Below are positions 1 to 64,000 of a DNA stretch of 64,000 nt, one piece after another. This DNA is from an uncultured Pirellula sp. (lineage in GTDB: Bacteria > Planctomycetota > Planctomycetia > Pirellulales > Pirellulaceae). The position numbers were made by a program, and so were the translations under genes. The notes below the pieces were generated by a model. It ran no database searches. It had not been told where the DNA came from and worked only from the letters and a program-made list of their open reading frames with translations. Location of the stretch: positions 1 through 64,000 of the forward strand of contig CAIOHR010000424.1 of assembly GCA_903858115.1 (NCBI GenBank). Direction: 5' to 3'. How positions within the stretch are numbered: position 1 is the first letter of the stretch; the number at the start of each line of letters is the position of its first letter.

Positions 1-429
1 CCAGACTCAGACTTGCCAGACTCAGACTTGCCAGACTCAGACTTGCCAGACTCAGACTTGCCAGACTCAGACTTGCCAGACTCAGACTTGCCAGACTCAG
101 ACTTGCCAGACTCAGACTTACCGGATTCAGGCTTACCAGACTCAGACTTGCCAGACTCCGACTTGCCAGACTCAGACTTACCAGACTCAGACTTGCCGGA
201 TTCGGACTTACCGGACTCAGACTTACCGGACTCAGACTTGCCGGATTCAGACTTGCCGGACTCAGACTTGCCGGACTCAGACTTGCCGGACTCAGACTTG
301 CCAGACTCAGACTTACCAGACTCAGACTTACCAGACTCAGACTTGCCGGATTCGGACTTACCGGATTCGGACTTACCGGACTCAGACTTACCGGACTCAG
401 ACTTACCGGACTCAGATTTGCCAGACTGT
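1..429 (-). repeat. 15-bp tandem repeat coding KSESG
   Basis: About 28 copies of a 15-bp unit (plus strand gccagactcagactt, with a/g and c/t variants at third positions) lie head to tail. They are in frame with the minus-strand gene and encode Lys-Ser-Glu-Ser-Gly each time. Nearly all differences between units are synonymous, for example gac/gat and tca/tcg, and one unit near 121-135 differs in its residues (a Gly codon appears on the plus-strand reading). The array continues to the window edge, so the true copy number is unknown. Confidence 0.95.
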
Positions 430-2912
430 TCTTCTTTCGAGGAAGACTGTTCTTTTGTGCCACTAGGCTGGTTTGAAGTTGAACCTTTGTTGCCGCTGTT
501 CCCTGCTCCTTCTTGCTTTTCCCGTTCTCGTTTTTCTCTCAATTCGTTGATCGCGTCGAATCGCTCACCATCATGCTCCGGTTTGCTTGGGGCGGTGCTG
601 GTATCTCCTGCTTCTTTAGAGGCTTCGCCTCCTTCGTTGCTGCCTTGCTCTTGGTTCGGCGCACCTGATTGTTCGGAACTTTTCTCTTTGGAGGACTTTG
701 ACGGGTCACCGCTCGATGACTTATTGTCAAGCTTAGACGATTTTTCAGTTGAAGATTTATTGTTGCCAGACTTTGATCCATCCGTGGAGTCGTTATCGTT
801 CGAATCGCTTGACGAGGAGTTGCCGCTGCCGGAGGATGAACCGTTCGACTTCTTGCTCGTTTTGCTTTGATTACCGCTTTTGCTAGAACCACCGGCTTGG
901 TCCTCGTTGGATTCTGCGCTGCCAGATTGCTCGGAGTTGCCATCCCCGGAAGAGCCTGAGCCTTTTTGATTCTTCTTGTCGGAAGGTTTCTCGTTGCCTT
1001 TGGAGGATTGTTCACCGGAGGAGGACCCCTTCGATTTTTGATCCTTGTCTTGAGATGTTTCGCTCTTTTCGTTCGGTTGGTCCGCGGGCTCAGTTTGTTG
1101 CGACGAATTCTCGCCCTGGCCCTGTTTCTTGGGATCCTGGTTTGGCTGAGGAGTAGGGTTCTTTTGATTTTTCCCTTCCGGATTTTTCTCGTTGTTCGCA
1201 GCGTTTTGAGGCTTTTTTGCGTTTTCAGCCGGTTGCTTCAAGGCCTTAACAACCTTGATCTTGATGGGCGAAGAGTACGAAATATTGGGTTCTGGATTGT
1301 CCGTGCCTGGTTTGCATCGGTTGTCGGCTGCTTTTGCCGTGAACTCGACTTCCGTATTGATTTGGAGTCCAAGTTCCGTTGGTGAAAAGTCGTACTTCAA
1401 GACTTTCTGGCCAAAGCTTCCTTCGCTGGATTCGAAAAGCTTGCTTTCGAACATCGGCACCGTATTACTCAATGAGTTCGGCGACTTGCCGATCGCCGAC
1501 ACGAGTGTCAGGCCATAGTCGGGATCGTTGGTTCGAATTTCGATCTCTAGTCTTTGATCTTGCGGTAGCTCGATCATCGATGGCAGTTCACTCTGCAACC
1601 GTACAACCGGGGGCAAGTCCGCTAACACATTCGTGCTGTAAATCACCGGTGAATCATTTCGTTCGCCGAGGCTATTCGTAGCCTTGATCTGGTACTTGCT
1701 GAGCGTAGGATTGTTTTTCTCTTCGTTTAGTTTTGCAATCCATTCCCCTTCAATTTCAGTCCCTTGCGTTTTGAGATCCAGCAATCCAGAGGTATGGACC
1801 AAGACGCCACGTTCAATGATCGGATCGAATTCGATTCTCGACTTCTCCATCGGTTGATTGGCATGTGCGAAGATCCGCAGTCGAGTTCCTTCGGGGACCT
1901 CAGAGGAACCATCCTTTTGAATCGTTCGGTCCTTTAGTTTTGTATACTTGGGAAATTGCAATTCCAGTCGATCAACAGCGACGATTGGGACGGTTTGAAT
2001 CTTGACTCCAAACGGGCCCGCGACTGCGTCACCAGCTTCGACCCAATAGGAAAGCGGTTGATGAATTCCACCCATGCCTTCGCCGAAGTTGATACTGTAG
2101 CTAAGGCCTTCGACGTCGGTCTTCATCCGGATTCTTTGCCCGACTTTTTGACCGTCGGACAAATCGTATCGCAGGTAAACCTCATCCTGTTGGTACATGC
2201 CACGCGTTCCGATCGAGATCGGTAGATTGGTTCCTTGAGTAATCTTGGTGGTGCCAGGTTTGACTTCCGTGATTACAACACGCGACGCAGGTGAGATGGA
2301 GGCCCAGGGCATCATGATTCGTGACATCGCAACAACCGAACTCTTGGGTGCGGCCACGATATAGATGATAAACGCGAACAAGCAGACGGCGAAGAACGAA
2401 GACAGCTTTAACAGCGCGCCCGTATCGAGAACACTAGCGGACTCGGCACCGTTCAAATTCCTTGCAGCAAAGCGGGCCACGACGGCTAGCACTCCGCGCG
2501 GCGTACGATCATCGGTCGTCGAGAGTTGCAGCCAACTGATCAAGCTCTCCTTCATACTCGGGTAGAGCTTTTCGATCGTTCGCGCAGCGTGCTCTGGATG
2601 GATCGGTTGAAAGAGGAGTGGAATCACACGCCGAGGAACCCACCAAGCGGTCCACGCGATCAACAATCCGCAAACCGTAAACCGTGCCAGAGTATTGAGT
2701 GGCACTACCCAATGATCGATAAACACTGCTGCTACCAGAAGGAGCAATAGCGTTGTAAGCCAAACCACAATACCGATCCCAAGCTCGAGTCGACGCATCG
2801 ACTTGGCTGCCGTATTCAGATAATCAAGCAATGTCTCTCGGCTTACCGAACCATTGGCCGTCGCGGCAGCTTGCTTGATCGACTTTGCAGGATTCGCGGA
2901 GGTACTGGACAT
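1..2912 (-). CDS. DUF4175-like membrane protein, 3' end beyond window
   Basis: An open frame on the minus strand starts at an ATG at 2912 and stays open to the left edge, giving about 970 visible residues. Two hydrophobic segments (WLTTLLLLLVAAVFI and a second near residue 180, FFAVCLFAFIIYIV) anchor the N-terminus. About 400 residues of beta-rich repeats follow, with phrases such as KYTKLKDRTI and VPEGTRLRIFAHANQP that I associate with planctomycete DUF4175-type proteins. After about residue 560 the chain becomes a Ser/Gly/Lys/Asn/Gln-rich linker ending in tandem KSESG repeats. I infer an inner-membrane protein with a long disordered periplasmic or cytoplasmic region. Function is unknown. 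In planctomycetes such genes often lie beside MoxR/DUF58/VWA genes, which would be outside the window. No clear Shine-Dalgarno is visible. Confidence 0.75.
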   Translation of the reverse strand, partial: MSSTSANPAKSIKQAAATANGSVSRETLLDYLNTAAKSMRRLELGIGIVVWLTTLLLLLVAAVFIDHWVVPLNTLARFTVCGLLIAWTAWWVPRRVIPLLFQPIHPEHAARTIEKLYPSMKESLISWLQLSTTDDRTPRGVLAVVARFAARNLNGAESASVLDTGALLKLSSFFAVCLFAFIIYIVAAPKSSVVAMSRIMMPWASISPASRVVITEVKPGTTKITQGTNLPISIGTRGMYQQDEVYLRYDLSDGQKVGQRIRMKTDVEGLSYSINFGEGMGGIHQPLSYWVEAGDAVAGPFGVKIQTVPIVAVDRLELQFPKYTKLKDRTIQKDGSSEVPEGTRLRIFAHANQPMEKSRIEFDPIIERGVLVHTSGLLDLKTQGTEIEGEWIAKLNEEKNNPTLSKYQIKATNSLGERNDSPVIYSTNVLADLPPVVRLQSELPSMIELPQDQRLEIEIRTNDPDYGLTLVSAIGKSPNSLSNTVPMFESKLFESSEGSFGQKVLKYDFSPTELGLQINTEVEFTAKAADNRCKPGTDNPEPNISYSSPIKIKVVKALKQPAENAKKPQNAANNEKNPEGKNQKNPTPQPNQDPKKQGQGENSSQQTEPADQPNEKSETSQDKDQKSKGSSSGEQSSKGNEKPSDKKNQKGSGSSGDGNSEQSGSAESNEDQAGGSSKSGNQSKTSKKSNGSSSGSGNSSSSDSNDNDSTDGSKSGNNKSSTEKSSKLDNKSSSGDPSKSSKEKSSEQSGAPNQEQGSNEGGEASKEAGDTSTAPSKPEHDGERFDAINELREKREREKQEGAGNSGNKGSTSNQPSGTKEQSSSKEEQSGKSESGKSESGKSESGKSESGKSESGKSESGKSESGKSESGKSESGKSESGKSESGKSESGKSESGKSESGKSESGKSESGKSESGKSESGKSESGKPESGKSESGKSESGKSESGKSESGKSESGKSESGKSESGKSES

Positions 2913-3209
2913 TCTTTGTAGTTTGTAGGAATTTTGACGGCCCACGGACGCCGCGGGACATCTTGTGTTCGGACTCTTCTTTAGTATACCGCAGACGCGA
3001 CCAGTCCATAGCTTTTTCGGATTAGACGAAGCGGCCGGCGGGAAAGTTCTCAAAAGATTACCTGTCCGATCGAACCTGTTGGAAATCCTGGAGTCCCTAG
3101 CCTGAGATTTTCCGTGCAATCGATACGATTGTCATGAAAGTGTAACCGGATCTACCGTTTTTCCGGGGCCTCCGATGGCTGGACTCGATATACTGAAGGA
3201 GTAAGAGAA

Positions 3210-4715
3210 ATGCCAGAAGCGATTTTCCCAAACGACTTGTCTTGGCAGTTGTGTCCTTCCAATGAATCGTTACAACACGACGTCGAGTTACCAAAGCCAC
3301 GCGGAGAAAGAAAACCCTTGCATACCCATGATCGTTCTGAGAGTTTAGCTAGTGAACGTAGTATTCTAGCCCGATTGATTCTCCCTAACGATTTTGAATC
3401 TGACGACCCGTTCGATGAACTTCACGGGTTGGCTACTACTGCGGGTACCGAAGTCATGGGCACCGTCATCCAACGACGCGAACACCCAGACCAAACGACG
3501 TATCTCGGAAAAGGAAAGGTCCAGGAGCTTAAATCGCTCATCGAAATGCAAGACGCAGACGTCGTTTTGTTCGACAACGATCTGAACCCGGCCCAAACGA
3601 GAAACCTTGAAAAAGCTCTCAATATCAAAGTCCTCGATCGTTCCGAGCTTATCCTTGATATCTTCGCCAGCAACGCCCAAACGCACGAAGCTCGATTGGC
3701 TGTCGAATTGGCCCAATTGGAATACTCGCTTCCGCGGCTCAAGCGGATGTGGACTCACTTGTCCAGACAAACGATGGGTGTTGGAATGCGTGGTCCGGGT
3801 GAGAAACAATTGGAAGTCGACCGGCGACTTGCAGAAAAACGGGTCCACGATCTCAAACTCGAGCTTGCCAAAGTCGAACGCAGAAAAGAGCGCGAAGTTG
3901 CATCGCGACGCGGCATGTACAGCGTCTCGTTGGCGGGATATACCAACGCGGGCAAGAGTACGCTGATGAATGCGCTGACGGACGCAGGGGTCGTCGCCAA
4001 AGATAAACTGTTTGCCACGCTCGATACCCGAACGCGACGATGGATGCTGCCTGGTTGGGGGCCTGTGTTGTTGAGCGATACGGTAGGTTTCATTCGAGAT
4101 CTCCCTCACCGATTGATCGCGAGCTTTCGGGCCACTCTCGAAGAAACGCGTCAAGCGGACATGTTGCTTCATGTGGCTGACGCCAGTAACCCGAACGTAC
4201 TTCATCAGATCTCGTCCGTTTATAAAGTCCTTCAAGAAATCGGAATCGATGAGAAAGATACCTTGTTGGTTTTGAACAAAGTCGACTGCGAAGGAGCCGC
4301 TGAACGAGTCGAGATGGTTAAGTCTCGTTATCCTAATGCGATTGCAATTTCTGCCAAAAGTGGTTTAGGGTTAACTCAATTTTCAGTTGCCGTGAGCGAT
4401 GCGTTGACCAAGCATTTTGCAGAACTGGAGATTCGACTACCGCTCGATGACGGAAAGACGATGGCGTGGCTCGCCCACAATGCAGAAATCATTTCCAAGC
4501 AGTACAACGACGATCATGCGCTGGTGCATTGCCGGATGCCTTCGTCTGCGGCGGGCAAATTAGCTTCGCAGGGTATCGATCTTCGCGTCATCGCAGGAAA
4601 GTTACCGATTGCTGCCGAAAACCGCGATCCCGATCGCGCTACCTTTATGCCCGTCCCGCCCGCTTCGAACGAAACTGTCGACGGAGCGACTGGTAATGTA
4701 GAAGAAGTAGCCTGA
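3210..4715 (+). CDS. hflX: GTPase HflX
   Basis: HflX is a ribosome-associated GTPase of the Obg/HflX superfamily that splits or rescues stalled ribosomes. The 501-residue product has the HflX N-terminal domain (TTYLGKGKVQEL, VLFDNDLNPAQTRNLE, LDRSELILDIFA), the glycine-rich linker GVGMRGPGEKQLE, and a G domain. The G domain has G1 GYTNAGKST (residues 243-251), G3 DTVGFI, G4 NKVD and G5 SAKSG. The ATG at 3210 follows AAGGAG at good spacing. The C-terminal tail of about 60 residues beyond the G domain is typical. A short-chain dehydrogenase follows 22 bp later and may be co-transcribed. Confidence 0.96.
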   Translation: MPEAIFPNDLSWQLCPSNESLQHDVELPKPRGERKPLHTHDRSESLASERSILARLILPNDFESDDPFDELHGLATTAGTEVMGTVIQRREHPDQTTYLGKGKVQELKSLIEMQDADVVLFDNDLNPAQTRNLEKALNIKVLDRSELILDIFASNAQTHEARLAVELAQLEYSLPRLKRMWTHLSRQTMGVGMRGPGEKQLEVDRRLAEKRVHDLKLELAKVERRKEREVASRRGMYSVSLAGYTNAGKSTLMNALTDAGVVAKDKLFATLDTRTRRWMLPGWGPVLLSDTVGFIRDLPHRLIASFRATLEETRQADMLLHVADASNPNVLHQISSVYKVLQEIGIDEKDTLLVLNKVDCEGAAERVEMVKSRYPNAIAISAKSGLGLTQFSVAVSDALTKHFAELEIRLPLDDGKTMAWLAHNAEIISKQYNDDHALVHCRMPSSAAGKLASQGIDLRVIAGKLPIAAENRDPDRATFMPVPPASNETVDGATGNVEEVA

Positions 4716-4737
4716 GTCTAGATTAGCTCTTTCAAAT

Positions 4738-5523
4738 ATGGCGAGACGACAACTCAAGGGGGCACGGATTCTGGTTACGGGAGCATCCAGCGGTATTGGC
4801 CGAGCACTTTGTGTGAGGCTTTGCAAACACGGTGCAAGTGTTCTAGCCACCGCCCGGCGTGAAGACCGATTGGTAAGACTTCAAGCCGATTGTGCTGAAC
4901 TCCCGGGGACATTGCGGATCATCGCGGGCGACTTGACGCTCGACTCACATCGAGAAGCGATTCTTCAATGGGTCGCCAGTCAATGGGGCGGAATCGATGT
5001 ACTCGTGAACAATGCTGGGGTCGGTGCTATTGGGCGATTCGACGAAGCGACACAAGACAGACTTCGCCAGGTAATGGAAGTAGATTTTTTTGCACCGGTC
5101 GAATTAACTCGTCTCTGTTTGCCATGGCTTCGAAAGGGAAACCGCGCGGCAATTCTCAACGTAGGGTCTGTGCTGGCCCATCGAGCGGTACCGAACAAAA
5201 GCGAGTATTGTGCAGCGAAGTTCGCGATACGTGGTTGGTCCGAATCGTTGCGTGTGGAGTTAGCCAAAGAAGGTATCGATGTGTTAATGCTTAGCCCGAG
5301 CACAACACGAAGTGAGTTTTTCGACTCGCTTGTGGATACCAATCCGCAAGAAAAAAGTCGCTCGGTTGGGAGTATGAGCGCGGATCGAGTCGCGCAGTTG
5401 GCAGTTTCTGCCCTTGTGCGATCCAAGCGAGAGATGATCTTGAGCGTAGGCGGGCGAGTTCTGGTTTGGGCAGGTCGGTTGTTTCCGCGGCTGACGGATC
5501 GACTGCTCTCAAGATTCGCCTGA
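4738..5523 (+). CDS. SDR family NAD(P)-dependent oxidoreductase
   Basis: A 261-residue classical short-chain dehydrogenase/reductase. The Rossmann nucleotide motif TGASSGIG is at residues 14-21, NNAG follows the fourth strand, and the catalytic Ser144, Tyr157 and Lys161 are present in S..(12)..YCAAK. RR after the second beta strand (TARRED) suggests NADP(H) preference. The C-terminus has a hydrophobic, Arg-rich tail (VWAGRLFPRLTDRLLSRFA) that may associate with membranes, as in DltE/YqjQ-like SDRs. The substrate cannot be told from sequence. It sits 22 bp downstream of hflX on the same strand. Confidence 0.9.
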   Translation: MARRQLKGARILVTGASSGIGRALCVRLCKHGASVLATARREDRLVRLQADCAELPGTLRIIAGDLTLDSHREAILQWVASQWGGIDVLVNNAGVGAIGRFDEATQDRLRQVMEVDFFAPVELTRLCLPWLRKGNRAAILNVGSVLAHRAVPNKSEYCAAKFAIRGWSESLRVELAKEGIDVLMLSPSTTRSEFFDSLVDTNPQEKSRSVGSMSADRVAQLAVSALVRSKREMILSVGGRVLVWAGRLFPRLTDRLLSRFA

Positions 5524-5704
5524 GATTTTTCTGTCATGACGATGGTCGATTACAAAATGGAAGATCGCTCACGGTCGAGAGAAGTTAACAAATCGATGTC
5601 ATATCTGTTAAACTCCTTCTTCGAAATGTAAGCAGCTCTTGAAAAGTGAGACTGCTATACTTCATCGGATATCAACAAAACTCTCCTCAACGAAAGAAAC
5701 GAAC

Positions 5705-6442
5705 ATGAACGCAATCGACATTTTGGGCAGCTTATTGGGAGCACCTCAGCCGGGTGGAAGTCGCCCAGGTGGCAACCCAACAGGTGGCGGGCAACCTAGA
5801 AGCGGCGGTGCCAGCGGAGGAGGTTTGGGAGATATACTCGGCGAACTATTGGGTGGCGGCCAGTCCAACGCTGGTCGCCCGATCAATACTCAATCCTCCG
5901 CAAGAGAGCTTGAGGATATGTTGAACGTAGGTCAAGAACCCCGATCGACGCCAATCCCGAGCCAACCTCAACCGCGCTCTGCGCCAGCGCCAACACATCG
6001 CCCCGGATTGCCACCTGACATCTTCGGCCAGCGACAGCGAGTGGAGCCCAAGATCAGTCTTAGCGTGCCCAAGCCTGCTTTGCCATCACAGAATGATCAA
6101 GCGGTATTGATGATACGCTCGATGATCAACGCTGCGAAAATCGACGGTGAAATAACGGAAGAAGAACAGCAGAGTATCTTGAATCAAGTGAGTGATACGA
6201 GCCCTGAAACAATTCAGTTTTTGAGAACAGAATTTGCTCGTCCTCTGAACGTCGAGGAATTTGCTGCTTCCATTCCGATAGGCTTGGAACACAAGATCTA
6301 TGGACTTGGGTTGATGGCTATCAAGTTGGATAGTCGTGAGGAAGCGGATTATCTACGCCAATTGGCAAAGCACCTTCGCATCTCGCCGGAGGAATGCAAT
6401 CAATTGCATCAACAACAGAAAGCACCGCTTCTCTATCAGTAG
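5705..6442 (+). CDS. DUF533/TerB-like protein
   Basis: The 245-residue protein starts at the ATG at 5705. An upstream in-frame extension to 5639 looks non-coding. The N-terminal half is a low-complexity Gly/Pro/Arg region (PGGSRPGGNP, SGGGLGDILGELLGG). The C-terminal 120 residues, from NDQAVLMIRSMINAAKIDGEI to the end, match the helical DUF533 (YebE-like, TerB-related) domain: AAKIDGEITEEEQQSIL, an acidic DG...E loop, then FARPLNVEEFA and a DSREEADYLRQLA helix. Function is unknown. The fold suggests a metal-binding or stress-related role. A second TerB-like protein lies at 13430. Confidence 0.85.
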   Translation: MNAIDILGSLLGAPQPGGSRPGGNPTGGGQPRSGGASGGGLGDILGELLGGGQSNAGRPINTQSSARELEDMLNVGQEPRSTPIPSQPQPRSAPAPTHRPGLPPDIFGQRQRVEPKISLSVPKPALPSQNDQAVLMIRSMINAAKIDGEITEEEQQSILNQVSDTSPETIQFLRTEFARPLNVEEFAASIPIGLEHKIYGLGLMAIKLDSREEADYLRQLAKHLRISPEECNQLHQQQKAPLLYQ

Positions 6443-6459
6443 TTCAATACTGACACAAC

Positions 6460-6567
6460 CGACAAAAGTAGTAGGCACGCTCCGTCGTGCCGTCCGCTCT
6501 TGAAGATTTGCAGGGATTCTAGGTGGACGGCACATGGAATGTGCCTACTACTTTGACTTTTGTCGGC
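6460..6567. repeat. Nested inverted repeat, possible mobile palindromic element
   Basis: Outer arms ccgacaaaa...gtagtaggcac (left) and gtgcctactac...ttttgtcgg (right) are inverted copies. An inner pair, gtgccgtcc (6488-6496) and ggacggcac (6525-6533), lies inside. The whole folds into a long imperfect hairpin between the convergent ends of the DUF533 gene and the hydrolase gene. It may serve as a terminator, but the size and nesting look like a REP- or MITE-like family. I recall similar strings between genes in planctomycete genomes but cannot check it here. Confidence 0.6.
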
Positions 6568-6592
6568 GATGCCGATGCAACGCATTCCATTA

Positions 6593-7522
6593 TTAGGGTG
6601 AGGTATCCTGTAAAACCTTAGCAAGCCATTCTCGTGCTAGCTCACGCGTTGGGGAGGGACGAAGTATCCATTTGTCGCTGTGATTCTGAAATCCGGTTGA
6701 AGCATACGTGATGTTGCCCTCGCTCACTGTTTGGGAAATCAGCAATTCAGTCCGTTTCAAACCGGCCAAATCCTCGTCGCAAACAAATTGTTTTCGCCCC
6801 TTCAGTCTCGCTAGACGCGACGCTGCATTACCAGATTCACTTTGCGTGAATGGCCAATTGCGCACTCCATCGTAATGACTATAGACAAAGAAGCCTTTCC
6901 ATGTTTTGGCGATTTCTTCATTCTGCAAACCGAGATAGTTGCACGCGATCGCGCCTCGTGAAAATCCGCAAAGGATGATCCGATTTCGATCGGCCCCATA
7001 CTGTTCGCAAATAGAATCAATCGTCTTCAGGCAATAGCCCATCGTGGGTTGTGGATTGTAATTTGGAGGATCACCCCACCACGTTTTCGTAATCTTTGTC
7101 CCCGAATGATCGACAAAAGGTAGCGAAACCCAGATACATCCAACTCCGGCAGAAAGCCCGAAACCCAGGCTGCAATCCTCGGGCAATCCCGTGGAAACAT
7201 CGCCAAGCTTCCCAGTGTGCATGTTGCCTCCAAACTCCACTAACAACGGATATTTTGGTGACGGTTTCCAGTCTTTAGGCAAGTACAGGCAATGATAAAG
7301 CCCATTCTCTTTTTTGTTGGAATCGAACACGAAGACACGTCTACCCGGAGCTGCATTCATGTCGCTGATTGATGGAACTTGCAGATCTGGTTCAGCAGAG
7401 TCTAGTCGTGGAATGGAACCAGCGGTAACTACTTCCTGAGCTACCGCATCGCTAATGATCGCGATGGAAATGGCCGCAATCGAGACGAGTCGCCTTATAT
7501 ATTTCGTCAACGCGTTTTCCAT
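6593..7522 (-). CDS. Secreted alpha/beta-hydrolase fold protein
   Basis: A 309-residue protein with an N-terminal signal peptide (YIRRLVSIAAISIAIISDAVAQ). The body reads as an esterase/dienelactone-hydrolase type fold: LLVEFGGNM (first strand and oxyanion region), DRNRIILCGFSRGAIACNYL with nucleophile Ser in GFSRG, and a late His in TGFQNHSDKWILRPSP. The acid residue is probably within the FVCDEDLAG region. It resembles poorly characterised planctomycete hydrolases. The substrate is unknown, and an extracytoplasmic location is inferred from the signal peptide. Confidence 0.75.
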   Translation of the reverse strand: MENALTKYIRRLVSIAAISIAIISDAVAQEVVTAGSIPRLDSAEPDLQVPSISDMNAAPGRRVFVFDSNKKENGLYHCLYLPKDWKPSPKYPLLVEFGGNMHTGKLGDVSTGLPEDCSLGFGLSAGVGCIWVSLPFVDHSGTKITKTWWGDPPNYNPQPTMGYCLKTIDSICEQYGADRNRIILCGFSRGAIACNYLGLQNEEIAKTWKGFFVYSHYDGVRNWPFTQSESGNAASRLARLKGRKQFVCDEDLAGLKRTELLISQTVSEGNITYASTGFQNHSDKWILRPSPTRELAREWLAKVLQDTSP

Positions 7523-7568
7523 GTGCTGCTCTTTTCATCTCTCATGCTGTTGATCATTGGCGTAGAAC

Positions 7569-8063
7569 TCACGCGAACTGCCGGCAGTACTCATAAACGG
7601 CCATCGTTGTTGCGGTTGCAACGTTGTAGGAATAAGGTTTGCCGAAGACCGGGATCTCGACAACTCGATCGAGTTTGTTCAATTCTTCTTGATTGAGGCC
7701 CTCACGTTCGCTGCCGATAATGAGAGCTGTTTTTGAAACGAATTGGAAATCAAATAGAGCCTCGGACCCGGAAGTTTGCTCCAATCCCACGCGTTGGTAT
7801 CCATCGGCTGCGAGTTGATCTAGCACGGGAGCTAACGAACGGCGCTGCGTGATTTCTACTACATCGATCGCATCGCGAGCGATTTCACGATCGACGCGTC
7901 CCGGACCACATTGAATCAATTGCGTGATGCCTGCGCACCCGGCAAGCCGTACGATACGACTGAGGTTAACGTTACTGCGCATGGGTGCCAAGACCAGCAA
8001 AAGCTCTCTTGGTCCAGTCAGCTCCGTGGGTGGTTTGTGCCGAATATGTTCGAATCGGTTCAT
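7569..8063 (-). CDS. SpoU/TrmH-family RNA 2'-O-methyltransferase
   Basis: A 164-residue SPOUT-fold protein. It has the three SpoU motifs: motif 1 SNVNLSRIVRLAGCAGI (with the N..R pair), motif 2 TALIIGSEREGLNQEEL, and motif 3 VEIPVFGKPYSYNVATATTMAVYE. The last two build the SAM-binding trefoil knot. It lacks the N-terminal RNA-binding domain of RlmB, so it is closest in size to TrmL/TrmH-like tRNA methyltransferases. The exact target nucleotide is not predictable. The ATG at 8063 is the natural start. Confidence 0.88.
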   Translation of the reverse strand: MNRFEHIRHKPPTELTGPRELLLVLAPMRSNVNLSRIVRLAGCAGITQLIQCGPGRVDREIARDAIDVVEITQRRSLAPVLDQLAADGYQRVGLEQTSGSEALFDFQFVSKTALIIGSEREGLNQEELNKLDRVVEIPVFGKPYSYNVATATTMAVYEYCRQFA

Positions 8064-8224
8064 GGCATCGGATGTATGTAATAAATCGTGTGCAAAACAG
8101 AGGTTGATGGATTTCTACAATGCGCCGAATAGTACATCAATCCTGTCCCATAACTTGAAAGTGTAACTACAATCAGTCGTTTCGTCTGTTGCTTATTTCC
8201 ACCTCTCCCTGATGGATTCGTACC

Positions 8225-8977
8225 ATGCTTGTTACCGCGATTCGCAACGTAAAGTTTATGTCGGCTGTTCTCCAGCTTCTCGCGATGGCTTCGATTGTCT
8301 CGATCGGCTCAGTTGCATCGGCCCAAAGTGGACCGTCGGATCCCTCCGGCACCTGGCGCTGGAAGTATGATCTCAATGGGGCAATGCGTGAAGATGCACT
8401 AGAGTTGTTTGTAGAGGATGGCAAGGTGACAGGAGTGTTTCATGGCGTTTCCGGGAAGCCCATCAACGTAAAGGATGCAAAACTGAAGGAAGATCAACTT
8501 TCCTGTAACGTCGAATACACTCACGAACAACAATCGGTCTCCCTCGCTTTTTCTGGAAAGACCAAGAAAGATGATATCGAAGGAACCGTTGTTGTCTCGA
8601 CGGATGGTGGCACCAAAGAATATCCATGGACTCCAAAGCGATCGGTTCGTCTCGATGATGTTGTCGGAGAATGGAACATCGTTATCGATGCGGACGGAAA
8701 TAAATTGGAGCCATCGATTGTGATCACTAAATCAGGTGACAAACTGCTCGGGAAATACACGGTTGCAGAAGGGACTGTAGTTGATGCAACCAATCTGCGA
8801 ATTCGTGAAAACTACCTTGAGTTTCACATGGAAACCACCGTCCAAGGTCGAACGATCAAAGCGGATTACTCTGGGCGTCCATATGGAAACGTCATCCAAG
8901 GGAAAATCCAATACGATCTCGATGGTAACGAAGGTGAGATTGAGTTTTCCGCAAAACGTAAGGCTACCAAGAAGTAA
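8225..8977 (+). CDS. Secreted protein with duplicated lipocalin-like domain
   Basis: A 250-residue protein with a signal peptide (LLAMASIVSIGSVASAQ). Two related beta-rich units follow: GTWRWKYD... (about residues 40-135) and GEWNIVIDADG... (about 145-245). Each carries a repeat of the form G-x-W, a KVTG/KLLG-like turn, and an IEGTV/IQGKI strand. The pattern suggests an internal duplication of a small lipocalin- or calycin-like barrel. I recognise no characterised family, and function is unknown. The gene converges on yggS with a large palindrome between them. Confidence 0.75.
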   Translation: MLVTAIRNVKFMSAVLQLLAMASIVSIGSVASAQSGPSDPSGTWRWKYDLNGAMREDALELFVEDGKVTGVFHGVSGKPINVKDAKLKEDQLSCNVEYTHEQQSVSLAFSGKTKKDDIEGTVVVSTDGGTKEYPWTPKRSVRLDDVVGEWNIVIDADGNKLEPSIVITKSGDKLLGKYTVAEGTVVDATNLRIRENYLEFHMETTVQGRTIKADYSGRPYGNVIQGKIQYDLDGNEGEIEFSAKRKATKK

Positions 8978-9010
8978 CGCAATCGTTGGCTTTGAGCTAC
9001 CTTCCCGCTA

Positions 9011-9118
9011 GGCCGCTGGGAGGGTCGAGCGAGGGGAGGGTGAAGTGCTATCAGCACTTGCGCAAATCAATTCCCCCTCCCCGCCCTTTGGCCGACCCTC
9101 CCAAAGGGCGGTTGGCTT
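9011..9118. repeat. Complex palindromic intergenic element / terminator
   Basis: Three nested inverted repeats lie between convergent genes: gggagggtcg (9018-9027) with cgaccctccc (9093-9102); gaggggaggg (9031-9040) with ccccctcccc (9073-9082, imperfect); and a central perfect hairpin aagtgct-atc-agcactt (9043-9059). The element ends 1 nt from the yggS stop and could terminate both transcripts. The length and composition resemble a dispersed repeat family more than a simple terminator. Confidence 0.6.
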
Positions 9119-9119
9119 T

Positions 9120-9839
9120 TTACGAGAATAGGATCGAGCCCAAGCGGACGTGAGTGGATCCATGTTCGATCGCGATTTCAAAATCGTCGCTCATTCCCAT
9201 CGATAACACGGGCAATGCGATGTCGAACTCCCGGGCCCATTTGTCTCTCGCAACGCGAATGGACTTGAATTCTTGGTGAACTTGAAGTTCGTTTGCTCCA
9301 AGGCTGGACATGCCCATCAATCCAATAACGTTCGCGAACAGAGGCTGATCTGATTGGCGGCAACACCATTTCTCCAATAGTCGTTTGGCATCGTCCATCA
9401 CCAATCCGGTTTTGGTTGGATCCGATGTCACATTCAATTCGAGCAACACTTGAACGGAATGCTGCAGCGTGGTTGCATCGACGAGGATCTGATCCAGAAT
9501 GCGCTCTGAGTCAACCGAATGGATCATTTGCAAAAGGGGAATCGTCCTTTTGGCCTTATTCCGTTGAAGATGTCCGATCAAATGCCACCGAATGGAATTG
9601 TCAGCTAGTTTTTCGGCTTTTTCCCAAAGAGACTGAGGCCTGCTTTCTCCAAGATCGCGACATCCGGATTCCACGAGAAAGCCAGCGACCTCGGAAGAGA
9701 CATACTTTGTAACTCCAACGATCGTCACGCTTTCCGGCGACCTACCGCTTTTTTCAGCAGCGGTGGTGACGCGATTCCGAACGTTTTCGTAGTTTGCTCG
9801 GACTTGCTCTAAAGTCGATTCCAAATGTATAGGCCTCAT
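9120..9839 (-). CDS. yggS: YggS-family pyridoxal phosphate homeostasis protein
   Basis: A 239-residue member of the YggS/PLPBP family, a PLP-binding TIM-barrel protein that buffers free PLP and affects amino-acid homeostasis without known catalysis. The PLP lysine is in GVTKYVS, followed by LGESRPQSLWEKAE and WHLIGHLQRNKAKR. The phosphate-binding end is LSMGMSDDFEIAIEHGSTHVRLGSILF. All hallmark motifs are intact and the length is normal. It converges with the upstream lipocalin-like gene. Confidence 0.95.
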   Translation of the reverse strand: MRPIHLESTLEQVRANYENVRNRVTTAAEKSGRSPESVTIVGVTKYVSSEVAGFLVESGCRDLGESRPQSLWEKAEKLADNSIRWHLIGHLQRNKAKRTIPLLQMIHSVDSERILDQILVDATTLQHSVQVLLELNVTSDPTKTGLVMDDAKRLLEKWCCRQSDQPLFANVIGLMGMSSLGANELQVHQEFKSIRVARDKWAREFDIALPVLSMGMSDDFEIAIEHGSTHVRLGSILFS

Positions 9840-9942
9840 CGAATACGGGAAAACCGGGAAGAAATCTTATTGCAATCTCATTGCAGAAGCGATAGATCTC
9901 GATAACATGTGAGGATTGTTTCAACCTCAGGAGTGGCTGTAA

Positions 9943-10584
9943 GTGAAAAGCATGGATAACGGCGAAAGTAGCTGGAAAGACAAAATAGGAATCGCCGCGT
10001 CCGCGCTTTGCGCTGTTCATTGCGCCGCTACCCCTATCCTGCTCGCGAGTCTACCAACGTTGCAGTTTACCGAGTGGATGGCAAGCCCTGAATTCCATCA
10101 AATAGCGGCAATTATTTGTGTTTCCTTGGTGTCCATCTCCATTTGGCCTGCGTTCCATCGCCATCGGGATTATCGAGTACTAGGCCTTTCGACTACGGGG
10201 CTTGCTCTCATTCTCGGTGCTGCTTTTCTGCTCCCGGATAGTTGCTGCTCCACGGAATCTGGCTCAGCAAGGATCGCCTTTACGTCAACCAACTCGCACG
10301 ACCATTCTGGACATGATCATGCTGGTCACGACCATACTGGTCACGACCATACTTCAGGCATTGCTAGCACGTTGGAATCGGGGGCAAGTGATATGGCATT
10401 TTCTGGGACGGGAACGGCAGTCTTTGCCAAGGTACAACCTTGGATGACACCGCTCGGGGGATTGTTGCTCATCGCCGCACACTTCTTGAATTTGCGACGA
10501 GGGTTTAAGGTTTGTCAAGCTCGCTGCGATTGCGACGAGATGCCAATGGCGGGTCCAGAGCTTTCCGCTTCGCAAGCGGCTTAG
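9943..10584 (+). CDS. MerC-domain membrane protein with His-rich loop
   Basis: The frame starts at GTG 9943, preceded by AGGAG nine bases upstream. An ATG at 9952 is the alternative but is spaced less well. The N-terminus ALCAVHCAATPILLASLP carries the Cys-x2-His-Cys and Pro of the MerC family of metal-transport membrane proteins. Four hydrophobic segments follow. Between helices 3 and 4 lies a His/Asp-rich loop with four HDHxGHDHxG-like repeats (about residues 115-140), a probable metal-binding stretch, and Cys pairs occur at CCST and near the C-terminus (CQARCDCDEM). The role is probably metal uptake or handling, and the metal is unknown. No mer operon genes are nearby. Confidence 0.75.
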   Translation: MKSMDNGESSWKDKIGIAASALCAVHCAATPILLASLPTLQFTEWMASPEFHQIAAIICVSLVSISIWPAFHRHRDYRVLGLSTTGLALILGAAFLLPDSCCSTESGSARIAFTSTNSHDHSGHDHAGHDHTGHDHTSGIASTLESGASDMAFSGTGTAVFAKVQPWMTPLGGLLLIAAHFLNLRRGFKVCQARCDCDEMPMAGPELSASQAA

Positions 10585-10590
10585 ACCTAG

Positions 10591-10664
10591 CTTGCCGCTT
10601 CGCAGCTTGCCGCTTCGCAGCTTGCCGCTTCGCAGCTTGCCGCTTCGCAGCTTGCCGCTTCGCA
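10591..10664 (+). repeat. 15-bp tandem repeat, five copies
   Basis: Five copies of cttgccgcttcgcag start at 10591, 10606, 10621, 10636 and 10651, the last ending in cgcat. They lie between the MerC-like gene's stop (10584) and the moeA start (10694). A degenerate copy, ctttccgcttcgcaa at 10561, lies inside the 3' end of the MerC-like gene, suggesting the array grew from coding sequence. Copies 1-5 are identical, which suggests recent expansion. Confidence 0.95.
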
Positions 10665-10693
10665 TTCCGCGCAGATCGGTTAAAATCGAAGAG

Positions 10694-11893
10694 ATGAATT
10701 TACTTCCAATCGTCGATAGAATCGATGCCTGGATGTGCGAGCTTCGCAGTTTGATTCGCACAACCACAACAGAGCCTTGCATATTTGAAGAGGCGTTCGG
10801 GCGTGTGCTTGCGGAACCGATCGCTGCAATGCATGACAGTCCCGCCACGGACGTGTCTGCGATGGATGGATATGCACTGCGCTGGAGCGATGTTGCTTCT
10901 CGGACCATTTCGGTTGTTGGAACTGTCGCTGCCGGTAGGGCTCCGATATCTTTGCCAAGTGGTGCTGCCGTTCGGATCTTTACAGGTGCAGTGATTCCGC
11001 CAGAAGCCGATTTAGTCGTTCAACGCGAGCATTGTCTGGAGCAAAGCGATACGATCGAGCTTCAATGCCCGCTGGAGTCTCTTCGCAAAGGACTGAACAT
11101 TCGAAAACGAGGGGAGAATGCGCGCGCCGGCGATCCTGTGTTGAGCGCTGGGCAACTCATTCGCCCTCAAACCATGGCGGGTATCGCATCTTTTGCTCAT
11201 ACGAATCAACTGACGGTTTATCGACGTGTGCGGGTTTGCATTATCAACACGGGTGACGAATTGATTTCGCTCGGCGAACCGTTCGAACCCTGGCAGATCC
11301 GCGATTCGAATGGTCCTATGCTCGAAGCGATGTTGTCGCCGTTGGAGTGGGTTTATGCCAGACGGATGCGCGTGCGGGACACGTTAGAATCGATTGAACA
11401 AGCGATCCGCAATGCATTGGTGGATCACGACGCGATATTGTTGACAGGCGGAGTCTCGATGGGGGACATGGATTTTGTGCCGCAAGCGATCGAGAGAGTT
11501 GGTGGGAAAATCATTTTCCACAGAATCCCCATTCGTCCCGGCAAACCCATGCTGGGAGCGGCGACCAACGAAGGGAAGCTCTTCTTGGGTTTGCCAGGAA
11601 ATCCATTAAGTGTTGCGACAACATTTCGTCGTTATGGTTTGTCGCTATTGCAATCGATGGGCGGAATTGCACAACAAGAAGTTGCGCCGGTGGAGAAAGT
11701 TATGTGCGACGATGAAAAGAAGTTGGACTTGCTTTGGTTTCGATTGGTCAAGCGACGGTCGGATGGTGTACTGGTCGTTGCATCGAGTCAAGGATCGGGA
11801 GACGTAGCGTCGTTAGCCAAGTGCGATGGATTTGTGGAGATCCCACCTGGAGAGATTGCATCCGGATTTCGTCGGTTCTATCGTTTTAGCTGA
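10694..11893 (+). CDS. moeA: Molybdopterin molybdotransferase MoeA
   Basis: MoeA inserts molybdate into adenylylated molybdopterin in the last step of molybdenum cofactor synthesis. From the ATG at 10694 the product is 399 residues, the usual size. Motifs include ATDVSAMDGYALR, the linker GENARAGDPVL, the MoCF-binding domain (CIINTGDELISLG, DAILLTGGVSMGDMDFVP), and RIPIRPGKPMLG and FLGLPGNPLSVA. The frame is open 34 codons further upstream, but that part is only the translated 15-bp repeat, so I reject it. No other cofactor-synthesis genes are in the window. Confidence 0.93.
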   Translation: MNLLPIVDRIDAWMCELRSLIRTTTTEPCIFEEAFGRVLAEPIAAMHDSPATDVSAMDGYALRWSDVASRTISVVGTVAAGRAPISLPSGAAVRIFTGAVIPPEADLVVQREHCLEQSDTIELQCPLESLRKGLNIRKRGENARAGDPVLSAGQLIRPQTMAGIASFAHTNQLTVYRRVRVCIINTGDELISLGEPFEPWQIRDSNGPMLEAMLSPLEWVYARRMRVRDTLESIEQAIRNALVDHDAILLTGGVSMGDMDFVPQAIERVGGKIIFHRIPIRPGKPMLGAATNEGKLFLGLPGNPLSVATTFRRYGLSLLQSMGGIAQQEVAPVEKVMCDDEKKLDLLWFRLVKRRSDGVLVVASSQGSGDVASLAKCDGFVEIPPGEIASGFRRFYRFS

Positions 11894-11964
11894 AGTTGCA
11901 TGACACAACGAGCGATCATGCAACCGGTTGAGATGTTACGAACAGTGACTGCTCGACTAGCAGA

Positions 11965-13239
11965 TTACACTTCCGGTTCGTGAGAAAGATTGAGCGTATC
12001 GGCTGAGACCATCTTTTCATTGACTCTGTCCCATCCGATCATTTTACTGCTACGCCAACTTTCGTTCGCCATATTGACGGCTACAACACCTGCCAAGCCG
12101 AGTTCCACAGGGCAATTGAGAGCTTCACCGTTGCGAATGTGATTGTGTAAGTTCGTATGGTGTAGGTTTTGGTCTTCGCCGCCGGTTTTTGTATGTTCGG
12201 CTAAGACTTTGCCATCTTTATCTTCGGCCACCCAACCCGTTTTGGTGAACTTGAGAGTACCTCGGTATCCACGGATAAGGTGATCGATGCCGACCCGATT
12301 GCTCATAGTTCCGAGCACATACACAGTCATTCCTCGTGGGTATTCACAGATCATTTCGATGTTATCTGGTAGGTCTCTTCCATCTGGCCATTGCCAGATT
12401 CCGCCCATCCCGACAACGCGTCGTGGGTAGAGCAAATCGCAAGCCTTCATGATGCGAGTGATTCGATGGATGAACAAATCAGTGCAGATTCCACCCGAAT
12501 AAGCTGAGTAGCATCTCCACTCGAAATAGTGGTTTGGATTCCACTCCGTTTTCTTGGCGGATCCTAGCCATGCATTCCAATCCAAGTCGGCTGGCTTTTT
12601 TGCATTTTGTGCAACGAGTTCGGGTTCTCGCCATGGGCCTTTTTTCGAATCGTATCGACGGACGTATTCGATTTGTGCTTGGATGACTTTACCGATGACT
12701 CCTTTTCGGATCGCATCTCGCGCGGTGATGTAGCTATCGTCCGACATCGCTTGGACTCCGACTTGGAGTGGTCGGCCGGTTTCTTTTTGTTTTTTGACTA
12801 CGGCTTGGGCTTCGGGGATGGTGTGCGTCAGCGGCTTTTCGCAATAGACTGCTTTGCCGGCGTCCATTGCATCGATGGTCATGGTCCAGTGCCAATGTTC
12901 AGGGGTTGCGACGACGACATAATCAACTTCTTTGCGGTCGAGAAGTCTCTTGTATTCGCTGTAGGCAGCATCGGCACCTATTTTTTGTTTCCCTGCTTCC
13001 GCGCGTGTCATCCAGCAGTCGGAGACGGCCACAGGAAGCAGGTTATTGGACTCCTTGAGTTTGTTGATCACGTCGAAGTGAGCGTTGCCAATCACACCAC
13101 CGCCGATGACACCAACTCCGAGGCGATCGTTAGCGCCGATCACTCTTCCGTAGCTCTTTGCAGTGGATGCAGCAACACCGATCGCGGCTGCGGTGGAAGT
13201 GGATGTCGATAGGAATGAACGACGATTCGGAAAGGTCAT
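11965..13239 (-). CDS. Gfo/Idh/MocA-family oxidoreductase, exported
   Basis: A 424-residue protein starting at the ATG at 13239, which has AAGGAG upstream. An open extension to 13344 is not needed. The N-terminus NRRSFLSTSTSTAAAIGVAAS resembles a twin-arginine signal, as in many planctomycete members. The Rossmann motif GVGVIGGGVIGNAH, the YVVVATPEHWH strand and the catalytic CEKPLTHTIPEA define the family. The C-terminal beta-sheet domain contains WRCYSAYSGGICTDLFIHR. It probably acts on a sugar or cyclitol in the periplasm with tightly bound NAD(P), but the substrate is not predictable. Confidence 0.9.
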   Translation of the reverse strand: MTFPNRRSFLSTSTSTAAAIGVAASTAKSYGRVIGANDRLGVGVIGGGVIGNAHFDVINKLKESNNLLPVAVSDCWMTRAEAGKQKIGADAAYSEYKRLLDRKEVDYVVVATPEHWHWTMTIDAMDAGKAVYCEKPLTHTIPEAQAVVKKQKETGRPLQVGVQAMSDDSYITARDAIRKGVIGKVIQAQIEYVRRYDSKKGPWREPELVAQNAKKPADLDWNAWLGSAKKTEWNPNHYFEWRCYSAYSGGICTDLFIHRITRIMKACDLLYPRRVVGMGGIWQWPDGRDLPDNIEMICEYPRGMTVYVLGTMSNRVGIDHLIRGYRGTLKFTKTGWVAEDKDGKVLAEHTKTGGEDQNLHHTNLHNHIRNGEALNCPVELGLAGVVAVNMANESWRSSKMIGWDRVNEKMVSADTLNLSHEPEV

Positions 13240-13429
13240 GAGGACTCCTTGGTTAAGAAACAGGATGAATAATGTCCCTATCTTAACAGGAGTCGTACCT
13301 AGGATGCAAAAAGTTCCTTGGATCGGATTCGAACTATCGACCACCGTCTATTTCCTTTGCTGGTTTTGATTATGCTAGAGATTCACTGCCAGGACGGCGC
13401 CTTTTCTAAACGATACTGCGGGTACCAAC

Positions 13430-13786
13430 ATGCAACATCTCGATCATCTCAAGAACTTAGTTATCATGGCATCCGCGGATGGTGCTTTGTCCGAGCGAGA
13501 AATAGCACTTTTGGTCGATCGCTGCAGCGAGATGGGGCTTGAAGAGGCAGATCTTGGAAAGGCCGTAGCGTTCGCCCTCAGCGAAGAAGCGTCGCTTAAG
13601 TTGCCGAAGGAAAAAGGGGAGCAATTGGCAATGCTTTCGGATCTGATGAAGATCATGGCAGCGGATGGGAAACTGAGCGAGGTCGAGAAAAGACTTTTCG
13701 CGCTGGCAGCCGCAAAAATGCATATCGAAAAAGATGAGCTAGAAAAACTTATCGATCGCTTAGTTGGCAAGTCTGCTAACAACTAA
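13430..13786 (+). CDS. Small TerB-like protein
   Basis: A 118-residue all-helical protein with two copies of a TerB-like EF-like motif: MASADGALSEREIALL (residues 13-28) and MKIMAADGKLSEVEKRLFALAA (about 70-91). TerB-family domains bind divalent metal through such acidic loops and occur in tellurite-resistance or stress contexts, yet no ter operon is nearby. The function is inferred from the fold only. A strong terminator follows. Confidence 0.8.
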   Translation: MQHLDHLKNLVIMASADGALSEREIALLVDRCSEMGLEEADLGKAVAFALSEEASLKLPKEKGEQLAMLSDLMKIMAADGKLSEVEKRLFALAAAKMHIEKDELEKLIDRLVGKSANN

Positions 13787-13855
13787 AGCCATTGCACAAA
13801 GAACGATAACGAGAAACGTCTCTTATCAAATAGCGTAGAGATGATGCCAAGAGAA

Positions 13856-13892
13856 AAGCGAGTCGATCCTTTGACCGACTCGCTTGTTTTTT
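13856..13892 (+). terminator. Rho-independent terminator
   Basis: A perfect 10-bp stem (aagcgagtcg at 13856-13865 with cgactcgctt at 13876-13885) with a 10-nt loop is followed by gtttttt. It lies downstream of the TerB-like gene and just before the end of the convergent BBP7 gene. Confidence 0.85.
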
Positions 13893-13927
13893 GATGGAGC
13901 GATTTCTTTGTTCACGGGATGAACAAT

Positions 13928-15781
13928 CTAGAAGTTGTAGTTCGCACCGAAAACAGCACCGTGAAGAATCAAGCTTCGATCGTTGTGGATCGCGTTGATT
14001 TCATCGGGGTGTTTGAATGTAGTTGGGATTTGTCCAACCGCAGTCGCAATGCCGCTTACTCCGGTAACTCGATAGCCCAGGTTCATTGTCAACCCGCGAC
14101 ATAACCGCACACCGGTTCCGAAAGTTCCTTCTCCGATGAAAGCAACGTCATTTGTCGAGTTGCTAAAATCGTAGGCAACATCGCCTCCCCCGAGAGTTCG
14201 TATCATCGCGGTAGTTGTCGTGGTTCCGATTCTTTGCGATGTTCGAATGTGGTTGTTGTAGATACCAAAGTTCGTGCCACCGAATATGTTAAATCGGGAA
14301 CCGGTGCACCATGTTCCGAGTGAACCCAATTGAAAACCAACCAAATCGTTTGTCACATCGCTATTGAAGTAGACATCGTTCGCGTCGTTGAACATGTTAT
14401 TCGTTGGGCTAGTGGCATATTCAAATTCGTCGCCGAAGCGGAACCATCTTACACCACCAAAGGTATTGAGGCGAAGTTTGCTACATTGTGCTCCGTACCA
14501 TGGTGCGCAAGGTCCGGTGGGTCCTGTCGAGGGAGCACAGGTGGTTTCGCAAGATTCGCAAGTTTCTCCGGAAACGCCTCCGTACCCGTGAGATCTGTGT
14601 CCAAGCTTGCTTCCTATTCCGCAACCGCCTGATCCACATCCGCCGGCATAGGCTTGGCGCGCTCCCCCCCCGAGTGCAAACGAGAAGAGATTCAGCTCCA
14701 CGTTATGGATTTCGTTGTCTCGTCGGATCCGTTGGGTGTGTAATGCAGGATCATTGCCGTTCGGATTACCACCCCAGCCTGTGCTGCCACTATCATAAAC
14801 GTCGTAAAGAGGTCTTGCGGTTCCACCTGGCATGTAAGCACCGTACCAACTAGGAACAGCAGGTCCAGCTAACAAATCAATGTTGAGCTGATTGAAAGGT
14901 AAGTCTGTTCGAATGGGGGTTCCAACTCCGGGCGTGTACAGTCGTTCCTCTTGGTCGCCGAAGATCCCCCAATAGCTCCCAACGAGTGCGTATCGTCCGC
15001 AGCCGAAGTAATGTCCCAAGCTACCTTGAAAACCACCGGAAGCTCTCATTCTTGCAGCACTGGTATTGATGATTCCCGTGTTGCCATAGGACGTAAGCCT
15101 GCGAGAAGAATCATCCACTCGGTTGAATAGTAGCCCGCTTGCGCCGAAGATCCATGGATTGGGCGAGACAACGGACGGCGTTAGAGCGATGGCGCAGTTA
15201 CTGGAATCGCTGTAATCGGCGATACCGTAAGTGGCGCCATAGCTGGGAGCCATCGTTCCTATACCATGATCACTGCATTGGCCGGACGCACATGCAGGAC
15301 AATTGCTCGAAATTGCCGGAGCACTAGGCTGTGGCGGTATTGAGTGGATGGTCTGCGGAGCCGAAGGTTGCAACGGTTGAGGCGGCAACGGCGATTGTGC
15401 TGCTTCGTATGGCTGAACAGCAAGCGAAGCTCCGTAGGGTTGGGACTGATATTGCGTAGGCTGAACTGGCGCAGAAGGAGCCGGCAATTGGAGTTGCTGT
15501 GGAACATGTACATGCTCCAGTGCGCCACTGCCGATCGCGGTTCCTTGAGGAGAGTATGCAGCCAGTGCCGCCTGCGGCTGGCTCACGTAGATTGGTTTAG
15601 GAGGCAATGGCGGAAGCTGAAACGAACTAGCCCCCAAACCGTTGTTCTGACCAATCGTATACTGGGCAGATGCGACAGAGGGGAGTGTCATCACTCCAAC
15701 GGACAATGCCAGCCTATGAATCCAAGTTTTCTTCACCGCAAAGCTCCTTGCTTTATTGACGTCCATCCTTAGACGTGGCAT
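13928..15781 (-). CDS. BBP7-family outer membrane beta-barrel protein
   Basis: A 617-residue secreted protein. The signal peptide (TWIHRLALSVGVMTLPSVASAQ) is followed by a Pro/Gln/Ser/Ala-rich linker of about 150 residues, a short Cys motif (CPACASGQCSDH), and a long beta-rich part. The ending CRGLTMNLGYRVTGVSG...SLILHGAVFGANYNF is the closing strand pattern I associate with the planctomycete BBP7 outer-membrane family. A second Cys-rich patch (GGCGSGGCGIGS, CESCETTC) lies mid-protein. The start at 15781 has an AAGGG six bases upstream, and 15766 is an alternative ATG. It is probably a surface barrel of unknown role. Confidence 0.8.
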   Translation of the reverse strand: MPRLRMDVNKARSFAVKKTWIHRLALSVGVMTLPSVASAQYTIGQNNGLGASSFQLPPLPPKPIYVSQPQAALAAYSPQGTAIGSGALEHVHVPQQLQLPAPSAPVQPTQYQSQPYGASLAVQPYEAAQSPLPPQPLQPSAPQTIHSIPPQPSAPAISSNCPACASGQCSDHGIGTMAPSYGATYGIADYSDSSNCAIALTPSVVSPNPWIFGASGLLFNRVDDSSRRLTSYGNTGIINTSAARMRASGGFQGSLGHYFGCGRYALVGSYWGIFGDQEERLYTPGVGTPIRTDLPFNQLNIDLLAGPAVPSWYGAYMPGGTARPLYDVYDSGSTGWGGNPNGNDPALHTQRIRRDNEIHNVELNLFSFALGGGARQAYAGGCGSGGCGIGSKLGHRSHGYGGVSGETCESCETTCAPSTGPTGPCAPWYGAQCSKLRLNTFGGVRWFRFGDEFEYATSPTNNMFNDANDVYFNSDVTNDLVGFQLGSLGTWCTGSRFNIFGGTNFGIYNNHIRTSQRIGTTTTTAMIRTLGGGDVAYDFSNSTNDVAFIGEGTFGTGVRLCRGLTMNLGYRVTGVSGIATAVGQIPTTFKHPDEINAIHNDRSLILHGAVFGANYNF

Positions 15782-16137
15782 CCCTGACCCTTTTCGATGA
15801 GTTGGCGATCCTGCCAGCTCATGCCACGGCGTTTTCCAAACTAAGAAAACGCATTAACACATTCGTTGCATCGACTTCGCCGAGCGCTGTCAAATAGACT
15901 TGGGATGGTTTGCTGGCTTATTTTCTAAGATGGCGAGAATACAACCGGAAAAAACGGTCTTCCTGGAACGCGCTACGTCAATCAAACTAGAATGGCCCGA
16001 TCATTTTGCCGGAACATCAAAGTCTCCAAAAGTGCAAATGGATTGGGAATCTGTAGGTTACGTCGGATTTATCTACTAGCCGTACACAACCTGATGGTTA
16101 TCATCGAAGCTAATAAAAAGCATCGTTCACGTCTTCA
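15782..16137. other. Intergenic region between divergent genes
   Basis: About 355 bp between the divergent BBP7 and rimO genes. I see no ORF of note, RNA gene or strong hairpin. It presumably holds both promoters, but no convincing -35/-10 pair could be fixed by eye. Confidence 0.5.
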
Positions 16138-16269
16138 ATGCAAAAATGCTTGAATTCGCGATACCTTCAATGTCCATTCCAATATTCTGTCTCCGTTCAA
16201 CGCATGCGTTCTCTACCGATTGTAAATCTCGATGCCACCTCTCCAAACCTAGTTGGTTCCGCACCAGCG

Positions 16270-17646
16270 ATGGATGGTTTGGAATCGTCGCGCGGCTCTT
16301 ATGCTTTCATCAGTTTGGGATGTCCCAAGAATTTGGTGGATAGCGAGCAAATGCTGGGGCTATTACAAAGAGATGGATACCAGCTGGTGCCGAATCCAGA
16401 GCAAAGCGATTTTGTCGTCATCAATACTTGTGGGTTCATCGACAACGCAAGAAAAGAGTCTTTCGAAGCGATCGACCAGATGCTCGATCTGAAACGAAAA
16501 GGGAAGATTCGAGGGGTGATTGTCACTGGCTGCCTGGCTGAGCGTCAGCAAGAAAAACTTTTGGAAGCTCGACCTGAGATCGATGGCATGGTAGGAGTTT
16601 TCGGTAGAGATGATATTTCGACCATCGTCGGCCGATTCATGGACGGACTGGATGAACAACGTAGTATTTTCCGACCAGCTCCGATCCGGGCGTTGTCCGA
16701 CGATTTCCGACTCCAGGTAACGCCTAAACATTTCGCCTATCTGAAGATCTCGGAAGGCTGTGATCGACTCTGCACGTTTTGTGCGATCCCAAAAATGCGA
16801 GGCAAACACGCGAGCAAGCCACAAGACAAAATACTTGAGGAGGCTCGCAAATTGGCTGCGAACGGGGTGCGGGAGATCATCATCGTGGCGCAGGACACAA
16901 CCTACTATGGAATGGACATTTATGGAGAGCCCAGACTTGCAGAGCTATTGAAAGAACTGGATAAGATCGACGGCGTTGATTGGATTCGGCTAATGTACTT
17001 TTATCCGATGTACATTGATGACCATTTGATCGACACGATTGCTTCGGCGAATCGAATCCTTCCCTACATTGATATGCCGTTGCAGCATATCAATAACCAA
17101 ATGCTAAAACGTATGTCGAGAAGGGTCACGCAGGAACAGACGCTGGAAATGGTAACGAAGCTGCGTCGAGGGATTCCAAAGCTGGTGCTCCGTACGACGA
17201 TGATCACCGGATTCCCGGGCGAAACCGATGAGCAGTTTGAAGAACTGGAGGACTTTGTTTCCGAAATTCGATTCGAACGATTGGGTGTTTTTTCCTACTC
17301 GATCGAACCGGATACTCCCGCAGCCAAACTGCCAGATCATCTTCCCGAACGCATCAAGAAAGAGAGACGCAATAGACTGATGGCGATCCAGCAGCAAAAC
17401 GCTTTCGCGTGGTGCAAAGAGCAGGTGGGAGCAAAGCTAGAGGTTTTGCTCGATAAAGCTGTCGACGAAGCCAACAATGTATGGTTGGGGCGTTCTTTCG
17501 GCGACGCGCCGGATGTTGATTCGACAGTATTCGTTACAGGTGAAAAAGGGTGTCCCTTGAGTTCCGGTGACTTGATTGATTGCGAAATTGTCTCCTATAA
17601 AGATTACGACTTGATCGGCGCAGCAGTAGGTGTTTCGGAGACATGA
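16270..17646 (+). CDS. rimO: Ribosomal protein S12 methylthiotransferase RimO
   Basis: RimO is a radical SAM enzyme that adds a methylthio group to an Asp of ribosomal protein S12. The UPF0004 domain begins at [20 protein letters not shown] with its Cys ligands ([20 protein letters not shown]). The radical SAM cluster is [19 protein letters not shown], and a TRAM-like C-terminal domain ends the protein. The frame is open to 16138, with ATGs at 16138, 16204 and 16270 and no Shine-Dalgarno at any. I chose 16270 because RimO proteins usually start close to the first Cys motif. The 3' end overlaps pgsA by ATGA. Confidence 0.93.
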
Positions 17647-18224
17647 GCTCTACAGACGCAGCAGCCAAGCCGAATAACTCGAATTGGAACGTACCCAATG
17701 CTCTATCGGGCGTGAGGTTCGTACTCGCAATGGTCGTTTGTTTCCTGATTGAGAGGGGCGTTTTCTTTGCGGGTATGATTTGCTTTTTGATCGCAGCGAG
17801 TACGGATTGGATTGACGGGTGGTGGGCTAGGAAATTCAATCAGGTAACAAAGCTCGGTAGGATTCTTGATCCGTTTGTCGACAAGATCATTATCTGCGGT
17901 GCGATGATTGCGTTGGTTGGCGTAGCAAATAGCCCGCTTCGACCGTGGATGGCTACGATTGTTGTAGGACGCGAGTTACTCGTCACCAGCTTGCGAGGAA
18001 TGATCGAGGGCCAAGGAGGAGACTTCTCCGCAAAGTGGATGGGTAAATGGAAGATGGTCTTGCAATGTGCGGCGGTCGTGGGGGTGTTATGGCAATTGAT
18101 GTATACCACGCCGTCTTCATATCTCGTATGGACGACTCTATTCTTGGTCTACGGAGCTATTCTGCTGACGATTTTGTCTGGACTCGAGTACGTATTTTTG
18201 GTGATTCGAAATCCTAAGCCATGA
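17643..18224 (+). CDS. pgsA: CDP-diacylglycerol-glycerol-3-phosphate 3-phosphatidyltransferase
   Basis: A 193-residue membrane enzyme of phosphatidylglycerol synthesis. It carries the complete CDP-alcohol phosphotransferase motif D-x2-D-G-x2-A-R-x8-G-x3-D-x3-D, with Asp55, Asp58, Asp76 and Asp80. There are several transmembrane segments, and the N-terminus [16 protein letters not shown] is typical of PgsA. Overlaps of 4 nt at both ends (ATGA with rimO at 17643 and with the protease at 18221) show translational coupling in a three-gene operon. Confidence 0.92.
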
Positions 18225-19453
18225 AGCCCGAAGACTTGAATCCAAGCCAGATGTTGAGCCTTTTTGTGTTGGGTCTGGTCATGTTTGGCCTGATTATCGG
18301 CTCCGTCGTTTGCTGGTCCTTTGCAATTGCATTTTTTCGAGCGAAGAAACAATTCTCAACTGCACGCGGGCCCCTAGCCATGTTTGGCTTGATCGATATT
18401 GCCGTTGGAATTGCCTTCATCTTTTCTATGCTACTCTTTATCCAGGTCGCAGCGTCTCTCATCAGCCCACGCGATAATGAGGTCGTAACATCGCAAACCG
18501 ATGATAGCCATGCCATGGAATCGACAGTGGTCACTGTTCCAACGGAGGGGAAATCAGCAGAGAAACTATCTTCAAGACAAGTCGTCCTAAGTGGAGTTTT
18601 TGCACTGGGAGAATTGCTTGCTGTTTTCGTTGTTGGCATATTCATGAGGGCGAGAACGGGTAGCCGTTGCGCATTCATGGGGTGGCACCCAAGGGCTGCT
18701 GGTCGAGATATCGGTATTGGAATCGTGATCCTCATGATGACTCTCCCGCTACTCTTGATGTTATCGGCAGCAGTGAACGCGATAAGTGGAGTCACTTACA
18801 ACCACCCGGTTATTGACATGATGAAGCAATTTCCATGGCTGCTCGGAGTCGTAGCGTGGCAGGCCGTTATCGTCGCTCCAATCGCAGAAGAGTTCTTTTT
18901 TCGTTCGGTACTCATCGGTTGGCTTGAGTCTATCCACTTTGGGAGAACAAAAAACGCAGCGATTTTTGGATGGAATCCGATTCGTCGACATGACAACTCA
19001 GTTGCAATGTCTCATGAATCGACCTTCATGCGAATCGAAAAAGAAACGATTCAGAGTCCCGATCCCGAATCGAAAAGGAACGACTCCTCCCAGGCACCGC
19101 CGAATCCACAACCCGATGCCCTTTTCCAGAATCCGTATTTCGCGTCGCCGAGAATCAATACCGATCTGAAACCTACCCATGAAACCCCCGGCGAACGCGT
19201 AGGTGACAATGATGGAACGGTTGGCGAATTCCATCCTCCATGGTGGCCTGCGATCGTGAGCGGGATTCTCTTTGGAGTCGCTCACATTAGCTATGGATTA
19301 AGCTGGATTCCGTTGGCAGTATTTGGAATCGTGCTCGGGCGAGTTTACCAATTTCGGCAAAGTCTTATCATGTGTATCACTATTCACATGGTCTTCAACG
19401 CGATCAACCTTCTCAATCTATGGTTAAGCTTGGGAGTGCCTCCGCCGAGGTGA
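18221..19453 (+). CDS. CPBP-family intramembrane metalloprotease
   Basis: A 410-residue multi-pass membrane protein of the CAAX-protease and bacteriocin-processing (ABI) family. Motif 1 is EEFFFRSVLIGWL (Glu-Glu near residue 223), motif 2 is GILFGVAHISYG (His near 354) and motif 3 is HMVFNAINLL. These supply the metal-binding Glu and His residues. A hydrophilic insertion of about 100 residues rich in Pro, Asn and Ser, including QAPPNPQPDALFQNPYF, lies between motifs 1 and 2, which is unusually long for the family. The gene is coupled to pgsA by ATGA. The substrate is unknown. Confidence 0.85.
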   Translation: MKPEDLNPSQMLSLFVLGLVMFGLIIGSVVCWSFAIAFFRAKKQFSTARGPLAMFGLIDIAVGIAFIFSMLLFIQVAASLISPRDNEVVTSQTDDSHAMESTVVTVPTEGKSAEKLSSRQVVLSGVFALGELLAVFVVGIFMRARTGSRCAFMGWHPRAAGRDIGIGIVILMMTLPLLLMLSAAVNAISGVTYNHPVIDMMKQFPWLLGVVAWQAVIVAPIAEEFFFRSVLIGWLESIHFGRTKNAAIFGWNPIRRHDNSVAMSHESTFMRIEKETIQSPDPESKRNDSSQAPPNPQPDALFQNPYFASPRINTDLKPTHETPGERVGDNDGTVGEFHPPWWPAIVSGILFGVAHISYGLSWIPLAVFGIVLGRVYQFRQSLIMCITIHMVFNAINLLNLWLSLGVPPPR

Positions 19454-19475
19454 AACGGTTCGGATTGCAGGGGCT

Positions 19476-20435
19476 TTAGTCGTCTAACGTGGGGCCGTTC
19501 TGTTGGTCCTCGGCGCGATGAATCAGGATCCGATGATCTCTCCGATGTGTGCGATAGAAAGTGAAGTCATTCGAATAGGGCTGATGTTCTGGCAGGTGAA
19601 TAAACCGCTGGTCTATACCCCACTTACTTTCGGCTAGGACTGTCCCGTCATTTAATACCGCTTGTACGAGTGCGGTATGCAGGATGTTGCCTGCCATGCT
19701 ACGGTAAATAATGACATCGCCTGTAGCCGGATCCTTTACCAATCGATAGCCGTTGTCTTCTAGAATTCTCTCTACGCTTTCGCCACGTACAAGGAATTTG
19801 CCGCCAGTAAACACCCATCCGTGGCAGTTTGCTTCTTTGTCAGCGGAGTGGCGAGAGATGAGAGTGTTCGAAAAGTTAGGAAACCGTCCTTCAAACGTCT
19901 GGGCAAAGGATTTGAATTTTTGATCATCAGCATCGAAGTGAAAAAGTGGAATAACGGTACCTAGATCGGTCTCACCCATCCAATAGACGTCCTTCTCCAC
20001 TTGGCCAATGCTGAATTCTCCCATAGCGAATTCAAGATCAGAATTGCATCTGAAGGAAAATCTAGCGTATGCGACGATAGGCATTCCCAGAAATACGAGA
20101 AACAAGATTGGTGATAGAAATCGCCCAGCGTTGGAGGTTTTGTCGCGATAAACAAATCGGAATAAGCCGAGCAACACAACAGCAAGGAAACCGAAGAGCC
20201 CGCCTCCACTGACCAAAAGCCGCGTGGAAACATCAAAAACCGAATGGCTTCCATCGATCCAGTCCATCGCGAGCACCCCAGCTGCGAAGACCCCTAAGAT
20301 CGCGAAAGCAAGTTCAATTCTTCGATCGACGAGCCGTTTAGGACTAAGTAGCCTACATAACTCCCAGCCCAGTACCATTAAACTAGCGGTTAGTGCTATC
20401 AGTAGGCATATTGCCAACGGTTGGCTAAACACCAT
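19476..20435 (-). CDS. Membrane protein with NlpC/P60-like C-terminal domain (putative)
   Basis: A 319-residue protein with three or four N-terminal transmembrane segments and a soluble C-terminal half. The soluble part holds KEANCHGWVFTGGKFLV, DVIIYRS, and GNILHTALVQAVLNDGTVLAESKWG. A Cys in NCHGW followed about 60 residues later by a His in HTALV, then a GxxxAESKWG strand, is the order seen in papain-like NlpC/P60 folds. This is my inference, because I do not recognise a named family. It converges with the CPBP gene. Confidence 0.6.
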   Translation of the reverse strand: MVFSQPLAICLLIALTASLMVLGWELCRLLSPKRLVDRRIELAFAILGVFAAGVLAMDWIDGSHSVFDVSTRLLVSGGGLFGFLAVVLLGLFRFVYRDKTSNAGRFLSPILFLVFLGMPIVAYARFSFRCNSDLEFAMGEFSIGQVEKDVYWMGETDLGTVIPLFHFDADDQKFKSFAQTFEGRFPNFSNTLISRHSADKEANCHGWVFTGGKFLVRGESVERILEDNGYRLVKDPATGDVIIYRSMAGNILHTALVQAVLNDGTVLAESKWGIDQRFIHLPEHQPYSNDFTFYRTHRRDHRILIHRAEDQQNGPTLDD

Positions 20436-20593
20436 CTACCTCACGGGAAAAGGGCTTCGAGAAAACATCGTATGCCGGTAAACCCAATGGTTTCGTTGCT
20501 GTTTCGAATCTTCTTGATTCAATATTTCACCCGATACAATCGCTAGCACTCTGACGATCGGTGAAGAAAATTCAACGGAAACGTTGCGCCAAT

Positions 20594-21145
20594 TCAGGGG
20601 CGAACAATTTCTAGAAGTTCGATTGCGGGTTCGTTATTGCAATGAAGAATGGCTGTTCGCCCGTACGCGATAGAACCCAACGGGACAGAAAAGAACTTGG
20701 CTAATTCTTTACCGCATTCGATCTTTAGAAGTTCAAAGAGTTCAATTTTTCGCAATACATCATGTTCGATGAGAACCCGTCCTAGAGGTTTCTTTTGTTG
20801 CAGAATTTCGGCGCGTGGCAATTCTGGGAGAAATCGCATATTCAACCGCACAATTCCGTGTTGAACAACCAAAGCCGACGAATGGGTCTTCAGAAGTATT
20901 TCTCGGCAATACTGTTCCTGATCTACACTTGACCGAAGCACCTCCACATCGACCGAGTCTCGATAAAATGACTCGACCGTGACCGTCATGTGATTGGTGT
21001 GAGCAAGCAGCCCACGGTAGGGCTCAGGCACGTCCGCGACGCTACATTTCTTGAAGTTCCCAAGCTCGCTCGCAGGATGATAGTAAATTCCTATCAATTC
21101 CGTAGCGGATGCGCATGCAGGGCGTTTCGCCGCATGCTCTCTCAT
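20594..21145 (-). CDS. UbiC-like chorismate lyase superfamily protein
   Basis: A 183-residue protein. Its second half matches the UbiC/chorismate-pyruvate lyase pattern: YCREILLKT...HGIVRLNMRFLPEL, then KKPLGRVLIEHDVLRKIELFELL, then YGRTAILHCNNEPAIELLEIVRP. E. coli UbiC has RE-VxL, PLGRxLF and a GRRSxLxLxGKPLLLTELFLP ending. The catalytic Arg (in REILL) and the late Glu (in ELLEIV) positions appear kept. UbiC makes 4-hydroxybenzoate and pyruvate from chorismate. The 5' end overlaps the upstream polyprenyl-synthase fusion by 4 nt (ATGA), so the two are made together. Similarity is by eye, so function is probable but not proven. Confidence 0.7.
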   Translation of the reverse strand: MREHAAKRPACASATELIGIYYHPASELGNFKKCSVADVPEPYRGLLAHTNHMTVTVESFYRDSVDVEVLRSSVDQEQYCREILLKTHSSALVVQHGIVRLNMRFLPELPRAEILQQKKPLGRVLIEHDVLRKIELFELLKIECGKELAKFFSVPLGSIAYGRTAILHCNNEPAIELLEIVRP

Positions 21146-23013
21146 CGCGCTGGCGCCATTCCAATTTGAAACGTTTGAATTGCGGGAGCACGCAGATGCG
21201 TCTCTGGGTGAATACCCGATTGGTCCAAAACGGTGTCAATCAAATACAGCATCAATCGTCGTAGTGATTCAGGCTCAATCGACTGCGCAACTTCGAGCGA
21301 ACGTTCTCGATGTTTTTCAATCAGCTTTTCAGCTTGCTCGAAAACGCGCCCTTTTTCCATTAGTTGACGGGCGGTTGCAACGCGTTGGGAGTTACTTGTG
21401 GAATGTACGTTGGAAAGAGCATCGAGGAGTCGCTGCTGATCATCGGGTGCGAGGGACTGAAGTGCCAATGCCAACAGTATGGTCGGTCGTCCGCCGAGGA
21501 TATCTCCAGCGGCTCCAAGCTTATTATGGTCATCGCCATGCCAATCTTGCAGGTCGTTGATGATTTGGAACGCTACTCCAATGTTGCGAGCAAATTGCTT
21601 TACTGGTTCCACATGAGCTGTCGCTTCACCCGCTAAACGAATTCCCGTGTACAGAGCTGCCTCGAAGGCAGGGGCCGTCTTCAATGCATAAATCTTAAGA
21701 GCATCAAGAGGGGATAGCCGCTTGTTCGAGGAGTCTCGCCACAGGAGCTCAGCACCTTGGCCCTCCGCCAATCGCATGTGGGCCGACGAGAGGCAATTGA
21801 GGATGTCTGCCGCTGCTGCAGCTCCGATGGACTCGATCTCGCGACCGATCATCCGATATCCCAACCCAATCATATAGTCACCAACATTGATGGCGGTGGA
21901 AAGCCCGTATTGCTGGTGCATCGAAGCCATCCCATAGCGGAACGAATCATCATCTTCGATATCATCATGCACCAAAGAAGCTTTGTGGAAACATTCTATG
22001 CTCATCGCAGCAGCCCGCACGCCGCGAGAGAAACCGGATACCGTATTTGGACCGTCCGCCATGGTTCCGTTCCCACCGAGCATTGCATCGTAAGCCGCCA
22101 ATGTCATAAAGGGTCTAGAGTACTTGCCACCGCGAGCTAGGAAATCGGTAGCCAATGCCTCGGTCGCAGCGATCGGATCGATTCCTGCGAGAGGATCGTC
22201 CGAGTCTGTTGCGATGGTTGCATCGCTTCGAAGCCGACCTACCAAATCATTGAGCTGAGGTTGCGAAAACATATCGCTCGCAGCCCGCATTAAGTGAACG
22301 TAGGACCGAGTTTGTTGTGATGCTGCGGGAGCCTGCGTGAGGATCATTTCACGAACCCATTCCTCGTCGACGCTCGTGTTTCTACAATCGCTCGAAAGCA
22401 AAGGTACTGCCATGCATGGGATACCAGCTAACAATATCTTGTCGATTGCCTTTTCTAACACATTCAAACATGCGACTCCAACAATAGAATCCACGTATCC
22501 GCTGACAATGATCTTCATGACGACAGGCGAACCCTCCGCCACAAGTACTTTGTAGCCCATTTCTTCAGCTTTGGTTCGAAAGTCTGCAATGCTACAGGCG
22601 CCGCACTTTTTGCAGTCCATCCCAAACTCGTCGTAATCCGCAGGGCACCCCTCAGCATGCTTGAGGCAATGGGGCAAAAGAAACAATCGTCTACTGGGAG
22701 GAATCGAGGCAACTGAGTCCCGAAAAAACTCGCTCGAAAGAATGACCATGATCCATCCGATATACCCCTCACCCAATCCCATTTCCTCAAGTGTTCGCCG
22801 CGCGACCAATTCGAGCTCATCCTTGGTAGGAGGGAGGTCTTTGTTCATTCGGCTCGCCACTTCGCGACACTTGGCACGAAGCTTCTCTCTCAACTCAAGC
22901 GTCTCGGGAACAAGCTTTAGATGGCTAGTCTTGCGACGTCCCTTTTTCTCGATCTTAGGTGATTCGGTAGTCTGCAAAACCGGTGGGTCTGCAAGTTGAG
23001 TGGCTGGAGACAA
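21142..23013 (-). CDS. DUF116-polyprenyl diphosphate synthase fusion protein
   Basis: A 623-residue two-domain protein. Residues about 60-240 form a DUF116 domain, marked by LPHCLKHAEGCPADYDEFG, DCKKCGACSI and a KIIVSGYVDSIVGVACL strand. Residues about 270-600 are a trans-isoprenyl diphosphate synthase. The first Asp-rich motif is LVHDDIEDDD near residue 349, the second is INDLQDWHGDD near 485, and GGKYSRPFMTLAAYD serves as the substrate-binding GGK...RP region. The TTG start at 23013 has AAGGA seven bases upstream. The downstream gene is a UbiC-like lyase overlapping by ATGA. Both domains seem intact. The fusion itself suggests that the DUF116 Cys cluster acts with prenyl transfer, which is inference. 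Confidence 0.85.
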   Translation of the reverse strand: MSPATQLADPPVLQTTESPKIEKKGRRKTSHLKLVPETLELREKLRAKCREVASRMNKDLPPTKDELELVARRTLEEMGLGEGYIGWIMVILSSEFFRDSVASIPPSRRLFLLPHCLKHAEGCPADYDEFGMDCKKCGACSIADFRTKAEEMGYKVLVAEGSPVVMKIIVSGYVDSIVGVACLNVLEKAIDKILLAGIPCMAVPLLSSDCRNTSVDEEWVREMILTQAPAASQQTRSYVHLMRAASDMFSQPQLNDLVGRLRSDATIATDSDDPLAGIDPIAATEALATDFLARGGKYSRPFMTLAAYDAMLGGNGTMADGPNTVSGFSRGVRAAAMSIECFHKASLVHDDIEDDDSFRYGMASMHQQYGLSTAINVGDYMIGLGYRMIGREIESIGAAAAADILNCLSSAHMRLAEGQGAELLWRDSSNKRLSPLDALKIYALKTAPAFEAALYTGIRLAGEATAHVEPVKQFARNIGVAFQIINDLQDWHGDDHNKLGAAGDILGGRPTILLALALQSLAPDDQQRLLDALSNVHSTSNSQRVATARQLMEKGRVFEQAEKLIEKHRERSLEVAQSIEPESLRRLMLYLIDTVLDQSGIHPETHLRAPAIQTFQIGMAPAR

Positions 23014-23240
23014 AACGTAGTCCTTATTCGAAGCGTCTAGTGTGAACGCGAGAGGATGGTGTCGTTCGTTGTTCCAAGGCTTCGCAAATTTCAGAAGCCG
23101 ATGGGGGGACAGGCTGCCGAAGCAGAACTGCCAACCGACTCCATTATAGGGTCATTCCTACCCCTTTCGCTACAGCAAGCGATGACTACTTCTAATAGTA
23201 AAGCTATTTTTGAGACGAATTCATAATTCGCCTCAACGGA

Positions 23241-23492
23241 CTACGTCGATTCACGGTCGCGCTGATTCCAAACATGCCTAAACCACGAAGGTAAACGGAA
23301 TGTATGAGGATTCGGATTGCGAATCGTGTCCATTTTGGGCTTATCTTCGACTTCCATTCTCAACTGGCCATAGCAATGGTTGAATTCCTTGATAAACACA
23401 TCGCTGGCCTCTGGCATGCAAATCGTCCCGACAACTTTGCTTCCTTGCCGAATGACCCCCGCGGGTCGATCTCGTTCGCTTCCTGATGACAT
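23241..23492 (-). CDS. Small hypothetical protein coupled to mfnB
   Basis: An 83-residue ORF whose ATG (23490-23492) overlaps the mfnB stop as TGATG, a classic coupling arrangement that argues it is translated. Sequence features are VVGTICMPEASDVFIKEF and a basic, Trp-containing C-terminus (LPSWFRHVWNQRDREST). I recognise no family. A gap of 227 bp separates it from the downstream DUF116 fusion gene. Confidence 0.5.
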   Translation of the reverse strand: MSSGSERDRPAGVIRQGSKVVGTICMPEASDVFIKEFNHCYGQLRMEVEDKPKMDTIRNPNPHTFRLPSWFRHVWNQRDREST

Positions 23493-24373
23493 CAGAGATT
23501 CGCCCCCGCCGTGTTGGATTGAATTTTCTGGCTTGAACGCTGGACATGTAAACCATAAGGATCTGCAAACGGCTTTGACAATTTTGCCAAAGCTATTCTA
23601 ACCTTGGTCTCACAGATCGATCCTGTCCGATGTGGACCATCGCAAACCGCCCCGCGAACGCCTATCCAATCTGCACCAAGGCTTGCTAAACTTCGCAATG
23701 TCTCCAAGGGGAGCGAACCCGCGATGGCCACTCTGAAGCCAAGAGCATTCGCTTCGGCAATCATCGATTGCAATGCTTCGACGGAATAGAAGTCCAGCAA
23801 ACTGCGTCCATTCTTCCCCCAAGTATCGATCAACAAGTACTCTGAACCGATCTCCCTAGCGGTCCGCAATATCTCGCACCAGGAAGGAGCCGCGGATTCC
23901 TTGGCATCTGCATAGTGGACAAGAATCAAACGATTCGGATTTCCGATTCCCTTTGCCAAAGTCGTTGCAAGACCCCGCCAGTCGGTTCGGTTGCAGCAAT
24001 TTGACAGTGCAATCTTGAATACTGCGGTGTCGGCGAACGAGCCTGTGTAATGAATCAAATCATTCAAAGGCGTTTCACTCAATTCACCCAGTGCGACGCT
24101 GAAGTGAATATCTGCTGTGTTTTCGAGCATCATCGTTCGCTGAATACCTGTCGCAATGTCGATTTCAGGGCATCCTAATGCACCGCGAGACGGGTCCTTG
24201 ACATCGATCCAACGGACGCCTGCCCTCAGAGCAATGCGCAATTCACCTTCGTTTTGAACACTAACCAGCAGACCTGCTGTCCGATTCGGATCGCCATTTA
24301 CCATGGGTGTTGTTGTTTGCATGGAGGATTCCGAGTAAAACTTAGGCGTTCTGACTGGGCGATATTCGATCAT
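23492..24373 (-). CDS. mfnB: (5-formylfuran-3-yl)methyl phosphate synthase (MfnB-like, DUF556)
   Basis: MfnB condenses two glyceraldehyde-3-phosphates into the furan ring precursor of methanofuran or methylofuran, the formyl carrier in H4MPT-linked C1 oxidation. The product is about 293 residues and shows the DUF556 signatures: GLLVSVQNEGELRIALRAGVRWIDVKDP with SRGALGCPE just after, KIALSNC, LILVHYADA, LLIDTWGKNGRSLLDF, VAIAGSLPLETLRSL and GVRGAVCDG. Starts at GTG 24379, ATG 24373 or ATG 24322 are all possible, and none has a clear Shine-Dalgarno. It fits with fae, fhcA and fhcB elsewhere in this window. Confidence 0.88.
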   Translation of the reverse strand: MIEYRPVRTPKFYSESSMQTTTPMVNGDPNRTAGLLVSVQNEGELRIALRAGVRWIDVKDPSRGALGCPEIDIATGIQRTMMLENTADIHFSVALGELSETPLNDLIHYTGSFADTAVFKIALSNCCNRTDWRGLATTLAKGIGNPNRLILVHYADAKESAAPSWCEILRTAREIGSEYLLIDTWGKNGRSLLDFYSVEALQSMIAEANALGFRVAIAGSLPLETLRSLASLGADWIGVRGAVCDGPHRTGSICETKVRIALAKLSKPFADPYGLHVQRSSQKIQSNTAGANL

Positions 24374-24424
24374 GCGCACTGCAGTCAGGTATGTTTATTT
24401 CGTGAGAATGGGTTGGGAGCTCGG

Positions 24425-25609
24425 TTGAACGTTCGATTTCATCATATCATAAACCAGGATTCCCTCCATCAACTTTGTGACGAGATACGACAACATCGAC
24501 TCGTCGCATTCGATACCGAGTTTGTTGCTGAAGACTCTTATCGGCCTGAACTTTGTCTTCTTCAAGTTGCCACGACAGACGGGATCTTCATCGTCGATCC
24601 GTTTACCGAGATTGACCTCAGTTCCTTTTGGGGACTTTTGGTAGAACCGGAGACCTCTGTCGTCGCGCACGCTGGTAGGGAAGAAACGCTTTTCTGTTAT
24701 CGTTCGACCCGAAAGTTGATTCCAAATTTATTTGATATACAAATGGCGGCTGCCTTTTTAGGCCACGAATACCCAGCTTCCTACGCAACACTCGTTCACC
24801 GTTACACTGGTGTCAATCTCGATAAAGAAGAAACTCGCTCCGACTGGCGAAAGCGACCTTTGTCGAACCAACAACTCCAATATGCAGCGCAGGATGTGAA
24901 GGATTTGCTTCGATTGCATGCATCCATGGAACAAGAGCTTGATGAGCTAAAACGTCTGGAATGGTATCGAGAAGAAATCGCAAACTGGCAATCGGAACTG
25001 CAGCAATTTGAGTCCAATGAAAACTGGTTTCGTATCAGTGGCATTCAAGCACTCTCTGGAAACAGTCTAACGGTTGTGCGCGCACTTTGGAATTGGCGCG
25101 AACAACGAGCAAAAGAACGGGATCTTCCTGCAAGAAAGATTCTGCGAGATGATTTGCTCATTGAATTAGCCCGCCGAGGGAACAGCGATGAACGCAGGAT
25201 GGCAATGTTGAGAGGCATGGAACATCGCCATATCAAACAGCTTATTCCAGAACTGGCAGGCGTTATCGAGGATTCCAGAAATCACCCGATACCTCCATGG
25301 CCAAAGAAAGCTCGCTATGGCAAGGGACAGCCACCTGCCATGCTCACGCAATTTCTGTCGGCGGCACTCGCATATATCTGCCGAACCAAGAAGATCTCCA
25401 CTGCCGTTGTTGCGACCGCAGACGATCTCAGGGACTTTGTGAAGTATCGCCTAGAAGGAGGATCGTCCGATTTGCAGCCACCCAGCCTCGTAACAGGCTG
25501 GCGCGCAGAGATTATCGGGAAAGAACTAGATGACCTGTTGCAAGGCCGGATAGGAATGGTCTTGGACAACCTAAAAAGTGAAATGCCTATCCGGTTTCAA
25601 CGTCTATAG
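24425..25609 (+). CDS. rnd: Ribonuclease D (HRDC domain)
   Basis: A 3'-5' exoribonuclease for tRNA and other RNA ends. The DEDD exonuclease domain has VAFDTEFVAEDSY, SVVAHAGREETLF and LQYAAQDVKDLLRL. An HRDC domain follows (VVRALWNWREQRAKERDLP...), and the C-terminus is RNase D-like. The Exo II position reads HAGREE, with Glu where HAxxxD is common, perhaps a lineage variant. The frame is open to 24254, but that would run antisense through mfnB. A TTG at 24425 preceded by GGGAG gives a 394-residue protein of normal length and clears the divergent gene, so I prefer it. Confidence 0.85.
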   Translation: MNVRFHHIINQDSLHQLCDEIRQHRLVAFDTEFVAEDSYRPELCLLQVATTDGIFIVDPFTEIDLSSFWGLLVEPETSVVAHAGREETLFCYRSTRKLIPNLFDIQMAAAFLGHEYPASYATLVHRYTGVNLDKEETRSDWRKRPLSNQQLQYAAQDVKDLLRLHASMEQELDELKRLEWYREEIANWQSELQQFESNENWFRISGIQALSGNSLTVVRALWNWREQRAKERDLPARKILRDDLLIELARRGNSDERRMAMLRGMEHRHIKQLIPELAGVIEDSRNHPIPPWPKKARYGKGQPPAMLTQFLSAALAYICRTKKISTAVVATADDLRDFVKYRLEGGSSDLQPPSLVTGWRAEIIGKELDDLLQGRIGMVLDNLKSEMPIRFQRL

Positions 25610-25638
25610 CGACTTGGCGGTTTCCATAGGCAACCTGG

Positions 25639-26049
25639 TTACTCCTCTTTCTTGAATCCAGCCTTGATCAGCTCTTGATAACCCGGCTTGAGCGGGCGAA
25701 TTTCGTAACCCATCTTGTTCAAAATCGAGCCCGCCTTCAGCGAGCGGTAGCCAACCTCGCAATACGTATAGAGGATCAAGCCCTTCTCTAGTTTCTCCTT
25801 GATCTTCGGGTCATCTGGTTTCTCCTGCATGGCTCGCCATGGCAAGTGCACTGCGCCGGCGACATGCCCTTTGTTCCATTCGACCAATTCGCGAACATCT
25901 ACAAGCACTGCCTTTTTCTCTTCGATCCGTTTCTTGACTTCTTCTAACGTATCCTTGGTATGCTCGAGTTCCTTTGGTTTTTCTTGAGCCACAACAAATG
26001 GCACGAACACAACACAAGACAATACAAGAGCCAAGATCGATGACTTCAT
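25639..26049 (-). CDS. Periplasmic rhodanese-like protein
   Basis: A 136-residue single rhodanese domain after a signal peptide (SILALVLSCVVFVPFVVAQ). The active loop is YTYCEVGYRSL with the catalytic Cys in CxxGxR. The CH2A-type motif is AVLVDVRELVEWNKGHVAGAVHLPW. It probably handles sulfane sulfur in the periplasm. It stands alone between RNase D and an esterase. Confidence 0.9.
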   Translation of the reverse strand: MKSSILALVLSCVVFVPFVVAQEKPKELEHTKDTLEEVKKRIEEKKAVLVDVRELVEWNKGHVAGAVHLPWRAMQEKPDDPKIKEKLEKGLILYTYCEVGYRSLKAGSILNKMGYEIRPLKPGYQELIKAGFKKEE

Positions 26050-26192
26050 AAAATGCTAGATACCTAGTACGAAGGGATAGAAACAGTTAGTAGAGTCCAT
26101 AAACAGCAACAGCATTTAAACAACAACGATGGTATTATTCAAGTCTTTCCAAGGAGCGAATCGGGATGTCACAGGTTTGGATAACGCACCCT

Positions 26193-27281
26193 TTATGGGT
26201 AAGGTGCTAGTTCTCGACCCATCAAATACGAAACCGTCGCGCGAACGATAGCCTCATCTCGCATCAAAAACGAATGCACCACAGGAAAGGTTTTGATCTC
26301 CGAGGCACCTTCGAGCATCGCTTCGTTAACCGTAACCACTCCATCATTGGGTTCATCGAGAAAGGGATTCTTTAGCGACGAGCTTGAGACGTCTCCAATC
26401 ACAATCGCGAACCTGCACGGAGGCGTTCCCAGCGAATGTTGCAGATTCTCCCATGCAGGCCCTAAATGCATTCCCGTCGAACCTGTGAGCGTCTCAAAAA
26501 GTCCCAATCGCGACAAAGACGCTGCAAACGCGGAACCTTGATTCGGTGGCCCGAGCATGACCACTCGATGCAACCGTTCAAGCATCTTTTGAGGATCGCC
26601 ATTGGCTTTCCATTGGCCAATCGCATGCCGAAATACAATATTGCCAAGGCTATGGCCAACAAAACTAATTCTTGGAGTTCCCGGCAGATTCTCGAGCAAC
26701 TCACGCATGGCCGCTGAGTGTTCGGCAATCGAGTCTCGCGTGCTCGCATACGTCATCGAGACGACACTTCGGCGAATCACGTGTTCCTCTATCTGATGGG
26801 AAGAAACGCGTTGAATCTCTTCTGCAATGGGCATCATGCTGCCATTGGATCGAAACAATCCGTGTGCCAACAAAATCACTTCATCTATCGCAGCAGGTGG
26901 CGTGGTCGTTTCTATGACTCGATTCATTTCGTCGAGCATAGCTTGTCGCCCTCCCCACGTTCTTCTAATCCCATTCGGATCGATCAGCCTCCAGTGATCT
27001 AGCGTGCTGTTGTATTGCACCTTCCAACCATGCCACCATCGATGATCTGTCCAAAACTGCTTTCCACCCAAAGTAGGCAGAGGCAAATTCCAACCTTTGA
27101 CCGTATCTTCCATCACTTTCCCTTCAACGGGCGGCAATTCTCCGGTTGGTGGCACTGGATCCACTGACGGCACTGCATCAACTGACGGCACTGCTTGCGA
27201 ATAGCAGCGACCTGCGAAATCAGAAAAGAACACCCACAGAAAACAAACAGAACACAAAGAACAAACACAGCTTGGTTTCAT
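26193..27281 (-). CDS. Secreted alpha/beta-hydrolase (lipase/esterase-like)
   Basis: A 362-residue protein with an N-terminal signal sequence (SLCSVCFLWVFFSDFAGRC) and a short Pro-rich repeat (AVPSVD twice, coded by a ctgacggcactg repeat). The core shows VILLAHGLFRSNGSM (oxyanion region), ISFVGHSLGNIVFRHAIG (nucleophile Ser), VVMLGPPNQGS, EPNDGVVTVNEA (acid Asp) and FPVVHSFLM (His). The order Ser-Asp-His and the GPPNQGS strand match DUF676/PGAP1-like lipases. Substrate is unknown. Confidence 0.82.
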   Translation of the reverse strand: MKPSCVCSLCSVCFLWVFFSDFAGRCYSQAVPSVDAVPSVDPVPPTGELPPVEGKVMEDTVKGWNLPLPTLGGKQFWTDHRWWHGWKVQYNSTLDHWRLIDPNGIRRTWGGRQAMLDEMNRVIETTTPPAAIDEVILLAHGLFRSNGSMMPIAEEIQRVSSHQIEEHVIRRSVVSMTYASTRDSIAEHSAAMRELLENLPGTPRISFVGHSLGNIVFRHAIGQWKANGDPQKMLERLHRVVMLGPPNQGSAFAASLSRLGLFETLTGSTGMHLGPAWENLQHSLGTPPCRFAIVIGDVSSSSLKNPFLDEPNDGVVTVNEAMLEGASEIKTFPVVHSFLMRDEAIVRATVSYLMGRELAPYP

Positions 27282-27370
27282 TTTTTCACTCCATTGAATG
27301 CATCATTGTACTTGGACTTCGTCCTTCGTTGTGCACCGTTTTATACCGCCCGCTACGGTTGTCGGCTGTG

Positions 27371-28255
27371 TCACAACTGTTCCAATGTAGGAGTCGCACT
27401 GCGATGTGCACAAACATACGATGCGACCCGGATCGCTTCTTCCAAAATGGTCGAAAACGGCTTTTGGTCGAGAATTCCTAACGATAGCACAGCCGAAAAA
27501 GCATCTCCAGCCCCAACTGTATCCACCACCTGAGTCTTCACCGCTGGCAACGAATGCCACTCGCCTGGTTTCGCCAGTATTGCTCCCTGGGGACCTCGAG
27601 TCAGAGCAACCCACGACAATTGGAACTTCGCGAGCAAGCAATCCAGCGCAGCAATCGGATCCGCCGGGAGAGCGAATCGCTTCGCAAGATACTCAAGTTC
27701 CTCATCGTTGAGCTTCAATGCGTTGGCGATTTCTAGAGATTGATCGATGATGTTGTCATCGACGAACGGGTATCGCAAATTGACATCGAAGAGCTTCAGG
27801 CAATCGGGGGATGTACTCTGAACAAACCTTTGGATGGTTTCTCTGGAGACTGGCTCTCGTTGTCCGAGCGAACCAAAACAAACGACTGCCGCATCTTTTG
27901 CGATTCGATCCAAGGACTCGGTCCATTGGAGATGGTCCCACGCAGCGTCCTCAACGAATCGATAGGAGGCAACTCCTTGGCTGTCGAGTTCGACAAGCAC
28001 TTGGCCTGTGACTTTCTCGCTGGTTCCTATGTTTGCAACGTCGACATTCTTTTCTCGGATCAATCGAATCGCATCATTGCCGAGCGAATCGTTTCCCACG
28101 CAGCTTACCACCCCGACTCGCACGCGATCCCCCCCAAGCCCTGCCGCCGCGCACGCAAAGTTCGTAGGGGCACCTCCCAAACACGCGCCGGATGGAAACA
28201 CATCCCAAAGGATCTCTCCAATTCCCAGGATCAGCGGTTTCTTCGCGTTGTTCAT
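27371..28255 (-). CDS. PfkB-family carbohydrate kinase (fructokinase-like)
   Basis: A 294-residue ribokinase-fold sugar kinase. The N-terminus GIGEILWDVFPSGACLGGAPTNFA and FVEDAAWDHL match fructokinase-type PfkB proteins. The catalytic and ATP-site signature is VVDTVGAGDAFSAVLSLG (Asp in GAGD). It is the last gene of a four-gene minus-strand run (epimerase, aldo/keto reductase, dehydrogenase, kinase) with a 17-bp gap to the dehydrogenase. In that context it may phosphorylate a ketose or a 2-keto-3-deoxy sugar acid, but the substrate is inferred only. Confidence 0.85.
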   Translation of the reverse strand: MNNAKKPLILGIGEILWDVFPSGACLGGAPTNFACAAAGLGGDRVRVGVVSCVGNDSLGNDAIRLIREKNVDVANIGTSEKVTGQVLVELDSQGVASYRFVEDAAWDHLQWTESLDRIAKDAAVVCFGSLGQREPVSRETIQRFVQSTSPDCLKLFDVNLRYPFVDDNIIDQSLEIANALKLNDEELEYLAKRFALPADPIAALDCLLAKFQLSWVALTRGPQGAILAKPGEWHSLPAVKTQVVDTVGAGDAFSAVLSLGILDQKPFSTILEEAIRVASYVCAHRSATPTLEQL

Positions 28256-28272
28256 TGTCTAGGTCCGTGACG

Positions 28273-29301
28273 TTACGTGACGTGGATCATCGCTTTCATG
28301 ACGCCTGCTTCGGGATTCAACCAATTCGGAAACACTTCGGGAACCTCTTCAAAGACACCATGATGGGTGATCCAAGTGTCGGTGTTGATCTGATGGCTTT
28401 CGATCAATGAAATGATCCGAACAAAATCGCGAGACAACGCATTCCGACTCGCAAGCAGCGTTAACTCGCGACGATGCAGGAACGGAGCGTGAGGAAATTC
28501 GAGATTCTGTTGCGTGATTCCTACATAGACAATCCTCGCTGCAAAAGCTGCAAACTCAAATGCTCGAACCATCGATCGATTGTTCCCAGTCGCATCAATC
28601 ACGAGATCCGCTCGTTGATGATCGGTCAACTGTTCGAGCCGTAGAATGTCCGTTTCTGAACCGTCGATCAAGATCGTATCCGGTACGCCCATTTGGTCTC
28701 GGACGAATGCCAAACGTGATTCGCTGATATCTGCTACGATCGACCGTGCGCCCGATAGCTTCACAAACTCGAGCACCGACAATCCGATCGGGCCTGCACC
28801 CAGGATTAATACGTTCTCTCCCGCTTTCGCTTGTCCGCGATCAACAGCGTGACATCCGATCGCCAATGTTTCAACCAATGCGGCTTGTTCGAAAGTTAGC
28901 TTGTTTGCAAGATGCAGTTTCCGAGCTGGCAAAACAATGCGTTCCGTCAGTCCGCCATCGCACATGACACCGAGGGTCTTGTGATGCTCGCAGCAGTTGG
29001 TAAAGCCCCTTCGGCAAGAATAGCACTGTTGGCAATTGATGTAAGGTTCCACACAGCATCGATCTCCCACCTGAACATTTGAAACCCCTACTCCAAGTGC
29101 TAGAACCTCGACACCCAGTTCATGCCCCGGGATTCTGGGATAGGAAAAGAAGGGAAATTTTCCCAAGTATCCGCCGAGATCGGTGCCGCACACGCCGACA
29201 CGATGGACCCGAACCAGCACTTCGCCCGGCCCGGGCGCCTTGGGTTCAGCGATGTCGATTTGCTTCCAAAGCTTCGGCTCAACTAGTTGTAACGCTTTCA
29301 T
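28273..29301 (-). CDS. Zinc-dependent alcohol dehydrogenase (MDR family)
   Basis: A medium-chain dehydrogenase of about 342 residues. Catalytic zinc ligands are in GVCGTDLGG and PGHELGVEV, structural zinc Cys residues in CQQCYSCRRGFTNCC, and the NAD site in VLILGAGPIGLS. ATG 29301 (MKALQL) is the conventional start. A TTG two codons upstream (29307) would overlap the aldo/keto reductase stop in a TTGA arrangement. Likely substrate is a polyol or sugar acid, given the neighbouring epimerase and kinase. Confidence 0.88.
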   Translation of the reverse strand: MKALQLVEPKLWKQIDIAEPKAPGPGEVLVRVHRVGVCGTDLGGYLGKFPFFSYPRIPGHELGVEVLALGVGVSNVQVGDRCCVEPYINCQQCYSCRRGFTNCCEHHKTLGVMCDGGLTERIVLPARKLHLANKLTFEQAALVETLAIGCHAVDRGQAKAGENVLILGAGPIGLSVLEFVKLSGARSIVADISESRLAFVRDQMGVPDTILIDGSETDILRLEQLTDHQRADLVIDATGNNRSMVRAFEFAAFAARIVYVGITQQNLEFPHAPFLHRRELTLLASRNALSRDFVRIISLIESHQINTDTWITHHGVFEEVPEVFPNWLNPEAGVMKAMIHVT

Positions 29302-29303
29302 GG

Positions 29304-30236
29304 TCAATTGTTCTCTGGAAGCCCTTCGAGATGGCTTATGTTATGGACAGGCTGTAGGATCTTCAGCACGTCGGCAAGTAGAGCAGGATCAACTGGGCTG
29401 TTGAGCCACTCGACCCATTTGCGAATATTGTTCGGGTTTGCACTTCCCGCGATCGTGGTCGCCAAATCGGGATGGGCGCAGGAAAAGTGGAGTGCCAAAT
29501 GCGCGATATCTACTCCTTGTTTTTCGCAGAAAATAGCCGCTTCGCGAGCCACGTTCTGAACTTCTTTTGAATCGCGATGCCAACTAGGGAGTGGTGCGTT
29601 GGTAAGTAACCGAGCTGCGAACGGGCCTGCATTCATTACCCCGATTCCTTTTTCTTGCATCGTCGGCAGGATGTCATCCACGAGTCGCGTGTTCTGAAGG
29701 GTGTATTGGTTGTAGGATAAAATGCAATCGAGTTCCGCTTCCCTTTGGATGACATCGAATATCTTCATGGGGTAACCACTGATACCGACGTAGCGAACCT
29801 TTCCAGACGCTTGAATCTTTCGGAGCGCGGGCAATGTCTCGTCGATAATTTGTCGAAGCGGAACGAATTCGATATCGTGGCAAAGAATGATATCCAAATG
29901 GTCGGTTCGCAAGCGATGCAAACTGACGTCGACACTTTCCGCTACACGTTTGGCAGAGAAGTCGAAGTGGTTCGCATCGAATCTTCCCAGCTTGGTACAA
30001 AGTAGATAGTTGCTGCGCGGGACTCCTTGCAAAGCAATGCCTAGCAATACCTCCGACATACCTCGTCCATAATAAGGGGACGTGTCGATCAGGTTTAATC
30101 CAAGCTCCAGCGCGACCCGGATGCTTTCGAAAACTTCGTCGAGCTGAACGCTTCGAAACTCAGCGCCAAGAGACGATGCACCAAAACTTAGCACGGGTAA
30201 TTCGAGGCCCGTTTTCCCCAGTATACGACGTTGCAT
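29304..30236 (-). CDS. Aldo/keto reductase (L-galactose/L-fucose dehydrogenase-like)
   Basis: A 310-residue AKR with the tetrad Asp and Tyr in LIDTSPYYGRGMSE, Lys in LLCTKLGRF and His in DIILCHDIEF. C-terminal ATTIAGSANPNNIRKWVEWL is the NADP-loop end. The pattern resembles L-galactose dehydrogenase and its bacterial relatives, which oxidise aldoses such as L-fucose or L-galactose. It is the second gene of the operon, 8 bp after the epimerase gene. Confidence 0.87.
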   Translation of the reverse strand: MQRRILGKTGLELPVLSFGASSLGAEFRSVQLDEVFESIRVALELGLNLIDTSPYYGRGMSEVLLGIALQGVPRSNYLLCTKLGRFDANHFDFSAKRVAESVDVSLHRLRTDHLDIILCHDIEFVPLRQIIDETLPALRKIQASGKVRYVGISGYPMKIFDVIQREAELDCILSYNQYTLQNTRLVDDILPTMQEKGIGVMNAGPFAARLLTNAPLPSWHRDSKEVQNVAREAAIFCEKQGVDIAHLALHFSCAHPDLATTIAGSANPNNIRKWVEWLNSPVDPALLADVLKILQPVHNISHLEGLPENN

Positions 30237-30244
30237 GTCGATCT

Positions 30245-31492
30245 TTATCCCAAGAAGAGTGGTTTCATGTGTCGGTCAAATAAGTTCGTCATCACTTGCT
30301 CCGAGACGATTTTCTCGTTGGCCTGGAGAAGATCGGTAAATCGCGAGCCATGTTTCGCTGCCACTTTGAAAGAGACGTGAAGCAATTGGCGAAAACTAGA
30401 ATTGAATTGTGGGTTGGCGGGTATATGCCGCAGCGCGTTGGCAAACTCTGGACCTGACCATGTTTGAACGGATTCTGCCGAGGGAAGCCGGCTTTTGTCG
30501 ATATCGATGACGCTAGCATAGGGGGCACAAAACTCATCGATGTGCGCTAGCGCGTAAGCGTAGATCTCCTTTGCCAGGGATAATCCGTCTCCGCCAGCTT
30601 CCGCCAGACCGATCAACTCTTCGAGCCACGTCGTCCCGGCTGTCTTGAGGTGGATGCCGGCTCCGGTGGATTCCAGGGAACGGCGAATGATGGGGTAGAG
30701 GCTAAATTTGTCGCTGCCACTATGAACGCTAAGTTTAAGATTCGCTGGTAATCCGAATTGTGCGATCGAATAAGCGATCACAGCCAAATCGCTGTTGAAC
30801 TCCTTTTCGAACTGAGACAGATCGCCAACATAATCGACACCCTTGTTAAATCGGCCCGTGAATTTGGGGGCGATCGTTTGCAAAGGAATCTTTTCTTCGG
30901 CCAATGCAGCCAGGATGATCAACAGTTCGGGGGGAGTTTGTGGCGAATCGGTTTCGTCCATGGAAACTTCGGTCACGAACTGGCCTCTGCCTTTCTCCGA
31001 TTCGATGTGACGGTAAATCAGCCCCGCTTCTTGAGCCGCAAGTAAATATTTTTGTGCGACACGGCGAACTTCACTCTCACTGATTTGAAGCGGCTCGATT
31101 CCCGGAATGGCAATTTTGCCAACGAGGCTTTTGTTCCGTGTCAGGAAAGCATCGACTTCACCTGCCGCAGGAGGCTTTCCGATCGAACTAGCCACATCGA
31201 TGGTGAAGAAGTTCGACGGTTCGATAAATCGGTCCACCGTCGCCAATTGAATGTGATCCGCATCGACATACCAACCTTTCGACCAGTTGCACTCTTGGAC
31301 GGCGCGTTTCGCAGACTCTAGAACGCTCTTTGGCTCGGAACCGATGAACGAGTGCTCGCGATTGGATTTGTTCCAGACCGGTACGACGGAAACACCGAAC
31401 GACTCTAGTTTTTGAAATGCTCGCAATTGCGCCGTGGCTTGATGGGCAAATCGATCTCCAACGCCGAAACTAAAACGCTCTAAAGTCAACAA
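30245..31492 (-). CDS. Tagaturonate epimerase-family protein (UxaE-like)
   Basis: A 415-residue protein starting at TTG 31492 (no better start upstream). The N-terminus FSFGVGDRFAHQATAQLRAF and the strings IAPKFTGRFNKGVDYVGD, LSVHSGSDKFSLYPI and HLKTAGTTWLEELIG match the UxaE/tagaturonate epimerase family, which interconverts D-tagaturonate and D-fructuronate. It is the first gene of a tight minus-strand operon with an aldo/keto reductase, a zinc dehydrogenase and a sugar kinase. The exact sugar acid is not proven by sequence. Confidence 0.8.
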   Translation of the reverse strand: MLTLERFSFGVGDRFAHQATAQLRAFQKLESFGVSVVPVWNKSNREHSFIGSEPKSVLESAKRAVQECNWSKGWYVDADHIQLATVDRFIEPSNFFTIDVASSIGKPPAAGEVDAFLTRNKSLVGKIAIPGIEPLQISESEVRRVAQKYLLAAQEAGLIYRHIESEKGRGQFVTEVSMDETDSPQTPPELLIILAALAEEKIPLQTIAPKFTGRFNKGVDYVGDLSQFEKEFNSDLAVIAYSIAQFGLPANLKLSVHSGSDKFSLYPIIRRSLESTGAGIHLKTAGTTWLEELIGLAEAGGDGLSLAKEIYAYALAHIDEFCAPYASVIDIDKSRLPSAESVQTWSGPEFANALRHIPANPQFNSSFRQLLHVSFKVAAKHGSRFTDLLQANEKIVSEQVMTNLFDRHMKPLFLG

Positions 31493-32063
31493 AGTCGCGG
31501 AACCTCAAATGACGAAATGTGGCAGCCCAACTACTTTTCCAGATGTCGTTGAAAGACTCGCTGCAGGGCGGCTGGGATTCTATCCAGTACCTTGCACATT
31601 ACAATTAGCCAGTAGGGGTGGATCCTACACGGAGAGTGTTGGATTAGGTCCGCGAATCCTAAATGCAGCATCGGCTGTCAGTTGAGCCCGAGAACTGGGC
31701 CGCGCTTGGTCAAGCGGCAAATATATGATTTTTGGATATCTTCATCAAAAACAACAGAATCGTTCAGCATTTGACTCAATCCAAAACACTCCGGGCTATT
31801 TCAGGCAGTTCCTTGAGCCCGTTTTGGAACTTCTTTAGGAATTCGGTCTCTAAACCCCGGATTCTCGGAAAAAACGTTAGGGACGGCGTATCTTGTGGAT
31901 AGGCTGGCCTGATTGGTTAATTTGGGAAGTCTGGGTAACATCTGATTGAAAAGCGGGTATTCTCCGACTACCCTCACTATACGGGCATTCAATGAGGCGA
32001 TTTCGTACCCTTGCTGAATTGTTCGATTAAAGCAATTCCTTCTTGTCTACGGTGGAAGAATAG
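31493..32063. other. Intergenic region, no gene recognised
   Basis: About 570 bp between the divergent UxaE-like and surface-protein genes. I find no tRNA, strong hairpin or credible ORF. A 56-codon frame from 31508 has no family match or clear Shine-Dalgarno. Promoters for both neighbours are expected here. Confidence 0.5.
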
Positions 32064-35000
32064 ATGACTGTTTCGCCAAATCGTCGGCCTCGCTCGCAAG
32101 CAATTCGTGGGGTTTCCAAACGTGCCGGAAAAAACTCACTTCTGCGCGGGCTTTTGATGGAGTCCCTCGAAAAGAGGGAGCTAATGGCATCGGACTTTAC
32201 GAACCCGTTCTATCCCATGGATGTCAACCGTGACAGTCGGATTTCTGCGTTGGACGCTTTGGTAGTCATCAATCGTCTCAATAAAGATGGGGCCATTCCC
32301 CTCGAAGGCCTAGGGTCGAATCCGCTCGGCACCGATATGATCGACGTGGATGGGGACAGTCATTTAAGTCCGCTCGACGCATTGTCTGTCATCAACTACA
32401 TCAACTCGGGACGAGCTGAAGGTGAATTGTCGCCGGTCGCAGGACTTCGTTACCGGTTTTTCCGAGCAAACGCGGATGGGACCATCGGTGCGGAGTTGGC
32501 TGATGTGATTTCCGGAAACAATCAACCAGACGTGGAAGTTAACGTCGGCGAACGGTTGATAGTACGGACGGAAATAACGGACTTGCGTAGTATTGCAAAC
32601 AACACAGGGACTCCCGTTGGCGTTTTTGCCGGCTACCACGATTTGAATTATTCGAATGATCCAACGGATCCATCGAATAACGGCGACTTGACGGCAGAGC
32701 GTCTCCGTTTTCAGTGGGGCGAATTTAATCGCTTGACCTTTGATCCAACGGTGAACGGTGGATCGGTGACGTTGCGCTATGATTCAGCCTCTGGTGAAGT
32801 GAGGCGGGCTACGATCACCCCGGCATTAAATGGATCAGGCACTGCAATTAACGCCGCAAACACAATACCTAGAATTAGAACCGCGTTGGAAGGCATTTTT
32901 GGAACAGGAAACGTCGGGGTGTTTTCTGCAGATGTTGTCAATCCGAGCAATGCCGATTTCCGAATCAGCTTTACAGGTAGTAGATCGCGGACGGATATTT
33001 TCCCGGAAGGTTTCATCGAATCCGATACGCTGACTACCCGTACGCCCGTGACGACCAAGGTAACACTCGTTACGCAGGTTGCGCCCAATCCAGCAACCGA
33101 CAAGGTTGTAACTCGGGCAGGGCTGAATCACAACATTAACAATGGACTCGACCTCGACGGCAACCAGAAACCACGCTTTACTAGTGGTCCTGAAGGAACG
33201 CTTTTGGGTGTTGGTACGACTAAGACCACGCTTCGAAGTATTGGCGGATTCGTCAATCTCACCAGTAATCAAACGGAAGATGTTGCAACCTCCTACTTGG
33301 GCGTGGTTGACTCTCTGTTTCAAGCGAGTGTAGCTGGCTTTGTCAGATTGGATGGAACAATTAGTCCGCTCGGAGGAGTTGAGGGGAACGCCGTTAGCAC
33401 TGGTATAGCGTTGCTTGGCGCACAGAATAGGTATCTTGTAGCTAGCGAGGTCGTGTTGCCGACCGCTTCCATTCGGATTATGGATCAGTTGAGTGCACGA
33501 CCTGCGACGTTCTTCGTGAATGAAGACTCGGGGCAATCTACTCAAAACCTTTCGAGCAATTGGACGGATCGGTCTGCGGCGACTTCACGCGGAATTGTAA
33601 GTGTCACACAACCCGCCGGTGGTACGGTAACTTTCGAGCCTAACGGTAGTATTGTTCGGTTTACGCCGAACCCAGATTTCAATGGGAACGCAGTCTTTAC
33701 CTATGTTCTAAGAAATAATCTCGGAATCGAAGCCACAGGCTTGGTTACTTTCACTGTAGCTTCTGTCAATGACGCCCCCAATGTTGTAGGCACGTCTTTC
33801 AGTGTGGCTGAAGACCTTGGGCCGGTTGCTATTGCACCCAATAGCATCTTTAATCCAGGTCCAGCAGACGAATCATCGCAAACCCTCGTTTTGGCAATTG
33901 TACAAGGCCCAACGGCAACTCAAGGAACAGCGAGTATCAACAACGGTACTGGTTCGCTCGAATTCACTCCAGCCTTGAACTTTTTTGGACCAGTTGTGAT
34001 CCAAGTAAGAGGAACAGACAACGGATCACCCGCAGCAAGTACAGTAGCGACTATCACGATCAATGTGACGCCAGTGAATGATGCTCCTGTTGTTTTGTCC
34101 AGTCAATTCAGTGTGCAGGAAGACGGAACGCTAACGGTAACTCCGAGCCAAATTTTCGCCCCAGGGCCAGAGAATGAGTCAAGTCAAACGGTGACTCTGT
34201 CTCTCGCGCAACCTGTTCCAGCAGGTGTTTCGATTAACGCTGCTGGAGCAATTGTCATCACTCCCCCAGCCAATTCGTTTGCACCAATTACTTTTGGAGT
34301 GACAGGCACAGACAACGGAACAAATCCAGACAACTTGTCTGCGAGTACGATTGCCACTATTACGGTAACTCCCGTGAACGATGGCCCAGATGCGGTCAAC
34401 GACAATTTGTCTGTCGTTGGTATCAATGCACCGCAAACGCTCAACGTATTGAGCAATGATAGCCCAGGTCCAGGTGAAGAACTAATCGATACCATTCGCG
34501 TAACGAGTATCACAGAGCCAAGAGATTCCGTAACAAATAACATCATCGGAACCTTGGCGATTGGACCGAATGGCGCCAATGTTGTTTATACTCCGCCAGG
34601 AGATGTTTTCGATCGAACTATTAGATTCTCGTACACGATAACTGACGGTGGGGGGTTGACGGATTCGGCTACGGTTTCCGTGTATGTTGCTCCACCAGCA
34701 CGTCCCTACGCACTCGACGATAGCTTCACCGTTGCTGAAGACAGCAGTGCAACAACGATGGATGTGTTGTTAAATGACTTCGCCAATGAAGGATCTGGCA
34801 AAACCCTGGTTTCCATCGGAACCATCGCTGGTTCGCAAGGAACTTTGACCCAGCAAGGCAACGTCGTTTCATTCCGACCTGCAGCCGATTTCTTCGGACA
34901 AGTGACATTTACTTACGTCATGTCCTCAGGCACACCAGAACCTGGAAGTCGTCTTCAAGCCACAGCAACGGTTTTGGTCACCGAAGTAAATGACCCGCCA

Positions 35001-36716
35001 GTCGCTGTCAACCAGACTGCGTCTACCGACGAAGATACCCAGCTTGTGATTCCGGCCTCCTCGATTACAAGCAGTCTTAGTCGCGGGCCTGGTGAAGACG
35101 CCCAGACACTCACACTTTCGGTGGCACCGATCGCAGCGGCCCTAGGTACAGTTGCGGTTGTGAACGGAAACTTGGTCTACACCCCTGCAGTCGATTACTT
35201 TGGACCCGTCGCAATCACTTACACGGTAACAGACAACGGTACGACGAATGGTTTGGCTGCACCACTTAGTTCTTCTGCTACCTTGCAGGTGACAGTGAAT
35301 CCAATCAACGATGCCCCTGTGGCCGTGGCGGATGCATTCACAACCGCCGAAGACGAAGCGCTTACGATTTCGATCAGCTCGATCACAAGCAATGATAGAC
35401 CAGGTCCGGATAACGAAACATCACAAGGGATTAGCCTGGTTGCCTTGACAGGTTCCCTCGCAACGGCCGCGGGTGGATCAGTTGTACAGGTGGGTGGTAA
35501 TCTGATCTATACACCTTCCGCGAATTTCAACGGGACTGATACATTCACCTACGAAATTCAAGACGGTGGGTCGCCAGTTCTTCGAGCCACGGGAACAGTG
35601 ACGATTACGGTTACCGAAGTGAACGATGTTCCAGTGCCAACACCTGTAACAAGGAGCATCTTTGCAAGCGTTCCTACGACGTTTGACATCACAACAGATT
35701 TGGCCTCCATGCCAAAGGGGCCCGCGAACGAAAGTGGACAAACGCTTCGCATTGTCCCTGGAAGTCAACTGATCAATACGACCCCGAATGGTAACGTCAC
35801 AGCGACGTTAAACGCAAACGGGACCGTCACCTTCTTCGCACCGCTCAATACGAATGGACGTCAAACGTTCTCGTATCAGATCGAAGATAATGGAACGACC
35901 AATGGACAACTGGATCGTAAAGGTGCTGTAGGCATCTTCCACGTGGATGTTTTGCCTTTCATTCCTAGCGACTTCCGAGGCGTTGTTTATGTCGACGACA
36001 ACTTGAATGGTGTCCTAGATGGTACAGAGCTTCGAATTGCGGGTGCCGATGTAACCCTGACCATTCCAGCCGATCCGAACACGCCGGGTTCTCAACCAAC
36101 GCAGAGAAAAGCGGTAACCGATACGGCAGGCACTTATTTCTTTGATTTGTTACCACCAGGAGCGTATACGGTTACTTACGCTATTCCGATGCTAACAGAT
36201 GATCGACCTGATAACTTGAAGGGTGGATCTAATTCACTCTCCAGAACTATTGTCGCTCCCGGTGACGCACACTTCGAAGCGAATTTTGCAGTACAGGGCA
36301 TCAAGTCCTCCCAGATCAGTATCCTGGATAACATTTCGTGGAATTACATGATAGGCAGCGGCCGGACAGATCTTGTTCCCAAAGGCCTGTATGCAGCAAT
36401 TGGTGCGGATGGTAAATCCGAATGGACCATGGCTCGGGACACATTCAAGTCAGATACCTTCCATGAAGTGGTTTTGAGCGACGACGGGACTAGAGCCTAT
36501 TTGACCGCCGTGCGTGGATCTGAGGTTTACACCGCAACGCTCAATCGTGGACAATTTTTCTCGGTTCCGGATAGTGCCGGTAACAAACTCGTTCGAATCC
36601 TTGCATCGAAGGAAGAGCTAACCTGGCAACGTGTTAGCATGGCTGCACCTCCTGTAACGATTGCCTCACGTCGTTATCTCGATGCCGTGGACGAATATTT
36701 CGCATCCGAAGGTTAA
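32064..36716 (+). CDS. Large surface protein: dockerin, tandem Ig-like repeats, SdrD B-like domain
   Basis: A 1550-residue secreted protein. It starts with a basic region and the motif RGLLMESLEKRELMASD, a variant of the LxxExLExRxLLA start seen on many planctomycete surface proteins. A dockerin type I-like pair follows: MDVNRDSRISALDALVVIN and IDVDGDSHLSPLDALSVIN, both calcium-loop helices, which could bind cohesin or calcium. From about residue 510 to 1300 there are at least seven tandem cadherin-/Ig-like repeats (signature VNDAPVxxxxxFSVxED, then ...FTYxxxDNG). Near residue 1310 an SdrD B-like unit appears (FRGVVYVDDNLNGVLDGTE...GTYFFDLLPPGAYTVTY). The C-terminus is unlike the repeats. The role is probably adhesion or a cell-envelope scaffold. 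Confidence 0.85.
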   Translation: MTVSPNRRPRSQAIRGVSKRAGKNSLLRGLLMESLEKRELMASDFTNPFYPMDVNRDSRISALDALVVINRLNKDGAIPLEGLGSNPLGTDMIDVDGDSHLSPLDALSVINYINSGRAEGELSPVAGLRYRFFRANADGTIGAELADVISGNNQPDVEVNVGERLIVRTEITDLRSIANNTGTPVGVFAGYHDLNYSNDPTDPSNNGDLTAERLRFQWGEFNRLTFDPTVNGGSVTLRYDSASGEVRRATITPALNGSGTAINAANTIPRIRTALEGIFGTGNVGVFSADVVNPSNADFRISFTGSRSRTDIFPEGFIESDTLTTRTPVTTKVTLVTQVAPNPATDKVVTRAGLNHNINNGLDLDGNQKPRFTSGPEGTLLGVGTTKTTLRSIGGFVNLTSNQTEDVATSYLGVVDSLFQASVAGFVRLDGTISPLGGVEGNAVSTGIALLGAQNRYLVASEVVLPTASIRIMDQLSARPATFFVNEDSGQSTQNLSSNWTDRSAATSRGIVSVTQPAGGTVTFEPNGSIVRFTPNPDFNGNAVFTYVLRNNLGIEATGLVTFTVASVNDAPNVVGTSFSVAEDLGPVAIAPNSIFNPGPADESSQTLVLAIVQGPTATQGTASINNGTGSLEFTPALNFFGPVVIQVRGTDNGSPAASTVATITINVTPVNDAPVVLSSQFSVQEDGTLTVTPSQIFAPGPENESSQTVTLSLAQPVPAGVSINAAGAIVITPPANSFAPITFGVTGTDNGTNPDNLSASTIATITVTPVNDGPDAVNDNLSVVGINAPQTLNVLSNDSPGPGEELIDTIRVTSITEPRDSVTNNIIGTLAIGPNGANVVYTPPGDVFDRTIRFSYTITDGGGLTDSATVSVYVAPPARPYALDDSFTVAEDSSATTMDVLLNDFANEGSGKTLVSIGTIAGSQGTLTQQGNVVSFRPAADFFGQVTFTYVMSSGTPEPGSRLQATATVLVTEVNDPPVAVNQTASTDEDTQLVIPASSITSSLSRGPGEDAQTLTLSVAPIAAALGTVAVVNGNLVYTPAVDYFGPVAITYTVTDNGTTNGLAAPLSSSATLQVTVNPINDAPVAVADAFTTAEDEALTISISSITSNDRPGPDNETSQGISLVALTGSLATAAGGSVVQVGGNLIYTPSANFNGTDTFTYEIQDGGSPVLRATGTVTITVTEVNDVPVPTPVTRSIFASVPTTFDITTDLASMPKGPANESGQTLRIVPGSQLINTTPNGNVTATLNANGTVTFFAPLNTNGRQTFSYQIEDNGTTNGQLDRKGAVGIFHVDVLPFIPSDFRGVVYVDDNLNGVLDGTELRIAGADVTLTIPADPNTPGSQPTQRKAVTDTAGTYFFDLLPPGAYTVTYAIPMLTDDRPDNLKGGSNSLSRTIVAPGDAHFEANFAVQGIKSSQISILDNISWNYMIGSGRTDLVPKGLYAAIGADGKSEWTMARDTFKSDTFHEVVLSDDGTRAYLTAVRGSEVYTATLNRGQFFSVPDSAGNKLVRILASKEELTWQRVSMAAPPVTIASRRYLDAVDEYFASEG

Positions 36717-36730
36717 GCATAACCATGTAG

Positions 36731-36752
36731 ACGAGTCTCTCACGAGACTCGT
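36731..36752 (+). terminator. Hairpin after the surface-protein gene
   Basis: A 9-bp perfect stem with a 4-nt loop (acgagtctc-tcac-gagactcgt) 14 bp after the stop codon. It has no T-run of its own and may support the stronger terminator 17 bp downstream. Confidence 0.55.
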
Positions 36753-36768
36753 TGTAAATGTCGTTTCC

Positions 36769-36799
36769 AAAAAAGCGGGGCCAGAAGCCCCGCTTTTTT
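36769..36799 (+). terminator. Rho-independent terminator
   Basis: Stem gcggggc / gccccgc (36775-36781 and 36787-36793) with a 5-nt loop, flanked by A6 on the left and T6 on the right. This is a bidirectional-type intrinsic terminator closing the surface-protein transcript. Confidence 0.9.
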
Positions 36800-37025
36800 C
36801 TTGTGCGGGACGATTTGACGGACCGATCCCTTCCATCTGCTACAACTCCTCCCATCGCCATGATTCCTTCGTTTCATCTATGCGGACTGGATTTGCGTCT
36901 GGATTTCCGAAGTGCGCGTTAGACATTTGGATTCATGCGCAGGAAACAACTAAACTCAGGGACTGGCAAGTCCATGAGTCGGGCGGTTCCTCTTTTCATC
37001 TCGCATTGCAGTTGTAAACAATTCT

Positions 37026-38432
37026 ATGAGTTCACTACGTATCTGTTGTATTGGTGCAGGTTACGTCGGCGGTCCAACAATGGCAATGATCGCAAAACAA
37101 TGCCCCGATATTTCTGTGCATGTCGTAGATTTGAATCAAGCCAGAGTCGATCGCTGGAATTCAGACGATTTACCCGTTTACGAACCAGGTCTCTACGAAG
37201 TGGTTCAAGAAGCTCGCGGTCGCAACCTAACGTTTTCAACGAACGTTCGCGACGCGATTCGTGAATCTGACATTATCTTCATCGCCGTCAATACTCCCAC
37301 GAAGTCATTTGGCGTCGGAGCGGGACGTGCGGCCAATCTGGAGTTCATCGAGAAATGTGCGAGAACGATCGCCGAATGCTCCTCAGGCCACAAGGTGGTG
37401 GTAGAGAAGTCCACTTTGCCTGTACGTACTGCCGAAGCCGTCAAGCGGATTCTGGAAAGCTCCGGAAACGGTGCGACTTTCGATGTGCTCAGCAATCCAG
37501 AGTTTTTGGCGGAAGGAACCGCAGTTCAGGATCTACTTCATCCAGATCGTGTGCTGATCGGTGGTGAATCCGCTAACGCTGTTGAGAAACTTGCAGCTGT
37601 CTACGCACGATGGATTCCACGCGATCGAATATTGACAACAAATCTGTGGAGCAGTGAATTATCAAAGTTAACCGCAAACGCATTTCTTGCCCAACGAGTC
37701 TCCTCCATCAACGCAATCTCTGCATTATGCGAAGCAACCGGGGCTGATGTCGACGAAGTAGCAAAAGCGATTGGAACAGACTCGCGAATTGGGCCGAAGT
37801 TCCTCAAAGCATCGGTCGGGTTCGGAGGCTCATGCTTCCAAAAAGACATTCTCAACCTGGTTTATCTTTGCGAGCATTTTGGTCTCCGAGAGGTCGCCGA
37901 GTATTGGGAGCAAGTAGTGAAGATGAATGACTACCAAAAACGCCGTTTTTCGACGCGTATGGTGCGAACTATGTTCAATACCGTTTCCGATAAACGAATT
38001 GCTGTCCTTGGGTTTGCATTCAAAAAAGATACGAACGACACTCGAGAATCGGCCTCGATTCATGTTTGTCGAGATCTGCTCGAAGAACGGGCCAAAATCG
38101 CCATTTACGACCCCCGCGTTCCGGAGTCGCAAATTCGAGATGAACTTCGGCAGAGTTTTGCCGATGCTATGGGAGGGATTTCGGAGCAACATTCGCGTCT
38201 CATCGAAACAAACGTCACCGTTCACGCATCCCTTTATGAAGCGACTGAAAAATCTCATGCTGTCGCGGTCCTTACCGAATGGGATGAGTTCCGAAATTTC
38301 GATGCCAAGCGTGTGCTTCAGTCCATGTTTCGGCCTGCCTTTATTTTTGATGGGAGGAACATAATCGACCGAAAACGGCTTACCGAAACAGGTTTCGAAG
38401 TCCATAGCATCGGCAGGGCCTCGTCGGTCTAG
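37026..38432 (+). CDS. ugd: UDP-glucose 6-dehydrogenase
   Basis: Converts UDP-glucose to UDP-glucuronate with two NAD. The 468-residue product has the N-terminal Rossmann motif GAGYVGGPT, an [11 protein letters not shown] loop, and a catalytic Cys270 in FGGSCFQKD. The C-terminal domain has [18 protein letters not shown], which gives the usual UDP-binding segment. The length and eukaryote-like TPTK...G insert resemble animal and planctomycete UGDH. UDP-glucuronate feeds envelope polysaccharide synthesis. The gene stands alone. Confidence 0.95.
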
Positions 38433-38622
38433 GGGCCGCTTCGAAACTGAACGGTACGAGATGCCAATACCCGACTCGGTTTGGTTAGATTCTCAGACAA
38501 AGGCCGCCATTCAGACAATAGCCAGCCATTCGCCTTGGACAAACCTGATGCAACTCCGCTATACTGAACAGAGGTGTTGCGAACACGAAAGAGAGTGATT
38601 CCTGGAAAAGTGCTGATACGCC

Positions 38623-39558
38623 ATGAACAACTGTCAGCAAAAAAAACGATTCTCGCTAGCTCCATGGATTTCATTCCTTGTTAGCTTCTCCATCCATATG
38701 GCGATTGGAATCGCAATGGCAGCCTTGCTAATCGGTGGCGGGAGAGGTGTCACAAAACTCGAAATTGCAGGTGCTATGAATGAATACACCGATGCGAATG
38801 ACTTGCTGGATATCCTACAAATAGAGCATTCGGAAGACTCCACGAATGAGTCCGAATCACCAACCATCAATTTGGCCCTAGAAGCCATCGATGTAGACGT
38901 GCCCCAGTCCACGCCGAGCACCAGCGACGATTCAACCAGCTATGCGAGACTTGCCTCTCAAATCGATGCCTTGGGTGATGGCCCCGGAGGTGGAACTGAT
39001 GGTCAACTGACCAAGGCGACTTTCTTCGGTGCAGAAGCTTATGGTAACCGATTTGTTTTCGTGATCGACTCGTCTCGATCCATGATTGGTCCACGATGGG
39101 AAGCTCTCTGTTATGAACTGGAACAAGCGATTCGATCCCTCTCACTAGATCAAGAGTTTTTTGTTATCAGCTTCGATAGCGAGGCTCATCCCATGTTTGG
39201 TGCTGCACCACCCAAAGGAAAGTTTTTAGCTCCAGATCCGAAGTCGATTCGACGCATTCGAAATTGGCTTCGAAGTATTGAACTAGGACGGAACACATAC
39301 CCGTCGTCATCCATGATGATGGCGTTGAGTCTCAAGCCGGATGCCATCTTCCTTTTGTCTGACGGTGAGATTCGAGATTCCACGTTAACGGATTTGCGAC
39401 AAGTCAATAGTCCAGAAGTCAGAGCATCGCGGTATTTTAAGGCGATCCCCGTTCATACTGTTTTGTTGCACAGCGAGATAGGCTATCAAACCCTCGAGCA
39501 AATCGCTGCAGACAATCACGGAACCTTTACGCCTGTACCATTTAGTAGCTCCCGGTAA
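38623..39558 (+). CDS. Membrane-anchored VWA-domain protein
   Basis: A 311-residue protein. One N-terminal transmembrane helix ([25 protein letters not shown]) is followed by an acidic linker and a von Willebrand A domain. The MIDAS motif DSSRS is at residues 149-153, with downstream Asp-containing loops LLSDGEIRD and [17 protein letters not shown]. It sits 4 bp before a terpenoid-cyclase-like secreted protein and probably forms one transcript with it. It likely mediates protein interaction in the periplasm. Confidence 0.85.
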
Positions 39559-39562
39559 GAAC

Positions 39563-40648
39563 ATGGTAAGGTGTGTAGCTTTATTTCTATCGGCTTACTG
39601 TTTACTTTTCCTCTTTTTGAAAACGAGTGATGCACAATCGGTCAGCTCTCGAACAACGCGCGATGAAGTAGATAATGCCGTCGAACAGGGAGTCTCTTTT
39701 CTTCTGACTCAGCAAAAGAAAAGTGGTGTTATCGTGGACCGTGGTCATGATAACGCGATGACAGCGATCGCGATTATGGCCCTGGCATCCGTTGGACATC
39801 AGCCGGTGGATCCTACACCAGAGGGAGAAGCCATGCGCGGTGGGCTGCGATTTATCTTGAACAGTGATCGCCAAGACAAATCAGGCTATTTTGGAGCTAG
39901 CGATGGGTCGCGAATGTACGGGCATGGCATTGTAACTCTCATGCTAACCGAGATGCTTGGTATGGGTGTGGACGAGTCTATGGAAACCCTGATTCACGAT
40001 CGATGTCAGCATGCTGTCGACTTGATCGTTCGAAGCCAGAGAGTAAAAAAACCACCCTATGCCAAGGGGGGGTGGAGATACACTCCCGACGCAGCAGACA
40101 GCGATTTGTCCATTTCGGTTTGGCAAGTCATGGCGCTTCGAAGTGCCAAGAACGACGGACTGGAAGTCCCCTCGTCGACGATTGATGATGCGATTGAGTA
40201 CTTGGTACGGTCCTTTACCTCCCCAGTGGGTGTCAACCGAAAGCCACGCGTCCGAAAGAATGGTTTTTCCTACGAGGCGAACAACGATAACCCGACGTTC
40301 GCCATGACTGCCGCGGGGCTACTCGCCATGCAAGTCTGTGGAGTTTACGACTCGGAAATCGTGGTAGGTGCCACCGAATGGTTGCTGGATCACCCACCGA
40401 AATGGGAGGATCGGTTTGTGCTTTACGGAATCTACTACTACTCACAAGGAATGCACCAACGCGGCGGCAAGGAAGCGGAACATGCGGAGAACGTAGTCAA
40501 AAAGATATTGCTAGAGAAACAGCAATCCGATGGATCATGGATTTCGTCTGGAGGCGAGGAACAGAACGCAGGTAAAGTGTACTGCACATCGCTTGCCATC
40601 CTCAGCTTGTCCGTGAAGTACCACTACTTGCCGATTTACCAGCGGTAA
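39563..40648 (+). CDS. Secreted terpenoid-cyclase/prenyltransferase-repeat protein
   Basis: A 361-residue protein with a signal peptide ([22 protein letters not shown]) and an alpha/alpha-barrel of the squalene-oxidase/prenyltransferase repeat type. It shows QW-like repeats: [78 protein letters not shown] and [12 protein letters not shown]. No DxDD catalytic motif stands out, so it is probably not an active cyclase. It is paired with the VWA gene upstream, an arrangement frequent in planctomycetes. Confidence 0.82.
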
Positions 40649-40706
40649 CGTGTCAGGATGACATTCAACAATGCTTTCTGTGCCTACATACAGTTTTTGT
40701 ATGGGA

Positions 40707-41171
40707 CTATTCGTCGGTGTTGGCTTGGCCTTTGATGGTGCGTTGAGCTACGTCCCATGCGGATTCCAAATGCTTCATGTAGTCGGCTGGCTGAAGTAAT
40801 CCATCGACTTCGCCTCGCATCTCGAGCAACCAACCTTCGCCATACTTGTCGACATTGATGATGGATGGATCCTCAAGCAAGCGATCATTGATGCAAATGA
40901 TTTCACCCACAATCGGCGCGTACATTCCACTCTCCGCCTTCTTGCTCTCGATATTGCCAAACTCTTGCCGATGCCCAAGTTTTGTGCCAGGGACACAGTC
41001 GAAGTCGATGAAGTAGATATCTTGCAGCAAACGAACCGCGTAAGCAGAGAATCCAAATCGATAAACTCCACCATCCCTCGGTAGAGCCCACATGTGATTC
41101 TTGACATACATCCGATCGGTGGGGAACTCGGCGACGAACTCCCCCATTGCAAAGGTGAGCAATTCGCTCAT
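40707..41171 (-). CDS. GcvH-like lipoyl-carrier protein
   Basis: A 154-residue protein of the glycine-cleavage H-protein fold. The lipoyl attachment Lys78 lies in FGNIESKKAESGMYAPIVGEI, matching the GcvH VESVKAAS site. The end DGLLQPADYMKHL is also GcvH-like. It overlaps the upstream radical SAM gene by ATGA (41168-41171). No gcvT, gcvP, lipA or lipB lies in the window, so it may not serve the glycine-cleavage system but may carry a lipoyl group for another reaction. The N-terminal part diverges from classical GcvH. Confidence 0.75.
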   Translation of the reverse strand: MSELLTFAMGEFVAEFPTDRMYVKNHMWALPRDGGVYRFGFSAYAVRLLQDIYFIDFDCVPGTKLGHRQEFGNIESKKAESGMYAPIVGEIICINDRLLEDPSIINVDKYGEGWLLEMRGEVDGLLQPADYMKHLESAWDVAQRTIKGQANTDE

Positions 41172-42493
41172 GTATAACGAACCCCTCTCAGGCTCTCCTC
41201 AAAGAACCGAGGCAGTAAACCGTCAACACACAACAGTCCATCCATTGTCAGCTCGATTCTAGCAACTCGACCATCATCGCCTTCGATCAAGTGCGCGAAC
41301 CCTTCACTCACCAAACCGTTCCACTCCGATTGCCATCGATCGACAATCGAGTCATCATACTTGGTGTCAAAGTAACCGACATCGAGGTAACCTTTCTTCA
41401 TTTGCAAGATCATCTCGCGAATGAGGCATTGCAGTGGCGACGGTTGATACGCTCGTCCCAGAGGCAATCGATTCTGCTCGAGCAAGGTACTGATGTACTG
41501 TTGGTACTCGGGTACGTTTTGATAATGAACTCCGGACAAATGACCAAAGCTTGCAAGCCCCGTCGCGAGCAGATCGGCCCCTCGCCATAGATTGTCGCGA
41601 TACGAGAAATTCACTTTGCTCGGGTCTTTGACGACCGTGTAGGCACTGCTAATCGAATAGCCCGCCGATTGAAACTCTTCAAACGCGAATCGCACCCAGT
41701 CACGTTTCGTTTGCCATGTCGCTACCGGTGACTCTTGCTTGGTTTCTAAAAGACCTTTGGAATAAACCGTGTTGAAAGGTAGCTCCATTTGGTAAATGGT
41801 CACGCTCTCCGGCGAAAGCTCTAACGTCCGCCGAACGTTCTCTCGCCAATTCTCCCACGTCTCGCCTACCATCCCCGAGATCAAATCGATGTTGACGTTA
41901 GGGAAGTTTGCTGCCTGAATCCACTCCCAAGCTCGATTGATCTCTTTCGACAAGTGGGCTCGACCATTCTCCTCAAGAATCGCGTCCGAGAAATTCTCAA
42001 CTCCCAGGCTCAATCTTGTGACCCCAAGCTCGCGCAATGCCTGGACCTTAGGCTCACTCAATGTGCCGGGTTCGCATTCGAACGTGACCTCCTCCGCTTG
42101 ATCCCAAGTGATGCTTCGATGCAGTCGTTCGAATAAAGAATGGAGCTGCTTGACACTTAAAAAGCTGGGGGTACCACCGCCGAAGTAGACGAATCGGATC
42201 GGCCGTCCGCCCATGGCTGGTTGTTGGGAAACTAGTTCAATTTCGCGAGAAAGAGCGGAAACATATCGCTCGATTTCATCAGCGTTGACATTAGTAAGTA
42301 CTTTGAAATAGCAAAACTTGCAGCGTTTCCGGCAGAACGGGATGTGCAGGTAGAGTCCCAGCGGCACTTGCCGTGGCGCAGCGGCCATCGCGTCCAAAAT
42401 CAGAGGGAGCGACTCGCTAGTCCATTGAGAATAAGGAGGATAATTGGAAATAAAGTAACTTCCAATCTCGGTCTTGGTTGCTTCAGTTGACAT
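41168..42493 (-). CDS. HemW/HemN-like radical SAM protein
   Basis: A 441-residue radical SAM enzyme with the cluster motif HIPFCRKRCKFCYFKVLTN (Cys-x3-Cys-x2-Cys), FVYFGGGTPSFL and TFECEPGT, and RLSLGVENF, INRAWEWIQ and NVNIDLISGM. The C-terminal HemN-like domain contains YQMELPFNTVYSK. It resembles oxygen-independent coproporphyrinogen oxidase and its HemW paralogues, which are hard to separate by sequence. It is translationally coupled to the GcvH-like gene. Confidence 0.85.
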   Translation of the reverse strand: MSTEATKTEIGSYFISNYPPYSQWTSESLPLILDAMAAAPRQVPLGLYLHIPFCRKRCKFCYFKVLTNVNADEIERYVSALSREIELVSQQPAMGGRPIRFVYFGGGTPSFLSVKQLHSLFERLHRSITWDQAEEVTFECEPGTLSEPKVQALRELGVTRLSLGVENFSDAILEENGRAHLSKEINRAWEWIQAANFPNVNIDLISGMVGETWENWRENVRRTLELSPESVTIYQMELPFNTVYSKGLLETKQESPVATWQTKRDWVRFAFEEFQSAGYSISSAYTVVKDPSKVNFSYRDNLWRGADLLATGLASFGHLSGVHYQNVPEYQQYISTLLEQNRLPLGRAYQPSPLQCLIREMILQMKKGYLDVGYFDTKYDDSIVDRWQSEWNGLVSEGFAHLIEGDDGRVARIELTMDGLLCVDGLLPRFFEESLRGVRYT

Positions 42494-42632
42494 CGTGAGT
42501 ACAAAGGTCAGGAGCGGTAGGTTGTTTCTCGACCCTAGTTTACCTTAGATCCTTCCCCTCGTCGCCTCAACGCAACATGAAATTCCCAAGCATTCGAGCA
42601 ATATACCCGATGAAAGCTGAGCGTATTCAGTA

Positions 42633-43895
42633 ATGCAACACGAGTGGGACGCAATCATTGTGGGTGGAGGTGCAGCCGGTCTGTGGGCGGCGGGTACCGC
42701 TGCGATGCGAGGACGCAAAGTCCTCGTCCTCGAGAAAAACAACAAGGCAGGGGTCAAGATCCTGATGTCAGGAGGAACGCGTTGCAATATCACCCATCAT
42801 TGCGACAGCCGAAAGATCGCCGAAGCTTTCGGGAAGCAAGGCAAAGTTCTGCTGTCTGTCCTCCATCGTCTTTCCCCGCAAGATGTAGTCAAAGAAATGG
42901 AAGCTCTCGGTGTCGCGACTAAGGTGGAGGACACCGGCAAAGTCTTCCCAGCAAGCGACCGAGCCATCGATGTCCGAGACGCGATCGTCAAGCGTCTGAG
43001 GGACGCCAATGCGCAACTTCAAACGGGCGCACCGGTTACCAACGTGCGTCTCAACGCGATGGGGGGATTCGACGTTCACGCATCGATTCACGAGCAACCG
43101 ATCGCACTCCACTGCAAATCGCTATTGCTCACAACAGGTGGACTCAGCTTCAGCGGTTGCGGAACGACCGGGGACGGGTATCCGTGGGCAGAAGCCTTTG
43201 GGCATACGATTACTCCATTGCGTCCTGCGTTGACACCCCTCCTTTCTAATCAAGCGTGGGTACAATCCCTGAGCGGTTTGACTCTCGATGACATCACGGT
43301 CACGGCCCGCCTCCAATCCGAAGGTGGCAAACTGCTGCCGATGGAACGAAGCGTTTCGCGTGGCGGGTTTTTGTGGACACACTTCGGTTGTAGCGGTCCA
43401 ACAGCCATGAACGTCTCTCGATGTTTTTCCGACGAAGTCTATGATGTGCAACGGTCATTGTCGATAGATCTACTACCCAACGAAACACGAGAGTCGTGTG
43501 AGCTGTGGCTTCAAGAAGCGACGAAGCAGTCGAACAAATCGATCACGAATCTGATCTCACAACGCATCCCCAAGAGAATTGCTCAAGTTCTAATGGAACA
43601 AATAGGTGCACCTGAAGATGTGCATGGCGCGGAGTTCTCGAAGAAGCATCGCAACATGCTTCTCGAACGACTCAAGAATCTTTCGATACCAATTCAAGGT
43701 ACCCGTGGTTATCCGAAAGCCGAAGTCACTGCCGGCGGTGTCGCTTTGGGGGAAGTGAACTTTCAAGACATGCAAAGCCGTAAACAGCCTGGTCTCTATT
43801 TTGCAGGAGAGATTCTGGATCTCGATGGACCTATTGGCGGCTACAACTTTCAAGCCGCTTGGAGCACTGGACATACCGCTGGGCTTGCTATCTGA
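42633..43895 (+). CDS. HI0933-family NAD(P)/FAD-dependent oxidoreductase
   Basis: A 420-residue flavoprotein of the HI0933/BaiN-like family. The FAD dinucleotide motif IIVGGGAAGLWAAG is followed by VLEKNNKAGVKILMSGGTRCNI, the family signature. The second half contains LLLTTGGLSFSGCGTTGDGYPWA and ends with GLYFAGEILDLDGPIGGYNFQAAWSTGHTAG. The reaction in most bacteria is not assigned. It stands alone. Confidence 0.9.
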   Translation: MQHEWDAIIVGGGAAGLWAAGTAAMRGRKVLVLEKNNKAGVKILMSGGTRCNITHHCDSRKIAEAFGKQGKVLLSVLHRLSPQDVVKEMEALGVATKVEDTGKVFPASDRAIDVRDAIVKRLRDANAQLQTGAPVTNVRLNAMGGFDVHASIHEQPIALHCKSLLLTTGGLSFSGCGTTGDGYPWAEAFGHTITPLRPALTPLLSNQAWVQSLSGLTLDDITVTARLQSEGGKLLPMERSVSRGGFLWTHFGCSGPTAMNVSRCFSDEVYDVQRSLSIDLLPNETRESCELWLQEATKQSNKSITNLISQRIPKRIAQVLMEQIGAPEDVHGAEFSKKHRNMLLERLKNLSIPIQGTRGYPKAEVTAGGVALGEVNFQDMQSRKQPGLYFAGEILDLDGPIGGYNFQAAWSTGHTAGLAI

Positions 43896-43914
43896 GTCCG
43901 GGGGCTTTGCGGCT

Positions 43915-46746
43915 TTATTGCACTCGAGCAGTGTGTGTCGTCGACAAAGGATCAGGCTGACCTATGCTTTTTACAGCAGCAGTCATTGTCTGTATTGATG
44001 ATTCTTCATGCCGAAGCTGGATCGTATAGGCAAACGAATCTCGCGCCCGAAGGAACTGAATCGGTGTAAAGGCCACAGTTGTTCCATCACGGCTTACCAA
44101 GTAATCCAACCCCACGGCCTTTGCTGTAATCAGTTTACTGCCTGCAGGAATCGTGAACTGCATAGCTACCTTCTGATCCGGTTGGGCTGCCAAGTTCTCG
44201 ACCCGTACTTCGTAACTGACCGTATCACCGCGTTTCACGCTTTGAACCGAGGGCTGTATCGAAATGGAAAGGCGTTGGTTGGTTGCTAGTCCAGAACCGA
44301 TGGCCGGTCTCGCGCTGGTTCCAGGTATTCCGATTAGCCCAGGCCCAGAAGAAGCCGGGCCTGCGGGAGATAGTCCAGGGGGTGAAGTGCTAGGTAGCCC
44401 TCCAGCGCCTGGCAAGGCGCTTGGTAACGAAATGCCTGGATTCGGCCCGCTCGGTGTCGACGAGCCACCTGGCATAATGGAGCCGCCTGGGCCGCCTACA
44501 CCAACCGGTGGTGGGTTACCTATCTCAAACGTCAGTTGTTTGCCATCCCGCAGCCCATCGGAGCTGACCTCTGCCTTGAGGATCGCTTGACGGACCGGTC
44601 CTAACGGAATCAAGGTAGCTAGGAACTCCAAGCCTGTTTGCCGTGGTTGCAGATCGTTGAGGTTCCATTGGACCAATTGCTCACCCTGCATATACCGACC
44701 CTGCGGATCCATAGACTGAAGTTGAAAATTCGGGTCGTGCTGAAGCATTAAGACAGGCGTGCGCAATGCTACCGGCCCCCCGTTCGAGACAATGCAACGT
44801 ATCGTGATCGGAACACCAGGCGTTAGGACTCTCTGCTGAGATTTTTCTAGCAGTTGCAAACTAATCGATGGCTGTTGCGGAACTGGAGAAACTCCCCGGA
44901 CAGAAGAACGCTGGTTCGCTAGAGGCTGTCCATTGGCAGTCACTTTGCCAACGATTCCTAATTCCCCTTCACGTTGCACTCGGAAGTAAACGACAAGCAC
45001 TGTTCTTTCTCCAGGGCGAAGGAACATAACGTCTTGCAATACCTTCGTACTTGCGATGCCACCGCTTTCGTGAATCAAACCAGGATCGCTGTCGATTTCT
45101 ACTTGTATGTTGTTGATCGATTGCGAACCGGTGTTGATGAGAACACAATCAAACCCCGCTTGCTCCCCGATTGCTACTTGTCCCACATTGAGTTTCGGTG
45201 TCAGTTGCATCGTCAACGACGCTTGCTGAACGTTGGTTCTGACTGGCTTTTGTTGGCTTTCCTGGCCTGTTGCCGAAAGTTCGAAGAGAACCTGTGCGTC
45301 GAGTGGTGAGGCTGGAGTAACATTGATAACCACTTCGAAAACACTTCGCGCCTGTAGAGGGCCGAACTCCCATATCAGGGAATTGGGGGTACTTCTTTGC
45401 GGTGCGTAAGAAGTACCATCGATCCGCATCCCTGATGGAAAGGTTGCTTTCGTGATGATGTTTTCTGCCGCTTGGTCACCTTCGTTTGTAACCTTCAGCA
45501 GGTACTGCACCGATTGGCCTGGGCTCGTTACATCCGGTCCAACAGCATCGAGCACCAAATCGGGAGCGCTCCAGGTGACTGATGTGTTGCTCCTAGCCAG
45601 TGGCAACTCGGGCATATCACCGATAATCGGGCGTATGATTTCTATCTCGATGAGTGCCGTTCCACTCTTCGGATTCGTTGTTCCATTTGCGTTCAAGTTC
45701 TTTCGGCGAAGGACAACCGATGCAATTCCCTGAGCGTCAACTTGTGCTGTCGCAGTATCCGATAGCCTTTCTGCGCCTGTAGTAGGATTCACAAACACAA
45801 ACTCAGCATACTCTGGGTTAAGCGATCGATACTTGACCGTCCAATCTCTGGCAGGAACGAAGCTATCGCTTTTCATCACCTTGGTTGCCAGAGTCGCTTG
45901 CTGCTCGCCCGCCAATACTTGTGGTTGTGGAAAATCCCAACTCGCATCGATCCAATAGACCGTTGCGGTTTGACGTCGTTTGTCCCAGACATCGCTATCC
46001 GGAGCCAGAATCGTAACCTTCGAAGTGCCCTCGGTGGGACTGGTCAAGCTGATCCACGTCTGCCCTTTTCGAATGGGTAAATCGTCAGATCGATCCGCCG
46101 TTCCTTTGGTGATCACACCGGCTTCACGACTGGTTCGGCCGCGTGCGAAGTCTACACCTAGCTTTTCAACTTTCGGTTCCTTCGGGGCACCCCAGAAGGA
46201 TTTTCGTTGCCCCTTAGCATCGTCTCCAACCTCCACGATTTGGCCAACGCCTTCAGGATCGAGCATATACTCGATCGCTTCATTAGTGACCAAGTGTTCG
46301 TCTTTTCCACAGATGCCAGCCAAGATGATGACTTCACCGCCGACCGGTGCCACCAATCGGTTAGGGGTGATCAATAGCTGACCACATCTGCCTCTCATCT
46401 CCTCTTCGCGTTTCTTCGCAAACAAGCAGCCTTTGCCCGACAAACACCCCTGGCACTTCTTTCCATCTCCCTGCCCGCATTTTTGAGGAGTAGGGGGCGT
46501 TTGAAACGCAGGTGCTGTACTGGCATAACCATTGTTCGGATCATGCGGACGAACGAATTGAACGGGATTGTTGGTGAACAACCGGTTGCCGCTCGGATCA
46601 ATCGCGGGAAGCGAGAGTGTTTGACATCCCGAATTCAGCAGAATGTAGAACAAGAATAGATATCGACACAGCAGAGCGAACGAATTGCGCATAACAACTC
46701 GCATTCTGCTTGCAATCTCTGATTCTTGGCGATGAAGGTCTAACAT
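43915..46746 (-). CDS. Large lipoprotein with DUF11-type repeats
   Basis: A 943-residue protein whose N-terminal region has a hydrophobic stretch ending in a lipobox (ILLNSGC), so it is probably a lipoprotein. A short Cys-rich segment (CGQGDGKKCQGCLSGKGC) follows. The centre and C-terminal part contain tandem DUF11-like beta domains (PGQSVQYLLKVTNEGDQAAENI, IGEQAGFDCVLINTGSQSINNI, RGDTVSYEVRVENLAAQ), as in planctomycete proteins of the cell surface. A Pro/Gly/Ser-rich linker (GGPGGSIMPGGSS...) separates the last domain. The start at 46746 has an AGGTG seven bases upstream, and ATGs at 46704 and 46692 are alternatives. Confidence 0.8.
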   Translation of the reverse strand: MLDLHRQESEIASRMRVVMRNSFALLCRYLFLFYILLNSGCQTLSLPAIDPSGNRLFTNNPVQFVRPHDPNNGYASTAPAFQTPPTPQKCGQGDGKKCQGCLSGKGCLFAKKREEEMRGRCGQLLITPNRLVAPVGGEVIILAGICGKDEHLVTNEAIEYMLDPEGVGQIVEVGDDAKGQRKSFWGAPKEPKVEKLGVDFARGRTSREAGVITKGTADRSDDLPIRKGQTWISLTSPTEGTSKVTILAPDSDVWDKRRQTATVYWIDASWDFPQPQVLAGEQQATLATKVMKSDSFVPARDWTVKYRSLNPEYAEFVFVNPTTGAERLSDTATAQVDAQGIASVVLRRKNLNANGTTNPKSGTALIEIEIIRPIIGDMPELPLARSNTSVTWSAPDLVLDAVGPDVTSPGQSVQYLLKVTNEGDQAAENIITKATFPSGMRIDGTSYAPQRSTPNSLIWEFGPLQARSVFEVVINVTPASPLDAQVLFELSATGQESQQKPVRTNVQQASLTMQLTPKLNVGQVAIGEQAGFDCVLINTGSQSINNIQVEIDSDPGLIHESGGIASTKVLQDVMFLRPGERTVLVVYFRVQREGELGIVGKVTANGQPLANQRSSVRGVSPVPQQPSISLQLLEKSQQRVLTPGVPITIRCIVSNGGPVALRTPVLMLQHDPNFQLQSMDPQGRYMQGEQLVQWNLNDLQPRQTGLEFLATLIPLGPVRQAILKAEVSSDGLRDGKQLTFEIGNPPPVGVGGPGGSIMPGGSSTPSGPNPGISLPSALPGAGGLPSTSPPGLSPAGPASSGPGLIGIPGTSARPAIGSGLATNQRLSISIQPSVQSVKRGDTVSYEVRVENLAAQPDQKVAMQFTIPAGSKLITAKAVGLDYLVSRDGTTVAFTPIQFLRARDSFAYTIQLRHEESSIQTMTAAVKSIGQPDPLSTTHTARVQ

Positions 46747-46880
46747 CCGGTGTCACCTATGCACGATCCACGTAGGGTATACATTCCCCCCGTGGGAAGA
46801 TACATCCTGTAAATGAGCATGACGCCGAGAAGTCGAAAAAGAATTAGCGGTCGTTGAAATCGAGTGACGGATGTAGCAAT

Positions 46881-46912
46881 AAAAAAAGGCTGCGCATTGC
46901 TGCACAGCCTTT
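46881..46912 (-). terminator. Rho-independent terminator after clpX
   Basis: The minus strand reads aaaggctg...cagccttt followed by a run of T (plus-strand A7 at 46881-46887). The 8-bp stem encloses a 12-nt loop. It lies 29 bp after the clpX stop. Confidence 0.85.
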
Positions 46913-46940
46913 TGAATTAGTCGTAGATGTTCACTAGCTA

Positions 46941-48245
46941 CTAGGCACTTTCCTTACGTTGCGGAACACTCTTATAGTGACGCACCGAGCCGTCGGTTGC
47001 ATCGACATCGATGGTATAGACTGTACCCGCCTCTTGGTCAGGCAATTCGAACATAACATCGAGCATGATCTCTTCAACGATACCTCGGAGACCACGCGCA
47101 CCGACGCACTTGACTTGAGCCTTTTGGGCAATCGACTTCAAAGCAGCTTCGGTGAAGTGAAGTTCGCAATCTTCCATTGCGAACAACGCTTGGTATTGTT
47201 TCACCAAGGCATTCTTGGGCTCGGTCAGGACTTTGATCAAACCAGGAACGTCCAGAGGTGCAAGCGCAGTGACGACTGGCAATCGTCCGATCAACTCGGG
47301 GATCATTCCGAATTCGAGAATATCGTCCGAGCGCACTTGTGCGAGCAACGAAGCGACATCGCCCTCTTCTTTGATGTTGGAGCCCGGCCCGAAGCCAAGA
47401 GATTTCTTACCCAATCGCTTGCGAATGATCTCATCCACACCTACGAACGTACCACCGCAGATGAATAGGATGTTCGTGGTATCGATTTGAATATACTGCT
47501 GCTCGGGATGTTTGCGTCCACCCTGGGGAGGAACGTTTGCGACGGTACCTTCGAGCATCTTCAGCAACGCTTGCTGAACACCTTCGCCCGAAACGTCGCG
47601 AGTGATCGATACGTTTTGGCTCGTCTTTCCGATCTTGTCGATTTCATCGATGTAGAGAATACCACGCTGTGCTGCTTCGATATCGAAATCTGCTGCATGA
47701 AGCAGTTTCAAGAGAAGATTTTCTACGTCTTCGCCGACGTAGCCCGCTTCCGTCAGTGTAGTGGCGTCGCCGATGGCGAATGGAACGTTAAGCATTTTCG
47801 CCAAGCTACGAGCGAGAAGCGTTTTTCCACTGCCGGTCGGTCCAACAAGTAGAATGTTGGATTTTTCAATTTCTACTTCGTTTGCACCATCCCAAGTGGC
47901 GCTGAGACGTTTGTAATGGTTGTGGACGGCAACCGCCAAAGCACGTTTCGTTCCCAACTGGCCGATGACGTATTCATCTAGGTGGGTGACGATATCGCGA
48001 GGGCTTGGAATTTCGTCGAAGAGTTTCTTAGGTGGCTTTCGCTTTTGCTCTTGATCGAGGATCGATTGGCATAGTTCGATGCATTCGCCGCAGATATAGA
48101 CATCGCCTGGCCCCTCAACCAATGGACCGACGTCACGATAGCTTTTGCGACAAAAAGAGCAAAATGCATTTCGACGATTGCTTGTTGTTCCGCCCGCACC
48201 ACCGACGCTTCTACGACCTGGTACGACATCCTTACCTTGGGGCAT
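46941..48245 (-). CDS. clpX: ATP-dependent Clp protease ATPase subunit ClpX
   Basis: An AAA+ unfoldase of 434 residues. The N-terminal zinc domain has [15 protein letters not shown]...ICGECIELC. Walker A is GPTGSGKT and Walker B is [10 protein letters not shown], with sensor and [12 protein letters not shown] segments following. The ATG at 48245 has AAGGAG six bases upstream, so the open extension to 48275 is rejected. ClpX works with ClpP, but clpP is not adjacent in this window. Confidence 0.96.
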
Positions 48246-48653
48246 TATCGACTCCTTAGCTAATCTCGGTCGCATTGCCGTTGCAGACCGAGAATGAATT
48301 GGGACACTCTAATTATGTAGCTCGAGCCATCTCAAGTTCCAGTAACTCAAAGGAGCAAAACTGCTTCATCGCGTTTCCCGGTTCTCTAAACTAGGGCATC
48401 CGTGTCCGCCAATTCGAGCCGAAATTTCTATTTCTGCGTTGAGAAGAATCATCGGAGCGAACCCCGAAATCCTTCCCATTGCATTACCAGCCTCCCAGGC
48501 CGAAAAACCAACAACCTAACTTTAGTCTAACATACTGATTCTCGAAGATCACGTTTTTTTGATGTGTCTCGCGTACGATTCCTCGACCGAAGTATCGATC
48601 GATTGGAAGATACATGAGTTTGTTGCACACCGCCTGAAGCGACGTGATACCGA
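48246..48653. other. Intergenic region, nothing recognised
   Basis: About 408 bp between clpX and the small SHOCT-like gene. No hairpin, tRNA or plausible ORF was found. The clpX promoter should lie in the 46-250 bp beside its start. Confidence 0.45.
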
Positions 48654-48959
48654 TTAGGTAATGTCGTCGTCCTTTGGTGGCTGCTTCGATGTAGTCACAG
48701 TTTGACCTAGGGACGCACTAATTCTTCGGAATTCTGCTTCGCTGATGTCACCCCCACTCCGCATTTCTTCGAAATTCTTTTGGAGCAAGTCCGTCGCTAC
48801 GTGGTCTTGGTTGTTCGAACCGCGCAACTTTGACAGCAAGTGAAACGCAATTGCAGATACCGTCAGCACAATCAATACACCCAGAGCTGCCTGAATAGTG
48901 GGGTTGTTGAGCAGATTCCATAGGGTCGCACTACCGGCTCTGGTACTCGTGGTGTTCAT
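48654..48959 (-). CDS. Small membrane protein with SHOCT-like tail
   Basis: A roughly 101-residue protein with one transmembrane helix (AALGVLIVLTVSAIAFHLL) and a soluble C-terminal segment (LLQKNFEEMRSGGDISEAEFRRISASL) that resembles the short SHOCT domain. The ATG at 48959 is preferred, and a GTG one codon upstream (48962) is possible. Function is unknown. Confidence 0.7.
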   Translation of the reverse strand: MNTTSTRAGSATLWNLLNNPTIQAALGVLIVLTVSAIAFHLLSKLRGSNNQDHVATDLLQKNFEEMRSGGDISEAEFRRISASLGQTVTTSKQPPKDDDIT

Positions 48960-49133
48960 CACAGTGAAGAATGAGAAGGGAAAGGGGATTCCGCCGCCGA
49001 ATCATCGAGCGTCCTTCATTCAACCAGAGGAGCCATCCTCTCGGAGTCGACCGAATAGTACGCATGTCCAGGTTGCGGAGACTAGAGGCACTTCTGTATT
49101 TTTGCAAAGAATTGTCTTGCGAAACAGTAGGTA

Positions 49134-49925
49134 CTAAACGCAAAAGCTAATTTGCATCTCATCTGACAGGGCTTGCGAGGCAGCCACCAAAACCTCTCCA
49201 GACCAAGGATCGAACTCGTTTCCCATCAAATTCGTAAGCACAGCACCAGCTTCGGAAGCGATCAACGAACCTGCCGCAACATCCCACGGCTTCAATCGAT
49301 TGGCCCAATAGGCATCGAGTCTTCCGTGCCCTACATAGCAGAGATTGAGGGCAGCGGAGCCCAATCTTCGTAAACTCTGGCTTCGTACAAGCACTTCGAG
49401 AAACTGCTTTACTTCCGGCGACTCTTTGGTGACTTGAGGGGGAAAACTGGCAGCCACCATCGCTTGATCGAGGGACTGGCAACCGGAAACTCGTAATGGA
49501 ACATCATTCACCGATGCTCCATGACCATGGATCGCGGAATACACCTCTCCGCTCATAGGATCTTCAACCACTCCCAAAACGATACGATCCGACTTCATCA
49601 ACGCGATCGAAACGGCAAAATTCGGCAGTTTGTGAACGTAGTTCATCGTACCGTCGAGCGGATCTACCACCCAAGTCCATTCGTCACTACCACGAAAGTC
49701 GCAAATACTCGCAGTACTTTCTTCCCCGAGAAATCGATGGTCGGCGAAAGACTCGTGAATCGTCGCTTCAATGGCCATTTGGGAAGCCACATCTGCGTCA
49801 GTCACTAGATCCTTTGGACCTTTCTCACGCACCGAGGCAGTCAAAAGCATGTTTCGAAGGATGATACTGGCTCGGTGCGAGGCCTTTTTCGCGACGAGCA
49901 TCGCTTCTTCAAGTATTAGATCCAT
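49134..49925 (-). CDS. Inositol monophosphatase family protein (SuhB-like)
   Basis: A 263-residue Mg-dependent sugar phosphatase. The metal site is formed by FLGEES (Glu), VVDPLDGTMNYVHKL (Asp-Pro-Leu-Asp-Gly-Thr) and LKPWDVAAGSLIASEAGA. The size and motif spacing match inositol-1-monophosphatase and SuhB. The true substrate could be inositol phosphate, a nucleotide phosphate (PAP) or another sugar phosphate. Confidence 0.9.
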   Translation of the reverse strand: MDLILEEAMLVAKKASHRASIILRNMLLTASVREKGPKDLVTDADVASQMAIEATIHESFADHRFLGEESTASICDFRGSDEWTWVVDPLDGTMNYVHKLPNFAVSIALMKSDRIVLGVVEDPMSGEVYSAIHGHGASVNDVPLRVSGCQSLDQAMVAASFPPQVTKESPEVKQFLEVLVRSQSLRRLGSAALNLCYVGHGRLDAYWANRLKPWDVAAGSLIASEAGAVLTNLMGNEFDPWSGEVLVAASQALSDEMQISFCV

Positions 49926-49967
49926 GGATCGTGTTCTGCCGTCAATTGGAATAGGATTCTTGTTGCT

Positions 49968-50732
49968 ATGTCGTTTGCCGGATATCGTATCGAATCACAA
50001 GGGATTCGAAAGAGTTACATGGTTCTACCTAGAAGTGATCGTGAGGCGTCGGAAATGTCGTGGCAACTTGAAGACAATGTCGCTGTTTGGAACCATCCCA
50101 ACTGGACCACCCGAGTGGATTTGCGAACGGCTCCAAGCCTGACCCTTTCGTCCCAATCCACGCAGAAATCCCTTACCGTATCCTTGAGTCCGCGTGACGC
50201 TACGTGCGAAATGGGCGAAGGCGACTTCATGCCCGTCGGGGATAGCTATGTTCGGCAAGGGGATCTCATCGCACACTTTCCTGAAAAATCCCCATTCCAC
50301 TTTGGTTTCGAAGCGTATTTTTGTGCTTTGCCATCGGCACCGGACCAACAAATTCTGGAGGTGTGGTTAAGTGTTCAAACCTCGAAACTTGAATCGAACC
50401 CGCAATTACGACTCCGATTGCAAACCACGGGTGAAGGGGTGAAAGCAACAGAATCGCAATCTGTTCCGCGCGCGGACGTGTCATCGGGTCTGTACCTATT
50501 CCAGGACAAGACGCTCGGAATCATGATCCACCCATTGGACCAAAGTGATTCGATGCTAGAGCGTGATGAGGATGGAGAGTGGACCCTCGTGACATTTGGC
50601 CGCTTTATGGAAAAAGGGGTGATTCGTAGAATGCGTCTTCGAATTGTCGCGTGCAACGGTACGATATCGGATTCGCAATGGATTGCTTGGATGCAATCCT
50701 TTGCAGACAGCCCCCTGCCGCTCACTGCGTGA
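49968..50732 (+). CDS. Hypothetical protein, planctomycete type
   Basis: A 254-residue soluble protein with no signal peptide. Mixed beta strands appear (SLTVSLSPRDATCEMGEGDFMP, LRLRLQTTGEG, FQDKTLGIMIHPLD, GVIRRMRLRIVAC). It begins at ATG 49968, 42 bp after the divergent suhB-like gene. I recognise no family. The pattern is that of a small beta-sandwich. Confidence 0.7.
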   Translation: MSFAGYRIESQGIRKSYMVLPRSDREASEMSWQLEDNVAVWNHPNWTTRVDLRTAPSLTLSSQSTQKSLTVSLSPRDATCEMGEGDFMPVGDSYVRQGDLIAHFPEKSPFHFGFEAYFCALPSAPDQQILEVWLSVQTSKLESNPQLRLRLQTTGEGVKATESQSVPRADVSSGLYLFQDKTLGIMIHPLDQSDSMLERDEDGEWTLVTFGRFMEKGVIRRMRLRIVACNGTISDSQWIAWMQSFADSPLPLTA

Positions 50733-50809
50733 CGCAAGCCGCACTGCATTAGTATTGTAGGTTCGATTGCCTGAAATTTTTGTTCTCGTTTTTGTTTGGA
50801 GAATGTCCG

Positions 50810-51856
50810 TTGGCTAAAACAACCGCTGCTGTAACTACCAAGAAGAAATCCTCCGCTTCTGCGGTCTCCAAAGCGAAAGGCAGTTCAGCGAAACTGCCAG
50901 GTAAAGAGTTCGCCAAGAAATCAAATGCAAAAACTACGGCAAAGACAGTGGCAAAATCTGACGCAAAGACCTCTCCGCAGACTAGCACAAAGTCAACTGG
51001 AAAGTCTACTAAGCCAGCCGGAAAGACAAAACAAACCGCTGTTGCACCAGCCAAGACGACATCGAAGCCGAGCGTTAAAACCGAAACGATGCGTTCGTGG
51101 TACGATCACCCCGAGCTTTATGAATTAGGCTTTCTGAAAGAAACTCCAAAAGAGTCTGAGTTTCTCATTGACGTATTTGAAAAATATGTCCCCTTTCCCG
51201 TCAAGCGAGTTTTGGAACTCGGTTGCGGCTCTGGCCGCTTGATTTGCGATATGGCAGGGCGCGGATTCTCCATGACGGGTGTTGATCTGAATCCCATGTC
51301 GCTGGACTATTGTAAGAAGAAACTCAAGAAGGAACGCAACAAAGCAGAATTGGTCGTGGGTGACATGACCAACTTCAAGTTCGACGAGCAATTCGATGCT
51401 GCCGTGAATGCCATCAACACATTTCGCCATTTGGAAACGGAAGAGGCAGCATTAGCGCACTTGAATTGCGTTGCAGAGCATTTAAAGCCCGGTGGCGTTT
51501 TCGTCCTTTCGCTGCATCTACTGCCCAAGGGTGGCGATCTATGGGGGACGGAACGATGGGGAGCCAAGACGGAGGATATGTCGGTTTACTACGCTCTTAC
51601 CGTCGTGGAAACCAGCATGAAAACGCGTCTTGAGAAATTGAGGATCTCGATGCTGGTGAAAAAGAAGGATGAGTCGTTCCGGCTATCGGATCACATTACA
51701 CTTCGCATCTACACCGTAGAGCAATTGAAGTCTCTTTTGGCAAAATGCAAGAAGCTCAAACTCGTTGGGGTCCATGATTTCTGGTACGACATCGAGTCGA
51801 AACAAAAGCTTAACAGCGACGCATGCGATACCATTCTTGTCTTGCAAAGAACTTAG
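50810..51856 (+). CDS. SAM-dependent methyltransferase with Lys/Ala/Thr-rich tail
   Basis: The protein is about 348 residues from a TTG at 50810 (GGAG eight bases upstream; the track frame also opens at TTG 50780, less likely). Residues 1-90 are Lys/Ala/Thr/Ser-rich with AKTT and KSDAKT repeats, resembling histone-H1-like bacterial tails. Residues 95-340 form a class I methyltransferase: WYDHPELYELGF, then motif I VLELGCGSGRLICDMAG, then motif II VVGDMTNFKFDEQFDAAV, then HLKPGGVFVLSLHLLP. The substrate is unknown. A small S4-domain protein follows 29 bp later. Confidence 0.82.
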   Translation: MAKTTAAVTTKKKSSASAVSKAKGSSAKLPGKEFAKKSNAKTTAKTVAKSDAKTSPQTSTKSTGKSTKPAGKTKQTAVAPAKTTSKPSVKTETMRSWYDHPELYELGFLKETPKESEFLIDVFEKYVPFPVKRVLELGCGSGRLICDMAGRGFSMTGVDLNPMSLDYCKKKLKKERNKAELVVGDMTNFKFDEQFDAAVNAINTFRHLETEEAALAHLNCVAEHLKPGGVFVLSLHLLPKGGDLWGTERWGAKTEDMSVYYALTVVETSMKTRLEKLRISMLVKKKDESFRLSDHITLRIYTVEQLKSLLAKCKKLKLVGVHDFWYDIESKQKLNSDACDTILVLQRT

Positions 51857-51885
51857 CATTTCGAACGCCTGAAGTACCAACCAAA

Positions 51886-52122
51886 ATGACTCCTGATCCA
51901 TCGTCACCTGACAACCAAGCATCGAATTCCGAGAACTCCCCGGAGCCACTTCGTTTAGATCATTTTCTTCAAACCAGGGGATTGTTCGAATCGGGGGGGC
52001 AGGCAAAGCATGGTATTCAAGCGAGCGAAGTCAAGGTCAATGGGCAGATCGAAACACGGCGTCGTCGAAAGCTCGTGCCGTCGGACGTTGTCGAGTTCGC
52101 AGGTAAGAAATACGTGGTTTAA
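51886..52122 (+). CDS. Small S4-domain RNA-binding protein
   Basis: A 78-residue protein from ATG 51886. Upstream in-frame codons to 51823 lie inside the methyltransferase gene, so they are rejected. The S4 fold is clear in LRLDHFLQTRGLFESGGQAKHGI and VKVNGQIETRRRRKLVPSDVVEF, as in YbcJ-like small S4 proteins. It is probably co-transcribed with the methyltransferase and may bind ribosomal RNA. Confidence 0.85.
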   Translation: MTPDPSSPDNQASNSENSPEPLRLDHFLQTRGLFESGGQAKHGIQASEVKVNGQIETRRRRKLVPSDVVEFAGKKYVV

Positions 52123-52326
52123 TGGATCAAGTCATTTCGCATAAGAAAAAAGGGGACATCGCTCCTGCCGAAACGCAGGTTCCAGCACATGGATTGAAGG
52201 TATAGGTTTTGTGTTTTTGATCCCTCATTCCACTGCTGTTCGGAGTGAAAACACGGTACTATTGTGCTTTTCGGGTAGCGACCGTTGCACTGCCCATGCT
52301 TCCTCTGAAGGGAAAGAGCCCAAGAA

Positions 52327-52638
52327 ATGAAGCAGATTGTTGCCATCATTCGTCCGTATCTCGCAGAACGACTGTTAGATGGTCTAAGATTATCCCCGCT
52401 TGAAGCATTGCAAGTAGCCGAGGTAAAGGGTTATGGACGACAAAAAAGCTACTTGGACCAATACTCTTCCACCGAGTTCTCGTTGGCTTTTTTGCCTAAA
52501 ATCGAACTGTCGCTTTGGGTGGATGATCTTCGACTTGAAGAAGTCGTCAAGACAATTGTAGACACTACCCGATCAGGCAGAATGGGAGATGGGAAACTAA
52601 TGATTCTCTCCGCAGAAGATCGCACTCCTCCTCTTTAA
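52327..52638 (+). CDS. P-II family signal protein (divergent)
   Basis: A 103-residue member of the P-II (GlnB/GlnK) family, trimeric sensors of ATP, ADP and 2-oxoglutarate. Alignment without gaps to E. coli numbering gives Gln39, Lys40, Tyr46, Lys58 and the B-loop GDGK (87-90). The T-loop is GYGRQKSYLDQYSSTEFSLAFLPK, with Phe at position 51, where Tyr51 is uridylylated in enteric GlnB. The C-loop is shorter, with Pro101 and Leu103 where Arg101 and Arg103 are usual. It is followed after 3 nt by fhcB, so it is probably a specialised regulator and not general nitrogen PII. Confidence 0.85.
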   Translation: MKQIVAIIRPYLAERLLDGLRLSPLEALQVAEVKGYGRQKSYLDQYSSTEFSLAFLPKIELSLWVDDLRLEEVVKTIVDTTRSGRMGDGKLMILSAEDRTPPL

Positions 52639-52641
52639 GGT

Positions 52642-53862
52642 TTGGGTCGTAACATGCTTTGCTGTTTCTGCTCCCTCTTGTGTGATCGCGAAGATCTCCA
52701 TCGCGGATGCAATATCCGTTCCGATGCGCTGAAGACGTTGAACTCGTATGACGTAACGAAAGAATCCAGTCATTCAAAATCGCAGTCGAAGATAGATGAA
52801 ATTGTTGAGAGCCTCAGGCGAAGGTTGGTTGAATCGACCAGCATCTTAATGACAGGGCGGATCTACAGCGTCGAAACCTCTCGCGCGGTGTTGCAGTCAG
52901 CAAGGTCGCTTGAAGCCTCGCTGGACGCATCGGAATTAGGCTGGGCTATAAACAATGCATTTGCGACGGCAAGAAACGGCTCGTTTACCACATCATTGGC
53001 AGATTCGCGTGCTACGAGTCAAACATTCATCGTACTGGACGACGGTTCGCTCCTGGACCGATTCCCGCGTCTTCCCCATGCTCTTTGTTTGTGCAGTGGA
53101 GACCAGAAGGATTCACGAACGGTTTTACTGCTAGGTTCGCCAACAAGTGCAGCGATTGAAACCTGGACGGCGCGGTTTCCTAATACTTGGTCAGTCCCCT
53201 GCGCTATGGAACATGTGACCAATGCACTGAATCAATGGACCAGCCATCGGAAGCATTTGGCTGACAACACCTCGTCATCATGGCTTGATGATCTGCGAGC
53301 ATCGACCTACACCTCGATTCTTTGGTCTCCGGCATGTCTGTCGTCTGTTTCTCAGCCAGACCTATGGATCGAGGATTTGATGCATTGGATCCGTAGCCAA
53401 AACGAAGAAACGCGATGTTCCAGTCTCACTCTATCGGGATTAGATTCTACCTTTCAACAGGTCTGCACATGGACGACGGGCTTTCCTGGGCGCATTCGCT
53501 TTCGAAATGCGAATACGATCTTCGAACCGATGGAATCGAATTACCTTTCTTGGATAAATCGGCAATGCAATGATCCTAATGCTTTAATCGTTAGCGTGGA
53601 CGAAAGCGTTAAAGCCATACCATTCCTGCCTAAAAGCGTTTTGGATTCCTTTGCAGGCACCATCGTGGAGCTCCATGGACGTAGCCTGGAAGTCAATCAG
53701 AATGGTTCGCGTGTGCGTCTACCCATCAGAACCGCAGGATACGAAATGGATGCAACGATCTCCAGAGCTGATCAAGTTGTGATGGCCTTCGTCCCACGAC
53801 AATCCCCGACTGCCGATGACTGGCCGACACCCGCAGAATGGTTAGCGAGGCTCTCCACGTGA
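52642..53862 (+). CDS. fhcB: Formylmethanofuran dehydrogenase-like subunit B (FhcB)
   Basis: A 406-residue protein starting at TTG 52642 (ATG 52654 is an alternative). The N-terminal CCFCSLLCDREDL resembles the Cys-rich start of FwdB/FmdB, and the C-terminal part ends with a short basic region. In bacteria the homologous FhcB lacks the tungsten/molybdenum pterin and serves the formyltransferase/hydrolase complex. I call it FhcB mainly because its 3' end overlaps fhcA and because the N-terminal Cys motif fits. The centre of the protein is divergent, so this call depends on context. Confidence 0.75.
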   Translation: MGRNMLCCFCSLLCDREDLHRGCNIRSDALKTLNSYDVTKESSHSKSQSKIDEIVESLRRRLVESTSILMTGRIYSVETSRAVLQSARSLEASLDASELGWAINNAFATARNGSFTTSLADSRATSQTFIVLDDGSLLDRFPRLPHALCLCSGDQKDSRTVLLLGSPTSAAIETWTARFPNTWSVPCAMEHVTNALNQWTSHRKHLADNTSSSWLDDLRASTYTSILWSPACLSSVSQPDLWIEDLMHWIRSQNEETRCSSLTLSGLDSTFQQVCTWTTGFPGRIRFRNANTIFEPMESNYLSWINRQCNDPNALIVSVDESVKAIPFLPKSVLDSFAGTIVELHGRSLEVNQNGSRVRLPIRTAGYEMDATISRADQVVMAFVPRQSPTADDWPTPAEWLARLST

Positions 53863-55514
53863 TTACTCACTTAGCAAACGGCATGTGTGTCGATGGCGTA
53901 GGCGACACTAAGGTTCGAAGTCTCTATCTCGTGAACGGCTTGATTGCTGAGAGCATCGAACCGACTGCAAAAATAGACGCCAACTATGATGTCCGCGGCA
54001 AAGTCCTCATGGCGGGCGGCATTGACCTGCATACGCATATCGGAGGTGGAAAAGTCAATATAGCGAGACTCTTGCTCCCGGAACTCGTTCTGCCAAAAAT
54101 CGAGTCGTTTGATTCGCATGGTATCCGTCAGCTTAGCGCTCCAGTACCAACCACATGGGAAACAGGGCTTCGCTATCTCGAAATGGGATACACGACCTGC
54201 ATGGAACCTGCCGTCCTGCCAGCAAACGCACGTCAAGCGCATCGTGAAATGGCGGACATTCCATGGCTGGACACGGGCGGCTATTTGTTATTGGGGAACG
54301 ACCGCATGTTGTTACGCTGGATTGCGGAAGGCGTCTCTCAAGAACAGATCAACCAGTATGTCGCATGGATGTTAAAGGCGCACCAATGCTGCGGTGTCAA
54401 GGTCGTGAATGCAGGAGGCATTGATGCCTTCAAATTTAATCAACGCCATTTGGATGTGGATGAGTCCCATCCCGTATTCCCCGTTACACCACGAGATATT
54501 CTTCGTGCACTAGCACAAGCGGTAGACGAATTGAGACTCGCACATCCGCTTCATGTCCACTGCAGCAATTTGGGCGTGCCTGGCAACATAGCATCAACCC
54601 TCAAAACACTTCAAGCGGTGGAGGGCCGTCGGATTCATCTGACACACGCACAGTTTCATTGCTACGGGACTGGTGGACCTCACGGCTTCAGCTCCGAAGC
54701 CTATCAACTCGCGGAATACGTCAATTGGAATTCTCATGTCACCATTGACATTGGCCAGGTGTTGTTCGGACAAACGGTTACCATCTCGGGTGATACTATG
54801 CATCAATTCGCGAATCGAAATCTTGCTCGACCGCGAAAGGTGATATTCCAAGATTTAGAATGCCAAGCGGGATGTGGCGTAGTTCCTTTTCGTTACAAAC
54901 AAGACCAATACGTACATGGATTGCAGTGGACGATCGGCCTGGAACTCTGCTTAAGGATCTTGGATCCTACACGCGTTTTTTTGACAACCGATCATCCTAA
55001 TGGAGGTCCATTCACGGCATACCCACACCTCCTTCGATTGTTAACGAGCTACGACTTTCGTATGTCGATCTTCGAACGTCTTCATCCCGACGTGCAGAGC
55101 AGTAGTTCACTCCCCTCGTTAAAGCGTGAGTATACTCTCGAAGAGATCGCCCAAATGACGCGACGCGGGCCCGCCAAAATCCTCGGGCTTCAAGATCGCG
55201 GGACACTCGAAAGCGGAAAAGTTGCGGACGTTGTCGTTTATGATCCGTCCGAGAAACTCGACACGATGTTCTCAAGCCCGACGATGGTGTTTCGGCACGG
55301 TGAACTTGTCTATCGAGATGGGCAGGCACTGAAAGGCTCCTGCAAAACTACCATCGTGGCAAACCCATCCGTCGAAACAAGTATGAACGCTCGATTGAAT
55401 CGAGAGTGGCCAGAACAATATGGATATAACACGGATATGGTTCGCATCGTCGACGAAGAATTGCTCAGCGGCGGCCACCGGCTAAAAGCCGCCACTCCAC
55501 TGAGTTCTTCCTAG
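53859..55514 (+). CDS. fhcA: Formyltransferase/hydrolase complex subunit A (FhcA)
   Basis: A 551-residue amidohydrolase-fold subunit of the complex that hydrolyses formyl-methanofuran to formate in bacteria. Motifs are GGIDLHTHIGGGKVNIARL (the HxH metal site), CCGVKVVNAGGIDAF (the carboxylated Lys), HPLHVHCSNLG and LTHAQFH (His ligands), and TTDHPNGGPFTAYP (the Asp). They match FwdA/FmdA throughout. The GTG at 53859 overlaps the fhcB stop as GTGA and has GAGG eight bases upstream. An ATG at 53838 would lengthen the overlap. It forms the operon PII-fhcB-fhcA. Confidence 0.92.
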   Translation: MITHLANGMCVDGVGDTKVRSLYLVNGLIAESIEPTAKIDANYDVRGKVLMAGGIDLHTHIGGGKVNIARLLLPELVLPKIESFDSHGIRQLSAPVPTTWETGLRYLEMGYTTCMEPAVLPANARQAHREMADIPWLDTGGYLLLGNDRMLLRWIAEGVSQEQINQYVAWMLKAHQCCGVKVVNAGGIDAFKFNQRHLDVDESHPVFPVTPRDILRALAQAVDELRLAHPLHVHCSNLGVPGNIASTLKTLQAVEGRRIHLTHAQFHCYGTGGPHGFSSEAYQLAEYVNWNSHVTIDIGQVLFGQTVTISGDTMHQFANRNLARPRKVIFQDLECQAGCGVVPFRYKQDQYVHGLQWTIGLELCLRILDPTRVFLTTDHPNGGPFTAYPHLLRLLTSYDFRMSIFERLHPDVQSSSSLPSLKREYTLEEIAQMTRRGPAKILGLQDRGTLESGKVADVVVYDPSEKLDTMFSSPTMVFRHGELVYRDGQALKGSCKTTIVANPSVETSMNARLNREWPEQYGYNTDMVRIVDEELLSGGHRLKAATPLSSS

Positions 55515-55546
55515 GCTTCGTTGCAAAAAGCAAAGTCTAGGATGGC

Positions 55547-58500
55547 TTACGAATTCCTGCGGTAGTTGGGCTGATTGCCGCCGCTCTTCATCTTCGGTTT
55601 GACCATCAATAGCCGATGGCTAGGAATGCCGAGTAGATCATCGAGGCGAGTTCGAAGCTCGCGGTCGATCGCTACTTTTTGCTTCGCTGCTTTCAAGTGA
55701 ACGGTCTCCCCTGAATGGAGACGCAACGCGAACATCACATCGCGTGTTCCAGGGTATCCACGCAGGATCTCTCGAATCTTGCCAATGATCTCCGAATCGT
55801 GTTTGTTTTGGTCGTAAAGAATATGAATGCCCGTCGTAAACTTGGTATCAGCATCACCGATGGGAATCAGTTCGTTGACTACGAAATTCACGTCGTCCCC
55901 TTCCCCTTTCTTATCTACTGTCCCCCGGGCGAGAACGACAGCATCGTGCTGAATAAGCTCACCGTATTGCTCAAAATCGTTAGGCCAACAGATCGCTCGA
56001 ACGTAGCCGTCCATATCCTCCAAATCAAAGTTCGCATACTTCGACGACTGACCTGGTTTGGGATTTCGCGTATGAGCGATTTTGACAGACGAAATCATCC
56101 CGCCCATCAATACCTCATCGCGATGTTTGCAATTTTTGATCGAAGCAGACGTATGCGAGCAAAACGCTTGCAGTGTCGTGGCATATTCGGAAAGAGGATG
56201 TGCGGAAAGATAGTAGCCTAAGACTTCTTTTTCCATCGCCCACTTTTCACGGTCTGGAAACTCGGGCACATCGGGCAACGTTATCTTGATCTCTTCGGTT
56301 GCTTCCTCAAAGTCATCGAACAGACTCATTTGTCCGCTCTTCTTGTCCTTAAGCTTCGAGGCTCCCCCTTGAAGAGCCTTTTCAATGACGGCCATCATTT
56401 GCGCACGCCGCGCGTTGAAGCAATCCATGGCTCCCGCCTTGATCAAACATTCAATGGTTGCTTTACCACAAGCGGACGGATCGACTCGTTCACAGAACTC
56501 GAAGATATCCTTAAAGTGTCCGTTCTTTCTGCGTTCTTCGGCAATCGAATCCGCCGCTGAGCCACCACAACCTTTGATTGCAGACAAACCGAAGAATATC
56601 TTGCCGTCGGCAACACTAAAGCCCCCGGTACATGTGTTGACATTGGGTGCTTCAACGACGATTCCCATTCGCTGGCAGTCTTCGATATGCTCGACGAGCC
56701 CATCTTTTCGCTTGAAATTTCTGTTCGGAATATCACCCGTCAGCAGAGCCGCCATGAACTCGACTTTATAGTGAGTCTTGAGATACGCTGTTTGGTACGC
56801 GACCAGCGCGTAAGCCGTCGAGTGGCTCTTGTTAAAACCATAGCCAGCGAACTTCAGAATCATGTTCCAGAAGTCTTCGGCTTCTTTCTTGGACAGTCCT
56901 TTCTCCTCACATCCGGCCAAGAATTTTTCAGCATTGGCGGCGATCATGTCTTCCTTTTTCTTGCTGATCGCTTTGATGCACGTATAGGCTTTCGCCAATT
57001 CAATACCACCGAGGCGATTGAGAATTCGCATCACCTGCTCTTGGTAAACCATAACCCCATTGGTCTCACCAAGGATCTCTTCGAGCACAGGATGGATGTA
57101 ACTCGCCTGCTTCTTCTTCAGCTTGACCGCAACATACTCGTCAACCATTCCCCCTTCAAGCGGCCCAGGGCGGTACAATGCATTCGTCGCGATAATGTCG
57201 TGGAAGTGATCGGGCTTCATCCGTTGCAGAAGATCGCGAATACCACCCGACTCCAATTGGAAAACCCCTTTCGTCTCCCCTCGCTTCAAGAGTTCAAAGG
57301 TTTCTTTGTCATCTAGGGGAAATTCAAGCGGATCAATCCGTTTTCCGCTCGTCTGCTCGATGATATCCACCGACTTGGACAAGATCGTCAAGTTGCGCAG
57401 CCCCAGGAAGTCCATCTTCAAAAGACCCGCAGCCTCGACATCACCCATCGACCATTGCGTAATGATGTCTTCTTTGCCAGACACACGCATCAAGGGTACG
57501 TATTCCGTGAGCGGTTTGTCAGCAATCACAACCGCAGCAGCGTGCGTGCCGATGTTTCTGGCCATCCCCTCAATCTTCATCGCATAATCGAGTAACTCTC
57601 GAACATCGGGGTCGTTCTCGTAGAGCTTCTTCAGGTCCGCGCTAGCTTTCTCTGGGTCCCCTTGGCCCAACGCATCTTTGATCAAGATCTTTGGATCGTC
57701 CGGGACGAGTTCACTGACTTCGGCGACTCGACTCAACGGCAACCCCAGTGTACGTCCTACGTCTTTGATCGCACCTCGGGCTTTGAGAGTTCCGAACGTT
57801 CCGATCTGCGCGACGTTGGATTCCCCATACTTTTCCTTCACATACCGAATAATTTCGCCACGCCGCTCCTGGCAAAAATCGATATCGATATCGGGTGCCT
57901 CCAACCGGCTCTCATCGAGAAAGCGTTCGAACAGCAAGTCGTAGCGAATCGGGCAAACGTGCGATAAATACAACGCAAAGCAGACGAGTGCTCCCACCCC
58001 AGAACCCCGTGCGGTGGCTGGCACATTGATCTCGCGAGAGTAGCGCACGAAATCCCAGACGATCAGAAAGTAATTGGAGAATCCAAGCTTGGTAATAACA
58101 CCGAGCTCTCGGTCTAATCGCTCCATCACCACCGTCGCTAGCTCTCCATTCGAGAACATGTTTGGATTTTTAGCATAGCGATCTTTCAGCCCCGCAATGC
58201 ACAGTTCACGAAGATAGTCGTCTGCGGTGACTTCTTGGCGTGGCAACCGATAGGTTGGGAAATTCCGCTTTCCTAATTCGAGATCGATGTCGACCGTGTT
58301 GGCAATCTCTTGGGAACGGGCGACAGCATCCGCGTGACCTGGGAAATGTTGATACATCTCTTCCGGCGAACGCAGATAAAACTGATCTCCTTCCATCTGC
58401 ATGCGATTGCGGTCAGTCCGAAATTTTCCGGTCGCGATACAAAGCAGCACATCCTGAACTTCAGCGTCTTCTTTGTCGACATAGTGCGCATCGCTCGTTG

Positions 58501-59143
58501 CCACCAAAGGAATTCCAACACGTCGAGCGACATCGATCGCACCCGCCATCTGTTGGCGTTGTATGTCGAGATTGTTGTTCATAATCTCGATAAAGAATCG
58601 ATCTTGAAAAACCCGCGAGAACCATTGGCTGACTTCGATCGCTTCCGCGATTGCCGATTCTGTATCGTGTCCCTTGAGAATCGCTCTCGAGAACTCGCTG
58701 GAAACGCAACCGCTCAAACAGATAATGCCTTCGCTGAACTGCTCCAAGATTTCCTTATCGATCCGAGGCTTGAAGTAAAAGCCTTCCAAACTGGCAGCGG
58801 AGGCAAGCCGTATCAGATTCTTGAAGCCCGTTCGATTCTTCGCCAGAAGGGTCAGGTGATAGGCTGCTTCTTTCGACGACGAGGCTTCGCGTTCGAATCG
58901 ACTTCGCGGAGCCACATAGGCTTCATAGCCCAAGATAGGATTGATTCCGAGCTCTTTCGCTTTCTTATAGAACTCTAGCGAACCGTGAAGGTTTCCGTGA
59001 TCCGTTAATGCTAACGAAGTCATACCGTGAGACTTCGCTCGTTTCAGAAGCTTGCCGATCGGGCTCGCACCATCGAGCAAACTATAGTGACTATGGCAGT
59101 GAAGATGAACGAAGGAGCGATTCGTGTTCGGTGTTGAGTCCAT
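55547..59143 (-). CDS. dnaE: DNA polymerase III subunit alpha DnaE
   Basis: The replicative polymerase. From ATG 59143 the product is 1198 residues (a TTG at 59191 is rejected). The PHP domain begins at FVHLHCHSHYSLLDGASPIGKL. The catalytic palm has APDIDIDFCQERR (Asp pair), followed by GTFGTLKARGAIKDVGR. KSHSTAYALVAYQTAYLK and the OB-fold segment VLMGGMISSVK follow. The length and domain order match DnaE1-type alpha subunits. Confidence 0.95.
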   Translation of the reverse strand: MDSTPNTNRSFVHLHCHSHYSLLDGASPIGKLLKRAKSHGMTSLALTDHGNLHGSLEFYKKAKELGINPILGYEAYVAPRSRFEREASSSKEAAYHLTLLAKNRTGFKNLIRLASAASLEGFYFKPRIDKEILEQFSEGIICLSGCVSSEFSRAILKGHDTESAIAEAIEVSQWFSRVFQDRFFIEIMNNNLDIQRQQMAGAIDVARRVGIPLVATSDAHYVDKEDAEVQDVLLCIATGKFRTDRNRMQMEGDQFYLRSPEEMYQHFPGHADAVARSQEIANTVDIDLELGKRNFPTYRLPRQEVTADDYLRELCIAGLKDRYAKNPNMFSNGELATVVMERLDRELGVITKLGFSNYFLIVWDFVRYSREINVPATARGSGVGALVCFALYLSHVCPIRYDLLFERFLDESRLEAPDIDIDFCQERRGEIIRYVKEKYGESNVAQIGTFGTLKARGAIKDVGRTLGLPLSRVAEVSELVPDDPKILIKDALGQGDPEKASADLKKLYENDPDVRELLDYAMKIEGMARNIGTHAAAVVIADKPLTEYVPLMRVSGKEDIITQWSMGDVEAAGLLKMDFLGLRNLTILSKSVDIIEQTSGKRIDPLEFPLDDKETFELLKRGETKGVFQLESGGIRDLLQRMKPDHFHDIIATNALYRPGPLEGGMVDEYVAVKLKKKQASYIHPVLEEILGETNGVMVYQEQVMRILNRLGGIELAKAYTCIKAISKKKEDMIAANAEKFLAGCEEKGLSKKEAEDFWNMILKFAGYGFNKSHSTAYALVAYQTAYLKTHYKVEFMAALLTGDIPNRNFKRKDGLVEHIEDCQRMGIVVEAPNVNTCTGGFSVADGKIFFGLSAIKGCGGSAADSIAEERRKNGHFKDIFEFCERVDPSACGKATIECLIKAGAMDCFNARRAQMMAVIEKALQGGASKLKDKKSGQMSLFDDFEEATEEIKITLPDVPEFPDREKWAMEKEVLGYYLSAHPLSEYATTLQAFCSHTSASIKNCKHRDEVLMGGMISSVKIAHTRNPKPGQSSKYANFDLEDMDGYVRAICWPNDFEQYGELIQHDAVVLARGTVDKKGEGDDVNFVVNELIPIGDADTKFTTGIHILYDQNKHDSEIIGKIREILRGYPGTRDVMFALRLHSGETVHLKAAKQKVAIDRELRTRLDDLLGIPSHRLLMVKPKMKSGGNQPNYRRNS

Positions 59144-59242
59144 TCGCAGCAATAAACCAAGTTCCGAGGATGGGGGGCGGCAGTCGACCAAATACCCGTT
59201 TTACCAAGTAACCCGTATTAGACTCCGAGCGGTTCGATGACG

Positions 59243-59653
59243 CTACTCTGAGCCATTCTCGATAAACTCGATTCCATCAAATCCGGCTCCGATAATTAGA
59301 CGCTCGATTTCCTTCCGATCTAGATCACCTCGATAAGAAACATAAATCATTGAATTGTCGATAAGGCCCTCTTCTTTTTGCGGAGCCAATTTTACGGATT
59401 CAATGCCATCGCGCTTTTCGATCACGGAACGAATGCCGTTAAAGCAACCTTCGATACAACTCATAGTGTTTACGCGGATTGCAACGGTATGAACATCGGC
59501 GTTTTGAACATCCTGGAGCGTTTCCTTTTCGGAAGGCACAGCCGTCGCGGTTGCTGTTTCTTTGGGTGTTGTTGCAGGAGTGCAACCACTCAACGCGCCA
59601 ATGAAAGCCAAGAGCAGAAAAGCTGGGCGCGATGAAAACAAATCTATGTTCAT
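59243..59653 (-). CDS. HMA-like heavy-metal-binding lipoprotein
   Basis: A 136-residue protein with a lipobox (FIGALSGC, Cys near residue 24) and a C-terminal heavy-metal-associated ferredoxin-like fold. The metal loop reads MSCIEGC, so the Cys residues are spaced by three residues, whereas the usual HMA loop is CxxC. The beta-alpha-beta pattern (VAIRVNTMSC, FNGIRSVIEKRDGIESVKLAPQKEEG, MIYVSY) is preserved. It may bind copper or another soft metal, or have lost binding. Confidence 0.78.
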   Translation of the reverse strand: MNIDLFSSRPAFLLLAFIGALSGCTPATTPKETATATAVPSEKETLQDVQNADVHTVAIRVNTMSCIEGCFNGIRSVIEKRDGIESVKLAPQKEEGLIDNSMIYVSYRGDLDRKEIERLIIGAGFDGIEFIENGSE

Positions 59654-59665
59654 GATTCTCTCGAT

Positions 59666-59705
59666 AAAAAAACGGTTGGTGGTATCAGTTTACCGCCAAC
59701 CGTTT
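59666..59705 (-). terminator. Rho-independent terminator for the Met/Gly-repeat gene
   Basis: Minus strand: aaacggttggcggta (59705-59691), a 6-nt loop, then taccaccaaccgttt, and a run of T (plus-strand A-run 59666-59672). The stem is 15 bp with one mismatch. It lies 36 bp past the stop of the 319-residue protein and just before the HMA gene start. Confidence 0.8.
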
Positions 59706-59741
59706 GTGGAACCAACTGCGAGAGTAGAACTTTAAAGCGAA

Positions 59742-60701
59742 CTACTCTTTGTTTTCGATTGCCAATTGCTCGCCGATAGAAGCGCTCTCGGAGTCCGACT
59801 GACGATAGGACTCGTTCTTCTCCGCTTCCTGATTTGCTAGGCTAACCAGTCGAATCGCGTTCTCTACTTCGTAACGAGAAAAATAATACTCAACGCCCGT
59901 GTACTGCGAGACAACTCGTGGTTTTTGAACCAACTCTTGCCATGTAAGTCCATTCGCTACGTGCCAGGCCGCCGCTTGTGCAATGTTTTGGCTCACTTTG
60001 CCGTTTGCTAGGGCTTTGCACAACTCGTCAACGACTGGAGAGCTATTCACTTCAGACAGTCGTACGATTTTGTACTTCATACGAGGATTTGGATCGTGCT
60101 TGCCATGCTCAAGGCATACGGTTGCAACGTTCACTTTGCGAGGCTTGTCCGGCTCAACACGGAACATGCCTCCCATACCACCACCGCCCATACCTCCCAT
60201 TCCACCGCCCATGCCGCCCATACCACCGCCCATGCCGCCCATTCCACCACCCATACCACCGCCAAATCCGCCACCCATACCTTGGCCGCCACCCATGCCG
60301 CCGCCCATACCACCCATTCCTCCTCCCATGCCACCCATGCCGCCGCCCATACCACCCATTCCTCCGCCCATGCCACCCATGCCCATTCCACCCATGCCCA
60401 TTTGAGCCAGGACTGGAACTGCACCGAAGGTCGGTGGAAGTACGATATCGAGGGCGTCACCCGTTTTGTTCTTGAAAATGACGTTTGCTTCTTTTGCGTC
60501 TTTTCCGATGTAATCCACCGAAATCAAGCCATCTTCGATGGCCTTGAACATCTCAACGGACTTAACTTCTTTGGCCTTCTGAGCTTTGGCGTTAGAACGT
60601 TTCGAGACTGCAGTCGTTGTTCCTGGCTCTTCCGAAAAACCAACAGAACCAACGGAAACTGCGATTGCCAAAGAAAGTAATTTTGCGAAAGTCCGCTTCA
60701 T
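59742..60701 (-). CDS. Secreted Met/Gly-repeat protein
   Basis: A 319-residue protein with a signal peptide (AKLLSLAIAVSVGSVGFSEE). Residues about 100-180 are nearly pure Met-Gly repeats of the form MGGGMGG and MGG, and flanking regions are ordered: VDYIGKDAKEANVIFKNKTGDALDIVLPP before, and NVATVCLEHGKHDPNPRMKYKIV after, with ARQ-like charged ends. The Met-rich tract could bind copper or act as a flexible spacer. No family is recognised. It lies next to fae but on the opposite strand. Confidence 0.75.
   Translation of the reverse strand: MKRTFAKLLSLAIAVSVGSVGFSEEPGTTTAVSKRSNAKAQKAKEVKSVEMFKAIEDGLISVDYIGKDAKEANVIFKNKTGDALDIVLPPTFGAVPVLAQMGMGGMGMGGMGGGMGGMGGGMGGMGGGMGGMGGGMGGGQGMGGGFGGGMGGGMGGMGGGMGGMGGGMGGMGGGGMGGMFRVEPDKPRKVNVATVCLEHGKHDPNPRMKYKIVRLSEVNSSPVVDELCKALANGKVSQNIAQAAAWHVANGLTWQELVQKPRVVSQYTGVEYYFSRYEVENAIRLVSLANQEAEKNESYRQSDSESASIGEQLAIENKE
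60166..60402 (-). repeat. Met/Gly-coding low-complexity tract
   Basis: A run of short repeats based on gcccat and accacc (plus strand) inside the 319-residue gene, coding Met-Gly-Gly (Gly) units. The antisense frame gives a Pro-rich string, which is a shadow. Confidence 0.9.
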
Positions 60702-61043
60702 GGTCTTAACCTGCGATGGAATTAGAAAAGGGTGACGTCTTGAGAGACCTGGAAATCACGCACACAAAACTGGTTGGAGTTCATCCAAACGCAATTGCCG
60801 TGCCGAATCGCATCTCATGCGAAACCTGACTTTTAAGAGTACACTCCCGGAGGGCAAAATCCAATGTTTTTGGCACCAAAAACCATGGCCTGCATCAAGA
60901 ATTGACCGAAAATCCGATTTGGATGGTCGGGAACAAACCCTGTGGATTGCGGAAAAGTAGCAGTTTGCTACCTTTTCGTGTTCACAATCGCGACGCACCG
61001 CGAATTTCAACGTTTTTCAACCCAGTTCTTAGGATTTCCCTCC
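60702..61043. other. Intergenic region upstream of fae
   Basis: About 342 bp between the divergent Met/Gly-repeat gene and fae. No ORF of note or strong hairpin. It must carry the fae promoter. No promoter could be fixed by eye. Confidence 0.45.
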
Positions 61044-61541
61044 ATGTCAATGTACGTCGGCGAAGCCTTGGTAGGCGATGGTAACGAAATTGCTCACATC
61101 GATTTGATGATCGGTAGCAAAGATGGTCCCGTGGGTGTAGCCTTTGCGAATGCTCTCGCAAATCAAAGCAATGGACATACGAACTTGCTCGCAGTTCTCA
61201 CTCCGAACGTGGCTGTAAAACCCAGTACGGTCATGATCACCAAAGTGACTATCAAGGGAATGAAGCAAGCGGTTCAAATGTTCGGCCCTGCACAATTCGC
61301 AGTTGCCAAAGCAGTCGCAGATAGCGTGGCTGACGGAATCATTCCAAAGGATCAAGCAGAAAACCTCGTCATCGTCTGCGGCGTGTTTATCCACCCAGCA
61401 GCAAGCGACGACAAGAAGATCTACGAGTACAACTACCAAGCTACGAAGGACTCGATCAAGAATGCAATGGGCGGCCTACCTACAGCTCAGCAAATGATCG
61501 ACCAAAAAGATACAGCGTCCCACCCTTTCAAGGGCTTCTAG
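61044..61541 (+). CDS. fae: Formaldehyde-activating enzyme
   Basis: Fae catalyses condensation of formaldehyde with tetrahydromethanopterin to methylene-H4MPT, the entry step of the H4MPT pathway. From ATG 61044 the product is about 165 residues, the usual length. Family strings are YVGEALVGDGNEIAHIDLMIG (the catalytic His in AHIDL), GPVGVAFANALA, GHTNLLAVLTPNV, KVTIKGMKQAVQMFGPAQFAVAKAVADSVADG and YNYQATKDSIKNAM. A longer frame from 60942 has no family support. A hairpin follows at 61604. Confidence 0.95.
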   Translation: MSMYVGEALVGDGNEIAHIDLMIGSKDGPVGVAFANALANQSNGHTNLLAVLTPNVAVKPSTVMITKVTIKGMKQAVQMFGPAQFAVAKAVADSVADGIIPKDQAENLVIVCGVFIHPAASDDKKIYEYNYQATKDSIKNAMGGLPTAQQMIDQKDTASHPFKGF

Positions 61542-61557
61542 TTCAGGGGCTTCTAGA

Positions 61558-61597
61558 TTGAGATATCTAGCTTGAGATATTTAGATTGAGATGATAG
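61558..61597 (+). repeat. Short 14-bp tandem repeat after fae
   Basis: Units ttgagatatctagc, ttgagatatttaga and the partial ttgagatgatag lie head to tail between the fae stop and its terminator. A shorter gggcttctag repeat precedes them. No function is clear. Confidence 0.6.
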
Positions 61598-61603
61598 TGC
61601 GAT

Positions 61604-61623
61604 TGCCCCTTCTTTGCGGGGCA
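61604..61623 (+). terminator. Hairpin terminator candidate after fae
   Basis: TGCCCC (61604-61609) pairs with GGGGCA (61618-61623) across an 8-nt loop. A T-rich stretch (ctttttttgcc) follows about 15 bases later, so its spacing is less than ideal. It is 62 bp past the fae stop. Confidence 0.6.
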
Positions 61624-61704
61624 GCACTCGGGGGTGAAACTTCTTTTTTTGCCGCTTCTGAAGTCCAATTCGAGTGCAGCAGAAACATTGCTTTTCACTC
61701 AGTC

Positions 61705-63075
61705 TCATCGAACTGTTAAGACGGATGGCAGTTTATCGCGAAGGACTGCCTCGCATCCGCGACCGACCCATCTCCAGTCATGGTTAAACCCTTCTTGGAA
61801 TGCTTGCTCCGTTGGTACGTATCCGGTCCAGCACTCACCATATCCAATCGCCATCACGAAGGATTCCGGACGAATGCTCTGCGCCATGAGTTGGTAACCA
61901 ACAAAGGACTCACCGGGCAGTATGACGACTTGCGCTGCACCCAAATCCAAACAAGGTAAATCGATCGGCTGCCCACGTTCCCTCCGATTCAACGAAGCTA
62001 AACCCATCGCTGCCAGAATTCGATCTTTGGTATTCGCTTGATCGTCCAACAAAACCTTGTGCATCGCGTCACGTTGAAACTGCTGCCCTTCATGGAATGG
62101 CAAATGATAGGTCTCCCGTCGAAAGCGGACTTGTTCAATCGCAGTTTTGTCGAACGACTTTGCAGCTTGAACCATCCCTTGATACAACCGGTCTGCTAAC
62201 TCACCCCTCGCCTGTTGTGAACCATCGTTGTACTTGCCAGCCGTTATGTCTCCGCTGCAACCCGTCGCATAAAGTTGCAGCGTATTGGGAGTATCTCGTT
62301 GTCGACGCCGCCTAGCCAAGCCCACAAAGTCTGCCGAGACTCCCCCTTGTCCGTAATAACTCATCGGATGAGTCGCATACGAACTCAGTACCGCGAGCGT
62401 TTCCTCTCCGGAAAGAAATGCGATGGACTTTAGATTCGGATCGATCTCACCTGGGGATGCGTCGGCCTGTGCCGAGTCGATTGCAGATCGGCTGTATCGA
62501 TCAAATCGAATCACTCCATCGGAATGAACAATCCTGCGATTGGATGCAATCTTTTCTACTGGGGCTTGTCCGGTCGCAATATGAGTGATCGGCTTCGACA
62601 AAGGGATCGATCGCTCCAAAGCACTCGCGACATCCTTGAGACATGCTCGATGAAAAGCTACGTCAAACAACTCGCCGACTAACCCGACAGAATCCAGAAG
62701 CGACTGTGCTTCTGTATCCACGACAGGGGCATCATGTTGGTGTAGTGAACAAACCAAAACGCGTTCTCGCGTCGTCTTGGCCGCAGCCGCCAGAGTATCT
62801 CTCCATAGATCATAAGCCCCATTGCGAACTTCGCACCAATCCAGTGCGACGAAGACAATCGGAGCTTCTCGCCCAAGGAGCACGAACCCTTTTGCTTCGA
62901 GGGGATCGTCGATACGTTGCGCCTTGGTATCGAGAATTCCCATACATCGGTGACCAATCGGAATCGTGATATCCACCGAGAAAGTCGCCAATCGGAATGG
63001 AGTCTCCGCCCATACAACGCGTGCAGAAAAGATCGTTGCTAGAAAGAAGAGCATCCAACGACATCGGAACATCAT
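61705..63075 (-). CDS. Neutral ceramidase-like secreted protein
   Basis: A 456-residue protein with a signal peptide (WMLFFLATIFSARVVWA). The N-terminal part FSVDITIPIGHRCMGI and the Zn motif region VLVCSLHQHDAPVVD and LSSYATHPMSYYGQGG resemble the N-terminal catalytic domain of neutral/alkaline ceramidases, which many planctomycete proteins carry. LYATGCSGDITAGKYNDGS continues the family pattern. It is upstream of and coupled by ATGA with the DUF423 gene order on this strand (its 5' end overlaps that gene's stop). Confidence 0.75.
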   Translation of the reverse strand: MMFRCRWMLFFLATIFSARVVWAETPFRLATFSVDITIPIGHRCMGILDTKAQRIDDPLEAKGFVLLGREAPIVFVALDWCEVRNGAYDLWRDTLAAAAKTTRERVLVCSLHQHDAPVVDTEAQSLLDSVGLVGELFDVAFHRACLKDVASALERSIPLSKPITHIATGQAPVEKIASNRRIVHSDGVIRFDRYSRSAIDSAQADASPGEIDPNLKSIAFLSGEETLAVLSSYATHPMSYYGQGGVSADFVGLARRRRQRDTPNTLQLYATGCSGDITAGKYNDGSQQARGELADRLYQGMVQAAKSFDKTAIEQVRFRRETYHLPFHEGQQFQRDAMHKVLLDDQANTKDRILAAMGLASLNRRERGQPIDLPCLDLGAAQVVILPGESFVGYQLMAQSIRPESFVMAIGYGECWTGYVPTEQAFQEGFNHDWRWVGRGCEAVLRDKLPSVLTVR

Positions 63076-63485
63076 TCCACTCGATTCCCCTTGCTCATCG
63101 ATGCTGCCGCGAGAAAGCCCCAGCCGATGAGGAACATCAATCCGCCAGAAGGTACGATGCTCCAGTGCCCGAGCAGATCAGCAAACGCCAAACTATACAA
63201 TCCACCGGAAAACAACACGGTACCCGCCAAGAACATTCCACAGGCTGCCCGCAAAAGCCGGCGATCCTGGGATGCTGCTGATAACCCGATCGCCAATATC
63301 GCGACTGCGTGAACGAGTTGATAGCGAACTCCGATTTCGCACTGCTCAAGCTTCTTCGAGATCTTAGAATCGTCGAATCCAGCTTTCTTCAGTTGATCAG
63401 GCAATCCATGCGCGCCAAATGCACCTATGGAAACACCGATAAACCCACTGATTGCTGCCACCAAAAGTATCCAACGCGGTCCCAT
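63072..63485 (-). CDS. DUF423 (YgdD-like) small membrane protein
   Basis: A 137-residue protein with four hydrophobic helices. The N-terminal GFIGVSIGAFGAHGL and the inner YQLVHAVAILAIG and GTVLFSGGLYSLAF segments are the DUF423/UPF0382 signature. Function is unknown. Its stop overlaps the ceramidase-like start (ATGA at 63072-63075), so the two are translationally coupled. Confidence 0.9.
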   Translation of the reverse strand: MGPRWILLVAAISGFIGVSIGAFGAHGLPDQLKKAGFDDSKISKKLEQCEIGVRYQLVHAVAILAIGLSAASQDRRLLRAACGMFLAGTVLFSGGLYSLAFADLLGHWSIVPSGGLMFLIGWGFLAAASMSKGNRVE

Positions 63486-63523
63486 GTCTACACCGATTCG
63501 ATTGACGACGTTTCCTGAACAAG

Positions 63524-63946
63524 TTACTTCTTAATCGATATCTTAAAATCGTGGGAAGAGTTCTGCTTAGGAAAATCAACTTTTTCAACGTAGGGCTGCC
63601 GAATCAGTGCCTTACCTTGGAGGGACTCGCCGAATGCCTTACCGTCAAACGGGATGATCGTCACAATGTAGCTTCCCCCCAATACCCCTTGATCTTTAGG
63701 CAACGAATACTTGCCATTTTGAATGTCGATCATGGACGCCGGGCCTTTGTTGCCCGACTGGAAGTCGGGCTCGAAGTTTATCTCGCCTGCCGGTACTGGC
63801 TGGCCATCTGGCATTGTCACCGTTCCATCCAATGTATATCGAATGGGACCATCCGAACCGCCACATCCGAGGCAGAACGCGATTCCAACACAGACAATCC
63901 CAAGCCAATGGCTTGATCGTATCGATTGACTCAAACTCATTTTCAT
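63524..63946 (-). CDS. Small carboxypeptidase-regulatory-like lipoprotein
   Basis: A 140-residue protein with a lipoprotein signal (GIVCVGIAFCLGCGG) and a transthyretin-like beta domain. The signature is LDGTVTMPDGQPVPAGEINFEPD, with GGSYIVTIIPFDGKAFG later, as in planctomycete small lipoproteins that often lie downstream of DUF1559 genes. Such a gene could be just beyond the right edge. A 38-bp gap precedes the DUF423 gene. Confidence 0.82.
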   Translation of the reverse strand: MKMSLSQSIRSSHWLGIVCVGIAFCLGCGGSDGPIRYTLDGTVTMPDGQPVPAGEINFEPDFQSGNKGPASMIDIQNGKYSLPKDQGVLGGSYIVTIIPFDGKAFGESLQGKALIRQPYVEKVDFPKQNSSHDFKISIKK

Positions 63947-64000
63947 CGCTCAATCCAAAAACGAACCGACAACTTGTCCATCATCCCGAATACTCAACAG

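Follow-up and report, generated by a model that had tools for sequence, protein, structure and literature searches.

Most of what is known of P-II proteins concerns nitrogen control, and their uridylylation motif around Tyr51 follows the PROSITE pattern Y-[KR]-G-[AS]-[AE]-Y. To our knowledge, the role of the archaeal-type one-carbon pathway in planctomycetes, to which the Fhc proteins belong, is unsettled. The side-chain contacts of P-II to ATP are Thr29, Arg101 and Arg103 (PMC8395244, PMC7919409), and Gln39, Lys58 and Arg/Lys9 have 2-oxoglutarate/Mg roles (PMC8395244). Conserved linkage predicted physical interaction for PII-nadE and PII-amtB (PMC7196632), and the PII-NG proteins form a P-II clade adjoining the czcABC metal pumps (PMC7726332).

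In the DNA analyzed here (the window, a 64,000-nucleotide stretch from an uncultured Pirellula sp.), a P-II gene stands directly before fhcB and fhcA (Table 1). A sequence-only reading had described a 103-residue P-II gene ending 3 nt before an fhcB that overlaps fhcA. The gene length, the overlap and the tight operon all hold. The 3-nt gap is obtained only with the in-frame TTG and widens to 15 nt with the ATG, which is the best fhcB start and has an equivalent ATG at the start of its relatives (M-[IL]-C-x-x-C-S-L-L-C-D). Overlaps between fhcB and fhcA are short throughout the genomes sharing this arrangement (25 nt; 4 or 49 nt in G006). FhcD and Fae are encoded elsewhere in the genome, with fhcBA lying apart from both fhcD copies. 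Between positions 51700 and 55900 we found two sigma-70-like promoters and two terminators, against 3.8 and 3.6 expected from shuffles, and no GG-N10-GC (sigma-54-like) site occurs in 52101-52327.

Table 1. Features of the P-II/fhc region, in window coordinates.
Feature	Coordinates	Strand	Remarks
S4-domain gene, YaaA/YbcJ-like	51823..52122	+	upstream neighbor; under NCBIfam cut-offs
Operon 5' region	52123..52326	+	204 bp, between S4 gene and P-II
P-II gene	52327..52638	+	ATG start, 103 aa; planctomycete P-II subfamily
P-II/fhcB spacer	52639..52653	+	15 nt up to ATG start; 11-15 nt across 5/5 linked genomes
fhcB-like gene	52654..53862	+	product a strongly diverged member of the FwdB/FhcB family; could also start at the in-frame TTG 52642
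fhcA, for subunit A of formylmethanofuran dehydrogenase / formyltransferase-hydrolase	53838..55514	+	25-nt overlap with fhcB
fae, formaldehyde-activating enzyme	61050..61529	+	same pathway; 5.5 kb downstream of fhcA

The window protein scores as P-II in Pfam (PF00543, 46.1 bits; cut-off 25) and falls short of the GlnB/GlnK equivalog cut-offs (NF008111, 65.5 vs 202 bits; NF007946, 71.1 vs 181 bits). Its AlphaFold2 monomer model (mean pLDDT 77.4, with T-loop residues 40-43 and 47-50 below 50) has the beta-alpha-beta-beta-alpha-beta fold, and the best 50 Foldseek matches in the PDB are all P-II, GlnK or GlnZ entries or their complexes, 3mhy at the top; the closest PDB match by sequence is Aquifex P-II 2eg1 (E 6.7e-21). 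The protein belongs to a planctomycete subfamily with the signature EVKGxGRQKSYLDxYxxxE[YF]SxxFLPK. Alignment upholds the earlier assignment of Gln39, Lys40, Lys58 and GDGK as kept and of Phe51, Pro101 and Leu103 as substitutions. The fold and the 2-oxoglutarate residues are both present; across the subfamily, Gln39 and Lys58 occur in 61/61 sequences and Lys/Arg9 in 60/61. At the ATP site the window copy has Gln29 as well as Pro101 and Leu103. Thr29 is found in 9 of 61 members, and arginine at both 101 and 103 in none (at either in 3); each of these three contacts occurs in 72/73 canonical P-IIs. Glu62, Gly41 and the T-loop Arg47-Gly48 are likewise mostly missing, and the C-terminus is variable and often short. 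As Thr29, Arg101 and Arg103 are absent, the usual mode of ATP binding becomes less likely, with no bearing on family membership, which is judged by fold and score. Judging from these residues, the window P-II has an altered nucleotide site and most likely senses 2-oxoglutarate, a measure of carbon/nitrogen balance. The proposal that it ties cell energy or carbon status to formaldehyde oxidation thus becomes doubtful for energy and keeps a possible carbon/nitrogen tie through 2-oxoglutarate.

The same reading held that this copy cannot be uridylylated at Tyr51, which is right for the window protein (Phe51, in the stretch YSSTEF) and does not extend to the subfamily, where Tyr51 is present in 50/61 members, although Arg47-Gly48 of the motif is not kept. 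We rejected Phe51 as a marker of the fhc link: its 11 carriers comprise 4 of the 5 linked members and 7 unlinked ones, and the fifth linked member, G012, has Tyr51. The subfamily alignment contains no T-loop change confined to linked members; the P-II tail, by contrast, is clade-specific. Identity to the window P-II is 72-99% in linked genomes and 59-84% in the listed unlinked members of the genus. Besides this copy, the source genome encodes a canonical P-II that has Tyr51 and whose gene adjoins one with a GlnD uridylyltransferase domain, and a further P-II (C370) whose neighbor looks, by eye, like a P-type ATPase.

The subfamily is widespread, being present in 213/241 genomes of the family and 287/396 genomes sampled from the order. 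Outside the genus its usual neighbor is a 2Fe-2S ferredoxin (31/46 loci), with glnE near by in some. Its presence is uncoupled from that of fhcA, which is absent in 2 of 69 genomes selected because they carry the subfamily P-II and present in 8 of 9 selected because they do not (at E 1e-22). Both genes could be located in 67 non-genus genomes, and compared by eye these never carry the two within 20 kb of each other on one contig. Among the matches listed for 36 non-genus genomes, no P-II comes within 20 kb of fhcA, nor, where fhcD was located (21 of the 36), within that distance of fhcD. Distances of 20-27 kb between the subfamily P-II and fhcA occur in six non-genus genomes (G165, G166, G176, G185, G187, G030), and gene maps of the stretches in G030, G166, G185 and G187 contain no operon joining the two genes. 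Some of our gene maps come from a simple longest-ORF picker and include some spurious antisense ORFs, and names such as ThyA, DHFR, MiaB, Fmt, IspD, SucC/D, P-type ATPase and MoeA-like, among others, were given by eye rather than by family search. With the subfamily so widespread away from fhc genes, we discarded the idea of an Fhc-specific protein; the subfamily is far older than the fhc link and its normal location is elsewhere. Literature searches, covering mostly top-ranked results and few subscription papers, returned no match to an order-wide planctomycete P-II subfamily without the ATP contacts and often paired with ferredoxin.

Conservation of the gene order in other planctomycetes, which had been proposed as a check, turned out to be intermediate: the order is not unique to one strain, occurring in five related species, but neither is it a general planctomycete trait, as these are 5 of 27 genus genomes and make up all members of a single clade. 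That every member keeps the arrangement argues for more than chance. A closely coupled leader gene precedes fhcBA in all 23 genus genomes with a readable fhcB 5' side, namely leuB in 18 and P-II in 5. The five linked genomes form one side of a branch in the trees of DnaE (100/100; for G012 one of two DnaE fragments was used) and FhcA (100/99), both with 27 genomes, and the agreement of these two trees disfavors spread of the operon between lineages. In the FhcB tree (26 rows) they group at just 79/67, and a tree of the P-II sequences (20 rows, 101 columns) does not recover them as one group and needs two label changes; neither tree decides between spread and single origin. Gene order around the genus P-II types turns over freely. 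Within the clade the S4-domain gene upstream of P-II is not constant: the upstream context is S4/methyltransferase in G000, TPR in G023 and G012 (in G023 the S4 gene and P-II are separated by a TPR gene plus one on the opposite strand) and a PQQ propeller in G006 and G121. The fhc link has a single origin and was kept through three different upstream contexts, P-II-fhcB-fhcA staying unbroken while upstream genes and, where readable, downstream genes changed.

The same five genomes have a second link, fhcD2 - GYF-like gene - PII258, in which PII258 is a different type of P-II; the 20 other fhcD2 loci retrieved from the genus all lack it. Given the first link, the chance of finding another P-II no more than two genes away from an fhc gene is about 3%, a rough, post hoc figure with an assumed gene number. 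Another P-II, PII370, is found in G005 and G019 about 1.8 kb from fhcD1, placed tail-to-tail with the fhcD1 block; being on opposite strands, the two do not form an operon.

FhcA passes the NCBIfam cut-off of TIGR03121 (626.1 vs 392.75 bits), and alignment shows the amidohydrolase-site positions HxH, Lys, His, His and Asp, which we take to be metal ligands, as kept. FhcB is below the cut-off of TIGR03129 (54.6 vs 327.8 bits), as are two genus relatives (80.4 and 59.3 bits); its near-full-length match to this FwdB/FhcB model (residues 4-385 on positions 1-401), together with its gene position, is the ground for calling it FhcB-like. Between the two closest genomes, G000 and G023, dN/dS is 0.01 for P-II, 0.065 for FhcA and 0.23 for FhcB (dS 0.42-0.44), and by these low values all three genes look functional and under purifying selection.

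We favor, at a probability of roughly 55%, the explanation that a rearrangement placed fhcBA under the expression of a P-II (carbon/nitrogen-sensor) operon, with coupling mainly at the level of expression. The first gene would be a member of the old subfamily, predicted to sense 2-oxoglutarate with its changed nucleotide site, and in the ancestor of the five species fhcBA would have been put directly behind it, in the place that leuB holds elsewhere in the genus; we infer that the leuB-led arrangement came first. Since then fhcBA would have been co-transcribed with P-II and probably translationally coupled to it, formaldehyde-pathway output would follow the same signals as P-II, and fhcBA may perhaps also be tuned by the P-II operon. 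The protein itself seems to keep its old role, given that it is ordinary for the subfamily in its identity range and T-loop. Against this explanation, promoter capture at one locus leaves the P-II/fhcD2 link unexplained, the P-II tree does not group the five genomes, and the FhcB tree does so at just 79/67; the P-II tail and the known P-II gene pairs discussed next also weigh against it.

A further plausible step would be direct regulation, in which a P-II trimer binds the Fhc complex through FhcB or FhcA and switches its activity with 2-oxoglutarate, thereby linking formaldehyde oxidation to carbon/nitrogen status, the second P-II standing beside an FhcD paralogue for the same reason. The tight operon retained in the clade, the exact co-occurrence of the PII258 link and its low estimated chance speak for such contact, as does the clade-specific P-II tail, which may have adapted to Fhc instead of being a junction scar. 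PII-amtB and nadE-PII pairs, moreover, proved to mark direct protein contacts (PMC7196632), a precedent that would favor more than co-expression here. Yet the subfamily is conserved in most genomes without the link, its presence is uncoupled from that of fhcA, Phe51 is shared with unlinked members, the T-loop carries no linked-only change, and no listed P-II is within 20 kb of fhcA or fhcD in the non-genus genomes compared, so we regard direct regulation as doubtful. It also seems unlikely that the genes are simply neutral neighbors, brought together by a chance rearrangement, not moved since and functionally unrelated. The single origin in one clade, the free turnover around the genus P-II types and the commoner ferredoxin (and sometimes glnE) partnership would suit that history, but it sits poorly with a block left intact while its flanks changed, with spacer lengths kept despite diverged P-II 3' ends and spacer sequences, and with the second link in the same genomes. 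Rather speculatively, and with low confidence, the clade's Fhc might be under two P-IIs, the ferredoxin-associated type at fhcBA and the second type at fhcD2, which would jointly use 2-oxoglutarate to gate the oxidation of formaldehyde to formate; the window P-II would then have little or no ATP/ADP discrimination. If this double link is functional, it would offer a concrete, testable lead on the regulation of the planctomycete archaeal-type one-carbon pathway.

Compared with known systems, the window P-II shares with GlnB/GlnK (PF00543) the fold, Gln39, Lys40, Lys58, Lys/Arg9 and GDGK, and differs in belonging to a subfamily mostly without the ATP contacts and in failing the equivalog cut-offs. 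Like PII-NG (PMC7726332), it represents a P-II clade of its own with ties to an operon that does not serve nitrogen control, whereas heavy-metal pump genes were not seen among the window P-II neighbors. With PII-nadE and PII-amtB (PMC7196632) it shares the coupling of a P-II gene with that of a metabolic target, although the P-II-fhc link is found in one clade only. The locus resembles the Fhc complex of methylotrophs and planctomycetes in its FhcA site positions, FhcB-like protein, FhcD and Fae, and departs from it in the separation of fhcBA from both copies of fhcD, in the strong divergence of FhcB and in having P-II or leuB as leader gene.

The P-II gene, the fhcB-like gene and fhcA stand in a row on one strand, as the sequence-only reading had proposed (see the table). 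In its structure model (mean pLDDT 77.4) the window P-II adopts a P-II fold whose T-loop is poorly predicted; the PDB entries that it matches are P-II proteins. The window FhcB aligns with the FwdB/FhcB model along almost its entire length, yet scores 54.6 bits, far under the cut-off of 327.8; the FhcB proteins of two genus relatives likewise fall short (80.4 and 59.3 bits). All three genes are under purifying selection, with dN/dS between the window's own genome (G000) and its relative G023 of 0.01 for P-II, 0.065 for FhcA and 0.23 for FhcB. FhcB evolves fast, sharing 82.5% identity between these two genomes versus 98.8% for DnaE, with dN/dS still near the value given. Elsewhere the own genome carries a second Fae that exceeds the cut-off, a pair of FhcD paralogues (one above the cut-off, one slightly below) and three further P-IIs, one of which adjoins a gene encoding a GlnD uridylyltransferase domain.

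P-II, fhc and fae genes in the window and on contig C258 of the same genome
Feature	Sequence	Position	Strand	Match or remark
P-II gene	window	52327-52638	+	Pfam P-II, 46.1 bits vs cut-off 25
fhcB-like gene	window	52654-53862	+	best start ATG 52654; FwdB/FhcB model match
fhcA	window	53838-55514	+	above NCBIfam cut-off
fae	window	61050-61529		Fae family
fhcD2 (second FhcD)	C258	40828-41769		TIGR03119, 292.1 bits vs 292.6
fhcD2 to PII258 row	locus L079 (C258)	4829-7769	same strand	

The P-II-fhcB-fhcA order was found in five of the 27 genus genomes, the window's own included (G000, G023, G121, G006 and G012, hereafter linked), with a P-II to fhcB spacer of 11-15 nt in all five. In 18 of the 22 unlinked genomes leuB lies immediately 5' of fhcB on the same strand (17 called by ORF cluster, G122 by tblastn; identity checked at locus L077, TIGR00169, 485.7 bits), and in the other four (G016, G008, G011, G017) the 5' side of fhcB is at a contig end; a closely coupled leader gene for fhcBA is present in 23/23 readable genomes. 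There is no obvious metabolic reason for leuB (3-isopropylmalate dehydrogenase) to lead fhcB-fhcA, as it does at loci L036, L037, L039-L044, L046, L047, L068, L070, L072-L074, L076, L077 and L246. Because the linked five fall on one side of a branch in both the DnaE tree (support 100/100) and the FhcA tree (100/99) of the 27 genomes, the order most likely had a single origin. The FhcB tree (26 rows) groups them weakly, at 79/67, and on the P-II tree (20 rows, 101 columns) linkage takes two changes. The upstream neighbour varies inside the linked clade: G000 has an S4/methyltransferase pair there, G023 and G012 have a TPR gene, and G006 and G121 a PQQ-propeller gene. Genes downstream of fhcA also vary where readable, while P-II, fhcB and fhcA remain together. 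Some genus members also carry a second, canonical fhcB-fhcA-fhcD cluster (loci L051, L053, L054), which adjoins tungsten aldehyde oxidoreductase-like and MoeA-like proteins (both named by eye).

Conservation of the order in other planctomycetes, the check named by the sequence-only reading, held for part of the genus; in none of 67 non-genus genomes compared does this P-II lie within 20 kb of fhcA on one contig (coordinates compared by eye), many of these having the two genes on separate contigs. The two genes lie 20-27 kb from each other in five of the 67 (G165, G166, G176, G185, G187) and in G030, six genomes that belong to two families. Across 78 non-genus genomes, 69 picked for having this P-II and nine for lacking it at E 1e-22, presence of this P-II and of fhcA is not coupled: fhcA is absent from 2 of the 69 and present in 8 of the nine.

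The window P-II belongs to an old subfamily. Relatives (E up to 1e-22) occur in 213/241 genomes of the family and 287/396 genomes sampled in the order, with 54-99% identity among the matches listed versus 37% to the own genome's canonical P-II. Of 46 non-genus loci, 31 have a 2Fe-2S ferredoxin gene (a weak Pfam Fer2 match, above cut-off) upstream in the same orientation, 28 of these within 160 bp, and 10 have glnE convergent at <2 kb; these counts come from mostly best-scoring loci, not a random draw, many with flanks of <=1.5 kb. No ferredoxin was found beside P-II at 20 genus loci. Ferredoxin and P-II are perhaps an unrecognised pair, adjoining glnE in some genomes; examples are loci L130, L225, L227 and L228. 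Some genomes of one family have a fuller block with thyA- and DHFR-like genes, and a few also miaB-/fmt-like genes (names by eye).

We set 61 distinct members of the subfamily against 73 further P-IIs, most of them canonical; these 73 had been picked via EVKG-GRQK and GDGK patterns, so that in them these motifs, though not other positions, are conserved by construction. Gln39, Lys40, Lys58, Gly87 and Lys90 are invariant in 61/61 members, Lys/Arg9 is kept in 60, Gly41 is replaced by Ser/Asn in 60, and all have Trp, Tyr or Phe at position 64. Thr29 is found in 9/61 versus 72/73 other P-IIs; Arg101 and Arg103 occur together in 0/61 and singly in 3/61, versus 72/73 at each position. According to passages of PMC8395244 and PMC7919409, P-II nucleotide contacts include Thr29, Gln39, Gly87, Lys90, Arg101 and Arg103, and 2-oxoglutarate contacts are Gln39, Gly41 (backbone), Arg9 and Lys58. 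Set against these contacts, the counts indicate a 2-oxoglutarate side mostly retained and a nucleotide side partly lost. Phe51 was read correctly in the window copy. Among the 61, Tyr51 occurs in 50 and Phe51 in 11. Phe51 was rejected as a mark of the fhc link since seven of the 11 are unlinked (four linked) and Tyr51 is found in linked G012. The linked P-IIs (5/5) have in common a [SN]-[AT]-[ED]-D-x-x-P type of C-terminal tail, absent among the 13 unlinked genus members listed; it may be a junction scar or an adaptation.

In exactly the five linked genomes, fhcD2 is followed by a zinc-ribbon/GYF-like gene (weak Pfam zinc ribbon match; 'GYF' by eye) and then by PII258, a different P-II type (further loci L284-L288), with an ABC ATPase next in G000 and G023. 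This row was seen at 0/20 other genus fhcD2 loci (flanks up to 1.5 kb; 0.9 kb in G004), and G003 and G017 have no close fhcD2 match. PII258 itself is in 26/27 genus genomes; it precedes an ABC ATPase at 21/21 unlinked loci, and unlinked genomes with both genes have PII258 and fhcD2 on separate contigs. Because the row occurs in the same five genomes, two separate fhc loci acquired a P-II neighbour on one branch. Assuming about 40 neighbour slots, four fhc genes and 5,500 genes, 0.03 meetings are expected by chance, a rough, post hoc figure of about 3% for the second link with the first taken as given. Outside the genus, a comparison by eye of the P-IIs listed showed none at 20 kb or less from fhcA (36 genomes) or from fhcD (the 21 of these 36 where fhcD was located). 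A third P-II type sits in a PTPS - P-II - receiver-like - FIST row (loci L340, L343, L349); the window genome's copy instead adjoins a P-type ATPase-like gene (L080).

Literature searches paired P-II, in planctomycetes or methylotrophs, with Fhc, formylmethanofuran or tetrahydromethanopterin, or with ferredoxin in planctomycetes; others covered the groups of P-II proteins and their gene neighbourhoods. Judged by title and start of abstract, and for several searches among the top matches of dozens to thousands, no paper deals with this arrangement, which is no proof of absence. Passages of PMC5020050 do not mention P-II or Fhc by name, and PMC7726332 describes PII-NG, a P-II clade next to czcABC metal pumps. 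Going by gene order, we favour operon capture as the origin of the P-II-fhcBA arrangement (probability about 0.55). A carbon/nitrogen-sensor gene would then lead fhcBA in the linked clade in place of leuB, so that fhcBA expression should track the P-II operon. The lack of coupling between P-II and fhcA presence leaves the odds of operon capture unmoved, since that reading does not rest on presence coupling; it does count against the main rival, direct binding of P-II to Fhc, which we consider unlikely. Neutral proximity of P-II and fhcBA appears slightly less likely still. Direct binding would fit the second link, PII258 at fhcD2, and has precedents, in passages of PMC7196632, in PII-NadE and PII-amtB.
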